Source: Gemmatimonadales bacterium (GTDB lineage: Bacteria; Gemmatimonadota; Gemmatimonadetes; Longimicrobiales; Gaopeijiaceae). Taken from it: DNA of 42,908 bases. Below, piece after piece: positions 1 through 42,908 of this stretch. Below the pieces are notes generated by a model. It saw only the letters and a program-made list of their open reading frames with translations. It was not told where the DNA came from and did not search any database. Position numbers and translations under genes: made by a program. Position 1 is the stretch's first letter. Each line of letters opens with the position of its first letter. Location of the stretch: assembly GCA_007692665.1 (NCBI GenBank), contig REBP01000116.1:1-42908 (forward strand). The letters run 5' to 3'.

Positions 1-697
1 GGATCTCCTCCCGGAAGACCTCGGTGGGGGTTCCCTCGGCGGCGACCCGCCCGCACCCGAGCACCAGGATCCTGTCGGCGAAGCGCGCGGCCAGGTCCAG
101 GTGATGGGTGATGAGGAGCACCGTCATCCCCCGGTCCGCCGAACGTCGGAGGAGCTTGAGAATCTCCATCTCGTGGCGGATGTCGAGGCTCGCCGTGGGC
201 TCGTCCAGGACGAGGGCCGTGGGCTCCTGGGCCAGGGCCCGGGCGATCCGCACCCGCTGGTGCTCGCCCCCCGACAGGGTGCTCACGTCGCGCTCGGCCA
301 TGCGCTCCACATCGCACTGGACCAGGGCCTCCCGGATGATGTCGCGGTCCCGGGGCGTCTCGGGACGGAGGGGACCCAGGTGGGGGTAGCGCCCCATGGC
401 CACGAGTTCCCGGACCCGGATCGGGAAGGCGGTGGGTTCGTGCTGGGTCACCGCGCCCACGGACCGGGCCAGTTCACGACGAGGCCACGCCCCGAGGGGC
501 CTGTCGCCCAGGCGCACGGCTCCGGACCGGAGGGGGACCGTGCCGAGGAGCGCCCGCATCAGCGTGGATTTTCCGGAGCCGTTGGGCCCGAGCACCGCGT
601 AGAGCGTGCCCGGCTCCACGCGGAGGCTCACCGCCTCGAGCGACGGCTCGGCGGCCCCCGGATACCGTACCGTGAGTGCGTCCCCCTCGATTCTCAT
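1..697 (-). CDS. ABC importer ATP-binding protein, BtuD/FecE type (3' part outside window)
   Basis: This is the cytoplasmic ATPase of a metal-chelate or cobalamin importer. The reverse strand opens with ATG at 697 and runs through the window edge without a stop, so the C-terminus is missing. Visible motifs are Walker A GPNGSGKS (residues 37-44), the signature LSGGEHQR near residue 137, Walker B ALVLDEP followed by the D-loop SLD, and the H-loop region LLITHH. Its start overlaps the permease stop as ATGA (694-697), so the two are probably translationally coupled. Order and motifs match the FecCD/BtuCD importer class. The substrate (cobalamin, haem or siderophore) cannot be read from the ATPase alone; the BtuF-like binding protein upstream favours cobalamin. 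No motif is missing in the part seen. Confidence 0.93.
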   Translation of the reverse strand, partial: MRIEGDALTVRYPGAAEPSLEAVSLRVEPGTLYAVLGPNGSGKSTLMRALLGTVPLRSGAVRLGDRPLGAWPRRELARSVGAVTQHEPTAFPIRVRELVAMGRYPHLGPLRPETPRDRDIIREALVQCDVERMAERDVSTLSGGEHQRVRIARALAQEPTALVLDEPTASLDIRHEMEILKLLRRSADRGMTVLLITHHLDLAARFADRILVLGCGRVAAEGTPTEVFREEI

Positions 698-1689
698 GCC
701 CGGAGGCTCCGGCGGAGGAGGAGCAGGAAGAAGGGCACCCCGACGAAGGCCGTGATCACGCCGATGGGGATCTCGGTGGGGGCGAAGGCGGTGCGGGCGC
801 CCAGGTCGGCCAGCACCAGGAACACTCCCCCGGCCAGGGCCGACAGGGGAAGGAGCACCCGGTGATCCGGTCCGACGAGGAGGCGCACGGCGTGGGGGAT
901 GATGAGTCCGACGAACCCGATGACGCCGACGAAGGCGACCCCGGCGGCGGCGATGAAGGACGCGACGCCGTAGGCGATCCGCTTCGTGCCCTCGACATCC
1001 GTGCCCAGGTAGCTTGCGGTCTCCTCGCCGATGGACATGAGGTTGAGGGGGCGCGCCAGGGCCAGCAGGAAGACGCCCGCCGGCAGCGTGTAGGCGGCCA
1101 CGATCCCCACGGTGCGCCAGCTTGCACCGGAGAGACTCCCCATCATCCACATCACGGCACTCCGCACCGTGGGTGCGTCGGAGAGTGCAAGCACCAGGGC
1201 GATGACCGCCGCGAAGAAGGCGCCCACCACGACGCCCGACAGCAGAAGCACCCGGACGTCGAGCCGCCGGTCCGCCGAGGCCGCCACCCCGAATACCAGC
1301 GTGATGGCCACCAGGGCCCCGGCGAAGGCCGCTCCGGGGAGGTACCAGGAGGCGGCCCCGGCCAGCCCCAGCGCGAGGACGATGACCGCCCCTGCCGCGG
1401 CACCGCCCGAGATCCCGAGGATGTAGGGCTCGGCCAGGGGGTTCCGGAGAAGCGCCTGGAAGACCGCACCGGCCAGGGCGAGACCCGCCCCCACCAGGAG
1501 ACCGAGAACGACCCGGGGAAGTCGCAGCTCGAGAACGAAATAGCGGTCCAGGGGATCCCCGCCGCCCAGCAGGATCTCGCGGAACTGGGCCCCGGTGAAG
1601 GGAACCGGCCCGAAACGCGTGCCTGCCCACATCGCGGCAGCCGCGGCCAGGACCAGGAGCACCGCGACGAGGCCGGGCCGGAGGGTCAC
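694..1689 (-). CDS. FecCD/BtuC-family ABC importer permease
   Basis: This is an inner-membrane permease that forms the translocation channel with the ATPase encoded next to it. The 331-residue product has the many hydrophobic segments of the FecCD family, including the conserved LRLPRVVLGLLVGAGLALAG block near the N-terminus, and a late block resembling GLIIPHAVRLLVGPDHR, typical of BtuC, FhuB and FecC. A longer reading frame reaches 1728, but I prefer GTG at 1689. Its GTGA overlaps the stop of the binding-protein gene exactly, and the extra residues of the longer form are proline-rich and not family-like. It is the third gene of a tightly coupled four-gene unit. Substrate is unproven. Confidence 0.92.
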   Translation of the reverse strand: MTLRPGLVAVLLVLAAAAAMWAGTRFGPVPFTGAQFREILLGGGDPLDRYFVLELRLPRVVLGLLVGAGLALAGAVFQALLRNPLAEPYILGISGGAAAGAVIVLALGLAGAASWYLPGAAFAGALVAITLVFGVAASADRRLDVRVLLLSGVVVGAFFAAVIALVLALSDAPTVRSAVMWMMGSLSGASWRTVGIVAAYTLPAGVFLLALARPLNLMSIGEETASYLGTDVEGTKRIAYGVASFIAAAGVAFVGVIGFVGLIIPHAVRLLVGPDHRVLLPLSALAGGVFLVLADLGARTAFAPTEIPIGVITAFVGVPFFLLLLRRSLRA

Positions 1690-2645
1690 GGAACGCGGTC
1701 CGGGTGGAGGAGGCGGGCCACGGCCCACGCGGCGGCGCCCAGCTCCGGCCCCGGACTCTGGAGCGTCGATGGGGCGCGCAGCACGGGGATCCTCCGCAGC
1801 GCTTCCGGGACCCGGGCGCCCTCCGTCATCAGGAGCACGTCGGGGCGGCGGTGGAGTACCTCCTCCACCGAGATCGGCGCGTAGAGGGGGCCGTCGTCGG
1901 CGAAGACGTTGTCACCTCCGGCCAGCGTGACCACATCGTGAATGAAGGTCTCGCTCCCGGCGACCCAGGGCGGATCCCCTCCCAGGAGGATGCCGACCCT
2001 CGGGCGATCCGCGCCGTCCACGGCCCGGGCCACCGCGGCCAGCTCGCCCCTCAGCCGTGCCACGAGACCCTGCGCCGCCTCCTCCTGCCCCGTCACCTCG
2101 CCCAGAAGCGTCGTGATGCGGTAGACGTCGTCCAGGTGATCCGGGCGCAGTGCCAGGTGGGGAATGCCTGCCTGGTCGAGGCGGCGCGGCGTCTCCGGGT
2201 CCGTGGGCCCCCCGAAGCGGAGGACCAGGTCGGGTCGGAGCGACAGCATGACCTCGAGAGACGGGCCCAGCCCGCCACCCACCGAGGGGAGCGAGGTGAG
2301 GCGCGGGTCGGTGTCGTAGTCGGTGCGCCCCACGAGGCGGCCCTCCTCCCCCAGCTCGAGGAGGAGAAGGGTGGCGGAGGGGACGAGCGAGAGGATGCGC
2401 CGGGGCGGGTGCTGGAGCGTCCATGACCTGCCCGCGTGATCCGTGACGGTCCGGGGAGTCCACCCGTCGGGTGTGCCGGCCTCCCCGGCGTCGTCCGGCG
2501 TCGACGCCGCCGACGGCGTGACCGCCTCGCCCGGGTCGGTGCGGGGCGCGTCACTGTCCGGTCCGCATCCTCCGAGGTGAACCGCGGCCAGGAGCAGCGC
2601 CAGGCCGAATGCCCGCCGGGTGGAAGGCAGGAAGAGGGGCTGCAT
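1686..2645 (-). CDS. Periplasmic BtuF-like substrate-binding lipoprotein
   Basis: This protein probably captures the ligand outside the inner membrane for the adjacent permease and ATPase. The 319-residue product begins with a signal peptide and lipobox LGGC (Cys27). The mature part has the helical-backbone binding-protein signature: RRILSLVPSATLLLLELG, a DYDTDP segment, a GG-PSLEVMLSLRPDLVL block, and a later GGDNVFAD segment. These are characteristic of BtuF-type cobalamin-binding proteins, though haem and siderophore binders share them. ATG at 2645 overlaps the preceding stop as TGATG. The open frame extends upstream to 3917, but that extension is antisense-like and overlaps another lipoprotein gene, so I reject it. 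Cobalamin as ligand is an inference from family resemblance. Confidence 0.9.
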   Translation of the reverse strand: MQPLFLPSTRRAFGLALLLAAVHLGGCGPDSDAPRTDPGEAVTPSAASTPDDAGEAGTPDGWTPRTVTDHAGRSWTLQHPPRRILSLVPSATLLLLELGEEGRLVGRTDYDTDPRLTSLPSVGGGLGPSLEVMLSLRPDLVLRFGGPTDPETPRRLDQAGIPHLALRPDHLDDVYRITTLLGEVTGQEEAAQGLVARLRGELAAVARAVDGADRPRVGILLGGDPPWVAGSETFIHDVVTLAGGDNVFADDGPLYAPISVEEVLHRRPDVLLMTEGARVPEALRRIPVLRAPSTLQSPGPELGAAAWAVARLLHPDRVP

Positions 2646-3703
2646 CAGGACCAGGGGCGGGCGGCTCCCCGGGCAGGAGGATCGCCGCAGGGGTCCTGGA
2701 AGCGGAGGCTCCACCCCTCGGAATCCTCGCCGAGAAGGGCGAGCCAGCGGCGATCCTCCCCGAAGACCTCGAGGAGGAGTTCGGGGCCCCTCTCCGGGTG
2801 GAGCCCTCCCTCGGCCAGGACCCGGGGAAAGGCCTTCCCGTCGCGCACCATCTGGTGCCAGATCCAGATCGGGGTCCAGGCACCTGCCTCGGAGGGTCGC
2901 GCCAGCACGAAGAGCCCGTACCCCGACGCCGGAACGCGCCCGAGGGCCAGGTCGCCCCCGAAGACGAAGGTGGCAGCGAGACCGGTGCCCCCTCCGGGAA
3001 GGCTCACGCCGCGCTGGTCCACGAGGATGTCGGGGATGGAGGGGGGCCAGGGGACCCCGGCGCGCTGGATCGTGAACCGACCCGCCGTCAGCGCTTCGGC
3101 CCGCAACTCGGCCTGGGAAGGATAGGCGGGCCAGTCCCGCGGGTCCCCCGAGGGCACGTCCCGCAGGCCCGCTCGCCCGAGGTCCGCCTTCCGCACGGCC
3201 AGGAAACGCCTGGCATTCTGCGCCTCGGGCCGGAGCTCGACCCTGCCATGACCCAGCGGCCGCGGCTGGCAGGTCTCCTCGTCGAGGGAGGCGGTTCCAT
3301 CCGTCACGAGGGTGCCGGCGCGTCTTCCCCGGTCCAGGAGAAGGAGTTCGGCTCCCGCATCCCAGCGCCCCAGGGGGAACCGGGCGACCATGTCGGGTGT
3401 CTCGTCGGGGCTCGGGAGGGGGAGGAACCCCTCGGCCGTGATCTCCGCCAGCGGGAGGATCGTGGCCTCGTTCCCGGAGCCGGGCCGCTCCACCAGGTAG
3501 AGGAGCGGCCCGGTGATGACGGGAACGAGCGGGGCGGGCCCGGACTCGGTGTCGACCTCGGCCTCCGTCTGGAGGAGCGCCGAAGGAGGCGGCTCGGGCG
3601 CCTCCAGGGCGAACTCGACCCCGCCCCACTGGACGTTGTCGCACCCGGTGAGGGCGGTTAAGATCACGCACAATGCAGGAAGGAGGGCTTCCTTGGGACG
3701 CAT
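2645..3703 (-). CDS. Lipoprotein of unknown function at the head of the importer operon
   Basis: I do not recognise a family. The 352-residue product starts MRPKEALLPALC and has a lipobox LTGC (Cys21), so it should be exported and lipidated. The mature chain has no transmembrane segment and is rich in short hydrophobic stretches spaced like a beta-structured domain, with two further cysteines (in ETCQPRP and near the C-terminus in FQDPCGD). It is the first gene of the importer operon and its stop overlaps the binding-protein ATG, so coupled synthesis is likely. A role as accessory surface or periplasmic component of the uptake system is therefore possible. The frame is open upstream to 4033, but ATG at 3703 immediately precedes the signal peptide. 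No strong Shine-Dalgarno site is seen. Confidence 0.8.
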   Translation of the reverse strand: MRPKEALLPALCVILTALTGCDNVQWGGVEFALEAPEPPPSALLQTEAEVDTESGPAPLVPVITGPLLYLVERPGSGNEATILPLAEITAEGFLPLPSPDETPDMVARFPLGRWDAGAELLLLDRGRRAGTLVTDGTASLDEETCQPRPLGHGRVELRPEAQNARRFLAVRKADLGRAGLRDVPSGDPRDWPAYPSQAELRAEALTAGRFTIQRAGVPWPPSIPDILVDQRGVSLPGGGTGLAATFVFGGDLALGRVPASGYGLFVLARPSEAGAWTPIWIWHQMVRDGKAFPRVLAEGGLHPERGPELLLEVFGEDRRWLALLGEDSEGWSLRFQDPCGDPPARGAARPWS

Positions 3704-3871
3704 GCGGATTCTGAGGCCTGGGCCGGAAGGGAGGGAGGTGGGGGCCGGAGTGGCCTGTGGGGGAGCGGCGGAAGGGAGACCCTTCGAAGCTACCGCGCCC
3801 CCGGGACGAATGCAAAGCGCGCGTGGCCCGTTCCGGGTGCCGGCGCAGCGGCAGTTCGGCGGGGGGTGTGG

Positions 3872-4351
3872 ATGATCGAGGAAACCCGGTTTCGGCAGAC
3901 GATGGGGCATTTCGCAACGGGGGTGGCGGTGGCGGCGACCCGTCTCCCCGACGGTTCCTTCGTGGGCCTCACCTGCAACTCGCTGGCCTCCGTCTCGCTG
4001 GATCCCCCCCTGGTCCTCTTCTGCGTGGATCACCAGGCGACTTCCCGGGCGGCGCTCCTCGAATCCGGGGCGTTTTCACTCTCCCTCCTGGCGCGCGACG
4101 ACGAGGCGCTTTCCAGGCGGTTTGCCGCCGCGGTTCCGGACCTCCGGTTCGAGGGGCTCGCGCTGCGGGAGGCGGTCACGGGCTCCCCCATCCTGGCGTC
4201 GGCCCTCGCCTGGCTCGACTGCTCGCTCTGGAAGACCGTCGAAGCCGGGGATCACACGGTGATCTTCGGTCGGGTGGAAGCCGGAGGTTTCCGCGAGGAC
4301 GGGGATCCCCTGGTCTACTTCCGTGGACGCTACGGAACCCTGAGTCCGTGA
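3872..4351 (+). CDS. Flavin reductase family protein (FMN-binding split barrel)
   Basis: This is probably an NAD(P)H:flavin oxidoreductase that supplies reduced FMN or FAD to a monooxygenase. The 159-residue product shows the flavin-reductase pattern: FRQTMGHFATGVAVA at the N-terminus, then GLTCNSLASVSLDPPLVLFCV (the S-V-S-DPP loop that contacts FMN), then FSLSLLARDDEALSRRFA, and a C-terminal HTVIFGRVEA strand ending PLVYFRGRYGTL. Length is normal for the family. GTG at 3866 in the same frame is an alternative start two residues longer; ATG at 3872 sits behind a run of Gs. The stop overlaps the next gene's GTG. No partner monooxygenase is encoded nearby, so its client is unknown. Confidence 0.9.
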   Translation: MIEETRFRQTMGHFATGVAVAATRLPDGSFVGLTCNSLASVSLDPPLVLFCVDHQATSRAALLESGAFSLSLLARDDEALSRRFAAAVPDLRFEGLALREAVTGSPILASALAWLDCSLWKTVEAGDHTVIFGRVEAGGFREDGDPLVYFRGRYGTLSP

Positions 4352-5673
4352 CCCTTCGGCCCTTCCACCGGGGGTCGGCCCCGGCCTTCCTTGCGGGGGT
4401 TGCCCTCGCCATCGGGACCCAGGTCGGGGCGGGTCTGCTCCTGTACGGGGGACCCGGACTCCTCCCGGCCCTCTCCGTGATCCTGGCCACCGCCATGGTA
4501 TCTCTCGCCCTCGGCCTGGCTTCCGGCGCGAGCGGATCGGTGGAGGAGGCCCGCCGTGCGTGGCTTCTCCTGCTTCTCGCCTTCACCGCCGCCGCCGTCT
4601 TCTCCGGGGGGTGGCAGCTCTTTCGCGGCTTCGGGGCACGCCCCCTTACCCAGGGGCTTGGACTGGCGCTGCTCGTCGCGCTTCCGCTCTACCTCGGGGG
4701 GCGCCTTCTCTCCCAACTCGGGACCCCGGCCTCGGGGACGCGGGCGCCGGGTCCGCCGGCGCTCGTCGGGGGCGCAGTGGGACTCCTCGTGCTGGGCCAT
4801 CTGTTCTTCCCGACCCTCTCGCCCACGGCGGTGCTCCTTCTCTGCGTCGTGGCGGTCTCGGGCGGGGCCCTGGCCCACGGCTGGCTCCTGGACGAGCTGG
4901 TCCGGGAGGAAACCGTCGAGACCGGGGAAGCGGGGCTTGTCGTGCGGCGCTCCCGAAGGGTCCGGCCACCCCTGGACGTCCTGACCGTGGAGGACCGCCC
5001 GTCCGTGCGCCTGGTCCGAAGGGGGGACGGCGGCCCCCTGCACCCGGTGGACGTGGGGCTGGAAGACGACCTGCTCCCTTCGCTCCCGGCGCCGGAGCGG
5101 GTGCTGGCCCTCGGATGGCGGGTCATGCCGGCGGCGACCCGGGGGGTCCCCGCGGGGGCGGCCGTGACGCTCGTCCACCCCATGCCCGAGGGGGTCCGGG
5201 CACTTCTCGCAGGGCTGCCAGGCACGTCGCGGCATTCGGAGGACGTGAGGATCCTCGAGGGTGCGGCGGCGGCGTACCTCCTGGGAGGACCCGCGGCATC
5301 GGCCGAGGCGGCCCTGGAGGCCGCGGACTGGGTGCTCGTGGATGCGACGGAGCTGGAAGGGCTGGGCGATCAGCCATGGTCGCGCCTGCGCGGGCTCCTT
5401 CGCCCCGGGGGGACGCTGATCCTGACGGGCGCGACCGAGGCGCCCACTGACCATGGCGGTACTGGAAAGCGGGGGCTGCTTGCACCCCTCCGTGCCGGTG
5501 CGCGCTTCTTCGGCTCGGCGGGGGCCTACGTCGGGCCTTCGCCCGTCGAGGGCGGGGTCGGTGCCGGAGGCGCGGCGGGAAGGGAGGGCCTCCTGGTCTT
5601 TGCCTCGGAGGCCGGTCGGGTGTGGCCCGACACGATGGGGCGCCTCCTCCTCGTGCTTCCGGACGGCGACTGA
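4348..5673 (+). CDS. Membrane protein with spermidine-synthase-like C-terminal domain
   Basis: The 441-residue product has about six hydrophobic helices in residues 10-180, then a soluble half. The soluble half resembles the spermidine synthase fold in outline: a beta-rich entry (SVRLVRRGDGGPLHPVDVGLEDD), a VLALGW strand where SAM-type enzymes have a glycine-rich loop, VTLVHPMPEGVRALL, DVRILEGAAAAYL, and ADWVLVDATELEG followed by LRGLLRPGGTLIL. Membrane proteins fused to such domains are known in bacteria. The glycine-rich nucleotide loop is not preserved, so aminopropyl transfer is doubtful. GTG at 4348 overlaps the flavin reductase stop (GTGA); the longer frame back to 3757 runs over that gene and is rejected. 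The next gene begins three bases after its stop, suggesting co-transcription. The fold assignment is tentative. Confidence 0.65.
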   Translation: MTLRPFHRGSAPAFLAGVALAIGTQVGAGLLLYGGPGLLPALSVILATAMVSLALGLASGASGSVEEARRAWLLLLLAFTAAAVFSGGWQLFRGFGARPLTQGLGLALLVALPLYLGGRLLSQLGTPASGTRAPGPPALVGGAVGLLVLGHLFFPTLSPTAVLLLCVVAVSGGALAHGWLLDELVREETVETGEAGLVVRRSRRVRPPLDVLTVEDRPSVRLVRRGDGGPLHPVDVGLEDDLLPSLPAPERVLALGWRVMPAATRGVPAGAAVTLVHPMPEGVRALLAGLPGTSRHSEDVRILEGAAAAYLLGGPAASAEAALEAADWVLVDATELEGLGDQPWSRLRGLLRPGGTLILTGATEAPTDHGGTGKRGLLAPLRAGARFFGSAGAYVGPSPVEGGVGAGGAAGREGLLVFASEAGRVWPDTMGRLLLVLPDGD

Positions 5674-5676
5674 GCC

Positions 5677-7980
5677 GTGCGGGTTGCCCACCTCTCCGAC
5701 CTCCACCTCGGGCATCGGGCCTTTCCCCGCCTGGAGCGGGGAGGGAATCTCCGGGAACGGGACCTGTCGGCGGCCTTCCACCAGGCGATCCAGGAGGTGG
5801 CCCGCCTCGCGCCGGACGTCGTTCTCCTCTCCGGTGATCTCTTTCACCGCGCCGACCCGCCCTCCACCGCCTTCCTCGCCCTGACCCGGGGGATCCGGAG
5901 GTTCCAGGAACTCCTCCCCGACGTCCAGATCCTCGCCATTGCCGGGGAAAGCGAGACGCCTGCGGCCCCGGGGGATCCCGGTCCCGTGGCGGTTCTCGAC
6001 GCCGTTCCCGGGGTCGAGGCCGCGTCGGGCGCCCCGCGGGCCGTGCACCTGGCGCGCCTCGACGCCCACGTCCTGCTGGTCCCCCACCGCTCCGTGGTCC
6101 GGCCACCCTTCCCCGAACTGCGTCCGGACCCCGGGGCCCGCTGGAACCTCCTCCTCCTCCGGGGTCATCCCACCGGGCCCGCCGCCGAATTCGAGGGAGC
6201 TCCTCCCCCCACCCCGGCACTGCTTCTCGACGCGTCCGGCTGGGACTACGTGGCCCTGGGCGGGTCCCACCAGGTCAGGCACTGGGGCGGGAAGGTGCAC
6301 AGTGCCGGGTCGCTGGAGCGGGTGGGGCACGATCCCTGGCGGGAGGCGGCGACGGAAAAGGGTTTTCTGCTGGCCGACCTGGAAAGGGGAACGGTGGAGT
6401 TTCACCCGCTGCCGACCCGGCCGGTGGTGGACCTTGCCCCGATCCGCGCCGACCCCGACGACCCCGAGGCCGGCACCCGGCGCCTTCGCGACCTTCTCGA
6501 GGGGTTCCCGGGGGGGGTGGACGGAAAGCTTCTCCGGGTTCGGGTCCAGGGTGACCTCCTGGCCCCATCGGAGGGCGTTTCCCCGGGTCTGCTGGCGGGG
6601 GTCCGGCGCAAGGTCGCCCACATGGAGGTGAGTGTGGAGGCGCCGGGCGAGTCGTCCGAGAGGTCCCGCCGGGAGCCCCGCTCCACCGACCGGGCCGATG
6701 CCGGAGAAGAGGCAGGCCCCGCAGTGCTGGGCTGGCGCATCGGGGCAGGCCGGACGGGTCGGGTCTCGCTGCTCCCGGGGCTGTGGGCGGTGACGGCCAC
6801 CTCCCCGGGCGACCTCGAGATCGTCGCCTTCGCCCTTCAGCAGGGCTGGCGCGAGACCCCCGATACGCCCCCGGAGGAGGGTGCGCGCCTGGCATTCCAT
6901 CTGGAGGGCCCGGGAACCGGCGCGAGGGCACCGTCCGGGGCTCCGCATGCCCCGCACGCCCGGGACGACAGGGACGCCCCGGACGCCCCGGACGCGCCGG
7001 ACGCGCCCGGAGCCGGGGCGCGGGTGCCCCCCTCGCCCGCCGCGACCGCCAGCCAGGCACGGGCGGACTGGATCGAGGCGGCCGGCGACGCGGAGGCCCG
7101 GGCGCTGGAATGGGTCCGGGAGCGCCAGGAAGCCGACTCCCGCCTCGTCGCCTACCGGGAGCGGGCTCGCGAACTGCGGGAGCGCATCCGGATCCTCCGG
7201 GAGGAGGGGGACGAGGCGCGCTGCCCCACCTGTCGGCGCCCCCTGGCCGAGGCCCATCCCGCCCTCCTGTCTCTCCTCGAGGAGGAGTGGGAGGACGTGC
7301 TGCAGGACGGGACCTGGTGGAAGCGCCGTCGCGCCCAGCTGGAGGACAAGCCTCCCGAACTCCTGGCCCTGGAGCGCCGTGCGCTTCTCCTCCAGTCCGC
7401 CCTGGACCCGGCGCCGGTGCCGCCGCCGGGGCGCATGGCCTCTCCCCGTGCAACCGGGCGCAGTCCCATCCCCCTTTCCGACGCAGGCCGCCCGGTTCTC
7501 CGCCGAGCCGGCTTCCTCCTCCAGCGCGCCACCGAAGGCCGCCTGGAGGGACTGCGGCCCGCCGGGGACGGAGCCCTGGATGTCGTGGAGTCCGGCGGCC
7601 ACGCACGCCAGCCGGCCCACGGCGAGGAGGCCCTCGTGGCCCTGGTCCTGGAGGCCGCCGCCGCAGGGGTGGGAGTGACCTCCGGGACACGGGTGCACCT
7701 CCTCGTGGGCGGGCGCTCGGGCGTGGAGACCGGCGAGCTTTCGAGACTCCTCGATGCCGCTGCCGCCCTGCCCGCTGCGTTCACCCCCTCCGCCGCCCCT
7801 TCCGCCTCCTCCTCTGCCTCCCCGCGGACGGCGTGGATCGCCGTGGTTCCGCCGGCCACCACCGAGACCCTCTCCCACAGGCTCCGGGGAACGCTGGAGG
7901 TGACCCGCGACGAGGAGGATCGACTCCGCCTGCGGGTGGCTCCCTCGGGGCGGGCCCGGGTCCGGCTCGAGGGCAGCTGA
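5677..7980 (+). CDS. SbcD/Mre11-like phosphoesterase fused to zinc hook and degenerate Rad50-like C-lobe
   Basis: Residues 1-245 resemble the SbcD/Mre11 nuclease domain: SDLHLG (Asp8, His10) and SGDLFH (Asp54) are intact, but the GNHD motif is AGESE (89-93) and GHxH is GGSH (195-198); a lone His164 remains in RGHP. A linker with DAP repeats (433-444) leads to a charged, probably coiled-coil stretch (462-570) interrupted by CPTC at 516-519, which looks like the Rad50 zinc hook. Residues 605-767 resemble the C-terminal ATPase lobe of Rad50/SbcC (LLQRATEGRLEGLR, then HGEEALVALVLEAA where LSGGE is expected, then VHLLVGGRSG where LLLDE is expected), with key residues lost. No Walker A is present. 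GTG at 5677 follows the previous stop by three bases. The N-terminal assignment is firm; the C-lobe is inference from pattern. Confidence 0.85.
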   Translation: MRVAHLSDLHLGHRAFPRLERGGNLRERDLSAAFHQAIQEVARLAPDVVLLSGDLFHRADPPSTAFLALTRGIRRFQELLPDVQILAIAGESETPAAPGDPGPVAVLDAVPGVEAASGAPRAVHLARLDAHVLLVPHRSVVRPPFPELRPDPGARWNLLLLRGHPTGPAAEFEGAPPPTPALLLDASGWDYVALGGSHQVRHWGGKVHSAGSLERVGHDPWREAATEKGFLLADLERGTVEFHPLPTRPVVDLAPIRADPDDPEAGTRRLRDLLEGFPGGVDGKLLRVRVQGDLLAPSEGVSPGLLAGVRRKVAHMEVSVEAPGESSERSRREPRSTDRADAGEEAGPAVLGWRIGAGRTGRVSLLPGLWAVTATSPGDLEIVAFALQQGWRETPDTPPEEGARLAFHLEGPGTGARAPSGAPHAPHARDDRDAPDAPDAPDAPGAGARVPPSPAATASQARADWIEAAGDAEARALEWVRERQEADSRLVAYRERARELRERIRILREEGDEARCPTCRRPLAEAHPALLSLLEEEWEDVLQDGTWWKRRRAQLEDKPPELLALERRALLLQSALDPAPVPPPGRMASPRATGRSPIPLSDAGRPVLRRAGFLLQRATEGRLEGLRPAGDGALDVVESGGHARQPAHGEEALVALVLEAAAAGVGVTSGTRVHLLVGGRSGVETGELSRLLDAAAALPAAFTPSAAPSASSSASPRTAWIAVVPPATTETLSHRLRGTLEVTRDEEDRLRLRVAPSGRARVRLEGS
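6973..7008 (+). repeat. Four 9-bp tandem units in the SbcD-like gene
   Basis: Two copies of GACGCCCCG followed by two near copies (GACGCGCCG, GACGCGCCC) encode Asp-Ala-Pro repeats. The unit is three codons long, so copy-number change would keep the frame. The repeat lies in the linker between the phosphoesterase part and the coiled-coil/hook part. Confidence 0.9.
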
Positions 7981-8086
7981 CCCGGCCCGGGAAGCCCCCG
8001 CTCCGTTGACTTTCACGAGGCGGAACGGGACATTCCCGCCTCCTTCCGTCGCGCATCCCGCCCCCCCGCACTCCCTGCCCCCTGCC

Positions 8087-9697
8087 ATGGAACTTACCCC
8101 CTCCTTCGAGGAATTCCGGACCCTGGCACGCACGGCTCGAATCGTACCCGTGCGGGGCGAGGTGCTCTTCGACCTCGACACGGCGGTCACCGCCTACCAC
8201 AAGCTCGCCAGACCGCCTTTCGGGTTCCTGCTGGAGTCGGTGGTCGGGGGCGAAACCTGGGCCCGCTGGTCCTTTCTCGGCTCCGAGCCCGCAGCCGCCT
8301 GGCGCCTGCACCAGGGCCAGGTCTCCTGGTGGACTCCCGGCGAGGGCGAGGGTGAGGGCGAGGGTGAGGGTGATGCCTCCGGCGGGCGCTGGGAGCCCGT
8401 GGACACCGACGATCCGCTCGGGGACCTCGCCCACCGCCTGGCGGAGCGCGAACCTGCGCTGGTGCCCGGACTGCCCCGGTTCTGGGGCGGTGCGGTGGGG
8501 TACTTCGGCTACGACGTGGTGCGCCTCGTCGAAAGGCTTCCCGAGCCCGCCCGCCGGGACCTGGACCTCCCCGACGCCCTCGTGGTCTTCACCCGCGGGG
8601 TGCTCGCCATCGACAACCTCCGGGGACGGGCCATCCCCATCCAGGCGGTGGAGGTGGAGCCGGACCTCCCGGAAGCGGAGCTTCGGCGGCGCTACGAGTC
8701 GGCCCGGGAGGCCATTCGCCGCACGGTCGAGCGCCTCCACCGGGCGTCCCCGCCCGCCCCGCTCCGACTGGGTGCCGAGCCCCGCACGGACCCACCCTTC
8801 GAGAGCACGGTCTCGCGCGAGGACTTCGAGGTGGCGGTGGACAGGGTTCGACAGTACATCGAGGCCGGCGACGCCTTCCAGGTCGTGCTGAGCCAGCGCC
8901 TGGGCCTCCCCCTCGAGGCCCCGGCCTTCGATCTGTACCGGGCGCTCCGTACCCTGAACCCGTCACCGTACCTGTACTTCCTCGAGATGGACGGGGTCAC
9001 GCTGGTGGGCTCCTCGCCCGAGGTCCTGGTCCGGGTGGAGAACGACCGCGTCACCGTGCGTCCCATCGCGGGAACGCGCCCCAGGGGGGCCACCCCCGAG
9101 GAGGACCGGGAGTTCGAAGCCGAGCTCAGGGCCGACGAGAAGGAGCTGGCCGAGCACAGGATGCTGGTGGACCTGGGCCGAAACGACGTGGGCCGGGTCG
9201 CCCGCTTCGGAAGCATCACGGTGCCCGACCTCATGGTCGTCGAGCGGTACTCCCACGTCATGCACCTGGTGTCCCAGGTGGAGGGGGAGCTCCGTGAAGG
9301 TCTCTCGGCCATGGACGTGCTCCGTGCCTCCTTCCCCGCCGGAACGGTGTCGGGGGCCCCGAAGATCCGGGCCATGGAGATCATCGACGAACTCGAGCCG
9401 GTGAGCCGGGGGCCCTACGCCGGGGCCGTCGGATACCTGGGATACGGGGGGCAGACCATGGACACGGCCATCGCCATCCGCACGGTTCTCGTGCACGAGG
9501 GGAAGGCATGGGTCCAGGCCGGCGCCGGCATCGTGGCGGACTCGGTCCCCGAGCGGGAGTACGACGAGACGCTGAACAAGGCCCGGGTCCTGCTTCGCGC
9601 CGCCCACATGGTGGATGCCGGTCGGGGTCCGGATCCGGTGCCGAACGCGCCTCAGGCGGGCCGCACCACCCTGTCCGGCCGGTCCAGCCGCGAGTAG
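8087..9697 (+). CDS. trpE: Anthranilate synthase component I
   Basis: This enzyme converts chorismate to anthranilate with ammonia delivered by a TrpG partner, the first step of tryptophan synthesis. The 536-residue product has the N-terminal regulatory motif LLES near residue 49 followed by RWSFLG, the site where tryptophan binds in feedback-inhibited enzymes. It also has the catalytic chorismate-binding block: SPYLYFLEMDG, SSPEVLVRV, RPIAGTRPRG near residue 326, DEKELAEHRMLVDLGRNDVG, SFPAGTVSGAPKIRAMEII, and a C-terminal AGAGIVADSVPEREYDET. PIAGTRPRG separates it from salvage isochorismate synthases. A frame start at 8006 is possible, but ATG at 8087 matches the family N-terminus. No trpG or other trp gene follows; instead a convergent dipeptidase gene overlaps its 3' end by 46 bases. 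Confidence 0.96.
   Translation: MELTPSFEEFRTLARTARIVPVRGEVLFDLDTAVTAYHKLARPPFGFLLESVVGGETWARWSFLGSEPAAAWRLHQGQVSWWTPGEGEGEGEGEGDASGGRWEPVDTDDPLGDLAHRLAEREPALVPGLPRFWGGAVGYFGYDVVRLVERLPEPARRDLDLPDALVVFTRGVLAIDNLRGRAIPIQAVEVEPDLPEAELRRRYESAREAIRRTVERLHRASPPAPLRLGAEPRTDPPFESTVSREDFEVAVDRVRQYIEAGDAFQVVLSQRLGLPLEAPAFDLYRALRTLNPSPYLYFLEMDGVTLVGSSPEVLVRVENDRVTVRPIAGTRPRGATPEEDREFEAELRADEKELAEHRMLVDLGRNDVGRVARFGSITVPDLMVVERYSHVMHLVSQVEGELREGLSAMDVLRASFPAGTVSGAPKIRAMEIIDELEPVSRGPYAGAVGYLGYGGQTMDTAIAIRTVLVHEGKAWVQAGAGIVADSVPEREYDETLNKARVLLRAAHMVDAGRGPDPVPNAPQAGRTTLSGRSSRE
8342..8371 (+). repeat. Five 6-bp units in trpE (Gly-Glu run)
   Basis: GAGGGC and GAGGGT units repeat five times and encode an acidic Gly-Glu run ending in Asp, in a surface region between the regulatory LLES block and the catalytic block. 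It is in frame and probably forms a flexible loop. Confidence 0.9.
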
Positions 9698-11040
9698 AAG
9701 GCGAGGAGCGTCTCGATCCCCTTTTCCAGGTGGGCGTCGGGGAACCACTCGTCGGGGGCGTGCATGTTGGCGCCGGGAAGTGCGAAGCCCAGCAGGATCG
9801 CCTTCGCCCCGAGAATCCGCTCGAACTCGGTGACGATGGGAATCGAGCCGCCCTCGCCGGTGAGCACCGGGGCAACGCCGAACGCCTCTTCCAGGGCATC
9901 CCGAGCCGCCTCGAAGAACACCCCCTCGGGGCGGGCCCGCCAGGGGCGACCGCCATGGAGTTCGACGACCTCGACGATCACGTCACCCGGAGCCACCCGC
10001 GCCACGTGCATCCGGAGCTGATCGATGACCCGCGCCGGGTCCTGGTCGGGGACCAGCCGGAAGCTCACCTTCGCCATGGCCCGGGCGGGGAGCACGGTCT
10101 TGGCGCCCTCGCCGGTGTATCCCGAGAGGAGCCCGTTCACCTCGCAGGTCGGGCGCATCCAGAGCCGCTCCAGCGTGCCGAAGCCCGACTCGCCCGACAG
10201 CGCCGGCGCGCCGGTGCCGGCGCGGAAATCCTCGTCGTCGAAGGGGAGGACTGCGACGCCCGCCCGCGTCTCCTCGTCCCATTCCACCACGTCGTCGTAG
10301 AACCCCGGGAGGGTGATGCGACCGCTCTCGTCGTGGAGGGTGGCGAGAATCCGGGCCAGCGTCATGGCCGGGTTGGGGACGGCGCCCCCGTACGCGCCGG
10401 AGTGGAGATCGCTCCGGGCACCCTGCACGCGGATCTCGGCATACGCCAGTCCGCGCAGGGAGAAGAGGAGGGAGGGGAGACCCTCGGCAAACATGGCCGA
10501 GTCCGAGATGACCACGGCGTCGGCGCCCAGCCGTTCCTTCCAGCGTTCCACGAAGGGAAGCAGGCTGGGTGACCCCACCTCCTCCTCGCCCTCGGCCAGC
10601 ACCACCACGTTCACCGGGAGGGAGCCGCGGGTCGCGAGGAGGATCTCGAGCGCCGCCAGGTGGAGGAAGAGCTGGCCCTTGTCGTCGGCGGCGCCCCGCG
10701 CATAGATGCGGCCGTCGCGGACCACCGGCTCGAAGGGCGGGGAGGTCCAGAGCTCGAGGGGCTCCGCGGGCTGGACGTCGTAGTGTCCGTAGACCAGGAG
10801 CGTCGGCGCGTCGGGGCCTGCACCGCGCCATTCGCCCAGCGCCACCGGGTGGCCCCCGGTCTCGAGGAGTTCGGCGTCGAGCCCGGCGGACCGGAGACGC
10901 TCCACCACCCAGCTGCCGGCACGTCGGGTATCGGCGTCGTGCTCGGAGCGGGCGCTCACCGACGGGATCCGCAGGAACTCGAAGAGCTCCGAGCGGAAAC
11001 GGTCCAGGGACCGCCCCAGTTCCTCCCGCACGTCCTTCAT
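9652..11040 (-). CDS. M20-family dipeptidase/carboxypeptidase
   Basis: This is a probable di-zinc dipeptidase of the carnosinase-like M20 branch. The 462-residue product has all expected motifs: LLVYGHYDVQP (His86, Asp88), YARGAADDKGQ (Asp119/120), LAEGEEEVGSPSL (150-160), the dimerisation-domain start VQGARSDLHSGAYGG, and a C-terminal EGGSIPIV and GANMHAPDEW, which carries the last metal histidine. Length is normal for the family. There is no signal peptide, so it should act in the cytoplasm. The gene converges on trpE and the two coding ends overlap (9652-9697). It stands alone on this strand; the next minus-strand gene begins 79 bases upstream of its start. Substrate specificity is not evident. 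Confidence 0.94.
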   Translation of the reverse strand: MKDVREELGRSLDRFRSELFEFLRIPSVSARSEHDADTRRAGSWVVERLRSAGLDAELLETGGHPVALGEWRGAGPDAPTLLVYGHYDVQPAEPLELWTSPPFEPVVRDGRIYARGAADDKGQLFLHLAALEILLATRGSLPVNVVVLAEGEEEVGSPSLLPFVERWKERLGADAVVISDSAMFAEGLPSLLFSLRGLAYAEIRVQGARSDLHSGAYGGAVPNPAMTLARILATLHDESGRITLPGFYDDVVEWDEETRAGVAVLPFDDEDFRAGTGAPALSGESGFGTLERLWMRPTCEVNGLLSGYTGEGAKTVLPARAMAKVSFRLVPDQDPARVIDQLRMHVARVAPGDVIVEVVELHGGRPWRARPEGVFFEAARDALEEAFGVAPVLTGEGGSIPIVTEFERILGAKAILLGFALPGANMHAPDEWFPDAHLEKGIETLLAFYSRLDRPDRVVRPA

Positions 11041-11119
11041 CGGGAGGGAAGAGGGTCGTGGTCGCGGCGGGGCGAGCCGGGGGACGTTGCGGGGGTCGAG
11101 GTCCGCGCCCGAGGGGTGC

Positions 11120-11398
11120 TCATGCCAGGCGGTGGATGCCCCAGCGGTACACCCAGCTCATCAGGGCGCTGAGGAAGATGGCGCCTCCGAAGCCGCCGAG
11201 GCTGAGCGCCACCGGGTTGTAGAAGTGGAAGAGCCCCACGCCCAGCATCCCGCCGATCACGGCACCGAAGGCGCCGAAGAGGGCGAGGATGACCGCATGA
11301 CCCGGGGTTTCGCCGGGCCGCTTGACGAAGATCTTCATGGAGAGCCCGACGAGCGCGCCGATGACGATCCAGATTCCGATGCCGATCCAGTTTTCCAT
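11120..11398 (-). CDS. GlsB/YeaQ/YmgE-family small membrane protein
   Basis: The 92-residue product is a three-helix membrane protein of the transglycosylase-associated/GlsB family, often linked to envelope or general stress in bacteria. The N-terminal MENWIGIGIWIVIGALVG helix, a GHAVILALFGAFGAVIGGMLG helix and a third helix before a WGIHRL tail fit the family layout and length. I chose ATG at 11398; a frame start at 11425 adds only nine polar residues. It lies downstream of a PspA-like gene and an ECF sigma factor gene on the same strand, 111 bases from the former, which supports a stress role. An AT-richer stretch (TAGATT, minus strand, around 11450) could be a promoter of its own. Confidence 0.88.
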   Translation of the reverse strand: MENWIGIGIWIVIGALVGLSMKIFVKRPGETPGHAVILALFGAFGAVIGGMLGVGLFHFYNPVALSLGGFGGAIFLSALMSWVYRWGIHRLA

Positions 11399-11509
11399 GG
11401 GAAGGTCCTGCTCCTGAACGCGCAAGTTGGTACGAAGGCCGGGGAAATCTATGCTCCGGGAGACACTTCGGCCACCCCGAACCCACCCCGGGCCGAGGGT
11501 GGGGTTCCG

Positions 11510-12157
11510 TCAGTCCGAGCCGCCCCGGGAACGCATGTGCTCCTTGAGCACCCGAAGCCGCTCCTCCACGTCCATGGGCGGGGGGCCGGAGGGAGGGGGA
11601 TCGGGCTCGTTCATGGCCTCGGCGGCGGCGGCCTGGGCATCCAGGTCTCCGAGTCGCTCCGCCATGCGGTCCAGGTCGGCGAAGAGGTCGTCCGCCTCCT
11701 GCAGCCGGTCCCTTGCACCCGATCGGCTCGACGACGCCAGCAGGGCCTCCCGCCGCGCCCTGGCGTTCTTCATGTGGGTGGCCATGTCGTCCATCTCGGC
11801 CCGCCGATCTGCCGACTCGCGCTCGAGGACCTTCAGCTTCTCCTCGAGCAGGTCCTTCCGCTGGAGGTGTCGGGCGGCGTATTCCCGGGCAACCTTCTCG
11901 GTCTCGGCGTCGCCGATCTTCCGCGCCATCTCCTCTCGACGCAGACAGGCGCGGAGCTGTTCGTCTTCGGCGGCGGCCTCCCTCCGGGTTTCCTCGATCT
12001 GGTCTCCCAGGCGGTCCAGGATCACGCGCGCATCCACCATTTCCTGTTCCATGGCGCGGATGAGACGATCGGCCGCCTCGGGAACCGCATCCCGGTTCAG
12101 CTCGGTTCGGAAGTTGTCTACCGCTTCTCTGAAGGCCTGGCGAAGGGAATCGAACAT
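11510..12157 (-). CDS. PspA/IM30-like coiled-coil protein
   Basis: The 215-residue product is almost entirely helical and highly charged. It starts with a short amphipathic segment MFDSLRQAFREAVDNFR, followed by a long coiled coil (about residues 30-150, with EQEMVDARVILDRLGDQIEE and LQRKDLLEEKLKVLERE) and a less ordered proline-containing tail ending near VEERLRVLKEHMRSR. This layout and length resemble PspA/IM30 proteins, which bind the inner membrane face during envelope stress; sequence identity to classical PspA is not obvious, so another coiled-coil family is possible. The frame is open to 12247, but ATG at 12157 gives the amphipathic N-terminus. It sits between an ECF sigma factor gene and a GlsB-like gene on the same strand. 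Confidence 0.7.
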   Translation of the reverse strand: MFDSLRQAFREAVDNFRTELNRDAVPEAADRLIRAMEQEMVDARVILDRLGDQIEETRREAAAEDEQLRACLRREEMARKIGDAETEKVAREYAARHLQRKDLLEEKLKVLERESADRRAEMDDMATHMKNARARREALLASSSRSGARDRLQEADDLFADLDRMAERLGDLDAQAAAAEAMNEPDPPPSGPPPMDVEERLRVLKEHMRSRGGSD

Positions 12158-12320
12158 CGCATCGACGCGGTTGGGGGATCGGCGGGGGGCGCACCCCGGC
12201 CTGGAACGACCGAGGCGGCGAGATCCCCGAACCTGCCGGAGGACCACGCCGCCTCGAATGTACCATCCACGTGCCGGGCGCGCATCACGGACCCGAGGGC
12301 CGTGGCGTCCGCCCCTGCCT

Positions 12321-12968
12321 TCAGTTCAGGAAGGTCTCGATCCGGGCTGCGAAGGAGTTCCTTGCCCGGTGCAGACGGCTCTTCACCGTGCCGAGGTTCA
12401 CGCCGGTGATTTCGGCGATCTCCTCGTAGCTCTTTCCTTCGAGCTCGCGAAGCCGGAAGACAAGCTGGTGATGCTCCGGAAGCTCCGCCACCGTTTCCTC
12501 CACCAGCTGGCGAAGGTGGCGCTTCCGATAGAGATCGTCGGGGCGCATGGTGATGTCCTCGAACTGGAGCGGACGGTGATCATCGTCCCAGTTGGAGGTG
12601 AGTTTCTGAAAGAGCACGAGCGGGCTCCGGGACCGATTCCGGAGCTCGTTCTTAGAGAGGTTGCTGGCGATGGTATAGACCCACGTGGAAAACTTCTTCG
12701 TCGTGTCGAAACGATGCAGGTGCCGAGTAACCCGGATGAAGGCCTCCTGCACCAGGTCCTGCGCGCGGTCCCCGTCCCCGGTCTTCCGGGTGATGAAGTG
12801 CACGAGGCGGTCCCGATAACGATGGAAAAGCTCCTGGAACGCCCCGGGGCGTCCATCCAGGTGAGCAGTCACGAGGTCCTCGTCGCTCAAGGCGGCGAGG
12901 GCCGGACGACCGGCCGGCGTGCGCAGTCGCATCGCAGGCACCGAAGACTTCAAGGTTGCTGTTGCCAT
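12321..12968 (-). CDS. ECF-type sigma-70 family RNA polymerase sigma factor
   Basis: The 215-residue product directs RNA polymerase to a dedicated promoter set. Region 2 is at about residues 45-112 (FHRYRDRLVHFITRKTGDGD, AQDLVQEAFIRVTRHL, FSTWVYTIASNLSKNELRNR). Region 4 is at about 160-210 (LPEHHQLVFRLRELEGKSYE, EIAEITGVNLGTVKSRLHRA). Regions 1.1 and 3 are absent, as in ECF factors. ATG at 12968 is preceded by AAGGAA at a suitable distance; the frame itself is open to 13022. No anti-sigma gene is adjacent. The gene is followed on the same strand by PspA-like and GlsB-like genes, and preceded by a long leader region with a recognisable promoter and phased boxes. Confidence 0.94.
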   Translation of the reverse strand: MATATLKSSVPAMRLRTPAGRPALAALSDEDLVTAHLDGRPGAFQELFHRYRDRLVHFITRKTGDGDRAQDLVQEAFIRVTRHLHRFDTTKKFSTWVYTIASNLSKNELRNRSRSPLVLFQKLTSNWDDDHRPLQFEDITMRPDDLYRKRHLRQLVEETVAELPEHHQLVFRLRELEGKSYEEIAEITGVNLGTVKSRLHRARNSFAARIETFLN

Positions 12969-13123
12969 GTCCCGTTCCTTCCCTGGTTCCTGAGGTGATC
13001 CGAAGGCGGAGCGTGGGGACAAAATAGGGACCCGCGGGTGCTTCGTCCGACTGCGGATCCCTGACTCGTCTCCTTGTCCAGAACGCCGGCCCCGCTCGGA
13101 AGCACGTTGAGGCCGACAGAACC

Positions 13124-13152
13124 AATGTACAGGAATTCCTTTCAGACTTCAA
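13124..13152 (-). promoter_or_regulatory. Predicted sigma-70-type promoter for the ECF sigma factor gene
   Basis: On the minus strand TTGAAG (13152-13147) is followed after 17 bases by TACATT (13129-13124), a good match in sequence and spacing to a housekeeping promoter. Transcription would start near 13117, leaving a leader of about 150 bases before ATG at 12968. It lies in the AT-richest part of the gap. This is a prediction from sequence only. Confidence 0.5.
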
Positions 13153-13164
13153 GAGGACATGCAC

Positions 13165-13207
13165 ACAAGTAGTACAAAGCCTCTACAAATGTGCACAAAC
13201 CTTGTAC
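13165..13207. promoter_or_regulatory. Helically phased ACAA/TTGT boxes upstream of the -35 element
   Basis: ACAA occurs at 13165, 13174, 13185 and 13195, spaced 9-11 bases, about one DNA turn. An inverted TTGTAC follows at 13202-13207. The array ends about 13 bases upstream of the predicted -35 of the sigma factor promoter, where an activator or alpha-subunit contact site would sit. The TACAA...TTGTA inverted pair (13184-13206) resembles in style the TTGTACA-containing operators of MerR-type CarA/CarH regulators, but this is only a loose likeness. Confidence 0.4.
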
Positions 13208-13241
13208 GGGCCTGCGATTCCGGCCTCCTGGCTCCTCGACC

Positions 13242-13321
13242 GCGCGACTCCGGGGCGATGCCGGCGCGACTCCAGGGCCATGCCGGCGCGACTCCGGGGC
13301 GATGCCGGCGCGACCCCGGGA
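13242..13321. repeat. 22-bp tandem repeat, 3.6 copies
   Basis: Units at 13242-13263, 13264-13285 and 13286-13307 are 22 bases each; the first and third are identical and the second differs at two positions. A partial fourth unit starts at 13308. The unit begins GCGCGACTCC and ends GATGCCG. Because 22 is not a multiple of three, the array is unlikely to be coding. Confidence 0.92.
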
Positions 13322-13420
13322 ATCGCGGGAGTCCGGCGGAGGGCAGCAGCAAAGTTGCCACCATGGCCCGGAAGGCCGAGATTGGGATTCCCTGTACGAA
13401 TCCTCCCGTTCCGGCTCCCC

Positions 13421-14167
13421 GTGAAGAATTCCTCCTCCTCATCGGCTTCCTCCGGGTCCCGCGCTTCACGCAGCCGGATCGATGCTCGGGTGGCGCTCGC
13501 TCTCCTGGAGACCCTCCAGCGGGAAGACCTGCCCGAGGAGGTCCTGGTGGACGAGAATCTATCCATCACGCTGCCGCGTCGCCTCGGTCTCTCCCACGTG
13601 ATCCACTCGCAGGTCCGGCGGTACCGGGAAGAGGTCAGGCACAACCGGCGGGTCCCCGAGGCCGAGGTCGTGGACCTCATCCGACTCGTCGCCCGTCGCC
13701 CGGACGCCGCGCGGGTCTTCCGCGAAGTCGGGCGCGCCCTCGGGTCCGACATCCGCCCGGGCTGGCGGCGCGTGCTTCCCCGACGCCTCGCCCTCGGAAG
13801 CTCCCGTCGTCGGGCTGGAAAGCTCCTGCGGAGTCTGTTCGGCCGCGGCGTGGTCCGCCTTCCCCGCGGAGAGCCCCGGATTGTCGCCGGATCGGACCTC
13901 CTCCACTCGGCCGATCCTTCCGGATCCGCATGCGTGATGGTCACGGGCATCGTCGAGGGCGTGGTCGGCGCCTCGACGCGGATCCCCCTCCGGGTCCGGC
14001 AGGTCGGCTGTTCGGGGAAGGGCGACCCCGCGTGCGCGTGGGAAATCGAGGAGCAGCGTCCCGAGCTGGTGCAGGCGGCGGCAGCGGAGTCGGAGCCCGA
14101 AGTCGGGGGTCAGGTCGAATCCCCCGATCCCCTGCCGTCCGATGACGGCGAGGCGCTGTCCGCCTGA
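13421..14167 (+). CDS. V4R-domain (4-vinyl-reductase-like) putative sensor protein
   Basis: The C-terminal part (about residues 130-215) resembles a V4R domain, a small-molecule or tetrapyrrole-binding fold: FGRGVVRLPRGEPRIVAGSD, then VMVTGIVEGVVGASTRIPLR, ending VGCSGKGDPACAWEIEE. The paired cysteines around Gly-Lys-Gly-Asp fit the conserved C...GD..C finish of V4R domains. The N-terminal 100 residues are mostly helical and unassigned; there is no DNA-binding or enzymatic domain. The start is uncertain. GTG at 13421 gives 248 residues; the frame is open back to 13202 through a tandem repeat, which I think is non-coding. It is divergent from the ECF sigma gene and precedes bcp after a hairpin-rich gap. 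The tail after residue 215 is acidic and low-complexity. Confidence 0.6.
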   Translation: MKNSSSSSASSGSRASRSRIDARVALALLETLQREDLPEEVLVDENLSITLPRRLGLSHVIHSQVRRYREEVRHNRRVPEAEVVDLIRLVARRPDAARVFREVGRALGSDIRPGWRRVLPRRLALGSSRRRAGKLLRSLFGRGVVRLPRGEPRIVAGSDLLHSADPSGSACVMVTGIVEGVVGASTRIPLRVRQVGCSGKGDPACAWEIEEQRPELVQAAAAESEPEVGGQVESPDPLPSDDGEALSA

Positions 14168-14253
14168 AGGGTGCCGGCCTCCAGGCGCCGAACCGACCTC
14201 TTCCTTCGCAGTCGAAACGCGCGCCTCTCTGGCGGGTAACGGGGCCCCTCGAT

Positions 14254-14316
14254 GACGACGGGCGTCGTCGCCGAGCCGCCGACGATGCCCGTCGCCGTCC
14301 TCGGCACGCGCCGTGC
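14254..14316 (+). promoter_or_regulatory. Set of hairpins in the gap upstream of bcp
   Basis: A 14-bp stem with one G-U pair is formed by 14257-14270 and 14280-14293 around a 9-base loop. A competing 6-bp stem (14254-14259 with 14264-14269, loop GGGC) shares its left arm, and a third small hairpin lies at 14304-14316. There is no T-tract, so it is not a classical intrinsic terminator. It ends about 64 bases before the bcp start and may act as terminator of the V4R transcript or as a leader control element. Confidence 0.5.
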
Positions 14317-14379
14317 ACGCAGTGCTCGCGGGTTTCACCCCGCGGGTCCCCTCCCATCTCCAGCGCAGGAGTCGTCCAC

Positions 14380-14832
14380 ATGGTCCAGGAAGGCGATCTC
14401 GCCCCTGATTTCACGCTTTCCTCCGACGAGGGTCCACCGGTCACCCTTTCGGAGCTCCGGGGATCCCGGGTCATCCTCTATTTCTACCCAAAGGATGACA
14501 CCTCGGGGTGCACCGCGCAGGCGTGCGAATTCCGCGACACCCTCCCCCGCATCTCCGAGTCCGGAGCCACGGTCCTGGGCGTCTCGCCGGATTCCGTGAC
14601 GTCGCATGGAAAGTTCAGGGCAAAACACGATCTGAATTTCCCGCTGCTGGCCGACGAGGACCACCAGGTTGCGGAGGCCTACGGGGTCTGGACCGAGAAG
14701 TCGATGTACGGCCGCAAGTACTGGGGGATCGAGCGGAGCACCTTCCTCATCGACGAGGAGGGCCGGATCGCGAAGGCGTGGCGGAAGGTGAAGGCCAAGG
14801 GGAACGCCGAACTCGTGGCCGGGGAGCTCTGA
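14380..14832 (+). CDS. bcp: Peroxiredoxin of the BCP/PrxQ type
   Basis: This is a thiol peroxidase that reduces hydrogen peroxide and organic hydroperoxides using thioredoxin. The 150-residue product has the PrxQ features: GDLAPDFTL at the N-terminus, YFYPKDDTSGCTAQACEFRD containing the peroxidatic Cys44 and the resolving Cys49 five residues later, VLGVSPDSVTSHGKF, and FPLLADEDHQVAEAYGVW followed by ERSTFLIDEEGRI. Length is normal. AGGAG at 14367-14371 is well placed before ATG at 14380, one of the clearer ribosome sites in this window. It probably has its own control region with the hairpins upstream. The gene converges with the CoA-binding protein gene, 34 bases away. Confidence 0.97.
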   Translation: MVQEGDLAPDFTLSSDEGPPVTLSELRGSRVILYFYPKDDTSGCTAQACEFRDTLPRISESGATVLGVSPDSVTSHGKFRAKHDLNFPLLADEDHQVAEAYGVWTEKSMYGRKYWGIERSTFLIDEEGRIAKAWRKVKAKGNAELVAGEL

Positions 14833-14866
14833 CGGGCGGTCTCCCCGCTTCCGTCGAGCCGGGCCC

Positions 14867-15418
14867 TCAGACGGGGGCTCGCCGATCCGGATCGGGTTCC
14901 GGCGCGGCGGGGCGTCCTGCCCCGGGGGAGAGCGCGAACGGCCCACGGGAGGGCATGTTTTCGTCCAGGGTCCGATGCGCCTTGAACAGACAGAGATCCT
15001 GGACAACCCGGCGGCCTGCGGCCCGGGCCTCCTCCGCTTGCCGGTCCGCACGAATCCCCTCCTGCAGCCAGATGGCCGGGGCCTCGGGACGCGCGGCCGC
15101 ATCCGCCACGAAGGCTCCGGCCTCGGCCGATGGCCTGAAGACGAGCACCAGGTCGACGGGCCCCTCGAATTCCCCCAGGTGGCGCAGTGCCGGCTTCCCG
15201 AGGAGCCAGGTGGCGTTCGGGTTCACCGGGATGATGTCGACCCCCTTGGCCGTCAGGTAGGACGGAACGCGCCGGGCGGCCTTGAGCGGATCCCGGGAGA
15301 TCCCGACCACGGCAATTCGCCGGAGGGTCGCCAGCAGCGCCCTGAGGTCGGCGGCGTCCGGGTTGTTGCGGTCCGTGCTGTCGGCGAGGAGGTGGGAGAG
15401 TCGGTCGAGTTCGGACAT
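14867..15418 (-). CDS. CoA-binding domain protein (YccU-like)
   Basis: The 183-residue product is a single-domain Rossmann-type CoA-binding protein of the succinyl-CoA-ligase alpha N-domain family. The core reads RRIAVVGISRDPLKAARRVP, SYLTAKGVDIIPVNPNATWL, a VDLVLVFRPSAEAG segment and AIWLQEGIRADRQAEEARAA, ending with RRVVQDLCLFKAHRTL. It lacks the catalytic histidine domain of ligases, so it may only bind CoA or a related nucleotide. An N-terminal extension of about 30 residues precedes the core; a polar, proline-rich tail follows it. The frame is open far upstream but ATG at 15418 is the plausible start. Its role is not known; it faces the divergent histidine kinase gene. Confidence 0.88.
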   Translation of the reverse strand: MSELDRLSHLLADSTDRNNPDAADLRALLATLRRIAVVGISRDPLKAARRVPSYLTAKGVDIIPVNPNATWLLGKPALRHLGEFEGPVDLVLVFRPSAEAGAFVADAAARPEAPAIWLQEGIRADRQAEEARAAGRRVVQDLCLFKAHRTLDENMPSRGPFALSPGAGRPAAPEPDPDRRAPV

Positions 15419-15646
15419 GGGAACGGGCCCTGCCGGGCCCTGGTCGTGGAGGGCGAGGGAATCGAGCAAAGTGTCCGCGAAGGGAAGCGGAGACGATACC
15501 GCCGGACGCTCGCCGTGGCAAACCGCCGGAGGAGGCGATCCCGACCGGATGTCGGAGATGCCGCCCCTCGCCTCGATTGCGGAGAGCCTCTCCCCACCCC
15601 ACATTCGGCGCCGAGATGGTGGTTTGCCCTGAGCGGGAGGCGCTGC

Positions 15647-16492
15647 ATGGAGGGGATGGATGGGATGATGTGGCTGGGATGGGTGCTGGCCGGTGTGCTG
15701 GCGGTGGTGGTTGGGGTGCTTCTGATGCGAAAGCCCTCTGCCGAACGGGGGTCCGTCGGCGCGCCCCGGGGGGAGGACGGCATCACCCGCCAGGAGCCGG
15801 CACGGGTCGACTCGGCAGGGGATGGGGCCCGGGGGGGGCCGTCGGCCGGTGCCGCCCTGCGTTCCGGGACCGACGCGCTCCACGGGACGCTCGGGTACCT
15901 TCGCCGCGCGGTGATCCCGGAACTCGAGGAGCTGCGCACCCATGTCGCGTCCTCGCCGGGTGGGGGGGGCGACCTCCTGGAGCAGGCGCTGGACGCCCTC
16001 GAGGACCTGGTGTTCTACGCGGAGCCCCCACCGGAAGAGTCCCTCGATGTCGTCAATCCTGCGCCCGTGGTCCAGGAGGCCGTACGCCAGTACACCATCG
16101 AAACCCGTGTTCCCGTCCGGGTGCACCCCCCGGCAGACGCGATCCATGTCCAGCTCCGTCCGGAAAGGCTCAAGGACGCCGTGTTCATGATTCTTGCGAA
16201 TGCGGGTCAGTATTCCGGCGGACGTCCCATCGACGTCTTCCTCGAAGATGGCTCGGCGGGGGGATTCCGGATCCGGATCGTCGACGAGGGACCCGGGTTC
16301 AGCGACGAGGCGCTCGAGCGGGCTTTCGAACCGTTCTGGAGCACGGATCCCCGGGGCGTGGGGCTCGGCCTTCCGCAGGCGCGCGCCAGGGTGCTGGAGA
16401 TGAAGGGAAGGATCTCCCTCCGCAATCAGCCCGACGGCGGCGGAGAGGTGGTCCTCGATTTCCCGCGGCCCGACGAGGGGCCCGCCGCGTAG
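15647..16492 (+). CDS. Membrane-anchored orphan histidine kinase-like protein
   Basis: The 281-residue product has one N-terminal transmembrane helix (MMWLGWVLAGVLAVVVGVLL), a short linker, a dimerisation-like helical pair (about 75-135) and a HATPase domain. The ATP-binding motifs are good: N-box FMILANAGQYSG, G1 VDEGPGFSDE, F-box FEPFWSTDP and G2 GVGLGLPQA. The H-box is questionable: the only candidate is DALHGTLGYL, where the histidine is followed by Gly instead of the usual Glu or Asp. No sensor domain and no response regulator gene are nearby. GGGAGG lies just upstream of ATG at 15647, supporting that start; ATGs at 15656 and 15665 are alternatives. Its 3' end overlaps the convergent EamA gene by 67 bases. 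Confidence 0.85.
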   Translation: MEGMDGMMWLGWVLAGVLAVVVGVLLMRKPSAERGSVGAPRGEDGITRQEPARVDSAGDGARGGPSAGAALRSGTDALHGTLGYLRRAVIPELEELRTHVASSPGGGGDLLEQALDALEDLVFYAEPPPEESLDVVNPAPVVQEAVRQYTIETRVPVRVHPPADAIHVQLRPERLKDAVFMILANAGQYSGGRPIDVFLEDGSAGGFRIRIVDEGPGFSDEALERAFEPFWSTDPRGVGLGLPQARARVLEMKGRISLRNQPDGGGEVVLDFPRPDEGPAA

Positions 16493-17373
16493 GCACCCGC
16501 CACCCCGACCATGAGGACGGCGAGGCCCAGCCAGCCCACGGGCGCGAGGGTCTGCTCCAGCAGCAGCATGGCGAGCACCGCCGCCACGAGGGGCTCGATG
16601 GTGGTCCCGATGGAGGCCCTCCCGGCTTCGAGGGTCCGCAGGGCACTGAACAGGAGGAGGGGCGCCGCCGCCATCGTCAGGAGCCCGAAGAGGAGGGCGA
16701 GGCCCCAGGTGGGGGCGTCGGACGGGAGCACGAGGGGGTCTCCCCCCACGACCACGAAAGCCGCCACGGCCATGGTGCCGCCGACCGTGCTCCAGAAGAG
16801 GGGGACGAGCGCACCCCGGGTGCGCCCCGTGATCTTTCCGAAGAGGGTATAGGTACCATACGAGACCCCGGTCACGCACCCCCAGAGAATCCCGCGGAGG
16901 GTGAGGTCCACGTCCACGCCCTGGGCGCCGAAGACGGTGAGCCAGACGCCGCCGATGGAGAGGAGCGCGAGTCCTCCGCGGACCGCCGTGATGCGCTCGC
17001 CGAGGAAGATGGCCGACATTCCCACGACCCAGGCCGGCGCCAGGTAGAGGAGCGCCACGGTGGCAGGCACCCCCACCGACTCGGTGGAGAACTGGTAGGC
17101 GAGCTGGAACAGCCCGACCACGATCCCGCCGAGCCCGACGAGGACCAGGGCGTCGCGGGTCCCCAGTCGAAAGGCGCCCCGACCCCGGAACGCCAGGAAT
17201 GCGAAAAGAAAGAGAAGACCGGCCGCCGGCCGGATCATGGCCACCGAGGTAGGCGGGATTCCGACCCGGTAGAGGGCGACGCTGAAGGGACCTGACGTCC
17301 CCCACAGGGTACCGGCGAGCAGCACCTGGAGGTAGGCGACGGTGACACGGCGGTCGGGCTTTTCGGAACGCAT
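16426..17373 (-). CDS. EamA/DMT-superfamily transporter
   Basis: This is an inner-membrane carrier of the drug/metabolite transporter superfamily. The 315-residue product has about ten hydrophobic helices arranged as two EamA repeats: the first starts VAYLQVLLAGTLWGTSGPFS and the second ILWGCVTGVSYGTYTLFGKI. Each repeat ends with the family-typical E-P or L-G-E-R segment (AIFLGERITAVRG and TTIEPLVAAVLAMLLLEQ). The C-terminus is a short polar tail. Substrate cannot be inferred. ATG at 17373 lies only a few bases after TTAGCTT on the minus strand, so if that is a -10 element the mRNA could be nearly leaderless. The 3' end overlaps the convergent histidine kinase gene. Confidence 0.93.
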   Translation of the reverse strand: MRSEKPDRRVTVAYLQVLLAGTLWGTSGPFSVALYRVGIPPTSVAMIRPAAGLLFLFAFLAFRGRGAFRLGTRDALVLVGLGGIVVGLFQLAYQFSTESVGVPATVALLYLAPAWVVGMSAIFLGERITAVRGGLALLSIGGVWLTVFGAQGVDVDLTLRGILWGCVTGVSYGTYTLFGKITGRTRGALVPLFWSTVGGTMAVAAFVVVGGDPLVLPSDAPTWGLALLFGLLTMAAAPLLLFSALRTLEAGRASIGTTIEPLVAAVLAMLLLEQTLAPVGWLGLAVLMVGVAGAYAAGPSSGRGKSRTTSPPPSG

Positions 17374-17518
17374 CCGCCAAAGCTAATGCATCCCCCTCCC
17401 GGGCCCAGAGCAGGGACCGCACGGCTCGACCTCCACCCGGGGGGAGCGCACCCCCCGTGGGCAGGTCACCCCTCGGGCCCTATGTTGTCCCGGTCCACCA
17501 TCCCCGAACCCTTGCGTC

Positions 17519-19342
17519 ATGTCCGAATCCACCGCATCCCCCGAATCCTCCGAAAGCCGCGACCGCCGGCCGTACCGCTTCCTGATCCGTCTCTGGCCCC
17601 GTCTCGCGCCCCACCGCGGACCGCTTCTCGCCGCCGGGAGCCTGATCCTCTTCGGGACCGCCATCGGGCTCGCCTTCCCGCTGGTGATCCGCGAGATCCT
17701 GGACGCGGCCTTCCTGGCGGGGGACCGTGCGCTGCTGAACCGGGTGGCCCTCTTCCTCCTGGGGCTCTTTGTCCTGCAGGCGGTGGTGAACTTCGGGCAG
17801 AGCTACCTGACGGCCTCGGTGTCGGAACGGGTCGTGGCGCGGCTCCGGGAGGACCTGTTCCGCCACCTCGTCCGCCAGCCGCCGGGGTACTTCGCCCGGA
17901 GCCGGGTCGGCGACCTGGCGTCGCGCCTCGCCTCCGATGCCGGCCTCATCCAGGGGATCCTGAGGTTCGGCGTGCCCGAGCTGGCGCGGCAGGGGCTCTT
18001 CCTGGTGGGCGCGCTGGTGCTCATCACGATCACCCACCCCCGCCTGACCCTCATCACCTTCGTGGCGATCCCGCCCACCGTGCTGGCCGGGTGGCTCCTC
18101 GGGCGCCGGGTCCGCCGGCTTTCCAGCACGATCCAGGACCGCCTGGCCGATGCCGTGGCGCGTGCCGAGCAGGTCTTCACCCAGATCACGACGGTGCAGA
18201 GCTTCACGCGGGAGGCGTGGGAAACGGAGCGCTTCGTGGCCGAGGTCGAGGCCACCCGCGACGGGGGGCTCCGGCGCGCCGTCGCCCGGGCGATCCTCAC
18301 CGGCGTGGTGAGTTTCACGGCCTTCGGGGCCGTGGTCCTCGTGGTGTGGGAAGGGGGGCGGCTCGTGCTGGAGGGCGCGCTCACCCCGGGCACGCTGGTG
18401 GCCTTCCTGGTCTACTGGATCCTCATTGCCGGCGCCGTGACCTCGCTGGCCGGTTTCTGGGGGAACCTGCAGGAGGCTTCGGGTGCCGCCCGCAGGATCT
18501 TCGACCTCCTGGAGGAGGACCTGGAACTCGAGGACCCGGAGAATCCGGAGCCCCTCCCGCGGCCGACCCGGGGCGAGGTCCGCTACGAGGATGTCCGATT
18601 CCGGTACGCCCCGGATCTCCCCTTCGTGCTCGAGGGGATCGACCTGGTGCTCGAGCCCGGTGACACGGTGGCCCTCGTGGGCGCCTCCGGAGCCGGAAAG
18701 AGCACGCTGGCTTCGCTCCTGTCGCGGTTCCACGACGTCGACGAGGGGAGGGTCCTGGTGGACGGCGTGGACGTGCGCCGCATGGCGCTGAACGACCTCC
18801 GGGGCACGGTGGGGCTCGTCCCGCAGGAACCCATGCTCTTCGAGGGGACGGTTCGGGAGAACCTCCGCTACGGGAGGACCGATGCCACCGACGCCGAGAT
18901 CGAGGAAGCCGCCCGGGAGGCGCGCGCCCACGACTTCATCATGTCGTTTCCCCGCGGATACGGCGAGCGGGTCGGCGAGCGGGGCGTCACGCTGTCGGCG
19001 GGCCAGCGGCAGCGCATCGCCATTGCCCGTGTCCTGCTCAAGTCGCCGGCCGTGCTGATCCTGGACGAAGCCTCGAGCGCCCTCGACGCCGAATCGGAGC
19101 GCCTCGTGCAGGACGCCCTGGACCGCCTGATGCAGGGGCGCACGACGCTGGTCATCGCGCACCGCCTGTCGACCATCGTGCGGGCCGACCGGATCCTGGT
19201 GCTGGACCGCGGACGGATCGCGGGCACCGGGACGCATGCCGAACTCCTGGTCAGCAGCGAGCTCTACGCCAGGCTGTACCGCAGGCAGTTCGAGGCCGAA
19301 CGCTCCCCGGAGGAGATCGCCGCCGCCACCGGAGCCGGGTGA
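17519..19342 (+). CDS. ABC exporter half-transporter (fused membrane and ATPase domains)
   Basis: The 607-residue product is an MsbA/multidrug-type half-transporter that should work as a homodimer in the inner membrane. Residues about 20-330 form a six-helix ABC membrane domain with the coupling-region motif VFTQITTVQSFTREAWE. The ATPase follows: Walker A VGASGAGKST near residue 388, Q-loop LVPQEPMLFEGTVREN, signature LSAGQRQRIAIAR (Ala for the usual Gly, common in this class), Walker B AVLILDEASSALD and H-loop LVIAHRLSTI. Length is normal. Substrate (lipid, drug or peptide) is not determined by the sequence. The gene is divergent from EamA (145-base gap with TATGTT near 17481 as a possible -10) and converges on the patatin gene three bases after its stop. 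Confidence 0.96.
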   Translation: MSESTASPESSESRDRRPYRFLIRLWPRLAPHRGPLLAAGSLILFGTAIGLAFPLVIREILDAAFLAGDRALLNRVALFLLGLFVLQAVVNFGQSYLTASVSERVVARLREDLFRHLVRQPPGYFARSRVGDLASRLASDAGLIQGILRFGVPELARQGLFLVGALVLITITHPRLTLITFVAIPPTVLAGWLLGRRVRRLSSTIQDRLADAVARAEQVFTQITTVQSFTREAWETERFVAEVEATRDGGLRRAVARAILTGVVSFTAFGAVVLVVWEGGRLVLEGALTPGTLVAFLVYWILIAGAVTSLAGFWGNLQEASGAARRIFDLLEEDLELEDPENPEPLPRPTRGEVRYEDVRFRYAPDLPFVLEGIDLVLEPGDTVALVGASGAGKSTLASLLSRFHDVDEGRVLVDGVDVRRMALNDLRGTVGLVPQEPMLFEGTVRENLRYGRTDATDAEIEEAAREARAHDFIMSFPRGYGERVGERGVTLSAGQRQRIAIARVLLKSPAVLILDEASSALDAESERLVQDALDRLMQGRTTLVIAHRLSTIVRADRILVLDRGRIAGTGTHAELLVSSELYARLYRRQFEAERSPEEIAAATGAG

Positions 19343-19345
19343 GAC

Positions 19346-20557
19346 TCAGCGCTCCGGGGGCTCCGGGTCGCCGACGGAGCGGAGGGTGTCCTCCAGCTCT
19401 CCCATCCGGGCCTCCGCATCCCGCTCCCCGAGATCCATGAGGCGGCACACGTAGCCGGGCTCGAAGAGCACGAAGGAGAGGAGGTCGGGGCTCCGGGTGC
19501 GGTCCGTGCCCAGCCCCCGGAGCAGGAACCGGAAGAACCGGGGGAGGTCCAGCTCGAAGTCGGCGGCGAGCTTGCCCAGGTCCGCCGTGGGGCGGAGGGT
19601 CACGATGTCCACGACCCGGAGGTCGCCGCGGTCCTCGGGCGGGAGTCCGCGGAGGAGCTTGTTGGTCTGCTCCACGCGCCAGCTGTCCTGGTCCAGGAGG
19701 TCCAGGAAGATCGCGTTCATGAGCTGACCGGCGACCTGCGCCGGGGGCGGGTATCCGAGGACCTGCGGGCTTGCCTCCTCGGCCTCGCTGCGATCGAACC
19801 GGGTGGAGATGGCGAGGATGCGGTCGGCCCCCAGGTGGAGCGCCGGCGAGAGGGGCGCGGAGAGCCGGATGCCGCCGTCGCCGTACCACTCGTCGCCGAT
19901 GCGGATGGCGGGGAAGAGGAGGGGAAGGGCGGCCGAGGCCATGACATGGTCCACCGTGATGCGCTGGAGGCGGGCCCTGCGCATGGGGCGCTCCCACGGC
20001 TCGAGCCCCGGGCGTCCCTCCACCCAGGTGACGGAGCGTCCGGTGGTGTACGACGAGGTGCTGAGGGCGAGCGCCCGGAGGCGCCCCGACGCCAGGTTGG
20101 CCCGGATCCCCTCGATGGGAACGTCGTTTCGCCCGCCGGTTCCCAGGGCGCCGGACAGAAACCGGGCCAGGGGCGCCGTGTCCACGAGGCTCCGCATCTC
20201 GCCGGCCCCCCGGATCAGCCCCCCGGAGAGGAGCTGGAGCCCCCAGTGCATGAGGTTCCGGGTCAGCGACGGGGAGTCCACGCGGAAGACGTCCTCGATG
20301 CGCAGCTTTTCCCAGAGCCCCGAAAGGTCGTGGACGGCCTCGGCGAAGGTGCCGGGGTGGGCCGCCAGGTGAACGGCGTTGATGGCACCGGCCGAGACGC
20401 CCGTGATGATGGGGATCTCGAGGTCGGGGACGCGCCGGGCGAGGGCCCGCAGCATCCCCACCTGGTAGGCGGCACGGGCGCCCCCGCCCCCCATGACGAG
20501 GGCCAGTTCGCCGGGGCGTTTTCCGCTGGGGGAGGTGATGGGGGGCATCGGGGGCAT
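19346..20557 (-). CDS. Patatin-like phospholipase family protein
   Basis: This is a probable serine lipid hydrolase of the RssA/patatin type. The 403-residue product has the oxyanion loop LVMGGGGARAAYQVG (residues 20-34), the nucleophile elbow TGVSAGAIN with Ser55, and the catalytic Asp in WYGDGGIRLSAPL, making a complete Ser-Asp dyad. The C-terminal 130 residues (with VDIVTLRPTADLGKLAADFE) fit the longer bacterial patatins. There is no signal peptide. The start is ambiguous: ATG at 20557 and ATG at 20548 lie in consecutive 9-bp repeat units, giving MPPMPPIT or MPPIT; the frame remains open to 20860 but would overlap the divergent amidohydrolase gene. The stop is separated by only three bases from the convergent ABC exporter stop. 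Confidence 0.92.
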   Translation of the reverse strand: MPPMPPITSPSGKRPGELALVMGGGGARAAYQVGMLRALARRVPDLEIPIITGVSAGAINAVHLAAHPGTFAEAVHDLSGLWEKLRIEDVFRVDSPSLTRNLMHWGLQLLSGGLIRGAGEMRSLVDTAPLARFLSGALGTGGRNDVPIEGIRANLASGRLRALALSTSSYTTGRSVTWVEGRPGLEPWERPMRRARLQRITVDHVMASAALPLLFPAIRIGDEWYGDGGIRLSAPLSPALHLGADRILAISTRFDRSEAEEASPQVLGYPPPAQVAGQLMNAIFLDLLDQDSWRVEQTNKLLRGLPPEDRGDLRVVDIVTLRPTADLGKLAADFELDLPRFFRFLLRGLGTDRTRSPDLLSFVLFEPGYVCRLMDLGERDAEARMGELEDTLRSVGDPEPPER

Positions 20558-20564
20558 CGGGGGC
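20541..20564 (-). repeat. 9-bp repeat at the patatin start codon
   Basis: GGGGGCATC (plus strand) occurs at 20541-20549 and 20550-20558 with a partial third unit to 20564. Each full unit carries an in-frame ATG on the minus strand, creating two possible start codons nine bases apart. A related array lies before the quinone oxidoreductase start at 27121. Confidence 0.85.
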
Positions 20565-20618
20565 TCGGTTTCGCGGGTCAGGGGTGTGCCGGATACGGGC
20601 CGGCAACTCGCCGGGGCC

Positions 20619-20647
20619 TTGCCGGGGGTTCCGGGTGGACGTACCCT
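20619..20647 (+). promoter_or_regulatory. Possible promoter for the amidohydrolase pair
   Basis: TTGCCG (20619-20624) and TACCCT (20642-20647) are separated by 17 bases and lie 36 bases before ATG at 20683. The -10 match is weak. This is the only promoter-like pair I see in the 125-base gap between the divergent patatin and amidohydrolase genes. Confidence 0.25.
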
Positions 20648-20682
20648 CACGCCGGTTTCCCGCCCCCCCTGCAGCCTGATGG

Positions 20683-22473
20683 ATGGTATACCCGATGACA
20701 GGATCCGCGCACCTTTCCGCGCTCCTCTCCGCGCTCCTCCCCGCGCGTTGGCCCGCGTCCCGGACGAGCCCGGGGATCGCCCTCGCGGCGACCCTTCTCT
20801 CCGGCACCGCGCTCCTCCTCGTGGCGGCGCCCCTGGCGGGGCAGTACGAGTCCGCCCCACCGCCCGCAGCCTGGGCGATGGAGAACGTCACGGTGAACCA
20901 CGCCGACGGCCGGTCCGAGGAGGGGATGACGCTGGTGGTGCGCGGGGGAGTCATCGAGGTCCTGCGCGCAGGGGCGCCGGTCCCTGCCGATGCCCGGGAG
21001 GTGAGCTGGGCCGAGGGGACGCTCCACGTGTATCCGGGTTTCGTGGATGCGCACGGGGGGGTGTCGGTGGAGCTGCCCACGCCCAGCCGCGACGGGGTTC
21101 AGTCCTGGAATCCCACCCGCGCCGTGCAGTTCTTCACGCCTCACCGGGAGGCGGCGGGCTTCATCACCGCGGCCGGCGCATCGCTGGGTGCGGAGCGGCG
21201 TCGGGGCGTGGTGGCCTCGGTGGTCTTTCCCGGGCGGGGGGTCCTTCCCGGCCAGCCTTCCCTGATCCTGCACCGGGTGGATGCACGGACCTCCGGCGAC
21301 CTGGTGGTGCGGCCCTCGCTGGGACTGGCGGCGGCCTGGCAGGGCGCGCAGGGCGCCTACCCGGGGACGCTCATGGCCCAGCATGCCTTCCTCCGGCAGA
21401 GCTTCATGGACGCGGAGCACTATCGTGCCCACCGGGATGCCTTTGCCCGGGACCCCCGGGGCATGTCCATGGGGACCCGGGACGCCGACTACGAGTGGGT
21501 GCTCCGGGCGGCGGCGGGGGAGATCCCCGTGTACTTCCAGGCCAGTGGGGCCGAGGACATCCGAAGGGTTCTTCGGCTCTCCGACGAGCTGGGGTTCCGT
21601 CCCGTCATCGTGGGCGGGAGCGAAGCCGGCGAGGTCGCAGGGGAGCTGGCGCGGCGGGGCGTGGCGGTGCTCCTGAGCGCCGATCTTCCCGACCCCCAGC
21701 AGTGGGTGCCCGGCGCCGACACCCTGCCGGGGGCGAACGGCCTCTCTCCTGCGGCCCACCGGGAGCGGGCGCGGCTGGAACCGATCTACCGGACGGCGGG
21801 CGAACTGGCCCGGGCGGGGGTGCCCTTCGCCCTCACCTCGGGGGGCGAGGCCGGGGTCGACCTCCTCAAGGGGGCACGGCGGTCCATCGAGTTCGGGCTC
21901 GAGGCGTCCGTGGCGCTGCAGGCACTTACCGCGACCCCTGCCGGCATGGTCGGGGCCGAATCCGCGGTGAGGCTCGGCGAGGGAATGGCGGCGACCTTCA
22001 TCGTCACCGATCGGCCCCTCTTTCACGAGGAGGCGGGGATCGCCTGGACCTTCGTGAACGGGCACGCCGAGAAGGGACGTGACCCTGCCGCGGCCCGACC
22101 GGAGCGGGACCCCGACGCGGAGGGGGACCCCGCCGCTGCCGAACCGGGCGCCATCGCCGGCATCTGGACCGGGAGCATCGCCGGGGGTCCGCAGAGCTGG
22201 CCCCTCGCCCTGCACTTCGAGGAGTCGGCCACCGGCCTTCGGGGGTTTGCGCGCTCCGACGCCGGACCCGATGCCGACCTCTCCGACGTGACCCTCGACG
22301 GGAACCGGATCCGCTTCGGGCTCCGCATCCCCCAGGCCCAGGGCGCCCTGGCCAGCCTCGAAGGCACCCTGGACGGCGGTCGCATGACCGGCACCGGCAC
22401 CCTGCAGTTCGGCGACACCTCGTTCCCCTTCACCTTCGAGTTCCGGCGCACGCCGGGAGGAGCACTCCGATGA
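20683..22473 (+). CDS. Secreted amidohydrolase-fold protein lacking metal ligands
   Basis: The 596-residue product has an N-terminal signal sequence (hydrophobic core about 30-50, then APLAGQ) and an amidohydrolase fold: a beta-sandwich opening (GMTLVVRGGVIEVLRAG), YPGFVDAHGGVSVE where active enzymes have HxH, a central GEIPVYFQASGAEDIRRVLR and RPVIVGGSEAGEVAGELAR region, and LGEGMAATFIVTDRPL closing the sandwich. The metal-binding HxH is HGG and the later histidines are also missing, so catalysis is unlikely. A C-terminal beta-rich domain (about 490-596, from AGIWTGSIAG to FPFTFEFRR) is added. It resembles the second half of the next protein, with which it overlaps by ATGA. ATG at 20695 is an alternative start. 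The likely role is as structural partner of the next enzyme. Confidence 0.85.
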   Translation: MVYPMTGSAHLSALLSALLPARWPASRTSPGIALAATLLSGTALLLVAAPLAGQYESAPPPAAWAMENVTVNHADGRSEEGMTLVVRGGVIEVLRAGAPVPADAREVSWAEGTLHVYPGFVDAHGGVSVELPTPSRDGVQSWNPTRAVQFFTPHREAAGFITAAGASLGAERRRGVVASVVFPGRGVLPGQPSLILHRVDARTSGDLVVRPSLGLAAAWQGAQGAYPGTLMAQHAFLRQSFMDAEHYRAHRDAFARDPRGMSMGTRDADYEWVLRAAAGEIPVYFQASGAEDIRRVLRLSDELGFRPVIVGGSEAGEVAGELARRGVAVLLSADLPDPQQWVPGADTLPGANGLSPAAHRERARLEPIYRTAGELARAGVPFALTSGGEAGVDLLKGARRSIEFGLEASVALQALTATPAGMVGAESAVRLGEGMAATFIVTDRPLFHEEAGIAWTFVNGHAEKGRDPAAARPERDPDAEGDPAAAEPGAIAGIWTGSIAGGPQSWPLALHFEESATGLRGFARSDAGPDADLSDVTLDGNRIRFGLRIPQAQGALASLEGTLDGGRMTGTGTLQFGDTSFPFTFEFRRTPGGALR

Positions 22474-25445
22474 CCGGCCGCCTTCGCATCCCGGGGCGCG
22501 CCTCCGCCCGTGCCGCCGCCACCCTCGCCTTCGCCGGAGCGATCCTGGCTGCCGGCGCCGCCGACGCATCGGCCCAGCTCCGACTGCAGTCGCCCGCCGA
22601 TGCCATCACCTATCCGCGCGGCGACGTCTTCATCCAGGGGATCGACCGGGTCTACACCGCCGACGGGCAGGTCCTCGAGAACACCTCGATCCTGATCCAG
22701 GGCGGGATCATCCGTGCCCTGGGCCCCGACCTGGAGGCCCCCGCCGGCGTCCGGGTCGTGAACGGGGTGGGGCGTACCGCCATCCCGGGGATCGTGGACG
22801 AACATTCCCACACCGCCATGATCGGGACCAACGAGGGTTCGGCGCCCATCGTCCCCGAGGTCACCGTGCTGGACGCGCTCAACCACCGGGACTACGGGAT
22901 CTTCCGTGCCCTCTCCGGCGGGATCACCACCGCCCGCCTCATGCACGGTTCCTCGAACCCCATCGGGGGGCAGAGCGCCGTCATCAAGATGCGCTGGGGC
23001 ATGGACGAGGCCACCCAGATGCTCGTCCCCGGCGCCCCCCGGGCCGTGAAGTTCGCGCTGGGCGAGAACGTGACGCGAAAGGCGAGCCAGGGCGGCGGGG
23101 GCGGCTTCGGCCAGGCCCAGCAGGTCCGCCGCTTCCCCGCGTCGCGGCAGGGCGTGGAGGCGCTCTACGTGCAGGCCTTCACGGCCGCCGAGGCCTACCG
23201 CCAGGTGTGGCGCGACTACGAGGCGAACCCGTCGGCCTTCCGGGGCCCGCCCCGCCGGGACCTCCGCCTCCAGGCCCTGGTGGACATCATGGAGGACCGG
23301 ATCCTGATCCACGCCCACTCCTACACGAACGACGAGATCCTCATGCTGATGCGGGTGGCGGAGCGGTTCGGCTTCACCATCGACGCCTTCACCCACATTC
23401 TCGAGGGGTACCGGGTGGCGGAGGAGCTGGTGGCCCACGGCGCCGCCGCCTCCACCTTCTCCGACTGGTGGCAGTACAAGCTCGAGGCCTACGACGCCAT
23501 TCCGCACAACGCCTCCCTCATGGCCGAAAAGGGCGTGCTCACCGCCATCAACTCCGACATCTCCTGGCTCCAGACCTACATGAACTGGGAGATCGCGAAG
23601 CCCGTGCAGTACGGGGGCGCATCGCGGGAAGAGGCCCTCCGCATGCTGACGCTGAACCCGGCCATCATGCTGGGCATCGACGCCATGGTGGGCTCGCTCG
23701 AGGTGGGGAAGCACGGTGACGTGGTTCTCCTCACCGGTGACCCGTTCGACTCCTTCTCCCGCGTCGAGAAGACCTTCATCGAGGGTGTGCTCTACTTCGA
23801 TTCGGAGGATGAGGCCGGAACGAGGGGAGAAGTGTTCCACGCCCTCCCGTCGCAGGCCTCGACCCGCTACGTGGCGGGTGCGGGCGACCGCCCCGCGGGC
23901 GCCCCGTCGGGCGCCGCCGGAGCGGGCAACGGCGGGCGTTCCGACGAGTCCGGCAGCACCCCCGAGGGGGCTGCCCCGGTGAACACCCGGGCCGAGCCGG
24001 TGGCGCTGGTCGGCGGCACGATCCACCCCGTCACGGGCGCCCCCATCGAGGACGGCGTCATGCTCCTCGAAGGCGGTCACATCCAGGCCATGGGACCCCG
24101 GGGCTCGGTGACGATCCCTGCCGGTGTCCGGCAGGTCGACCTGACCGGGCGGCATCTCTACCCGGGGATGATCGACCCCGTGACGTACCTGGGCATCTTC
24201 GAGATCGGGTCGATTCCCCAGGCCACCGACCGGTCGGAAACGGGTCGGTTCAACCCCCACGTGCGGGCCCTCGGAGCGTATCAGCCCCACGGGCGGGCGC
24301 CCTTCGTGGCACGGGCCCGCGGCATCACGGCGGTCCTCACGGCCCAGTCGGGCGGGGTCATCGAGGGGATGGGCTCGGTGGTGAACCTCGAGGGCGACAC
24401 CTTCGAGCGGGCCGAGATCCGGGGCGAAGGGGCCCTCATGGTGAACCTTCCCCTTCCCACGAACCCCCCCGGACGCTCCTCCACCTGGGACGTCTTCACC
24501 GACAACCACGGCCACGGCCGGGACATCGTCTGGGCCGGGGAGGTCTTCTTCGGCGGCGGGATCCATACCCACGCCGGGGGCGAGGAGAGCTGGGACCTCT
24601 ACGACGGAAACGCCTCGCACATGGCCGGCGGCGCCCGTGGCACCTCCTTCGCGGACCTGACGGCGCAGCAGTTCCGGGGCCGCGGCGGGGCCGCCCAGGC
24701 CTCCGGGAGCCCCACGCCCAGCCTCGACAACGGCCAGCTCCGGGAGCTCGTCGACTACATGAAGCGCGCCGACCAGTACACCCGGGGACCGCAGACCGTG
24801 GCCCAGCGCCCCGACCAGCCCTTCGAGGCCAACGTCTGGGGCGGGGACCGGGTGGCCCTCGAGGCCATGGCGCCGGTCATGCGGGGCGAGATTCCCATCT
24901 TCTTCCGGGCCGATTCGGACTGGCAGATCCGCCACGTCTTCCTCATCGCCGACGAGTTCCCCGACATCCGCCCCGTCATCGTGGGCGGCGTCCATGCCTT
25001 CCGGGTGGCCGAGGAACTGGCCTCGCGGCAGGTGCCGGTGATCCTGACCCGGACGCGCTCCCCCACGCCGGACCGCGACGATTCCTACGCCGCCTCCTTC
25101 CGGAACGCGACCATCCTCCACGAGGCCGGCGTGGCGATCTCCTTCGCCACCGACGAATCCGCCGACGTCCGGAACCTCCCCGAACACGTGGCGGTGGCGG
25201 TCTCCCACGGGCTCCCGGCCCACGTCGGGCTCGAGGGCGTGACGATCCGGGCAGCGGAGATGCTGGGCCTGGCCGACCGGATGGGGAGCCTGGAGCCCGG
25301 CAAGCGGGCCGACATCCTGGTCACCGACGGCAACCCCCTCCAGGCCCTGACCACCATCGAGACGATGTTCATCGGGGGGATCCAGGTGGATCCGCGGGAC
25401 AACGAGCACGACCGGACCTACGAGAGGTTCCGCCAGCGCCGGTAG
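22470..25445 (+). CDS. Secreted double amidohydrolase (one active-looking, one degenerate domain)
   Basis: The 991-residue product has a signal peptide ending in ASA (about residue 35) and two amidohydrolase units. Unit one (about 45-455) has a full-looking site: IPGIVDEHSHTAM (His111, His113), LIHAHSYTNDEI, FTHILEGY, and NSDIS with the catalytic-type Asp, closing with LEVGKHGDVVLLTGDP. Unit two (about 510-985) repeats the frame (PVALVGGTIHPVTGAPIEDG; YPGMIDPVTYLGI; RPVIVGGVHAFRVAEELASR; LEPGKRADILVTDGNPLQA) but lacks HxH and other metal ligands. Such long tandem proteins are about twice the usual length and are probably imidazolonepropionase/dipeptidase relatives acting in the periplasm. Its start overlaps the preceding gene as ATGA, so the two should be made together. 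Substrate is unknown. Confidence 0.92.
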   Translation: MTGRLRIPGRASARAAATLAFAGAILAAGAADASAQLRLQSPADAITYPRGDVFIQGIDRVYTADGQVLENTSILIQGGIIRALGPDLEAPAGVRVVNGVGRTAIPGIVDEHSHTAMIGTNEGSAPIVPEVTVLDALNHRDYGIFRALSGGITTARLMHGSSNPIGGQSAVIKMRWGMDEATQMLVPGAPRAVKFALGENVTRKASQGGGGGFGQAQQVRRFPASRQGVEALYVQAFTAAEAYRQVWRDYEANPSAFRGPPRRDLRLQALVDIMEDRILIHAHSYTNDEILMLMRVAERFGFTIDAFTHILEGYRVAEELVAHGAAASTFSDWWQYKLEAYDAIPHNASLMAEKGVLTAINSDISWLQTYMNWEIAKPVQYGGASREEALRMLTLNPAIMLGIDAMVGSLEVGKHGDVVLLTGDPFDSFSRVEKTFIEGVLYFDSEDEAGTRGEVFHALPSQASTRYVAGAGDRPAGAPSGAAGAGNGGRSDESGSTPEGAAPVNTRAEPVALVGGTIHPVTGAPIEDGVMLLEGGHIQAMGPRGSVTIPAGVRQVDLTGRHLYPGMIDPVTYLGIFEIGSIPQATDRSETGRFNPHVRALGAYQPHGRAPFVARARGITAVLTAQSGGVIEGMGSVVNLEGDTFERAEIRGEGALMVNLPLPTNPPGRSSTWDVFTDNHGHGRDIVWAGEVFFGGGIHTHAGGEESWDLYDGNASHMAGGARGTSFADLTAQQFRGRGGAAQASGSPTPSLDNGQLRELVDYMKRADQYTRGPQTVAQRPDQPFEANVWGGDRVALEAMAPVMRGEIPIFFRADSDWQIRHVFLIADEFPDIRPVIVGGVHAFRVAEELASRQVPVILTRTRSPTPDRDDSYAASFRNATILHEAGVAISFATDESADVRNLPEHVAVAVSHGLPAHVGLEGVTIRAAEMLGLADRMGSLEPGKRADILVTDGNPLQALTTIETMFIGGIQVDPRDNEHDRTYERFRQRR

Positions 25446-25483
25446 GGCGGGCGCGGGTCGCGGCTGGCCCCCCGCCTCGCCCT
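25444..25483. terminator. Possible bidirectional terminator between convergent genes
   Basis: Arms 25444-25453 and 25473-25483 pair over ten bases with one bulged T, around a 19-base loop, immediately at the stop of the double amidohydrolase gene and before the convergent membrane protein gene. There is no T-tract, so it may pause or protect transcripts more than terminate them. Confidence 0.35.
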
Positions 25484-25489
25484 CGCCCC

Positions 25490-25508
25490 ATCACATCATC
25501 ACATCATC
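25490..25508. repeat. 8-bp direct repeat over the stop of a membrane protein gene
   Basis: ATCACATC occurs at 25490-25497 and 25498-25505, followed by ATC. The second copy contains the minus-strand stop codon (25499-25501) and the repeat encodes the final Met-Met of the membrane protein. Confidence 0.75.
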
Positions 25509-25903
25509 GAGGACCCCAGGAGTCCGCGCCCGATGGCGGCCACCCCGGCCCAGATCAGAAACAGCGCCACCGCGATCCCGATGGCGTGGGGGGCGTACGT
25601 CCGCTGTTCCGGAGGGCGGCGGCGGAGCACCGACACCGGGATCTGGGCCACCACGGCAGCCATGATCATGAGGAAGATGTGCCCGATCAGCGCCGGGTAG
25701 AACCGGCCCGACACGAGGATCGCGAAGCCCAGCAGCACCTGCAGGTGCAGGAGCCCGGCAAAGGACATGGCGGCGATGCGCATGCCGCGGGCGTAGGGTC
25801 GCTTCGTGACCACACCGACCACGGCCCAGACGAGGGCGACCACCCCCGCCACCAGGACGAGGTAGCGGAGGCCGGAGTGGGCGTGGAGGAGTCCGGTAAG
25901 CAT
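25499..25903 (-). CDS. Small four-helix membrane protein of unknown function
   Basis: The 134-residue product has four hydrophobic helices. The N-terminus MLTGLLHAHSGLRYLVLVAG is characteristic of a conserved bacterial membrane family sometimes labelled cytochrome b-like. Histidines fall in helices or near their ends (LLHAHSG, GLLHLQVLLG, LIGHIFLMIM), which would allow haem binding, but no cytochrome signature is convincing. ATG at 25903 gives the family-like start; the frame is open to 25978 with a polar extension that I reject. It converges with the double amidohydrolase gene and is about 150 bases from the stop of the upstream exonuclease gene, so it may be a separate transcript. Function is unknown. 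Confidence 0.75.
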   Translation of the reverse strand: MLTGLLHAHSGLRYLVLVAGVVALVWAVVGVVTKRPYARGMRIAAMSFAGLLHLQVLLGFAILVSGRFYPALIGHIFLMIMAAVVAQIPVSVLRRRPPEQRTYAPHAIGIAVALFLIWAGVAAIGRGLLGSSMM

Positions 25904-26050
25904 GAGGTGAGCCTGGGCGGAGTGGGGTCGGTGAAACCGGGGTGACGTGCGTGACGCCAACAATGATAGGCACCCCACCCCACCCGGGGAACCGGCCCCG
26001 GAACCCGGCCATGGAAGCCGGGTGTCGGTGGCCGCGACCGCGACCCTGCC

Positions 26051-26836
26051 TCAGTCGCCCCCCAGCGCGCGGTGCACGACCTCCCTTACCTCCTCGTCCA
26101 GGTCCTCCAGCCCCATCATCCACTGAAGGTAGTCCGGACTCGAGACCGCCACGTCGGCCAGCGGGCGCCCCGCATGCTTGCCCCGGCGCATCCGGAGGGC
26201 CCCGTCCTCGCCGGCCTGAAACCAGCGATCCACCTCGGTCTCGAAGGGCCTGATCTCGTCACAGTATCCGGCCAGCCCCTCGAGGTCGCGCGGGATATGC
26301 TCATAGCGCTGGAGCTGGGCGCCGAGGACGGCGGCGGTGGCCCGGATGTCCGCCAGTGCCGAATGCGCGTCCTCGAGTTCGCGACCCAGGTAGAACCGGG
26401 CCGCCGCCGACAGGTCCCGGGGCTCCTCCCGGTGAAAGATCATCTGGACGTCGACGACGTGCCGGTCCCGCGCACGGAACGGGACGCCGGCTCGCCGAAA
26501 CTCCGCCAGCAGCATGGGGAGATCGAACCTCCGCACGTTGAAGCCCGCCAGGTCGCAGGGCTCGAGGAGGTCGGCGAGGCTCCGGGCGACGGATGCGAAG
26601 GACGGCTCGTCCGCGACGTCGGCGTCGGAGATGCCGTGCACGGCGGTGGCCTCGGGAGCGATGGGGATCCCGGGATTGAAGCGGCGAACCCGTTCCATGA
26701 CGTCGCCTCCCGGCGACAGCCGGATCAGGGCCATCTCCACGATGCGGTCCGTTCCGACCTTGAGCCCGGTGGTCTCGAGGTCGAAGAAGGCGAGGGGTCG
26801 GTCGAGGGGAACCGGGAACGGGACAGGATCGGCCAT
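26051..26836 (-). CDS. DnaQ-like 3'-5' exonuclease with C-terminal DUF3820-like domain
   Basis: The 261-residue product is a DEDDh exonuclease. ExoI is AFFDLETTGL (Asp and Glu), ExoII is AGFNVRRFDLPMLL with its Asp, and ExoIII is DAHSALADIRAT with His and Asp, so the site is complete. A C-terminal segment of about 50 residues (RRGKHAGRPLADVAV, then SPDYLQWMMGLEDLDEEV) matches the small DUF3820-type domain often attached to such nucleases. There is no polymerase or helicase domain, so it may act alone on single-stranded DNA or RNA ends. ATG at 26836 is the best start; a frame start at 26974 adds a proline-rich stretch with no family character. The 284-base divergent gap to the oxidoreductase gene holds promoters of both but no clear motif. 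Confidence 0.93.
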   Translation of the reverse strand: MADPVPFPVPLDRPLAFFDLETTGLKVGTDRIVEMALIRLSPGGDVMERVRRFNPGIPIAPEATAVHGISDADVADEPSFASVARSLADLLEPCDLAGFNVRRFDLPMLLAEFRRAGVPFRARDRHVVDVQMIFHREEPRDLSAAARFYLGRELEDAHSALADIRATAAVLGAQLQRYEHIPRDLEGLAGYCDEIRPFETEVDRWFQAGEDGALRMRRGKHAGRPLADVAVSSPDYLQWMMGLEDLDEEVREVVHRALGGD

Positions 26837-27090
26837 GGAGGGGTCTGGGGTTGGTGGGCAAGGGCGGCTGCGGGGGGGCGGCGGCGGAGTGGCGGCTACC
26901 GAGTGGCGGCTGCCGTCCCACGCAGAAAGAAGGGGAACGACCGCACGTTCAAGGGTAACCTCTCGGCGTGACACGTCGGTTCACAAGGTGGTGCCACTGC
27001 CCGGGCACCGCCATGGTCGAATGCGCCGCCCGGGCTGAATTCCCCGCCGGTTCGCCACCTGCCGCCCGCCCGCGGCCGCCACCCGTTGCC

Positions 27091-27117
27091 CCTGTGCCCC
27101 CTGTGCCCCCTGTGCCC
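27091..27117 (+). repeat. Three 9-bp units immediately before an oxidoreductase start
   Basis: CCTGTGCCC occurs at 27091-27099, 27100-27108 and 27109-27117, three bases before ATG at 27121. The array fills the position where a Shine-Dalgarno site would be, and each unit contains an in-frame GTG, so it also offers alternative starts that would add Val-Pro-Pro repeats. Confidence 0.88.
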
Positions 27118-27120
27118 CCC

Positions 27121-28140
27121 ATGACCCCATCCCTTGATCCCGCTTCCATCCGCGCCATCCGCATCCGGGAACCCGGAGAGCCCGAGGTTCTCGAGCCCGC
27201 CCGGATCGAACTGCCCCCCCTCCTCCCCCACGAAGTTCGCGTCCGTGTTCGCGCCTCCGGGCTGAACCGGGCCGACCTGCTGGAGCGTCGCGGAGGGCAC
27301 GTGCCGCAGCCGGGCACCCCGCCCGGGATTCCGGGGCTCGAGTACGCGGGTGTCGTGGACGCGGTGGGTGCGGCCTGCACCCTCCGCGACGTGGGCGACC
27401 CGGTCATGGGGATCGTGGGTGGGGGAGGCTATGCCGAGGCCCTCCATGTGTCGGAACGCGAGACGATCCGGGTGCCCGAGGGCATGGATCTCGTGGAGGC
27501 TGCCGCCATCCCGGAAGCGTTCCTGACCGCGTGGGATGCCACATTCCGGCAGGCCGGCCTCGCCCCGGGCGAGACGCTGCTGATCCACGCCGTGGGGAGC
27601 GGGGTGGGAACTGCCGCGCTCCAGCTCGCGCGGTGGGCGGGTGCCCGGGTCATCGGCACCTCCCGGACCGCCGACAAGCTGGAGGAGGCCCGGGAACTCG
27701 GACTCGGGTGCGCCGTGCTCACCGGCGACGAGTCCACCGACTGGGCGGCAGAGGTCCGCGCGGGGAGCCCGGATGGGCGCGGCGTCGACGTGGTCCTGGA
27801 TCTCGTGGGGGGCGGCTACGCTTCCCGAACCCTCGAGACGCTGGCGCAGGGTGCCCGCTGGATCGTCGTCGGCATTCCCTCCGGCCGGGAGGCCCGCCTG
27901 GACCTCAGGGGCCTGATGATGCGTCGCGCATCCATCCGGGGCACCATGCTCCGCTCCCGGCCGTCCGAGGAGAAGGCGGAACTGGCCCGCAGCTTCGAGG
28001 ACACGGTCCTGAACGGCTTCGAGGAGGGAGCCCTCCGGCCTGTCATCGACCGGGTTTTCCCCTCCGAGGAGACGGTGGAGGCGCATCGGTACATGGAATC
28101 CAACCGGAACTTCGGAAAGATCCTCCTGGCCTGGAGCTGA
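27121..28140 (+). CDS. NADPH:quinone oxidoreductase, PIG3-like medium-chain dehydrogenase/reductase
   Basis: The 339-residue product is a zinc-independent medium-chain reductase that should reduce quinones or related carbonyls with NADPH. Typical features are VRVRASGLNRADLLERRGGH, GIPGLEYAGVVDAVG, a GGGGYAEALHV segment, AAIPEAFLTAWDATF, the nucleotide-binding loop IHAVGSGVGTAALQLARWAG, and NRNFGKILL at the end. The cysteine ligands of zinc alcohol dehydrogenases are absent. Of the families I know, PIG3-type quinone oxidoreductases fit best. The frame is open upstream to 26968; I use ATG at 27121 because it begins the conserved MTPSLDPASIRAIRI region. No Shine-Dalgarno is visible since repeats occupy the site. 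The gene converges on sucA, 25 bases apart. Confidence 0.94.
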   Translation: MTPSLDPASIRAIRIREPGEPEVLEPARIELPPLLPHEVRVRVRASGLNRADLLERRGGHVPQPGTPPGIPGLEYAGVVDAVGAACTLRDVGDPVMGIVGGGGYAEALHVSERETIRVPEGMDLVEAAAIPEAFLTAWDATFRQAGLAPGETLLIHAVGSGVGTAALQLARWAGARVIGTSRTADKLEEARELGLGCAVLTGDESTDWAAEVRAGSPDGRGVDVVLDLVGGGYASRTLETLAQGARWIVVGIPSGREARLDLRGLMMRRASIRGTMLRSRPSEEKAELARSFEDTVLNGFEEGALRPVIDRVFPSEETVEAHRYMESNRNFGKILLAWS

Positions 28141-28165
28141 TCGTCCCTGCCGCTGAATCCGGCGC

Positions 28166-31090
28166 TCAGCCGGTAATGCCGAGCGCCTCCCTCACGATGC
28201 TCGCCTGCTTGGCTTCGTGGGCCTTGGCACGGCCCTCCGCCGTGGAGGCCCGGTCCGGGCGGGATACCGGGCGAATGGGGATGTCACGGGGGACCACGGC
28301 CCGAAGCCTCGGCCCGATGTAGGTTACCGCACCCATGTTCCGCGGCTCCTCCTGGACCCAGATCACCTCCGAAAGCGACGGATAGCGCGCAATGAGCTGC
28401 TCCAGGGCTCGGGCCGGGAAGGGGTAGAGTTCTTCCACCCGCGCCACCGAAACCGTCGTCAGTTCCTCCCGTCCCTCGGCGGTGAGCAGATCGTAGTACA
28501 CCTTGCCGGAACAGAGGAGGAGGCGGGTGACCTCGTCTTCCCGGCCCTCGGTGACCGGGTCCGGCAGCACGGGGTGGAACCCGCCCGTCGTGAGTTCCTC
28601 CACCGTGGAACTCGCCCGGGGGTGCCGGAGCAGGCTCTTCGGCGTCATGACCACCAGGGGGCGCTTGGGCGACCCGAGGGCCTGGCGCCGAAGGAGATGG
28701 AAATACTGCGCCGGAGTCGTCGGGTAGGCGACCCGGATGTTGTCCTCCGCGCAGAGCTGCAGGAAGCGCTCGAGGCGCGCCGACGAATGCTCCGGTCCCT
28801 GGCCCTCGTATCCATGGGGGAGGAGGAGGGTGAGGTTCGCCAGCTGCCCCCACTTGGTGCGCCCCGACGCGATGAACTGGTCGATGATGGGCTGCGCCAC
28901 GTTCACGAAGTCACCGAACTGGGCCTCCCACAGCACGTAATCCCGCTCGGCCGCAACGGAGTAGCCGTACTCGAACCCCATGACCCCCGACTCCGAAAGC
29001 GGGGAATTGTAGATCTCGAAGCGGGCCTCGCCCATCTCCGACAGCGGGAGCACCCGCTTCCCGGTCTCGTGGTCATGGAGCACCAGGTGTCGCTGCGAGA
29101 AGGTCCCGCGTTCCACATCCTGCCCCGACATGCGCACCGGGATTCCGTCCACGAGGAGCGTCCCGAAGGCGAGGCTTTCCGCGTGGGCCCAGTCCAGCCG
29201 TGTCCCGGCGCCGAAGTCGTCGATCCTGCGCATGAGCTGGCGCTTGAGCTTGGGGTGGATCGAGAAGCCCTCGGGCACCTCCAGCGACTTTTCGTTCACC
29301 TCCACCAGCACGTCCAGGTCCACCGGGGTGTGAGCCTCCACCGGCTCCAGCTCGGGGGGCGGGGGCGGGAAGGGATCATGCTCGACGGATTCCTTCTCCG
29401 CCTGCACCGTTTCCTGGGCGGAGCGGAGGGTGGCGAGCACCTCCGCCTCCATGGCGTCGGCCTCTTCCTGGCTCAGCACGCCCTCGGACACGAGGCGCTT
29501 CGCGAAGAGCGTCCGCACGGTGGGGTGGTTCGAGATCCTCTCGTAGAGCGAGGGCTGCGTGTAGGAGGGCTCATCCCCCTCGTTGTGCCCATGCCTGCGG
29601 TAGCCGACCAGGTCGATGACGAAATCGTCCTGGTAGGTGGCCCGGTACGCCATGGCGAGCCGAACGGCGGCCAGGCAGGCCTCCGGATCGTCTGCGTTCA
29701 CGTGCACGATGGGGATGTCGTACCCCTTCGCCACGTCCGAGGAGTAACGGGTGGAGCGGCCGTCGTGGGGGTCGGTGGTGAAGCCCACCTGGTTGTTCGC
29801 GATGATGTGGATCACGCCGCCCACCGTGTAGCCCCGGAGCCGTGCCAGGTTCAGCGACTCCGCCACGACGCCCTCGGCGGCAAAGGCCGCATCCCCGTGG
29901 ATGAGAAGGGGGACAACGCTCGCCGGGTCCCGATTCGCCCCCGGCCCGGGGCCGTCGAACTGGAAGGCGCGGGTCATGCCCTGGACCACCGGGTTCACGA
30001 ACTCCAGGTGCGACGGGTTGGGGGCCAGCTGCACGTCGATGGCCCGGTCTCCCTCGAAGCGTAGGGTTCCCCGGGCCCCGTGGTGGTACTTCACGTCGCC
30101 GGTACCCGCCATGGCCAGGGCGCCGTCGGTCTGCGGTGCACCCTCGAACTCCCTCAGGAGCGCGGCATAGGGAAGGCCCACGATGTGGCAGAGCACGTTG
30201 AGCCGCCCCCGGTGCGCCATGCCGAGCACGCCCAGGTGCCCGCCCCGGACCGCCGTCTCCTCGAGCGCCCGGTCGAGCATCGGCACCATCATGTCCGTGC
30301 CCTCGATGGAGAAGCGCTTCTGCCCCAGGTACGCCCGGTGCAGGAACGTCTCCATTCCCTCCACCTGCGTGAGCCGCCTGAGCAGGCGAACGCGGACCTC
30401 GGCCTCGAGGGGGCGCGTGTGGTTGCCCGACTCCACCTCGTTCCAGAGCCAGCGCACCCGCTCCGAGTCCTCGAGATGCTCGAACTGGTAGCCGATGGGC
30501 CCGCAGTAGATCTCGCGAAGCCGGGTGAGGGTTTCGGTCAGCGGTTCGTCGCCGCCCTCGTCCAGCACCAGCGACGTGGGGATCTCGGAGAGCTCCTCCA
30601 GCGAGGTCCCGAAGAAGGAGGGATCGAGCTGCGGATGCCCCGGAGGATCGCCCCCCAGCGGGTCCACGGTGGCCAGCTGGTGTCCGTGGTCGCGGAACGC
30701 CTGGATGAGTGCCGCAGCCCGCGCGATGAGAGGGAGGAGCCGGAGCCGCCGATCCTCGAGCCCCGAATCCCCCGTCCCCACGTAGCTGGCCCTGGACCCT
30801 CCTGCATGGGGCGGTTCGGCATCGCGGCCCGGCGCCGAGGCCGGCGCGGCTTCGGTCGAACCCGGAGCCTGCGGGGCTGCAGCCGGCCCCCCGTGCGTCC
30901 CCAAGGCAGGACGGCCGTTGGCCGCGATACCGTCGGGGAGCAGGATCCCCTCCGCCAGGAGGTCGTTCACGCGATTGGAGAAGATCTCTCGCCAGGCTTC
31001 CGGAACGGCCTGCGGGTTCCGGGAGAATTCCTCGAAGAGATCCTGGACGTAGCCGGCGTTGAAGCCGTCGAACAGCTCGGAATTGGCCAT
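28166..31090 (-). CDS. sucA: 2-oxoglutarate dehydrogenase E1 component
   Basis: This thiamine-diphosphate enzyme decarboxylates 2-oxoglutarate and passes the succinyl group to E2, in the TCA cycle. The 974-residue product starts with the E1o N-terminal segment (SELFDGFNAGYVQDLFEEFS, then PEAWREIF), which docks E2 in other bacteria. The core shows GMAHRGRLNVL, HHGARGTLRFEG, the thiamine-diphosphate block HGDAAFAAEGVVAESLNLAR ... IANNQVGFTTDP, and the conserved YRRHGHNEGDEPSYTQP. The C-terminal half includes LLHPH-type HGYEGQGPEHSSARLERFLQ and VVMTPKSLLRHP. There is no fused E2 domain as in actinobacterial Kgd. ATG at 31090 is used; an in-frame ATG at 31153 is possible. An alanine- and proline-rich linker lies at about residues 60-120. 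No sucB is adjacent. Confidence 0.97.
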   Translation of the reverse strand: MANSELFDGFNAGYVQDLFEEFSRNPQAVPEAWREIFSNRVNDLLAEGILLPDGIAANGRPALGTHGGPAAAPQAPGSTEAAPASAPGRDAEPPHAGGSRASYVGTGDSGLEDRRLRLLPLIARAAALIQAFRDHGHQLATVDPLGGDPPGHPQLDPSFFGTSLEELSEIPTSLVLDEGGDEPLTETLTRLREIYCGPIGYQFEHLEDSERVRWLWNEVESGNHTRPLEAEVRVRLLRRLTQVEGMETFLHRAYLGQKRFSIEGTDMMVPMLDRALEETAVRGGHLGVLGMAHRGRLNVLCHIVGLPYAALLREFEGAPQTDGALAMAGTGDVKYHHGARGTLRFEGDRAIDVQLAPNPSHLEFVNPVVQGMTRAFQFDGPGPGANRDPASVVPLLIHGDAAFAAEGVVAESLNLARLRGYTVGGVIHIIANNQVGFTTDPHDGRSTRYSSDVAKGYDIPIVHVNADDPEACLAAVRLAMAYRATYQDDFVIDLVGYRRHGHNEGDEPSYTQPSLYERISNHPTVRTLFAKRLVSEGVLSQEEADAMEAEVLATLRSAQETVQAEKESVEHDPFPPPPPELEPVEAHTPVDLDVLVEVNEKSLEVPEGFSIHPKLKRQLMRRIDDFGAGTRLDWAHAESLAFGTLLVDGIPVRMSGQDVERGTFSQRHLVLHDHETGKRVLPLSEMGEARFEIYNSPLSESGVMGFEYGYSVAAERDYVLWEAQFGDFVNVAQPIIDQFIASGRTKWGQLANLTLLLPHGYEGQGPEHSSARLERFLQLCAEDNIRVAYPTTPAQYFHLLRRQALGSPKRPLVVMTPKSLLRHPRASSTVEELTTGGFHPVLPDPVTEGREDEVTRLLLCSGKVYYDLLTAEGREELTTVSVARVEELYPFPARALEQLIARYPSLSEVIWVQEEPRNMGAVTYIGPRLRAVVPRDIPIRPVSRPDRASTAEGRAKAHEAKQASIVREALGITG

Positions 31091-31323
31091 TGGGCAGTGC
31101 CTGGGGTGCAGCCGCGTCGTGCCGGCGGCGGATGTCCGCCCCGGAGTCCCCATAAGCTAAGGCATTTTCTTCTGGATGCGACCCGTCGCACCGCCTTTCG
31201 GCCGGGGTGCACGTCCCGTGGGGTCTTTCCCGCGGGCCCCCCCGGCCCGACCTTCACCGGGGTACGGCGGGGTCTCGCCCGCCCCCGCACCTCGACCCGC
31301 CCCCACGCCCATGGATCCCCCGA

Positions 31324-32094
31324 ATGCACGCGCCCGCCTCCACCCGCCCGACCCCCGAGCACGAGGTGACTGCCGAGCTGCAGGGGATCCGCGTGCTCCA
31401 GAGGGCGGACTGGAATGACCGGTTCCCCTGGCTCCTCCACGGCGTGACCACCCGGGGCTTCGACATGGCGCTCCGGAGCGGGGCCCCCGTGGGCGACGTC
31501 ATGGCCCGCTGGGACCAGCTGCAGGCACTCCCCGGCGTGAGGACGGTGGTTCACGCCCGGCAGATCCACGGATCCGGCGTCCGCGTGCACGACGGCGGGA
31601 CCCCGGGCCTGCACCTGGTTTCGCCGGTGGACGGGCACCTGACCCGCGTCCCCGGCGTCCTCCTCGCCGTGTCGGTGGCGGACTGCGTTCCCGTCTTCCT
31701 CGTCTCGGAGGCGCCCCGTGCGGTGTCCGTCCTCCACGCCGGGTGGCGCGGGGTGGCCGCCGGGATCCTGGACGCGGGATTCGCGGCCTTTCGGGACCGC
31801 CTGGGGGTGGAGCCTTCGGAGCTTCATCTTCACCTGGGACCGGCGATCTCGGAGCCGGAGTACGAGGTGAGCCCCGAGGTGCACCGGGCCCTCGGGGAGC
31901 CGGATCCCGGCGAACCCTCCCCCCTGGACCTCCGCCGGGTCCTGTCGGAACGGGCGGTCCGGGCCGGGGTTCTCCCCTCGAGAATCGGAGTCTCGGCGCG
32001 CTGCACCCGCACCGACCCGCTTCTCCATTCCCACCGGGGCGGTGATTCCATGCGCCAGGTGGCCTTCGCAGTGATCCGGGAAGCGGGACCATGA
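31324..32094 (+). CDS. pgeF: Purine nucleoside phosphorylase / laccase-domain protein (YfiH family)
   Basis: The 256-residue product belongs to the YfiH/DUF152 family. Members act as purine nucleoside phosphorylases or deaminases and have been implicated in peptidoglycan editing. The metal-site residues are present: QIHGSGV (His82), SVADCVPVFLV (Cys120) and VLHAGWRGVAAG (His139). The family ending ISARCTR-type appears as SARCTRTDPLLHSHRGG. The frame is open from 31207; ATG at 31324 gives the typical length and the upstream part is proline-rich. It is the first of four overlapping genes (ATGA with the next). In a 233-base divergent gap with sucA, an AT-rich stretch at 31151-31175 is the likely promoter area for both sides. 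Confidence 0.93.
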   Translation: MHAPASTRPTPEHEVTAELQGIRVLQRADWNDRFPWLLHGVTTRGFDMALRSGAPVGDVMARWDQLQALPGVRTVVHARQIHGSGVRVHDGGTPGLHLVSPVDGHLTRVPGVLLAVSVADCVPVFLVSEAPRAVSVLHAGWRGVAAGILDAGFAAFRDRLGVEPSELHLHLGPAISEPEYEVSPEVHRALGEPDPGEPSPLDLRRVLSERAVRAGVLPSRIGVSARCTRTDPLLHSHRGGDSMRQVAFAVIREAGP

Positions 32095-32294
32095 CGAACG
32101 CAGGGCTTTGCGGGGCATGCAGGTACCGGCGAGAGATCCGGAGCCGACGGGGATCGTCCTTCCTCCTCTGCCGCCGCTCCCTCACGGATCCCCGTTTCCG
32201 CCGCTACCCGCCCCTCCCGGTCCTGAGCTGCCCGGGCTTCGAGAAAGGCGTTCCGGCAGAGACCGGTGAACCGGACGATCTTTCCGACTCATGA
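32091..32294 (+). CDS. Small four-cysteine protein
   Basis: The 67-residue product reads MTNAGLCGACRYRREI at its start and has cysteines at 7, 10, 27 and 47, with SRRGSSFLLCRRS, then DPRFRRYPPLPVLSCPGF. The spacing suggests a small zinc-binding knuckle. Very similar short proteins with this SRRGS...LC..S..DPRF.KYPPLPV pattern occur in several bacterial phyla, as I recall, but no function is known to me. The gene is real on context: ATG overlaps the pgeF stop (ATGA) and its own stop overlaps the glycosyltransferase start (ATGA). It is short but has no in-frame break. Confidence 0.8.
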   Translation: MTNAGLCGACRYRREIRSRRGSSFLLCRRSLTDPRFRRYPPLPVLSCPGFEKGVPAETGEPDDLSDS

Positions 32295-33880
32295 GTGCCG
32301 CTCCCTGGATTGCCTGGACGATCCTCGGGGTCACGGCCGGCCTGCTCGCGCTCCTGATTCCGCTGGCGGTGCACCGCCTGGTCCTCCTCCGCCACGCCAC
32401 GAGGCGCGGGGGGCCGCCCCGGCCCGGGGGGACCGGGGCGGCCCCGGACGGCGTGCATGCCACCGGTCTCCCGACCGGGATGCCCTGCATCACGGTCCAG
32501 CTCCCTGTCTTCAACGAAGCCGAGGTCGTCGAGCGCCTCGTGGCCGCCGTCGCCGCCCTGGAGTACCCGCGAGAACAACTGGAAATCCAGATCCTCGACG
32601 ACTCCACGGACGAGACCACCCGGAGGATCCAGGCCCTTCTCCCCGGCCTCGCCCGCCGCGGGATCCAGGTCTCCCACCTCTGCAGGGAGAACCGCGAGGG
32701 CTTCAAGGCCGGGGCGCTCGCCGAGGGGCTTCGGGTGGCCCGGGGGGAGTTCCTCCTGATCCTCGATGCCGACTTCGTCCCCCGGCCGGATCTTCTCCGC
32801 GCGCTCCTCCCCTCCTTCGAGGACCCCGGGGTCGGCATGGTCCAGGCCCGCTGGGACCACCTGAACGAGGGGGCCCGTCTCCTCACCCGGGCCCAGGCCC
32901 TGCTCCTCGATGGCCACTTCTACTTCGAGCAGGCCGGACGTCACGCGGCGGGACGCTTCCTGAACTTCAACGGCACCGCCGGGATGTGGCGCCGAAGCGC
33001 GCTGGAGGATGCGGGAGGCTGGTCCGCCGACACGCTGACCGAGGACCTCGACGTGAGCTACCGCGCCCAGATGGCAGGATGGCGCTTCGTCTACCGGGGC
33101 GATGTGGGCGTGCCTGCCGAACTCCCCGAGGGCGCCCGGGCGCTCGAGGTTCAGCAGCGACGCTGGGCGCAGGGCGGCATCGAGACCGGGCGGAAGCTTC
33201 TTCCCGCCCTCTGGCGGGGCCCGTGGAGTCCCGGGGTCAAGTCCGAGGCCACCTTTCACCTTCTCGGTCACCTTGCCCACCCCCTCACCGTGGTCCTCGG
33301 CGTGCTCCTCCTCCCCTCGGCCCTTGCCCGCCAGGCCCTGGGGCTCGAGGCGTGGATCCTCGTGGATCTCCTGGTCTTCGCGGCGGCCACCGGGTCCTTC
33401 CTTCTCTTCTACGTGGCCGCGGCACGAATGCGCCGGCGCCCCTGGCCAAGGGCCCTGCCGCAGGCCGCCCTGGCGCTGGTCCTGGGGGTGGGTCTCACCG
33501 CTCCCGTCACCGGCGCGGTCCTGCGGGGCCTCTCGGGCCGGGGGCGCAGACGGGACACCTTCCACCGGACCCCGAAGGGAGGGGCGGCGGGGCTCCGGCG
33601 CTACCGGTCGCCCCGGGCCCGCGGGAGCCTGCTCGCCAAGTCCGTTCTGGCCGGGTGGATGGGTCTGTCGATCCTGGTCGCGGTGCAGCTGGGACTCTAC
33701 CCGACGCTCCCGTTTCTCGTGCTCTTCGGGGCAGGATGGGGGTGGCTGGCGGTGAGCCAGTTCGTGGAGGAAGGCGGGGGACCCGAGCGCGGTGACGTCG
33801 GCTCGTCCTCCCCTTCCCCGCAGGGGATGCGGCTGGGAATGCGGGGCGGGCTCCCCGGTGGAGAGGTCGCAGGTGCCTGA
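32291..33880 (+). CDS. Membrane glycosyltransferase family 2 (cellulose/mannan-synthase-like)
   Basis: The 529-residue product is a processive-type GT2 enzyme. After an N-terminal helix (about 7-28), the catalytic domain shows VQLPVFNEAEVVERLV, the DDSTDET block, LILDADFVPR (the DxD motif), FNGTAGMWRRSALEDAGGW, TEDLDVSYRAQMAGW (catalytic TED) and QQRRWAQGGI (Q..RW). These match the GT2 families of cellulose, mannan and glucan synthases. Several hydrophobic helices follow (about 325-430 and 460-500), probably a membrane channel or anchor. A polar tail ends the chain. The gene overlaps its neighbours (ATGA at 32291). The sugar and acceptor are unknown. The neighbouring second GT2 suggests joint work in an envelope polysaccharide or glycolipid. 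Confidence 0.94.
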   Translation: MSAAPWIAWTILGVTAGLLALLIPLAVHRLVLLRHATRRGGPPRPGGTGAAPDGVHATGLPTGMPCITVQLPVFNEAEVVERLVAAVAALEYPREQLEIQILDDSTDETTRRIQALLPGLARRGIQVSHLCRENREGFKAGALAEGLRVARGEFLLILDADFVPRPDLLRALLPSFEDPGVGMVQARWDHLNEGARLLTRAQALLLDGHFYFEQAGRHAAGRFLNFNGTAGMWRRSALEDAGGWSADTLTEDLDVSYRAQMAGWRFVYRGDVGVPAELPEGARALEVQQRRWAQGGIETGRKLLPALWRGPWSPGVKSEATFHLLGHLAHPLTVVLGVLLLPSALARQALGLEAWILVDLLVFAAATGSFLLFYVAAARMRRRPWPRALPQAALALVLGVGLTAPVTGAVLRGLSGRGRRRDTFHRTPKGGAAGLRRYRSPRARGSLLAKSVLAGWMGLSILVAVQLGLYPTLPFLVLFGAGWGWLAVSQFVEEGGGPERGDVGSSSPSPQGMRLGMRGGLPGGEVAGA

Positions 33881-34703
33881 CGGAGCCCGAGTCCCGGGGC
33901 CGGATGTGGCCGCGACGCTTGCTGATCCCGGGGGTTCACCGGAAGCCGCCGGACCCGGGAATCCCCCGTATCCCTCCATCGTGGCCCTCGTTCCCGCGCT
34001 GAACGAGGAGGCAAGTCTCCCCGGCGTGCTGGCGGGCCTGATCGCGCAGGGGGTCCACCGGATCCTGGTCGTGGACAACGGCTCCACCGACGCCACCGAA
34101 GCCGTCGCGCGCCGGGCCGGAGCAACCGTGGTCCATGAGGCACGCCGCGGGTACGGCATGGCCTGCCTCGCGGGAATCCGCGCGCTCGCGCCCACGCCCC
34201 CCGAGGCGGTCCTCTTCCTGGACGGGGACCAGAGCGACGACCCGGCAGCCATCTCCCGCATCCTCCGCCCGATCCTGGAGGGGAGCGCCGACCTCGTGAT
34301 CGGGTCCCGGCGGGGACGAGGGGACGCGGGCATGGTGCAGCGGGGGGGGACGGGGCTGGTCATTGCACTCGCGCGGATCCTTCACGGCGTGAATCCGAGC
34401 GACCTGGGTCCGTTTCGCGCCGTCCGGTGGGACACGCTCCAGGCCCTCGACATGGACGACCGGACCTGGGGATGGACCCTCCAGATGCAGCTTCGCGCCC
34501 ATCACATGGGGTTCCGGGTCCGCGAGGTGGAGGTGGCCAGGCGTCCGCGCTCCGGGGGGGAGTCCAAGATCTCCGGGTCGTTCCTCGTGTCGCTTCGCGT
34601 CGGGATGCGCATGCTCTGGACGCTGGGACGGGAGTGGTTCCGGCGCCCCCGGCTACCCCGGCGCAGGGGAGGTGCGGTCGAGTTCCGAGAGAAATCGCCG
34701 TAG
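33873..34703 (+). CDS. Soluble glycosyltransferase family 2 (dolichol-phosphate-sugar-synthase-like)
   Basis: The 276-residue product has a GT2 fold of the DPM/DPG-synthase kind: IVALVPALNEEASLPGVLAG, ILVVDNGSTDATEAVA, RRGYGMACLAGIRAL, the DxD-type LFLDGDQSDDP, and VIGSRRGRGDAG. Unlike DPM1 it has no C-terminal helices. GGAGAGG lies before GTG at 33873, giving an 8-base overlap with the previous gene; GTG at 33858 and ATG at 33792 in the same frame are alternatives. The N-terminal 25 residues are Pro/Gly-rich. It is the last gene of the pgeF unit. The 3' end overlaps the convergent hydrolase gene (34653-34703). A lipid-linked sugar is a likely acceptor or donor but this is inferred from family. 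Confidence 0.88.
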   Translation: MPDGARVPGPDVAATLADPGGSPEAAGPGNPPYPSIVALVPALNEEASLPGVLAGLIAQGVHRILVVDNGSTDATEAVARRAGATVVHEARRGYGMACLAGIRALAPTPPEAVLFLDGDQSDDPAAISRILRPILEGSADLVIGSRRGRGDAGMVQRGGTGLVIALARILHGVNPSDLGPFRAVRWDTLQALDMDDRTWGWTLQMQLRAHHMGFRVREVEVARRPRSGGESKISGSFLVSLRVGMRMLWTLGREWFRRPRLPRRRGGAVEFREKSP

Positions 34704-35498
34704 CTCCGCGAGGCTCACCTCCGGCGCCTCCTCGGGAGGCAGGTGGCCGACTTCGGGGAGAACGACCCACCGCCCACGCTCCACCGTCTCGGCCAGCCTC
34801 CGGGCGCAGGCGGGGGACACGACGCCGTCCTCGGCACCCCAGAGTGCCAGAAGGGGCGCCCGGACCTCGCGGTACCGGTCGGAGAGATCCTCGCCCGAGG
34901 CCGGGAGGATCTGCCGGGCCGCCTGGAGAATGGCTCGCCGTCGCTCCGCCGACGCGAGGGGCGCCCGGTACCCTTCCACCTGTTCGTCATCCACCGTCTC
35001 GGGGTCGTGGACGATGCCCCGAAGCCCGGCGCGAAGCGCCCATGCCGGGGGCTGCGCCATGAGAAGGATTTCGCCCAGCCCCGACCGTCGGGCCAGCGAC
35101 AGGTAGGGAGGAAAGGGCTGGGGGAAGACGGCCCCGCTCACCACCACGAGCCCTCGCACGGCGTCGCCGTCTCCCTCGTCCTGGAGCTGGAGGGCCGCGA
35201 GGAGGATGACGGCCCCACCGAGGGAGTGGCCTGCGAGAACCGGGGCCGCCGCCCCTGGAAGTCTGCGGAGCACGTCCACGAGGTGCCCGGCCTGGGCCAG
35301 GGGCGAGTAGTCTCCTTCCGCGGGTGTGGCCGCCCGTCCGAACCCCATGAGGTCCACCAGGACGACCTGGTGATCCCGGGCGAGGTCCGGGGCCCACTTC
35401 CTCCAGGAATGGCTCGATGCCCCGAAACCGTGGACCAGGACGATGGGGGGATTGCCGGAATCGCCCAGCGTTTCGACGTGCAGGGGCGAGGGGGTCAT
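34653..35498 (-). CDS. Alpha/beta-fold hydrolase
   Basis: The 281-residue product has a complete alpha/beta hydrolase site: the HGFGASSHSW oxyanion loop, nucleophile elbow AGHSLGGAVILL, the acid in LWGAEDGVVSP and the histidine in PEVGHLPPEE. The N-terminal VETLGDSGNPPIVLVHGFG is typical. No signal peptide or membrane helix is present, so it should be cytoplasmic. The substrate is not evident; esterase, peroxidase-like and C-C hydrolase members share this pattern. ATG at 35498 overlaps the stop of the YhaN-like gene (ATGA), so it is the third gene of that unit, which is odd for a DNA-repair-like pair. The 3' end overlaps the convergent GT2 gene by 51 bases. Confidence 0.94.
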   Translation of the reverse strand: MTPSPLHVETLGDSGNPPIVLVHGFGASSHSWRKWAPDLARDHQVVLVDLMGFGRAATPAEGDYSPLAQAGHLVDVLRRLPGAAAPVLAGHSLGGAVILLAALQLQDEGDGDAVRGLVVVSGAVFPQPFPPYLSLARRSGLGEILLMAQPPAWALRAGLRGIVHDPETVDDEQVEGYRAPLASAERRRAILQAARQILPASGEDLSDRYREVRAPLLALWGAEDGVVSPACARRLAETVERGRWVVLPEVGHLPPEEAPEVSLAELRRFLSELDRTSPAPG

Positions 35499-38400
35499 GC
35501 CGGGGGCTCCTGGAGGTCGGGGCGGGTGCCCGGGTGGATACGCGAACGGGACTCCGGGTCGCGCCCCGGGGTTTCCGAAGGGTCCGGGACCAGGATGCCG
35601 CGTCCGAGGGGGGCGAGTTCCACGACCCCGGCGCCCCGGGAGGCGGCCTCCCGGGCAAAGTGCGGGTGACAGGTCACGAGGAAGATCTGCCGACGTTCTG
35701 CGAGGTCGGCCAGGGCATCGAGGGCTGCCCCCCGGCGGTCCGGATCCCAGTTCACGAAGACCTCGTCAAGAACCAGCGGGAGGGGCTCCCCCCCCCCTTC
35801 GACCAGGTCGACGACCGCCATGCGAAGGGCGAACCAGATCTGTTCCCGGGTGCCTGCGGAGAGCGGGGACTCCACCGGGAGGGCGCCGGGAAGGTGGCTT
35901 CCGCGGACCTGGAGTGCCCCGGGGTCGCGCTCGTCGCCAAGGAGGAGGCTGTCGTACCGACCCCTGGTCAGTACGGAAAGGACCTCCTCGGCGCGCCGGA
36001 CAAGCCTCGGCTGGTGCGCCTCCCGGAACCTCTGCTCCGCGACCCGGGTGACCCGGGCGAGGACCCAGAGGCGGTCGCGTTCACGGCGCACGATGGTGCG
36101 CTCCTCGCGGAGTCGAGCCAGCTCGCTCTCCAGCAGGTCGGCGGTGAGCACCTGGTCCACCTGCTCGAGCAGGGATCGGTTGCGCTGGAGTTCGGTGGCG
36201 GCAGCTTCGATTTCTTCCGCCAGCGCCTCGATGCGGGCGTGGGCACGGGCGAGGTCGGCCGTCGAGGCCGCCGTGCCGTCGGCGTGCCACTCGCTCTCCG
36301 CCTCCCGGACCCGGATCCGCAGTTCGGGGAGGGAGCCGTGGGCGGCCTGGAGTTCCCGCTCGAGATGCCTTGCCTGGCGCAGGGCCTCGAGCCGGCGTTC
36401 AGCGACTTCCACGGCCGAGGAGGGCTCCGTGCGCCCGTCCGCGCCGGACCCCGGACCCGGTGTCGGATGCGCCGGTGTCGGATGCGCCGTGAGTTCCACC
36501 CCCGGTCCCGCCTCCGGGGTTCCGCTCCCCGCCGCCTCCCGGGTAATGCGGCGAAGTGCGTCGTCAAGGGTCTCCCGCCGGCCCCTGGCCTCGGCGAGTC
36601 GGGTGCCTGCCTCTTCGAGCCGGCGCCTCGCGTCCTCCACCTCGCGGATGGCCTGCCGGCGGGTCTCCGCAGCGCGTCCCGCCTCCTCCAGGCGGGTCAG
36701 CAGGGGGGCGAGCGCCACGGCGGGTGCAGGGGCGGGGGTCGGGGATGCCGTCGCCGGGGCCGGATCCCGCTCGGGATCCGGGTCGGGATCCACGTCGGGA
36801 CCCACGTCGGGATCCACGTCGGAATCCTGGTCGGGATCCCGGAAATCCTCGGCGCGCTGCAGTCGGTCGACGAGGGCCAGGATCGACCGGTTGATCCCCA
36901 CGACGCGCTCTTCCTCCGCCCCGACGGCGGAATGCAGTCGCTCCAGTTCCCGCAGCCGCTCCCGCAGCCGCTCCAGGGACGTGGCGAGCCCCTCCCGGCC
37001 CTCCGTCACCCGTTCCGGGTGGAGCGGGAGCTCGGCCACGCACCGCCCCACCCCGGCAGAGGCCTCGCTCACCGCCCGGTCATGGGACCGGAGCCGGTCC
37101 TCGAGGGCCTGGGCCTCCGCGCGGCGCTCCGCCAGCGCCCGCTCATGCCCTGCCGCCGCCTCCCGGTTGCCGGCGCGGATCCGAATCGCGGCGGCCCCCA
37201 GGGCAACCGCTCCGACGAGCGCGCCCAGAACGATCCAGCTGTCGGCCGTCCCCCGGAGAAGGACGGCAATTGCCGCGAGGAAGACGAGCGCGGACATCCC
37301 CAGCAGAAGGCGCACCGTGGAGGCCGGGCGCAGCGGAGGCGGCGCCACCTCGGGGCGAGCGCGGTGGAGGGAGAGCCGTTCCTCGGCCTCCGCCCGCCTC
37401 GCCTCCGCGGCACTCCGCTCCACCAGCCGCGTCCGGAGCTCGTCCAGGGCCACCGCCCGAAGCGCTGCGAGGAGCTCGCTCCGACGGGGCGGCGCCAGCC
37501 ACCGGCCGGCGTCGTCCAGCAGGGGGGTGGCCAGGTCCTCGACCTCCGCCTGCACCCGCACGGCCTCGCCGGCCAGCTCCCTGGCGCGCTGCCTTGCGTC
37601 TTCGGCGCCGGTGGCTTCGACCCGGAGCGCCTCCAGCTCTCCCCTGAGCTCCAGGATCCGGTCCTCCGAGGCCGATGGGGGGGGCACCCGGCTCCCTGCC
37701 TCCGAGACCGCCGCCTCGAACCGACGAACCTCCGCCTCGAGCCCCTCCTCGATCTCGAGAAGCTCCCGGCGGCGCTCCCGGGGTGACGCCGGCAGCGTCG
37801 CGAGCTCGGACGGGTCACCCGCCTCGCGCCGGAGCGTGTCCAGATGCCGGATGCGCGCGCCCAGCGGAAGCAGTTCCGCGGCCCGACGCACTCGCTCCGC
37901 GAGCTCGGCCCGCTCCCGCCGCAGGGCGGCCAGCCTCGCATCTCCCCAGTCCACGGCGTCCCGGGCCTCCCTCAGCTCCTGGTCCTTGCTCCGGGCCTCC
38001 CGCAGGTCGGCCGTGCGTTCCTCGATCTCGGTCCCCAGGGCCATGTCCCGGGTTCTCGACCTGCGATCCGGCCGCCAGAGCGCGTTCGCCCCGCCTTCGA
38101 GGGCGTCGGCAACGGTACGGGGCGGGGCCATGTCCCGGGTTCCCATCCCGGCAAGGATCCGGTCCCGGATCGCATTCCAGGCGTTGCCCTGCTGAAGCCG
38201 CGTGAGCTCGGGGAGGTCGATGGCGTGGACCTGCCGGTAGATCTCCCGGGGCACATGGTCGGCCGGCGGGAGGTGGGCATTTCGGAGATCCTCCTCGACA
38301 TCGTTCCGGTACAGTCGGCCCCAGGGCGCGGCCAGTATCCGGCGGTGCGCGTGGAAGCGGCTGCCGTCCCGAGTCCGGAAGTCGCCCAGGATCTCCCCCT

Positions 38401-38605
38401 CGGTACCGTCCCATGGGGCCAGCGGATGGGCGTCCCGGCGGGCGGGATAGATGCCGTGCAGCAGGGTGCGGATCGCCTCGAGCAGCGTGGTCTTGCCCGC
38501 CTCGTTGGGGCCGGTCACCACGACGAAGCCCGGAAGGGGGTCGGGGCCGGTATCGATGTCGCGGAGGGGGCCGAAGGCGGGGATGCGAAGGCGTTCGATC
38601 CTCAC
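35495..38605 (-). CDS. YhaN-type AAA ATPase (Rad50/SbcC-like, with central membrane segment)
   Basis: The 1036-residue product is an SMC/Rad50-like ATPase. The N-terminal AAA domain has Walker A TGPNEAGKTTLLEAIRTL (32-40) and the family-typical LYRNDVEEDLR and VHAIDLPELTRLQQGNAWN. Long coiled coils run at about 190-350 and 500-850. Two hydrophobic helices at about 430-475 (LLGMSALVFLAAIAVLL; WIVLGALVGAVALGAAA) split the coil where the Rad50 hook lies; YhaN-family proteins have such helices. The C-lobe has LTRGRYDSLLL, SPLSAGTREQIWFALRMAVV (about 912) and Walker B LPLVLDEVFVNWD. No CxxC hook is seen. It overlaps both neighbours by ATGA. An acidic Asp-Pro repeat occurs at about 588-611. Most likely it acts with the SbcD-like partner on DNA ends near the membrane. 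Confidence 0.92.
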   Translation of the reverse strand: MRIERLRIPAFGPLRDIDTGPDPLPGFVVVTGPNEAGKTTLLEAIRTLLHGIYPARRDAHPLAPWDGTEGEILGDFRTRDGSRFHAHRRILAAPWGRLYRNDVEEDLRNAHLPPADHVPREIYRQVHAIDLPELTRLQQGNAWNAIRDRILAGMGTRDMAPPRTVADALEGGANALWRPDRRSRTRDMALGTEIEERTADLREARSKDQELREARDAVDWGDARLAALRRERAELAERVRRAAELLPLGARIRHLDTLRREAGDPSELATLPASPRERRRELLEIEEGLEAEVRRFEAAVSEAGSRVPPPSASEDRILELRGELEALRVEATGAEDARQRARELAGEAVRVQAEVEDLATPLLDDAGRWLAPPRRSELLAALRAVALDELRTRLVERSAAEARRAEAEERLSLHRARPEVAPPPLRPASTVRLLLGMSALVFLAAIAVLLRGTADSWIVLGALVGAVALGAAAIRIRAGNREAAAGHERALAERRAEAQALEDRLRSHDRAVSEASAGVGRCVAELPLHPERVTEGREGLATSLERLRERLRELERLHSAVGAEEERVVGINRSILALVDRLQRAEDFRDPDQDSDVDPDVGPDVDPDPDPERDPAPATASPTPAPAPAVALAPLLTRLEEAGRAAETRRQAIREVEDARRRLEEAGTRLAEARGRRETLDDALRRITREAAGSGTPEAGPGVELTAHPTPAHPTPGPGSGADGRTEPSSAVEVAERRLEALRQARHLERELQAAHGSLPELRIRVREAESEWHADGTAASTADLARAHARIEALAEEIEAAATELQRNRSLLEQVDQVLTADLLESELARLREERTIVRRERDRLWVLARVTRVAEQRFREAHQPRLVRRAEEVLSVLTRGRYDSLLLGDERDPGALQVRGSHLPGALPVESPLSAGTREQIWFALRMAVVDLVEGGGEPLPLVLDEVFVNWDPDRRGAALDALADLAERRQIFLVTCHPHFAREAASRGAGVVELAPLGRGILVPDPSETPGRDPESRSRIHPGTRPDLQEPPA
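36771..36842 (-). repeat. Six 12-bp tandem units in the YhaN-like gene
   Basis: Units of 12 bases beginning TCGGGATCC or a close variant (plus strand) run from 36771 to 36842, with one-to-three base differences. Four-codon units encode alternating Asp-Pro and Asp-Val pairs on the minus strand. The stretch lies in a disordered insert between coiled-coil segments, followed by a Pro-Ala rich run. Confidence 0.9.
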
Positions 38606-39903
38606 GGGGCCTCCCCGCCCTGGAGGAAACGCTCCAGGAGTTCGAGGTCACCGCCCTCCAGGAGCTCCCGGAGGTAGGCGTCGAGGGCGGGGCGGTTTCC
38701 CGGTCCGAGGCCGGGGTGACCCGCGAGATCGTCGACGCCGAGCCCCAGCGCCTCCGAGGGCGACGGTCCGCCCGGGCGGACCAGGCTCTGCAGGAGGCGC
38801 AGGGTCTCGCCTGCCGCATCCTGGCGTTCCAGTGCGGGGCCCGGATCCAGCGCCGGCCGCAGCCCGGCGGTCCGGATCTCCACCTCGAGTGCCCCGAACA
38901 GGCGTCCCGCCTCCTCGGCAAGGGTGGCGTGCTCGGCGGCGTCCTGGAGCATGCGGTGAAGGGGGCAGGGCCCGGAGAGTTCCAGCCGGACCATCCATTC
39001 CGTGCCCGGAAGGCCGGGATCGCCGCGCCGGGCTGCCGCCCACGCGGTCTCGAGGTGGCGGAGGAGCGCGGCCAGCGTGCCGGCCTCGGAGAGCCCACGG
39101 ATGACCAGGGTCTCCCATCGGACCGGCGCCAGGTCGACGAACGTCACGTCCGGCGCGGCGCCCGGCGCCGTGAGCTCCACGAGAAGGCCGCCCTTCGCCC
39201 CGGTCTCCCGGGGGGAGCGACCCTGCGTGTTCCCCGGGTAGTGGATCCCCGGAAGCGTGCTCAGGACCTGACGGAGGTGGATGTGCCCGAGCGCCCAGTA
39301 GTCGAAACCGGCTTCCCTGAGGCGGGGAAGTTCGGAGGGCGCATAGCGGTCATGGTCGTCGTCGCCTCGGGCGCCCCCCACCTGGGTGTGGAGGAGAGCC
39401 ACGGACGGGACGCCCTTCCCGGAAGGGGGGCGGAAGCCCCGGGAAAGGTCCCGGTCCTCACGATCGGTCTCGTGACCTGCGCCCGTCACCGTCCCCACGA
39501 CCCGACCGTCCCGCATCACCTGGACGGTGCGCGGCTCGGGACCCTCGAACCGGTGGATCTCCCCGGGCCAGTCCGTGCGGCCCCCCACGGTGGGGCCCGA
39601 TGCCGGGTCCCTGGCGAAATCGGAGGCCGGATCGTGGTTTCCCGTGACATGAAGAAACGGGATCCCGGCTTCCGCGAGACCGGTGAGTTCGCGGGCGAGG
39701 AAGCGCTCCGTCGCCAGCGAGAGCCGTGCACCGTCGAAGAGATCGCCGGCCACGAGCACCGCATCCACCCTCTCCGTGCGGGCCAGCTCCAGACCCCTCC
39801 GGAGGGCCTCTCGCGATGCCTCGCGAAGACGCCGCCGGATTTCCGTGCTCCGGCCGGCGAAGAGGGTGTCCAGGTGCACATCGGCGAGATGGAGGAACCG
39901 CAT
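38602..39903 (-). CDS. SbcD/YhaO-like DNA repair exonuclease (metallophosphoesterase)
   Basis: The 433-residue product has every Mre11-type motif: LADVHLD (Asp8, His10), VAGDLFDGA (Asp54), VTGNHDPASD (Asn89, His90), LLHTQ (His172) and ALGHIHLRQ (His207, His209). It should be a Mn-dependent nuclease that needs the adjacent YhaN-like ATPase. The C-terminal 150 residues form a capping or dimerisation domain and end in ELLERFLQGGEAP. ATG at 39903 is used. The open frame runs to 42699 on this strand, but that is antisense to the glutamate dehydrogenase gene and is rejected. Its stop overlaps the YhaN-like start (ATGA), as in B. subtilis-type yhaO-yhaN pairs. It is the direct contrast to the degenerate SbcD-like protein at 5677-7980. 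Confidence 0.95.
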   Translation of the reverse strand: MRFLHLADVHLDTLFAGRSTEIRRRLREASREALRRGLELARTERVDAVLVAGDLFDGARLSLATERFLARELTGLAEAGIPFLHVTGNHDPASDFARDPASGPTVGGRTDWPGEIHRFEGPEPRTVQVMRDGRVVGTVTGAGHETDREDRDLSRGFRPPSGKGVPSVALLHTQVGGARGDDDHDRYAPSELPRLREAGFDYWALGHIHLRQVLSTLPGIHYPGNTQGRSPRETGAKGGLLVELTAPGAAPDVTFVDLAPVRWETLVIRGLSEAGTLAALLRHLETAWAAARRGDPGLPGTEWMVRLELSGPCPLHRMLQDAAEHATLAEEAGRLFGALEVEIRTAGLRPALDPGPALERQDAAGETLRLLQSLVRPGGPSPSEALGLGVDDLAGHPGLGPGNRPALDAYLRELLEGGDLELLERFLQGGEAP

Positions 39904-40221
39904 GGGCCACGGGCATTGAGGGGACTGGCTGCGGACGCGTGTGCGTGCGCGAGGAAGAGCACGGGGACGGAGGCGCCGCAGGGGGCGCCGGACCGCAGAC
40001 GAGGAACGTAGGGGATCGGACCGGACCCGCAAATGGGAGGAGGGGGCGTCCGTTCGCAAGGGCGTGCCGGCCTTTACTCCGTACCGGGGGGATGGTACGA
40101 TTGCATCCAGTCCCGAATCCCGCAGGAATCCTCCCCGCCCGTGCCGCCCAGGCGTCTCGCGCCCGACGGGCCGAGGGTTTTCCGGCTTCAGAACCTCCTC
40201 GCCTCCCCCGGCACCGATCCC
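39904..40221. other. Divergent gap between YhaO-like and glutamate dehydrogenase genes
   Basis: About 320 bases without a convincing gene. The left 100 bases are GC-rich and include GCG/GTG-rich sequence upstream of the YhaO-like start with no clear promoter. The right part is AT-richer and holds the predicted dehydrogenase promoter (40073-40101) with a palindrome in its spacer. Short open frames through it have no family features. Confidence 0.7.
40073..40101 (+). promoter_or_regulatory. Predicted promoter of the NAD-glutamate dehydrogenase gene with internal palindrome
   Basis: TTTACT (40073-40078) and TACGAT (40096-40101) are separated by 17 bases. The palindrome GTACC-N8-GGTAC (40081-40085 and 40094-40098) fills the spacer and overlaps the -10, where a repressor could block polymerase. 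Transcription would start near 40108, giving a leader of about 115 bases. Confidence 0.4.
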
Positions 40222-42908
40222 ATGAGTGACACCACGGAAACCGCGGTGGAAAGACTTCGCCAGGAAACCCTCGAGCTCGAATCGGTCTGCAGCGAGATCG
40301 AGCGTCTTGTGGGCGCGGAGGAAGCCCCCCTGGCACGACGGTTCGCCGAACTCTTCCTCTCGAAGGCGCCTCCGGGCTTTCTCGGCGAGAGGAGCGCCGC
40401 ACCCCTCGCGCACATGGTGCTCGGGAACTTCCGGTTCCTGCAGCGGGCCCGGCCGGGACGGGCGGACGTGGAGGTCCTGAACCCCGACGTGGACACCGAG
40501 GGATGGTTCTCGCCCGTCACGGTGGTCCGCACGAGCCTCTCCGAGCGGTCCTTCATCGTGGACTCGGTCCGGGAGTTCCTCCACGCCGAAGGCCTGTCCA
40601 TCGGGGTCAATATCTACCCGGTGCTGCGGGTCGAGCGGGATGCGGAAGGGAACGTCACCTCCATCGGGCCCTCCCGGGAGGGAGGCACGCGGGAGTCCCT
40701 GGTCTACTGCGAGATCACCAGGGTGGCCGACCCGGCGCGCATCGCCTACCTCCAGGCGGAGCTTTCCCGGCGCCTCGAGGACGTGATGCGGGTCACCGAC
40801 GACTTCGGCGCCATGCGGGAGGCGCTGGGCGCCACCATCGCCGCACTGGACGAGGCCGCGGAGAACCTTCCGCATCGAAGCGACGAGGTGGCCGAAATCC
40901 AGGCATTCCTCGAGTGGCTCGTGGAGGACGGCTTTGTCTTCCTCGGATACCGGGGCTACGAAATCGGGGAGGTGGACGGCGTCCCGTCGGTCGTCGTGGA
41001 GCAGGGCTCGGGTCTGGGGCTCCTGCGTGACGAGGAGGGTTCGACGTACTCGTCTCCGGTCCCCACTTCGCATCTGCCCGAGAAGCAGCGGCAGGCGCTG
41101 GAGAGCGGACCTCTCCTCATCATCTCCAAGACCAACGCCATGTCCACCGTGCACCGTCGTGCCCGCATGGACTACATCGGGATCAAGCGGCTGGACGCCA
41201 GGGGAAAGGTGGTGGGCGAGCGCCGGTTCATCGGGCTCTTCACATCGGTTGCCTACTCGGAGAAGGCGGACCGGATTCCCATCCTGCGCCAGAAGCTGGC
41301 AAGCATCCTGAAGGAATCCGGGGTGGTCAAGGGATCCCACGACTACAAGGAGATCCACACGATCTTCAACACCCTTCCAAAGGAGGAGCTGTTCCTGACC
41401 TCTGCGGAGGAGATCGGCGAAGACGTGCGGACGGTGCTCACCACCTTCGATTCGGACGAGGTCCGTGTCAGCCTGCGCCCCGACCCCCTCCAGCGGGGCG
41501 TGTCGGCCATGGTGATCCTTCCCAAGGAGCGGTTCTCGGGACAGGTCCGGAAGCGGATCGAGGAAGCCTTCGTGGAGGCCCTCGACGGAGAGGTCCTGAA
41601 CTACCACCTCGCGCTGGGCGAAGGCGACCAGGCGCGTCTCCACTTCTACATGGCGGCCCCCGCGGAACGTCTCCACGCCGTGCGGGCCTCCGACCTCGAA
41701 GCCGTCATTCGACGCCTGACCCGGAGCTGGACCGACCGGGTGCGGGAGGGACTCGAGCGGGTTCGGCCTCCCGAGGAGGCCCGTCGGCTGGCCGATCGCT
41801 ACGGCGAGGCCTTCCCCGGCGAATACCAGGCGGCCACCGAGCCGGGTGACGCCGTCCGCGACATCCTCGAGACCGAGGCCATGGTGGCGCTGAACCGCGA
41901 TGTCGCCATCACCTTCCGCAACCCGGAAGCGGCGCCGGGCGTCGCCGAGGGCGAGGCGGTGACCGAGCTGAAGCTGCATCTGCGGGACGCCAGGCTCGTG
42001 CTCTCGGAATTCATGCCGATCCTCGAAAACTGCGGGCTTCGGGTCATCTCCGTGACCCCCTACGAGATCTGGGGGGAGGAGGAGGTCGAGTCGTTTCTCT
42101 ATTCCTTCATCGTCCAGCGTCCCAACCGGACCCCCGTCCCCATCGAGGACGCAGGCAAGCGGCTCGCCGACACGATTCTGGCGGTTCGCGGAGGGGACGC
42201 CACGAACAGTTCGCTGAACGCGCTCGTGATCACCGCCGACCTGAACTGGCGCGAGGTCGACCTGCTGCGCACCTATGCGAGCTACGCCTTCCAGGCCGGC
42301 GCGGTGCCGAGTCGGCTCTCCCTGCCCGTGGCCCTCCTCAAGCACCCGGAGATCGCCACGCTCCTGATGGACCTCTTCCGCGCGCGCTTCGATCCTGACG
42401 GCCCCCGCGAGATGCTGGACCGCCAGGCCGCCGAGGCCCACGTGGTCAGTCGCTTCCAGGGGGCGCTCTCGGAGGTCTCCGTGCTCTCGGAGGATCGGGC
42501 CCTTCGCCAGCTGCAGAGCCTGATCCAGGCGACGCTCCGCACGAACTACTTCCGGACCGGTGGAGCCGTTCCGGCCATCCGCTCTGGCGGGGTGCCCTAC
42601 GTCTCGCTCAAGTTCGACGCGACCCGGATCGAGGGGGGGGAGAAGAGCCGCCTCCGCTACGAGGTCTGGGTTCGCTCCTCCCGGATGGAAGGGATTCACC
42701 TGAGGGGTGCCAAGGTGGCAAGGGGGGGGATCCGCTGGTCGGATCGGCCCGACGACTTCCGGACCGAGGTCCTCGGACTCGTGAAGACCCAGATGGTCAA
42801 GAACGCGGTCATCGTGCCGGCCGGTTCCAAGGGCGGGTTCGTGACGCTCTGCTCCCTGGAGCCGGAGGCCATGGCCGACGAGGCGAGGGAGCAGTACAAG
42901 ACCCTCAT
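40222..42908 (+). CDS. NAD-specific glutamate dehydrogenase, large (GDH-180 type), 3' end outside window
   Basis: This large enzyme oxidatively deaminates glutamate to 2-oxoglutarate with NAD. Frame from ATG 40222 stays open to the window end (895 codons); the family is usually about 1,600 residues, so roughly the last 45% is missing. The visible part includes the N-terminal region with the HxE-type VDSVREFL segment, a FLEWLVEDGFVFLGYRGYEI region, SKTNAMSTVHRRARMDYIGI, and toward the end the catalytic-domain opening GAKVARGGIRWSDRPDDFRT, EVLGLVKTQMVKNAVIVPAG and SKGGFV with the substrate lysine region. ATG at 40222 follows a weak ribosome site. It is divergent from the YhaO-like gene. Its product feeds SucA, whose gene is elsewhere in this window. 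Regulation may involve the palindrome in its promoter. Confidence 0.95.
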   Translation, partial: MSDTTETAVERLRQETLELESVCSEIERLVGAEEAPLARRFAELFLSKAPPGFLGERSAAPLAHMVLGNFRFLQRARPGRADVEVLNPDVDTEGWFSPVTVVRTSLSERSFIVDSVREFLHAEGLSIGVNIYPVLRVERDAEGNVTSIGPSREGGTRESLVYCEITRVADPARIAYLQAELSRRLEDVMRVTDDFGAMREALGATIAALDEAAENLPHRSDEVAEIQAFLEWLVEDGFVFLGYRGYEIGEVDGVPSVVVEQGSGLGLLRDEEGSTYSSPVPTSHLPEKQRQALESGPLLIISKTNAMSTVHRRARMDYIGIKRLDARGKVVGERRFIGLFTSVAYSEKADRIPILRQKLASILKESGVVKGSHDYKEIHTIFNTLPKEELFLTSAEEIGEDVRTVLTTFDSDEVRVSLRPDPLQRGVSAMVILPKERFSGQVRKRIEEAFVEALDGEVLNYHLALGEGDQARLHFYMAAPAERLHAVRASDLEAVIRRLTRSWTDRVREGLERVRPPEEARRLADRYGEAFPGEYQAATEPGDAVRDILETEAMVALNRDVAITFRNPEAAPGVAEGEAVTELKLHLRDARLVLSEFMPILENCGLRVISVTPYEIWGEEEVESFLYSFIVQRPNRTPVPIEDAGKRLADTILAVRGGDATNSSLNALVITADLNWREVDLLRTYASYAFQAGAVPSRLSLPVALLKHPEIATLLMDLFRARFDPDGPREMLDRQAAEAHVVSRFQGALSEVSVLSEDRALRQLQSLIQATLRTNYFRTGGAVPAIRSGGVPYVSLKFDATRIEGGEKSRLRYEVWVRSSRMEGIHLRGAKVARGGIRWSDRPDDFRTEVLGLVKTQMVKNAVIVPAGSKGGFVTLCSLEPEAMADEAREQYKTL

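Follow-up and report, generated by a model that had tools for sequence, protein, structure and literature searches.

Mre11-Rad50/SbcCD complexes have been studied mainly as ATP-driven nucleases, and the structural, tethering share of their work has been hard to isolate. Fusions of the two subunits are already known from Mimivirus (R555), Clostridium kluyveri, Deferribacter, and Dictyostelium, and in the fusions from Anaerostipes and a Bacillus phage one of the SbcC P-loop NTPase segments was not observed (Yoshida et al., 2011, PMC3175470). The known fusions are sporadic, fall outside the canonical clades, are linked to mobile elements, and mostly occur beside a normal SbcCD, and Mimivirus R555 has kept its ATPase motifs and most of its nuclease residues (PMC3175470). 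A search of the open-access literature found no report of a vertically inherited, family-wide SbcCD pseudoenzyme with an invariant hook.

Our analyses of a 42,908-nucleotide stretch of DNA from a Gemmatimonadales bacterium, a member of the Gemmatimonadota (hereafter the window) have identified a single open reading frame, with a GTG start and no internal stops, in which an SbcD domain, a remnant of the SbcC N-lobe, a zinc hook, and an SbcC C-lobe follow one another in one chain (Table 1). The preliminary description of this DNA took Mre11 and Rad50 parts to be normally separate proteins, and a hook on the nuclease chain with no Walker A to be unusual; Mre11/Rad50 fusions are precedented, and this protein shares with them the order Mre11 then Rad50. 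It differs from them in that a housekeeping copy has apparently become a pseudoenzyme that is inherited across one family, and in that it is sister to the canonical sbcDC of its own order, with no close phage or plasmid relative found, whereas the known fusions lie outside the canonical clades. We consider it slightly more probable than an even chance that the protein is a nuclease-dead, ATP-independent DNA-tethering scaffold, joined through its zinc hook, that derives from an sbcDC operon decayed in place.

TABLE 1. Features of the window that are discussed in the text.
Feature	Positions	Strand	Basis or remarks
Degenerate SbcD-SbcC fusion, whole gene, 767 aa	5677..7980	+	ORF, Pfam, and family profile
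SbcD/Mre11 calcineurin-like phosphoesterase domain, residues 1-250	5677..6426	+	
Presumptive counterpart of the capping region at the SbcD C terminus, about residues 251-323	6427..6645	+	Conserved alignment with canonical SbcD
SbcC N-lobe remnant around Walker A, residues 361-391, P-loop destroyed	6757..6849	+	hhalign
Shortened coiled coil with predicted zinc hook, residues 462-580	7060..7416	+	Pfam, hhalign, AF2 hairpin, Foldseek
CPTC zinc hook, residues 516-519	7222-7233	+	
Degenerate SbcC/Rad50 C-lobe, residues 605-760, without the residues of the signature, Walker B, and H-loop	7489..7956	+	Profile, hhalign
AAA_27 (YhaN-like) ATPase partner	35495..38605	-	Pfam PF13514 E = 1e-16, SMC_N, SbcC_Walker_B
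Second SbcD-like nuclease, YhaO-like	38602..39903	-	All catalytic motifs intact; system separate from the fusion

The single sequence matches the Pfam models Metallophos (E = 3.4e-6, above its cut-off) and Rad50_zn_hook (E = 0.0037, below its cut-off) and no Pfam ATPase model, and the best solved Mre11 structure aligns with it at E = 2e-9, with AGESETP opposite AGNHEMP. When a profile built from 17 members of the window's family is used, matches are obtained to Mre11 structures (E = 4.5e-20), to the Rad50 hook (E = 0.09), and to Rad50 C-lobe structures (positions 626-768, E down to 4e-7), the last of which are undetectable from the single sequence. An hhalign comparison with canonical SbcC (13 proteins from the phylum) covers both the hook and the C-lobe (99.9%, E = 1.9e-37), and it also places residues 361-391 (PGLWAVTATSPGDLEIVAFAL) opposite the strand-loop-helix that holds the canonical Walker A (PGLTGIIGPNGAGKSTILEAI; E = 7e-4), with a score of 29 against at most 9.3 in the 19 reported shuffled controls. 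At this site the canonical P-loop GPNGAGKST has given way to TATSPGDLE. With residues 361-391 aligned to the Walker A region, both ATPase lobes are seen to persist as remnants, and the chain is what is left of a whole sbcDC operon. The combination of SbcD, zinc hook, and Rad50 C-lobe proposed in the preliminary description, including its assignment of the C-terminal region to an ABC C-lobe, is thus borne out; its "half" Rad50 is not, as an N-lobe remnant is found too, and its statement that there is no Walker A anywhere holds for a functional Walker A, which has been destroyed, but not for the degraded remnant, which is present. The protein is homologous to SbcCD/Mre11-Rad50 over the phosphoesterase domain, the Walker A region, the hook, and the C-lobe, and is unlike it in lacking all of the catalytic motifs that the canonical proteins possess (viz. 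GNHD, GHxH, Walker A, signature, and Walker B), in having short arms in place of long coiled coils, and in the joining of the two genes in many members.

In the window's protein the ligands of metal site 1 (D8, H10, D54 within GDLF 53-56, and H198) are kept, GNHD is replaced by AGESE (89-93), GHxH by GGSH (195-198) with Gly196 in place of the first His, and the His of LLHG by Arg162; the residue positions reported earlier for Asp8/His10, Asp54, AGESE, GGSH, and CPTC (516-519) are all right. The erosion of both active sites that had been claimed from this one sequence is confirmed by residue counts in 26 aligned members of the window's family and 14 canonical relatives, the latter being intact at all of the counted positions in 13-14 of 14 cases. 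Neither the catalytic His85 nor the metal-site-2 residue Asn84 is kept in any family member (0/26 each); Arg replaces the former in 24, and the position of the latter is variously occupied (E in 8, A in 7, P in 6), with no single conserved substitute ligand. The first His of GHxH is lost in 24/26 and the LxHG His in 17/26, whereas site 1 is largely retained (D8 25/26, H10 24/26, D54 25/26, second His of GHxH 24/26), apart from a few members (L033, L027) in which its ligands are lost as well. Of the ATPase residues, the Walker A Lys, the Walker B Asp, and the H-loop His are each found in 0/26, and none of 17 fusions matched the Pfam ATPase models, several of which were matched by 13/13 canonical SbcC proteins. 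Both hook cysteines are present in 26/26, even where CPTC has become CGxC or CSxC. Ten additional family members show the same pattern, with the hook visible in nine, and in eight additional members of sister families GNHD and GHYH are retained and a Walker A is visible in every one.

Judged by these residues, neither the two-metal nuclease site with its catalytic His (DxH, GDxF, GNHD/E, LxHG, and GHxH) nor the ABC motif set (Walker A, Q-loop, signature, Walker B, and H-loop) is intact. The H85S form of Pyrococcus furiosus Mre11 has lost both its exonuclease and its endonuclease activity (PMC8007570), and from the loss of His85 the nuclease of the family is likewise predicted to be dead; from the loss of Walker A and Walker B an ATP cycle is predicted to be absent. 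The near-intact metal-1 site could allow residual or altered catalysis, and an unlikely, though not negligible, alternative is that the phosphoesterase is still an enzyme, working with one metal or with substitute ligands (e.g., Glu91, His131, His137, and His164) on some other phosphate ester or cleaving DNA by an unusual route, with a hook that merely dimerizes. This would fit the retention of D8, H10, D54, and H198 in 24-25 of the 26 members, the conservation of the replacement G-x-R-D-T-P itself (Arg 24/26), and the low dN/dS of the phosphoesterase domain (0.085); it is opposed by the loss of Asn84, His85, and the first GHxH His in 24-26 of the 26, with no one substitute ligand conserved in place of the Asn, by the fully inactive P. 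furiosus mutant, and by the members that lack site-1 ligands too.

Residues 440-590, modeled with AF2 from two sequences, form a helical hairpin with CPTC in its turn (mean pLDDT 84), at the apex where the preliminary description expected it, and this model puts the CxxC hook, which may bind zinc, at the end of a coiled-coil hairpin. The top Foldseek match of this model is the Rad50 zinc hook 1l8d, at a weak E of 0.09, and in VIA-align many unrelated helical hairpins score equally, which makes that comparison unspecific; the hairpin is consistent with a Rad50 hook without being decisive. The full-length two-sequence model (pLDDT 43) was too poor for use. The helix predicted on each side of the hook comprises about 50-60 residues, far fewer than in canonical SbcC, and the hook Cys lies at about position 405 in canonical SbcC vs. 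about 130-270 in the majority of family members with split genes, so that long coiled-coil arms are predicted to be missing.

Residues that are invariant and specific to the family (viz. R496, W538, Q543, W547, W548, and K558) cluster by the hook. They would suit an adaptor whose hook-proximal helices engage a further protein of the hook or SMC type (SMC, RecN, or other) in chromosome organization, not break repair, a reading that we find quite improbable, since the neighborhood of the gene (a membrane protein, a flavin reductase, RsgA, a sigma factor, and TrpE) contains no partner gene and SMC-like proteins are present in these genomes anyway. These neighbors also give no hint of DNA repair.

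A homologue is carried by 30 of the 38 genomes of the window's family, and the survey of related genomes proposed in the preliminary description has shown the GNHD loss to be family-wide and the GHxH loss to be nearly so. The nearest named relative ("Gemmatimonadetes bacterium," SKNW01000061.1; locus L003) is 62-68% identical over its full length and has the same neighbors. The membrane protein encoded directly upstream in the window (about 3757-5673, + strand) has no Pfam match; its counterpart beside L003 (844-2223) overlaps the fusion gene by 4 bp, and it is conserved in only part of the family.

Elsewhere in the order and class, two adjacent genes are found, encoding an SbcD of about 400 aa and then an SbcC of about 815 aa, and this intact sbcD-sbcC operon of the sister families is the direct ancestor-type locus of the fusion. 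In a tree based on 416 columns, with six catalytic columns (DxH, GDxF, and GNHD) left out, the 26 aligned family members form one clade that is split from the canonical relatives at 100/100. The fused state changes five times on this tree, with at least three of the changes forced by strong branches, which argues that fusion (or re-splitting) has occurred repeatedly. Split members (e.g., L046, L047, L050, and L082) keep a 4-bp gene overlap that is also present in some canonical operons (e.g., L092 and L096), and this shared overlap makes a pair of overlapping genes the likely ancestral state. Taken across genomes, the loci form a graded series of intact operon, split inactive pair, and fused gene. 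In one genome of sister family f3 (G068), an intact sbcD-sbcC lies between a flavin reductase gene upstream and trpE downstream, as in the window; this synteny, which G068 alone shows among the canonical loci checked, shows positional descent by comparison with one sister family and indicates a probable decay in situ of the housekeeping SbcCD locus. A horizontally acquired viral or plasmid fusion is rejected on the grounds of this synteny and of a phage/plasmid search in which no close relative was found, and a defense system is rejected because the fusion protein had no match among the PADLOC models at E<=0.01. In one genome only (G037), an additional, divergent sbcDC (L130; contig C160, 3820-7397) that looks intact, with GNHD and the P-loop GSNESGKS, occurs beside the degenerate fusion.

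Substitution patterns point to purifying selection on the fusion protein. Between the window copy and that of a second strain, dN/dS (NG86) is 0.079 over 326 codons, which are the first 326 codons only; against L003 the full-length value is 0.23 and the regional values are 0.14 (phosphoesterase), 0.18 (hook), 0.28 (C-lobe), and 0.39 (linker), all with dS near saturation. Mean identity within the family is 0.49 for the phosphoesterase, 0.53 for the hook, and 0.29 for the C-lobe, vs. 0.51, 0.41, and 0.65 in the canonical relatives, which span more families, and constraint has shifted away from the head of the ATPase and towards the hook. The many lost motifs and the low conservation of linker and C-lobe might suggest a pseudogene on its way to loss or an assembly artefact, which we regard as hardly credible and have rejected in view of the between-strain dN/dS of 0.079 and of frames that are intact in almost every one of the roughly 35 members sampled, among them those of the single-contig genomes G022, G025, and G091; the invariant hook cysteines and the recurrence of the ORF in L003, which comes from an independent assembly, also speak against it. 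The second strain's locus (L002, L131) lies on contig C209 of the window's own MAG (G000), is 91% identical over residues 1-326, and is cut by the contig end; its presence implies that the bin mixes strains.

The Rad50 hook is a dimerization module that is exchangeable with an SMC hinge (PMC6969161), and with a nuclease and an ATP cycle that are both predicted to be absent, an ATP-independent tether or end-binding scaffold is the favored function. The scaffold dimerized through zinc that the preliminary description suggested thus stays the best mechanism. We propose that the decay took place in the stem of the family, where metal site 2 and the catalytic His were lost from the nuclease, where the ATPase head became smaller and was stripped of its Walker A, its Q-loop, its signature, its Walker B, and its H-loop, and where most of the coiled-coil arms disappeared. 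The phosphoesterase fold, metal-1 site included, would have been retained together with the zinc hook and the adjacent coiled coil, and the overlapping sbcD and sbcC would then have fused in several branches. The SbcD-like domains would bind to DNA or to its ends and leave it uncut, and a zinc ion common to two hooks would join two chains, so that DNA segments would be tethered or ends shielded. With a little less than even confidence, we extend this to the family as a whole, which would have turned SbcCD into a structural pseudoenzyme selected for hook-mediated, ATP-independent DNA tethering, its nuclease and ATPase roles having moved elsewhere or been dropped. The catalytic residues for both activities have been removed family-wide and the hook cysteines are invariant, which makes the scaffold role separately testable; if the proposal is true, the family offers a naturally occurring separation-of-function variant of Mre11-Rad50, in which the tethering role may have outlived the enzyme activity.

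Those enzymatic duties may have been taken over by the second system of the window, a pair which, from its domain content, we take to be of the B. subtilis YhaO/YhaN type. Its SbcD-like protein has all of the residues reported for it earlier (D8, H10, D54, GNHD 88-91, and GHIH 206-209), with the correction that it is encoded on the minus strand. The SbcD-type phosphoesterase fold is common to this pair and the fusion; the pair is unlike it in being a two-gene system of its own, intact and with every motif present, and in belonging to a different SbcD lineage. Counting only strong matches (E<1e-80), the YhaO-like gene occurs in 24 of the 38 genomes of the window's family (f1) and nowhere else in the phylum sample, and in most genomes with both genes on one contig it lies 25-90 kb from the fusion. 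This near confinement to the family and this spacing lend something to the idea that the fusion serves the YhaO/YhaN-like complex as a regulator or a decoy subunit, much as the preliminary description had seen in it a possible regulator of the "real SbcCD-like complex." We nonetheless judge this improbable, as 9 of the 30 fusion carriers have no YhaO-like match at E<1e-80, three genomes have the YhaO-like gene without the fusion, co-occurrence is not significant across the 38 family genomes (Fisher p = 0.12), and the fusion goes back to another operon, the orthologous sbcDC; on the same co-occurrence result the pair is rejected as an obligate partner. A partnership with Ku/NHEJ is likewise rejected, Ku being found in 12/30 genomes with the fusion against 3/8 without it (p = 1.0, no association). 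Two adjacent Ku genes are present in the window's own genome (G000, contig C216, 16085-17360) and also in G015 and G023.
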